DNA of 6,335 bases from an archaeon (GTDB lineage: Archaea > Asgardarchaeota > Hermodarchaeia > Hermodarchaeales > Hermodarchaeaceae), in contig JABXGU010000063.1 in NCBI GenBank assembly GCA_016550415.1, positions 1-6,335 of the forward strand. The letters run 5' to 3'. Shown here piece by piece: positions 1-6,335 of the stretch. A program made the translations under genes and the position numbers. Within the stretch, counting starts at the first letter, position 1. The number at the start of each line of letters is the position of its first letter. Under the pieces are notes generated by a model that was not told where the DNA came from, did not search any database, and worked only from the letters and a program-made list of their open reading frames with translations.

Positions 1-1
1 A

Positions 2-109
2 GAAGACCAAGCAGATCTCCTTTATCTTAAACTCCTTAGTCGACTAGCCAAATTGCATCTTGAGAAGGAGAAAATCAAATTAGAAACGCTGGGCTTACAT
101 AAAACCTAG
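2..109 (+). CDS. C-terminal fragment of an unidentified protein cut by the left edge
   Basis: Reading from base 2 gives 35 codons and a TAG stop. The 5' end lies outside the window. The peptide is strongly amphipathic and rich in Leu and Lys, with the core LLSRLAKLH at residues 11-19 and the end LGLHKT, and looks like the tail of a helical protein. The core fits LxxRLxxL, the heart of the MIM1 motif by which ESCRT-III tails bind the MIT domain of Vps4. Next to ESCRT-I/II genes an ESCRT-III tail is conceivable. However, the acidic residue that usually precedes the motif is missing (Tyr there), and 17 residues follow it, whereas MIM1 is usually close to the terminus. The gene is convergent with vps22. 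Pyrimidine-rich sequence at 148-166 could serve as its transcription stop. The other two plus-strand frames close earlier. Identity unknown. Confidence 0.5.
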   Translation, partial: EDQADLLYLKLLSRLAKLHLEKEKIKLETLGLHKT

Positions 110-167
110 TCGAAAATCAAAATCACAATACGAGGAGATATAGCGACTTTACTTTCCTTTGTCTATT

Positions 168-914
168 CTATCCTCCTCCACGGTCACTAGCTAAAGCAGG
201 TATCCAATAGCGGGTTCCATGCACAAAGGACTTGTCTAATTTTGCAGCGCCCACAGTTTCAAGGCTTTTAAGTGCAGCATGAGCACGCTCACGATTCCAA
301 CTTGTTTGTGCCATAACTTCTTCTAAGGTTGTGTATCCAGTCTTACTTGCTATGGATAGAATTGTGACCTGATCCTCAGTAAATTCTCGAGGAACTAGTT
401 CGACGATTTTTATCCCTGACTTTAATTTGTGGATACCAGGTATTAGTTTAGCACTTGTCAAGTGCTGGATTGCCCGTACAACATCGACTTGAGATACACT
501 ATGCCGCCTTGCCTTATTCACAGAGAGTACGATTTCAGCTAGTGTCAAGATGCCGCCAGTTGCCTTCTGGCGTCGTTTTGCCAGACCTAGAATTTGGACT
601 CCCAGTTGCTCATAAAATCGGCCTCGCCCAGTAAGGCGTTCAAGCAATCCTGGTTTTTCTTTAAGATCTTCTGGAAGAGCTACTCCGGGTAGGGTTATGC
701 CGAGTTCGTGGGCAATTTCAGCTGCTTTTTCTCGGAGTTCAGGCATTTCCTCCAAGATTTCACCATAAGTTTGTTCAAATGTGTCAGCTTTTCCGCGGAG
801 ATCGGAGATGGTTTGCAGCATTCGCTCTAATTCCTTAATCATTAGCTCGACTCGCTTTTTTCGATAGGCAGCGTCCATTTCCATCTGTTTCTCAATTTCC
901 CAGAGTCCACACAT
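168..914 (-). CDS. vps22: ESCRT-II subunit Vps22 (EAP30/SNF8 family)
   Basis: Vps22 is the long-armed core subunit of ESCRT-II, which in eukaryotes links ubiquitin-binding ESCRT-I to ESCRT-III on membranes. The 248-residue product matches human SNF8 (about 258 residues) end to end. An N-terminal helical/coiled region (about 5-70) leads to a GRFYEQLGVQI segment (97-107), which corresponds to DFYYELGVQI of SNF8. Two winged-helix domains follow: GGILTLAEI (120-128) with SVSQVDVVRAI (139-149), then SKTGYTTLEEV (190-200) with SWNRERA (205-211). The end, RYWIPAL (235-241), matches HYWLPAL of SNF8. It is the last gene of the minus-strand ESCRT operon. An ATG at 932 overlaps the preceding stop as ATGA, but a GGAGGT site inside codons 2-4 of that longer form lies 8 bases before the ATG at 914, so I prefer 914. 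The longer form would add six residues. Vps36 shares this fold, but the similarity here is plainly to Vps22. Confidence 0.93.
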   Translation of the reverse strand: MCGLWEIEKQMEMDAAYRKKRVELMIKELERMLQTISDLRGKADTFEQTYGEILEEMPELREKAAEIAHELGITLPGVALPEDLKEKPGLLERLTGRGRFYEQLGVQILGLAKRRQKATGGILTLAEIVLSVNKARRHSVSQVDVVRAIQHLTSAKLIPGIHKLKSGIKIVELVPREFTEDQVTILSIASKTGYTTLEEVMAQTSWNRERAHAALKSLETVGAAKLDKSFVHGTRYWIPALASDRGGG

Positions 915-922
915 TAACTGAA

Positions 923-928
923 ACCTCC
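923..928 (-). promoter_or_regulatory. Shine-Dalgarno site for vps22
   Basis: Perfect GGAGGT read on the minus strand, 8 bases before the ATG at 914. It falls inside the reading frame of the longer start at 932, and so argues that translation begins at 914. Confidence 0.65.
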
Positions 929-1222
929 TCATATTCTACGAATGAAATTCAACCATGTTTCTGCACGCATGGCAAACCGTTTCGCTTCTTTCTCCTCCAC
1001 TTTTTGTGTTAGATTAAGATGATATTTGTTCCAGAAGAACAGATACCAATCCTTTGCTTCTTGGGTGATTGGGTGATGTGTCCCCAACATGGCTTCAGCA
1101 TAGGCAACAACCACGTCCAAGTCTTCAAGGATGTATTCAGCATTTATTTGGAGATTGGCTTTGTTAATGGCATTAACCAACCGTTCGCGCATATCTGCAA
1201 GGGCACGCATCGGTTCCGCCAT
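929..1222 (-). CDS. free-standing Vps28 C-terminal-domain-like protein
   Basis: This 97-residue all-helical protein has no Vps28 headpiece, but its second half lines up with the C-terminal domain of the neighbouring Vps28. EAK-x8-WLN at residues 79-92 matches EAK-x8-WLN at Vps28 189-202 without a gap, and both end in a basic stretch (NFIRRI against NDFKRRL). Upstream, EDLDVVVAYAE (33-43) aligns with LLDDAIILLTK of Vps28, and EAKDW (55-59) with AIKEW. In eukaryotes the Vps28 C-terminal four-helix bundle is the ESCRT-I surface that recruits ESCRT-II or ESCRT-III partners. I infer that this gene is a duplicated, trimmed copy acting as an adaptor. It lies 19 bases after vps28 and overlaps the long-form vps22 start by ATGA, so its translation is probably coupled to vps22. 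A GAGG site (1233-1236) precedes the ATG by 10 bases. It is too short and too helical for the two winged helices of Vps25. Confidence 0.75.
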   Translation of the reverse strand: MAEPMRALADMRERLVNAINKANLQINAEYILEDLDVVVAYAEAMLGTHHPITQEAKDWYLFFWNKYHLNLTQKVEEKEAKRFAMRAETWLNFIRRI

Positions 1223-1241
1223 TAGATATCTTCCTCAACAT

Positions 1242-1889
1242 CTATTGATCTACCGCCATTTCTCGAAGACGTCGTTTGAAGTCATTCAACCACCGAACTG
1301 ACTGAAACTCCAATTGCTTTGCCTCATCTGGTGATAGTGTATCATGGGGATCACGTTGCTGCAATTGATCTCGCCACTCTTTTATAGCAACTAAAATCCA
1401 GTAGTCTGGAGGGAAGTTTGGATATTTGGTCAGGAGAATGATGGCATCATCGAGTAAGGGAATGATGAGGTTCATTCGAGCGACTTCACCAAGTTTAGCG
1501 ATGTCAATTAATGTGATGATATCTGAAACAATGTCTGCAGCCTTAGCGGCCATTTTAGCTGAAGCCTGGGCAGTCAATTCCACAGTTTTTTCTCCTTTTG
1601 GTGCACGTTCTTCGATTTGCAGCTTATCAACTGCAACCGGAAAGCGTTCTGAGATTCGTTCTTCTTTAAGAAAGCCTTCCCAGCTATCGCCTTCAGCTTC
1701 AAGGAGTTGACGTGTAGTTAGAGTGTCACGCACCAAGGATTTGAATTGACGTTTGTATAGTGTGGGACTAAGTTCACCCTCTTCGAACTTCTGAACAATG
1801 CTGTCTAGTGTAGCGATATTTCCGAAGAGCTCAGCCTTCAGTTGTGGAACCTTTCTCTGTTTTCGCCGCGGTCGCTCACGCACAGCCAT
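1242..1889 (-). CDS. vps28: ESCRT-I subunit Vps28
   Basis: This 215-residue protein is colinear with eukaryotic Vps28 (human about 221). A basic N-terminus (1-14) leads into the helical headpiece (about 16-92). ELFGNIATL (20-28) matches ELFAVVKTM of human Vps28, ELSPTLY (39-45) matches CVSPSEY, and a segment ending near Pro97 matches the LAMERIKEDRP stretch. This part packs against the Vps23 steadiness box. An Ala/Lys-rich linker (100-117) leads to the C-terminal four-helix bundle (about 118-210): ADIVSDIITLID (118-129) matches ADVVSLFITVMD, FPPDY (159-163) follows the loop, and LSPDEAKQLEFQSVRWLNDF (185-204) matches LDDSQVRQMLFDLESAYNAF. In eukaryotes the bundle connects ESCRT-I to ESCRT-II. 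A GGAGG site (1899-1903) precedes the ATG by 9 bases. The gene lies 26 bases after vps23, and its C-terminal bundle appears again as the next gene. Both domains are complete. Confidence 0.93.
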   Translation of the reverse strand: MAVRERPRRKQRKVPQLKAELFGNIATLDSIVQKFEEGELSPTLYKRQFKSLVRDTLTTRQLLEAEGDSWEGFLKEERISERFPVAVDKLQIEERAPKGEKTVELTAQASAKMAAKAADIVSDIITLIDIAKLGEVARMNLIIPLLDDAIILLTKYPNFPPDYWILVAIKEWRDQLQQRDPHDTLSPDEAKQLEFQSVRWLNDFKRRLREMAVDQ

Positions 1890-1915
1890 AGAATCTTTCC
1901 TCCATCCAGAAGTGG

Positions 1916-2671
1916 CTAATCAAACTTTTCGAGTGCTTTCTCAATTTGATAGAGACGTCGTTTGTAGCGCTTATAGAGTTTCGTGTACTCTGTCGAATTT
2001 ATTTCAGCAGAATCAAATTTTTGTTCCAAGTTCTGAAGCAAATCTTCAATAGCTAGCCTCTCGCTCACCAACTCCAATTTTTGCCTTTCCTTCTCATCTG
2101 TGGGAAGAATGAGAGCATCAATTTCATCTTCGCCAGTAGCCTCGCCTGTTACTAGGCCACTTGTATCAATTTGTGCTGACATCCGTGCTATTCGCTCATC
2201 TCGCTTCTGTATTTTTCGAGTGAGCCGTGCAACTTCCTGTTCTAGCCGTTGATACCGCTGTTGAAGTAATTCTTCACTATCAGGCATTTTCACCTTTGGA
2301 GGTGGTTGGGTTGTATCTGGCACAGGAACCTCACGAGCGAAAAGACCCTTGATACCATTGACTACTTGATAGACATGGTAATGAGGTTGCCATTGGGTGA
2401 CAATTCGTAAATGGATAGCACCTGATTCACGATCTACACGTGGATGTTTTGTGGGTGTTAGCATTCGAGCAACAGGAGGTTGAGCTGGAAAGTTTGGTGG
2501 AATAATTATCTCCACTAGGAATTCCCTTTTTCCGCGCGGACCGCCCTTGATCTTTCCACGCCATCTCCGAAGATTCTGACCAACTGGAGTAAAAGTTGGT
2601 GCTCTGCGGAACATTAACTGGGCTTCTCTAGCAATCGCCATTTCCGTTTGACTTCTCATTGCCTGCGCCAT
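1916..2671 (-). CDS. vps23: ESCRT-I subunit Vps23/TSG101: UEV domain, stalk and steadiness box
   Basis: The 251-residue product has the TSG101 domain order. Residues about 12-112 form an E2-variant fold: LRRWRGKI (34-41), the strand EFLVEIIIPPNFPAQPP (50-66), HPR (76-78) in place of HPN, then GAIHLRI (84-90) with His87 where E2 enzymes carry the catalytic Cys. It should therefore bind ubiquitin but not conjugate it. A Pro-rich linker (115-130) and a coiled coil (about 131-168) form the stalk, followed by an acidic linker (177-195). The steadiness box (about 200-250) includes LAIEDLLQNL (206-215) and an Arg/Lys-rich terminal helix, and should pair with the Vps28 headpiece. An ATG at 2686 would add five residues, but GGTGA lies 5 bases before the ATG at 2671, which I prefer. 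The UEV resembles the catalytic E2 of this window, including the same LRRW motif. An AT-rich stretch at 2717-2725 could be a separate promoter. Confidence 0.92.
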   Translation of the reverse strand: MAQAMRSQTEMAIAREAQLMFRRAPTFTPVGQNLRRWRGKIKGGPRGKREFLVEIIIPPNFPAQPPVARMLTPTKHPRVDRESGAIHLRIVTQWQPHYHVYQVVNGIKGLFAREVPVPDTTQPPPKVKMPDSEELLQQRYQRLEQEVARLTRKIQKRDERIARMSAQIDTSGLVTGEATGEDEIDALILPTDEKERQKLELVSERLAIEDLLQNLEQKFDSAEINSTEYTKLYKRYKRRLYQIEKALEKFD

Positions 2672-2676
2672 TATGG

Positions 2677-2681
2677 TCACC
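2677..2681 (-). promoter_or_regulatory. Shine-Dalgarno site for vps23
   Basis: GGTGA on the minus strand, 5 bases before the ATG at 2671. It lies inside codons 2-4 of the longer frame starting at 2686, which favours the shorter start. Confidence 0.6.
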
Positions 2682-2783
2682 ATCATATGAGTTTTCTAAT
2701 CCTGCTAGTGAAAGCGAAAATAAAACCTTTGGCAACACGGTGCAGAATGACCGGAATGAATCAGGTTTGTTCAATTATGTTGT

Positions 2784-3341
2784 TTATCTCTCTTTTGCAG
2801 CAGACCTTTTAGTGGATTTGGTTGAAACTGCTTGTCGAACAGTGAGGAGGATATTGTTCTGGAGCTCACGGAGGAAGTCCTCAAGTCGTTTTTCAAGAAG
2901 CACAATCATCTCTTCCAATCTCTGCACAGCCTGTGCTAAAGTTGGAGCGAGTTCTTTCTGCAATTCTGAAATATCCTTAGAATGGACTTCTGCAGGTTTC
3001 TGCTTTGCCAACTCCTTTAAGGATGATTCCATCTTGTCGAAACGATCAGTAAGGGAACCCAATCGCTCAACTGAGGATTCAGAAGCAATGGTGTCATCAG
3101 CCACAAGCTTCTGGAGAGTTTTTACCTCCCGAAGGAGTACACGAATATTAGCTTCCATCTTCAGATTCATCCGAGCAAGGTCTGCATCCAATAAGTTAAG
3201 ACCCTTCACAATCCGCTTCAGTGATTCAACAGTTGGGACAAGCCCCTTAGGAGTCTTGATTCCTTCAATTTCGATTTTGTACTTCGGAGTCTCTGATGTC
3301 ACAGTAACAACTATCCACTGAAGCTCTGATTCAAAAATCAT
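2784..3341 (-). CDS. unrecognised coiled-coil protein heading the ESCRT-I/II operon
   Basis: I do not recognise this 185-residue protein. A short N-terminal part (1-35) looks beta-rich, with WIVVTVTSE (9-17) and YKIEIEGI (21-28), followed by a predominantly helical body (about 37-172). That body has two heptad-like stretches, roughly 40-120 and 128-170, broken around a Pro at 116 (KQKPAEVHSK). The last 15 residues are Ser/Lys/Arg-rich, and there is no signal peptide or membrane segment. It has no cysteine and no visible catalytic motif. It is the first gene of the minus-strand cluster, about 110 bases upstream of vps23. Eukaryotic ESCRT-I has two further helical subunits, Vps37 and Mvb12, so an analogous stalk role is possible, as is a CdvA-like membrane scaffold; neither is shown by sequence. 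The ATG at 3341 directly follows an in-frame TGA, with no good Shine-Dalgarno site. Confidence 0.75.
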   Translation of the reverse strand: MIFESELQWIVVTVTSETPKYKIEIEGIKTPKGLVPTVESLKRIVKGLNLLDADLARMNLKMEANIRVLLREVKTLQKLVADDTIASESSVERLGSLTDRFDKMESSLKELAKQKPAEVHSKDISELQKELAPTLAQAVQRLEEMIVLLEKRLEDFLRELQNNILLTVRQAVSTKSTKRSAAKER

Positions 3342-3525
3342 TCACACTAGCTTATAAGCTTTGATAAGGTAGCGAGACACCTTGATCTAAAAGATTCATT
3401 GTTACAATTATATCATACTAGCATAATTTTAACACAAGACAGGAACATTCCATTGTTCACTTTCCCAATCTTTTTAAGAGCGCATCTAGTAGATTTGCCG
3501 TAGCGGAAACACTAAGGAGACCACG
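3342..3525. promoter_or_regulatory. divergent promoter region between the ESCRT and ubiquitin operons
   Basis: These 184 bases separate two outward-facing operons and must hold a promoter for each, unless transcription enters from elsewhere. For the plus strand, TTTTTAAG (3471-3478) is a TATA-like site that would start RNA near 3500, giving a short leader carrying AAGGAG (3514-3519), 6 bases before the RING ATG. For the minus strand, GATATAATTGT (complement of 3404-3414) is a TATA-like site that would start RNA near 3380, about 40 bases before the ATG at 3341. The stretch 3401-3435 is clearly AT-rich. Exact start sites are inferred from spacing only. Confidence 0.5.
3349..3360. repeat. 12-base perfect palindrome upstream of the coiled-coil gene
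   Basis: AGCTTATAAGCT is a perfect 12-base palindrome, 7 bases upstream of the minus-strand ATG at 3341. It could be a repressor half-site pair or a small hairpin in the 5' leader. Its TTATAA centre also resembles a TATA box, but it sits too close to the ATG to serve a transcript beginning upstream of that start. Confidence 0.35.
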
Positions 3526-3774
3526 ATGGCTGAACAATCGGAACGGTTCATCATCACGTCGATTAAAGAGATTGGCGAGTGGAAATGGACTAAGGTTGAA
3601 AAATGCATGGTTTGTGGTCTCCAAATCCGTGAAGGACAATTACAGGTTTTTTGTCCTAACTGCGGAAACCCTGCACATTACCTCCATCTGGCTGAATGGG
3701 TGAAGGTTAAGGGCACTTGTCCGATGTGTCGGGCTCGCATAAAACTGCAAAGGCTGAAACCAACAAGAAAATAG
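3526..3774 (+). CDS. small RING-type zinc-finger protein, putative ubiquitin E3 ligase
   Basis: This 82-residue protein is almost entirely one zinc-binding module. Eight ligands are visible: C27-x2-C30-x12-C43-x2-C46-x4-H51-x2-H54-x10-C65-x2-C68. The end CPMCRARI (65-72) is the usual closing motif of a RING. In a cross-brace, C27/C30/H51/H54 would hold one zinc and C43/C46/C65/C68 the other. A RING E3 brings charged E2 and substrate together without forming a thioester. It begins the operon that continues with ubiquitin, E2 and E1, matching the small RING proteins known from archaeal ubiquitin clusters such as that of Caldiarchaeum. AAGGAG (3514-3519) lies 6 bases before the ATG. The ligand order, with two His in the third pair, is unusual, and the C-x2-C-x4-H spacing also resembles a PHD finger, but context favours a RING. 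The N-terminal 20 residues may recognise partners. Confidence 0.87.
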   Translation: MAEQSERFIITSIKEIGEWKWTKVEKCMVCGLQIREGQLQVFCPNCGNPAHYLHLAEWVKVKGTCPMCRARIKLQRLKPTRK

Positions 3775-3776
3775 TC

Positions 3777-3782
3777 GGGTGG
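3777..3782 (+). promoter_or_regulatory. Shine-Dalgarno site for the ubiquitin-like gene
   Basis: GGGTGG, 5 bases before the ATG at 3788. It overlaps the alternative GTG at 3779, which would therefore lack its own site, so the ATG is chosen. Confidence 0.55.
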
Positions 3783-3787
3783 AAAAA

Positions 3788-4024
3788 ATGCGTATTGAAG
3801 TAGTACCAGCAATTGGTGGCAGTGACCCCATTGCCATCGAGGTGGAACCCAGTACAACGATTGGAGAAATTCGTAACCGTGTCGCAAATATGCGCCGCAT
3901 CCCGCCCAACATCGTAATATTAGCGTATCGCGGCGCTCAGCTGACAGATGAACAGACTGTGAAGAGTGTTGGGATAACACCTCACGACAAACTTTACTTG
4001 ATTACACGTACTGAGGGCGGCTGA
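3788..4024 (+). CDS. ubiquitin-like modifier ending in Gly-Gly
   Basis: This 78-residue beta-grasp protein aligns with ubiquitin over its whole length. EVEPSTTI (18-25) matches EVEPSDTI of ubiquitin, RIPP (37-40) matches GIPP, YRGAQL (47-52) matches FAGKQL, and the tail R74-T-E-G-G78 matches RLRGG. Arg74 corresponds to ubiquitin Arg72, which matters for E1 recognition. The stop follows the second Gly directly, so the mature C-terminus is encoded and no precursor processing is needed. Only two lysines are present (59 and 68); neither falls at a ubiquitin chain lysine position, and the position of Ile44 in the ubiquitin hydrophobic patch appears to be Ala46. The gene follows the RING gene by 13 bases. 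A GTG at 3779 would add three residues, but the ribosome site favours the ATG. Sulfur-carrier proteins (MoaD, ThiS) share the fold, but the match to ubiquitin and the E2/RING context argue for protein conjugation. Confidence 0.93.
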   Translation: MRIEVVPAIGGSDPIAIEVEPSTTIGEIRNRVANMRRIPPNIVILAYRGAQLTDEQTVKSVGITPHDKLYLITRTEGG

Positions 4025-4040
4025 TTCGTAGGGTCAATCA

Positions 4041-4131
4041 TCCCACCAAGTGTTCTGCTGTGCCTCCTTTCTTCTTTTTAGAATAGTAGTGTGCTGTGAT
4101 GATGCGATACATATATGGCATCTTGGTGGGA
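4041..4131 (+). terminator. long inverted repeat plus T run between ubiquitin-like and E2 genes
   Basis: TCCCACCAAG (4041-4050) is the exact reverse complement of CTTGGTGGGA (4122-4131). Just inside, TGCC (4061-4064) can pair with GGCA (4117-4120), leaving a 10-base bulge on the left arm and one base on the right. A run of six T follows at 4136-4141. The structure begins 16 bases after the ubiquitin-like stop, so it could end or attenuate that transcript and let E2-E1 be expressed separately. The loop of about 50 bases is long for a simple terminator, so a structured RNA or a processing site is also possible. The remainder of the 4025-4230 gap holds a small hairpin (ACCGG-GAA-CCGGT, 4193-4205) and a purine-rich stretch before the E2. 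Confidence 0.4.
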
Positions 4132-4230
4132 AGAATTTTTTAGTTGCCATAAACCGAAAAGATATTCAAGTTATACACTATTCCTTTAATGGACCGGGAA
4201 CCGGTTGGTCTAGGAAGAGGCGTCGTGTGA

Positions 4231-4692
4231 ATGTTATCAGAAGAGGATTATTGGGCTAGATTGGTTCTTGAAGCCAAGAATATGGAAACAGAAGAGCCCT
4301 CCTTCCAACCGATTCAAGGAGATCTTAGGCGCTGGCAAGGCTTCATCCTCGGCACTGGTATCTATGATGGCGGCGTCTTTGTATTACAATTGATAATTCC
4401 ACGCTCATTTCCTTATGAGGCACCAATAGTTAGATTCATCACCAAAGTTTGGCACCCTAATATTTATCGAGGAAAAGTGTGTGTAGGAATTCTTGGAAAG
4501 GATTGGTTACCTAGCATGTCATTGACTGGTGTCATTGAAACACTCCGAAACCTCCTAAACTTTCCGAATCCTGATGACCCGCTAAATCAGCGTGCATCTC
4601 GACAGGCAAAGCGAGAACCCACAAGGTTTGAACATACCGCACGGGAATGGGTTAGGCAATATGCAGGGTGGGACCAGGTGCAGAGCGGATGA
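4231..4692 (+). CDS. ubiquitin-conjugating enzyme E2, catalytic
   Basis: This 153-residue UBC-fold enzyme would accept the ubiquitin-like protein from E1 as a thioester on Cys84. The E2 landmarks appear in order: N-terminal helix (3-18); LRRWQGFILG (32-41); the strand and loop FVLQLIIPRSFPYEAP (50-65); the HPN motif (75-77) whose Asn supports the oxyanion; GKVCVGIL (81-88) with the catalytic Cys84; Trp92 and Pro94 after the active site; NPDDPLN (113-119), as in many E2s; and a C-terminal helix (about 130-145). The length is typical of a minimal E2. The gene lies 206 bases after the ubiquitin-like stop, behind the inverted repeat, so it may have its own promoter. No strong Shine-Dalgarno site is visible (GAGG at 4217-4220, 10 bases away), and an in-frame TGA directly precedes the ATG. 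Its stop overlaps the E1 start as ATGA. Confidence 0.94.
   Translation: MLSEEDYWARLVLEAKNMETEEPSFQPIQGDLRRWQGFILGTGIYDGGVFVLQLIIPRSFPYEAPIVRFITKVWHPNIYRGKVCVGILGKDWLPSMSLTGVIETLRNLLNFPNPDDPLNQRASRQAKREPTRFEHTAREWVRQYAGWDQVQSG
4676..4680 (+). promoter_or_regulatory. Shine-Dalgarno site for the E1 gene
   Basis: AGGTG, 8 bases before the ATG at 4689, inside the last codons of the E2. It supports 4689 over the GTG at 4668 as the E1 start. Confidence 0.5.
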
Positions 4693-5732
4693 AAGAAGCT
4701 GTTACAAAACATCCCAGTGCAGGAGAAAAAAGGATACCAGTTTACCAAGAAACTGAACGCTATGCAAGGCAACTCCTTTTAGCAGATTGGAATCAAGAAA
4801 AACTAGCTAAATCAACTGTTCTTGTTGCAGGTATTGGTGCACTGGGAAGCATTGTAGCCCTTGACCTTGCTCTAACTGGAATAGGTAAAATTGTCATCGT
4901 AGACTTTGATACAATCGAGCTTTCAAATTTAAGCCGCCAATTTCTCTATTCGGACAAGGATGTGGGTGAACCAAAGGCAATTGTGGCAGGTCAAAGACTC
5001 AGAGAAGCAAACCCAGACGTTCAAATTCTGGCTCTAAACTGTCCAATCCAAGAAGTCCGCATGTCTGCATGGGTTGAAGCAGACCTCATCATTGATGGAC
5101 TTGACACCTTCGAGGCTCGTCGGTGGCTGAATTCTCTTTGTATCTATAAGAACAAGCCATTAATTCATGGAGGAATGTATGGATGGTGGGGGAATGTCCA
5201 GCGAGTAATACCCTTTGTAACTCCTTGTCTAGAATGTCAACCATTAGTTCCTGCAGAGCGTTTACAAAAGGCTTGTACACCCCCAGGCCAGAGACGAAAA
5301 ACTGAGGAGCCACCACCTAAATTTCCTTCTCTCTTAAGCATAGCAACAGTTATTGCAGGAATCCAATTTCAAGAAGCACTCAAACACCTACTAGGTCTTG
5401 GCAAACCACTCGATAATTACATGTTTTATGATGGCTTACACCAACAATTCACCATCCTCAAGCTAGCGCGCAACCCCAATTGCTTCTTGTGTAGTGACAG
5501 ATTCCGAATCAAAGGCGAGATATATGCCATTGGACGAAAGGAAACCGTAGCTGAACTTAAGAATCGAATCATCATGACCTTCGGACTAGAAGAACCGAAG
5601 GTAATACTTCGTGGACGTATACTTCCAGACGATCAGGTTCTTGGACGACTAAAGCTAAAGAAGAAGGAACCAATCTACATCATCGATAAAAGCCTCGCTC
5701 AACCCCTCAAACTTTTTGCAGTATTCAAGTGA
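4689..5732 (+). CDS. ubiquitin-activating E1-like enzyme with C-terminal ubiquitin-like domain
   Basis: This 347-residue ThiF/MoeB/E1-family enzyme would adenylate the modifier's C-terminus with ATP, hold it as a thioester, and pass it to the E2. Visible are the nucleotide loop GIGALG (48-53), the acidic VDFDTIE (71-77), NLSRQF (80-85) with the conserved Arg, and GLDTFEARRWLN (137-148) with the conserved Asp. The zinc site is split between C180/C183 (PCLEC) and C265/C268 (CFLC). Cys196 in KACTPPG is the likely catalytic Cys, at the position of the UBA3 Cys followed by Thr. After the zinc site, residues about 276-333 form an added ubiquitin-like domain: TVAELKNRI (286-294), LRGRILPDDQ (307-316) and PIYII (328-332), comparable with the E2-binding ubiquitin-fold domain of eukaryotic E1s. 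The ATG overlaps the E2 stop (ATGA); a GTG at 4668 would add seven residues. MoeB-type sulfur activation is less likely next to E2 and RING genes. Confidence 0.92.
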   Translation: MKEAVTKHPSAGEKRIPVYQETERYARQLLLADWNQEKLAKSTVLVAGIGALGSIVALDLALTGIGKIVIVDFDTIELSNLSRQFLYSDKDVGEPKAIVAGQRLREANPDVQILALNCPIQEVRMSAWVEADLIIDGLDTFEARRWLNSLCIYKNKPLIHGGMYGWWGNVQRVIPFVTPCLECQPLVPAERLQKACTPPGQRRKTEEPPPKFPSLLSIATVIAGIQFQEALKHLLGLGKPLDNYMFYDGLHQQFTILKLARNPNCFLCSDRFRIKGEIYAIGRKETVAELKNRIIMTFGLEEPKVILRGRILPDDQVLGRLKLKKKEPIYIIDKSLAQPLKLFAVFK

Positions 5733-5742
5733 CGGGAACAAA

Positions 5743-6335
5743 TTAAACCATTGTTATCCGGGCAACGAATCCTACAACGATTATGAATAGGGTTACACTA
5801 AAGGTGATGATTAAGGCCTTTTCAGTGGAGAAGCGATAGCGTTCTCTGAGACCCAGTGCAAGTAGCACAGCTCCCCATAGGTATGCAGCCGCCCCAAGAA
5901 CCGAGACAATGAGGAAAATTGGAGAACTATACAATTGGCTTAAATTAGCCAATGAAACAGAGGGTAAGCCTACCAATAGTATAGGTAATGAAATTGTATT
6001 TGCGATAAGGAATGGTAAGGAGGAGTATTGTCCCATTAGATAGGTTTCTGCGAAATAGCCCTCCTGTCCAGATAGATTTACAATTAGGTGGACGATGCCA
6101 TAGTAGACTAGTGTCCAGATGAAGTAAAGAAAAAGGAAAATCGGGAAAATTCCAAGCCAGCCAGCAAGGATAAGGGTGAAGTTAGAGAAAACATGAAGCA
6201 TCATCATGACATAGAAAAGAGATATCACGAATGAATTACCGAGTAAGATGAGAAGCGGACCGCGATTATCAGGTTCTCGTACAAAATCCCAGAAAGCTAT
6301 AGAAGGGAGAACAAGAACAGCCCATAGCCGCTGAC
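5743..6335 (-). CDS. Yip1-family membrane protein, N-terminus beyond the right edge
   Basis: The frame is open to the window edge, giving 196 visible residues without a true start. The GTG at 6228 is internal, because 35 codons of good sequence precede it. The visible N-terminal part, LPSIAFWDFVREPDNRGPLL, has the Pro...Phe...Pro-Leu-Leu pattern that opens Yip1 domains, followed by several hydrophobic spans: about 27-50, 53-80, 100-125, 132-160 and 172-196 counted from the edge. The ending is also Yip1-like, with a WGAVLLALGL segment, a basic/aromatic loop with STEKAL, and a final membrane helix. Eukaryotic Yip1 proteins sit in Golgi/ER membranes and interact with Rab GTPases; archaeal and bacterial relatives are common and mostly of unknown role. 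It is convergent with the E1 gene, 10 bases apart, so it is not part of that operon, and a link to ESCRT or ubiquitin rests on proximity alone. Confidence 0.75.
   Translation of the reverse strand, partial: QRLWAVLVLPSIAFWDFVREPDNRGPLLILLGNSFVISLFYVMMMLHVFSNFTLILAGWLGIFPIFLFLYFIWTLVYYGIVHLIVNLSGQEGYFAETYLMGQYSSLPFLIANTISLPILLVGLPSVSLANLSQLYSSPIFLIVSVLGAAAYLWGAVLLALGLRERYRFSTEKALIITFSVTLFIIVVGFVARITMV

Follow-up and report, generated by a model that had tools for sequence, protein, structure and literature searches.

A two-sided ubiquitin-ESCRT gene block in Hermodarchaeota and the coiled-coil family that adjoins its ligase gene

The window, by which we mean the whole 6,335-nucleotide stretch of Hermodarchaeota DNA analysed here, carries genes for ubiquitin conjugation and genes for ESCRT-I and ESCRT-II together in 5.6 kb, within the span of 10 kb or less that defines the Asgard ubiquitin-ESCRT clusters. 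We consider it probable that this is a two-sided locus, with the ubiquitin writers and a coiled-coil partner on one side and, on the other, readers that lead through ESCRT-II to ESCRT-III and Vps4. The best lead that it offers is the coiled-coil family, which may be an overlooked scaffold of an Asgard ubiquitin ligase and which heads the ESCRT-I operon in Hermodarchaeota. The origin of the link between ubiquitin and ESCRT is a question of eukaryogenesis. The conserved unnamed protein follows the ubiquitin genes, so the coupling of writing to sorting becomes directly testable, and the locus is a compact set for reconstitution: one E1, one E2, one RING, a modifier ending in GG, ESCRT-I/II parts and a copy of the Vps28 C-terminal domain.

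Gene content and layout of the locus

Open reading frames and Pfam placed nine genes in the back-to-back block described in an earlier note on this DNA, at the window positions given there. On the plus strand, the RING, modifier, E2 and E1 genes all matched known ubiquitin-pathway families. The first (3526..3774) encodes a small RING-H2-like E3 with the zinc ligands C27, C30, C43, C46, H51, H54, C65 and C68, all eight invariant in the ten sequences aligned (10/10). The window protein alone gave marginal matches under the Pfam cut-offs; the RING profile matched RING E3s best in PDB (EL5, 4.4e-9; RNF4, 5.4e-8; Arkadia, 3.1e-7). The protein carries little beyond the RING itself. The ubiquitin-like modifier (3779..4024, plus strand; Pfam ubiquitin, 1.2e-11) ends at GG directly before the stop codon, with no tail, and its best single-domain match in PDB was 6fj7, 'Ubiquitin-like protein' (1.1e-20).

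The E2 ubiquitin-conjugating enzyme (4231..4692, plus strand; Pfam, 6.6e-32) matched yeast Ubc4 at 7.5e-28, and Cys84 is its sole Cys. Judged from its sequence, it has the UBC fold, the HPN motif and the putative catalytic Cys expected of an E2. The E1 gene (4689..5732, plus strand; ThiF, 2.6e-64) lies in a frame open from 4668; its start is more likely the ATG at 4689, overlapping the E2 stop, which would give a protein of 347 aa. This protein matched yeast Uba1 at 2.9e-35 and consists of an adenylation domain, in a protein where a candidate acceptor Cys appears to be present, and a C-terminal ubiquitin-like domain (about 5523-5714). That tail scored under the cut-off for Pfam ubiquitin (3.4e-4) and was conserved in relatives according to the HMM.

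The ESCRT genes lie on the minus strand. Vps23 (1916..2686) is made up of a UEV-type E2 fold without the catalytic Cys, a coiled coil and the Vps23 core (steadiness box). The UEV proposed for it was supported by UQ_con (8.8e-15) and Vps23_core (3.2e-7), both above cut-off, although Pfam UEV itself fell under it (19.1 against 27); the closest PDB chain was an E2 domain (1.8e-11), and a His replaces the catalytic Cys. Full-length Vps28 of ESCRT-I (1242..1889; Pfam VPS28, 3.3e-13) and Vps22 of ESCRT-II (168..932; Pfam EAP30, 3.1e-24) follow, the latter syntenic in Hermodarchaeota loci, with a 97-aa gene (929..1222) between them. The writer genes (E1, E2, RING, modifier) thus adjoin the reader genes (Vps23, Vps28, the 97-aa gene, Vps22), as the note had said.

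When gene order was compared across Asgard genomes, the same layout was found again in 8/8 Hermodarchaeota genomes; in all of them, as in the window, the coiled-coil gene is divergent from the RING gene and is followed by Vps23. This synteny among relatives rules out that the block is a product of chance or an artefact. A Yip1-family membrane protein gene (5743..6333, minus strand; Pfam Yip1, 9e-17), truncated at the window end, is convergent with E1 and adjoins it in 8/8 Hermodarchaeota loci; we regard this as an association only. At the other end, bases 1-107 (plus strand) resemble the 3' end of some other gene. They gave no match to Vps25, so the left flank of the window differs in this respect from that of its relatives.

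The description of the locus as a complete module was too strong, since the 6.3-kb window contains none of Vps25, Vps4, ESCRT-III and a JAMM deubiquitinase, all of which relatives encode. Vps4-Vps25 is convergent on, or adjoins, Vps22 in 7/7 Hermodarchaeota genomes with a contig long enough. Seven of the eight genomes have two ESCRT-III matches each, located 300 bp or less from Vps4 in G004, G005 and G006, about 8 kb off in G001, and on other contigs in G003, G007 and G008. A JAMM gene is present in 8/8.

The two sides are separated by a divergent intergenic region (3303..3525) with TATA-like elements at 3351-3362 (minus side) and 3470-3480 (plus side), both conserved in an alignment of 6 loci and presumably serving as promoters. 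The divergent gap claimed previously is there, but its length is 223 bases instead of 184, because the coiled-coil gene starts at GTG 3302. The idea of one shared promoter found no support as worded: in the modifier-E2 gap (4025..4230, plus strand), a block of 16 bases (4153-4168) resembling an archaeal BRE/TATA, with 13 bases invariant in 6/6 loci, sits 62-78 bases 5' of the E2 start. E2-E1 thus probably has its own promoter, and the plus-strand genes are probably transcribed as two units, RING-modifier and E2-E1. A structured RNA in this 206-base gap was rejected: an Rfam search of the window gave no match, and the conservation fits a promoter instead.

The free-standing Vps28 C-terminal domain

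The 97-aa protein had no Pfam match, and a PDB sequence search with it found no Vps28. AF2 predicted a 4-helix bundle (pLDDT 86), for which the two top Foldseek matches were chains of 2j9w (TM 0.81 and 0.78; best E 2.9e-3), and 2j9v, the yeast Vps28 C-terminus, ranked sixth. The title of 2j9w refers to the ESCRT-I-II link, and we take this entry to be the Vps28 C-terminus. A first profile comparison with Vps28 was weak; deeper profile-profile alignment with Vps28 (81%, E 1.2e-5) covered the whole C-terminal domain. For its family we counted 45 genomes minus G039 (E 0.007) and G084 (371-aa frame). In these 43 genomes and the window, the gene has Vps28 or Vps22 within 1 kb in 44/44, and both in 38/44.

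Profile and predicted fold identify the protein as a paralogue of the Vps28 C-terminal domain encoded on its own, as the earlier note had proposed. That it is an unrelated four-helix bundle is very improbable given the rank of the Vps28 structures among the fold matches, the reach of the deeper profiles, the constant company of Vps28 or Vps22, and the separately encoded Vps28 C-terminal domain of some Asgard genomes described in passages of Makarova 2024 (PMC10936438).

The hairpin-coiled-coil family

The gene at 2784..3302 (minus strand, frame open to 3341) encodes a hairpin-coiled-coil protein of 172 aa with nothing above cut-off in Pfam; the family alignment places its start at GTG 3302. 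The protein is a member of an unnamed family of Asgard archaea whose N-terminal TPxGxVPT hairpin is near-invariant; this family was not found in the text of the literature searched. The AF2 model has long helices with a pTM of only 0.35, and a fold search of PDB with it gave 16 matches at E<=10 and none at 0.001. The family profile matched generic coiled coils alone in PDB. A comparison with Vps23 showed no profile similarity (hhalign, 0.6%).

Coiled-coil profile matches at E<=0.01 were obtained in 70 genomes, of which 11 were dropped (G015, G061, G173, G206, G208 and G220-G225), leaving 59; the dropped matches were weak, all about E 1e-4 or worse, and mostly within long frames. The long-frame match G013:C15 resembles PEP carboxykinase by eye. 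G061 may be a true fragment. A protein search covered 7996 scored candidates.

In 43 of the 59 genomes, the coiled-coil gene has a RING gene no more than 1 kb away, against an expected 0.36 of 59, an expectation that ignores the shared ancestry of the genomes; the tallies of RING genes are lower bounds, as up to 24 candidates per genome were scored. In 8 further genomes, a short E1-like gene stands beside the coiled-coil gene and there is no RING, so the RING is not its sole partner. Neither neighbour was found within 1 kb in the other 8/59, 4 of these near a contig end. In 17/59, Vps23 lies within 1 kb of the gene and runs in the same direction; in two of the 17 (G010 and G174), the HMM called the Vps23 N-domain an E2, and the protein carries Vps23core. 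The coiled-coil gene, which had been listed with the reading side, is therefore linked more closely to the genes that write ubiquitin than to those of ESCRT-I (RING 43/59 or E1-like 8/59, against Vps23 17/59).

The 17 genomes leave room for a role in ESCRT-I. The protein could be a third stalk subunit, the counterpart of Vps37/Mvb12, in which case the minus-strand operon would be purely ESCRT and the RING link incidental. In the window its gene heads the ESCRT-I operon, its model has long helices, and passages of Hatano 2022 (PMC9192718) report no clear Vps37 in Asgard archaea. We consider this unlikely, since the gene stays with the RING where the region examined has no ESCRT-I gene (L160-L168, L175, L176 and L181), 8 genomes have the E1-like neighbour, and the profiles point to generic coiled coils and not to Vps23.

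We favour the view that the protein is most likely a partner of the writers, as a scaffold, a dimeriser or a membrane/substrate adaptor for the RING. A more specific form of this reading, which we put forward tentatively and at somewhat less than even chances, is that the family is a core Asgard ubiquitin scaffold pairing with a small RING or an E1, and that its co-transcription with Vps23 in Hermodarchaeota and some kin physically joins ubiquitin writing to ESCRT reading. Perhaps the conserved N-terminal strand of the RING protein packs onto the TPxGxVPT hairpin, which would make the two a primitive form of the cullin-RING pair. The RING profile does extend to RBX1/RBX2, of the RING-box in cullin-RING ligases, from near the N-terminus. 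With the N-terminal profile, RBX1 ranked first (E 0.014) and 1246/20000 shuffles scored as well (2977/20000 without the four Hermodarchaeota rows); because this test failed, the similarity of the strand alone is not significant and the likeness is speculation only.

A possible pathway and comparison with known systems

Gene identity, conservation, order and two predicted folds were observed; the steps of binding and transfer would be those of eukaryotic biochemistry and of published work on Asgard archaea (Hatano 2022) and Caldiarchaeum (James 2017). The E1 would adenylate the ready-made, GG-ended modifier and pass it to Cys84 of the E2, and the small RING would promote its transfer onto substrates, with the hairpin-coiled-coil protein working alongside the writers. 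The Cys-less UEV of Vps23 would bind the conjugated modifier. Vps23 and Vps28 would form ESCRT-I, whose Vps28 C-terminal domain, together with the free-standing copy, may contact ESCRT-II (Vps22, with Vps25 encoded elsewhere), and ESCRT-II would recruit ESCRT-III and Vps4.

Alternatively, the two operons could be neighbours by descent only, with the ubiquitin pathway acting mainly elsewhere (e.g. in proteasomal or membrane-protein turnover) and ESCRT largely independent of it. Writers and ESCRT genes are apart in several regions examined (L160-L168, L175, L176 and L199-L201), and passages of Hatano 2022 (PMC9192718) describe Lokiarchaeota with two separate Ub and ESCRT regions and Thorarchaeota without true ubiquitin. 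We regard such independence as quite improbable. Heimdall-type loci (L009, L066 and L072 among the loci listed) have the order modifier-E1-Vps23/28 fusion-Vps28C-Vps22, so that the modifier and E1 genes adjoin ESCRT-I even in a differing layout; Vps23 retains its UEV, and binding of ubiquitin by the Asgard UEV/Vps23 is described in the same passages.

As the earlier note recognised, the ubiquitin-ESCRT linkage in Asgard archaea is already in print (Hatano 2022, PMC9192718); so are the Vps28 C-terminal domain as a gene of its own and the ubiquitin-like tail of E1. Like the operon of Caldiarchaeum subterraneum (E1/E2/srfp RING; PMC5654768), for which passages of James 2017 report a reconstituted E1-E2-RING cascade, the window encodes a modifier, an E1 with a C-terminal ubiquitin-like domain, an E2 and a small RING-H2; an additional cysteine (C3B) near RING ligand 3, described there, is counted among the likenesses. 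The modifier of Caldiarchaeum carries a tail of 9 residues that Rpn11 cuts, whereas that of the window ends at GG and the window has no JAMM gene. ESCRT and Vps are mentioned 0 times in the main text of that paper.

The clusters described in passages of Hatano 2022 (PMC9192718) resemble the window in that genes of the ubiquitin system and of ESCRT-I/II, including a UEV Vps23, Vps28 and Vps22, lie together in 10 kb or less. The window differs in having RING-modifier/E2-E1 divergent from coiled coil-Vps23-Vps28-Vps28C-Vps22, and in the absence of Vps25, Vps4 and ESCRT-III. Those passages deal with Heimdall-, Hel-, Loki-, Thor- and Odinarchaeota and leave Hermodarchaeota aside. A second survey states in its text, in ambiguous wording, that Hermodarchaeia 'have none' (Makarova 2024, PMC10936438, Fig. 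6A), whereas Vps23, Vps28 and the 97-aa gene are encoded in 8/8 Hermodarchaeota genomes; the present locus thus adds this lineage. Passages of the same survey describe two features shared with the window, namely an extra Vps28-CTD gene besides full vps28, and vps22 co-directed with vps23 and vps28. In eukaryotes, the Vps28 C-terminal domain (2j9w, 2j9v and 2g3k) is fused to the N-terminal part of Vps28, in contrast to the free-standing copy of the window.

Gene content and transcription

The nine genes called in the earlier note were recovered at the same positions by open reading frames and Pfam. The start codon of the coiled-coil gene was moved to 3302, and that of E1, as read from the sequence, appears to need adjusting to 4689. 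Curated Pfam cut-offs were passed by six of the nine proteins (Vps22, Vps28, Vps23, modifier, E2 and E1), in Vps23 by both UQ_con and Vps23_core, and also by the Yip1 gene beside the block. The RING protein was marginal (Prok-RING_1 28.2 against a cut-off of 29.1; zf-RING_2 23.6 against 27.3). No Pfam model exceeded its cut-off in the 97-aa protein (929..1222, minus strand), and no Pfam or NCBIfam model did so in the coiled-coil protein (2784..3302, minus strand). Bases 1-107 are the 3' end of a separate plus-strand frame that matched nothing significantly among the loci searched (best E 0.05); relatives carry Vps25 at this place.

A 16-base block ahead of E2 (4153-4168), 13 bases of which are invariant in 6/6 loci, looks like an archaeal BRE/TATA element. 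Because of this block and the TATA-like blocks at both sides of the divergent gap (3303..3525), we infer that the block is transcribed as three units (RING-modifier, E2-E1, minus-strand operon) rather than from the single promoter region proposed in the earlier note. The gap between modifier and E2 contains, by eye, an inverted repeat (within 4025-4150) with arms of about 10 bases and a loop of about 70 bases followed by a T run, which may be a terminator.

Writing components and their relatives

A RING profile of 10 sequences gave RING E3s as top PDB matches (EL5, 4.4e-9), and all eight zinc ligands are invariant in 10/10 sequences. E2 matched yeast Ubc4 (7.5e-28) and has Cys84 as its sole cysteine. 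The top single-domain PDB match of the modifier was 6fj7 ("ubiquitin-like protein", 1.1e-20), the Caldiarchaeum protein. E1 matched yeast Uba1 (2.9e-35) and MoeB (2.5e-34). It ends in a ubiquitin-like domain that many relatives share; HMM search did not detect this domain in loci L150-L159 and L200 or in the short E1-like proteins. An E1 domain of this type is already described in the text of James 2017 (PMC5654768).

The window E1 shares 73-82% identity with those of eight Hermodarchaeota MAG contigs (L001-L008), which places the window in Hermodarchaeota or a closely related group. All eight genomes have the coiled-coil gene transcribed away from RING, with Vps23 next after it; their modifiers stop at GG with no tail, and a Yip1 gene is convergent with E1. 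In 21/61 E1-bearing loci a gene for this Yip1-family membrane protein (window 5743-6333) is found no more than 500 bp from E1, a count that includes the window and one duplicate and corresponds to 19 genomes plus the window. Modifiers of loci L053, L068 and L073 also terminate at GG; in L009, L051, L052, L065-L067, L071, L072, L075, L076, L078-L080 and L082-L084, GG is followed by a single further residue (S, Y, F or L).

The hairpin-coiled-coil family

By profile (E 0.01 or better) the coiled-coil family was found in 70/227 genomes, 59 of which were retained for counts. TPxGx[VI][PV] occurs near the N-terminus in 59 of 60 ORFs (59 genomes and the window), the single exception being cut by a contig end; in a 57-sequence alignment T, P and G never vary, and conservation of V, P and T is at least 90%. 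The AlphaFold2 model (pLDDT 79.5, pTM 0.35) has a beta hairpin at the motif and two long helices, and gave no significant structural match in PDB. Protein databases name members "hypothetical" or give unrelated automatic names. The N-terminal hairpin-coil module is also fused to ATPase-like proteins (L202:245-1894, L203, L204, L206-L208, L211), with Pfam AAA shown for L202 and the others judged by eye; an SMC-like frame lies downstream of the fusion in L211.

In 43/59 genomes the coiled-coil gene has a RING gene no more than 1 kb away, and in 8/59 it has a short E1-like gene there but no RING; neither was found within 1 kb in 8/59, four of them near a contig end. The RING-neighbour expectation for a random gene is 0.36/59, although shared ancestry of the genomes makes a formal probability meaningless. 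Pairing is kept across layouts (divergent, RING to coiled coil, coiled coil to RING, E1 to coiled coil), and Vps23 is co-directional and within 1 kb in 17/59. From these neighbourhoods we read the coiled-coil protein as a probable part of the writing machinery, in some lineages also tied to ESCRT-I.

The small RING protein is a short N-terminal stretch plus RING and nothing more, so that a scaffold supplied in trans would be plausible. In RBX1 such a stretch docks onto cullin. That of the small RING resembles it, and RBX1 ranked first in a profile search; the N-terminal similarity is not significant by itself, and an RBX1/cullin-like mechanism would be a bold reading, not a result.

In loci L182, L184-L189 and L198 (e.g. 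L187:1-1803), mostly of small Asgard genomes, the family stands beside a short ThiF-type E1, which in L184 adjoins the gene for the DNA primase large subunit. One L187 protein has, by eye, a ubiquitin-like domain, without a Pfam match, N-terminal to Sec61beta (Pfam Sec61_beta, 1.8e-12); in L182 a short protein of this kind lies together with a frame that, by eye, is Sec61beta-like and with a weak match to Prok-JAB. A second, Ufm1-like pathway linked to the translocon is possibly encoded here.

ESCRT genes beyond the window and comparison with known clusters

The gene block described in the earlier note was borne out, and its interpretation was supported in part; the reading as a complete ubiquitin-directed membrane-remodelling module was not, since Vps25 and Vps4 are not in the window. 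They are convergent on Vps22 in 7/7 Hermodarchaeota genomes with contigs reaching that far. ESCRT-III gave two matches in 7/8 Hermodarchaeota genomes and none in G002 (1.7 Mb); it adjoins Vps4 in G004, G005 and G006, lies about 8 kb off in G001 and is on other contigs in G003, G007 and G008. JAMM proteins are encoded in 8/8, on other contigs. With these genes in relatives, the lineage seems to have the entire pathway, and the window by itself does not. Makarova 2024 (PMC10936438) states in its text, in ambiguous wording, that Hermodarchaeia "have none", which if read literally is contradicted by these loci. Beside ESCRT-III in Hermodarchaeota is a protein of 498-511 aa whose C-terminal part is a Vps23 core (L004:601-2097, L086:1853-3388, L087, L090, L091); Pfam, applied to the L004 and L086 proteins, gave a further weak match to bacterial PH. 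The protein fits the Znr_PH_CC_SB family as described in the text of that paper.

Literature searches returned no record of the Hermodarchaeota layout or the hairpin-coiled-coil family, and neither was found in text passages of Hatano 2022, Makarova 2024, James 2017, Eme 2023 (PMC10307638), the Hermodarchaeota paper (PMC8163825) or PMC4327156. Compared with the text of Hatano 2022 (PMC9192718), the window cluster is a variant of known Asgard ubiquitin-ESCRT clusters, and its new content is the Hermodarchaeota layout together with a hairpin-coiled-coil family whose place beside ubiquitin genes is conserved.
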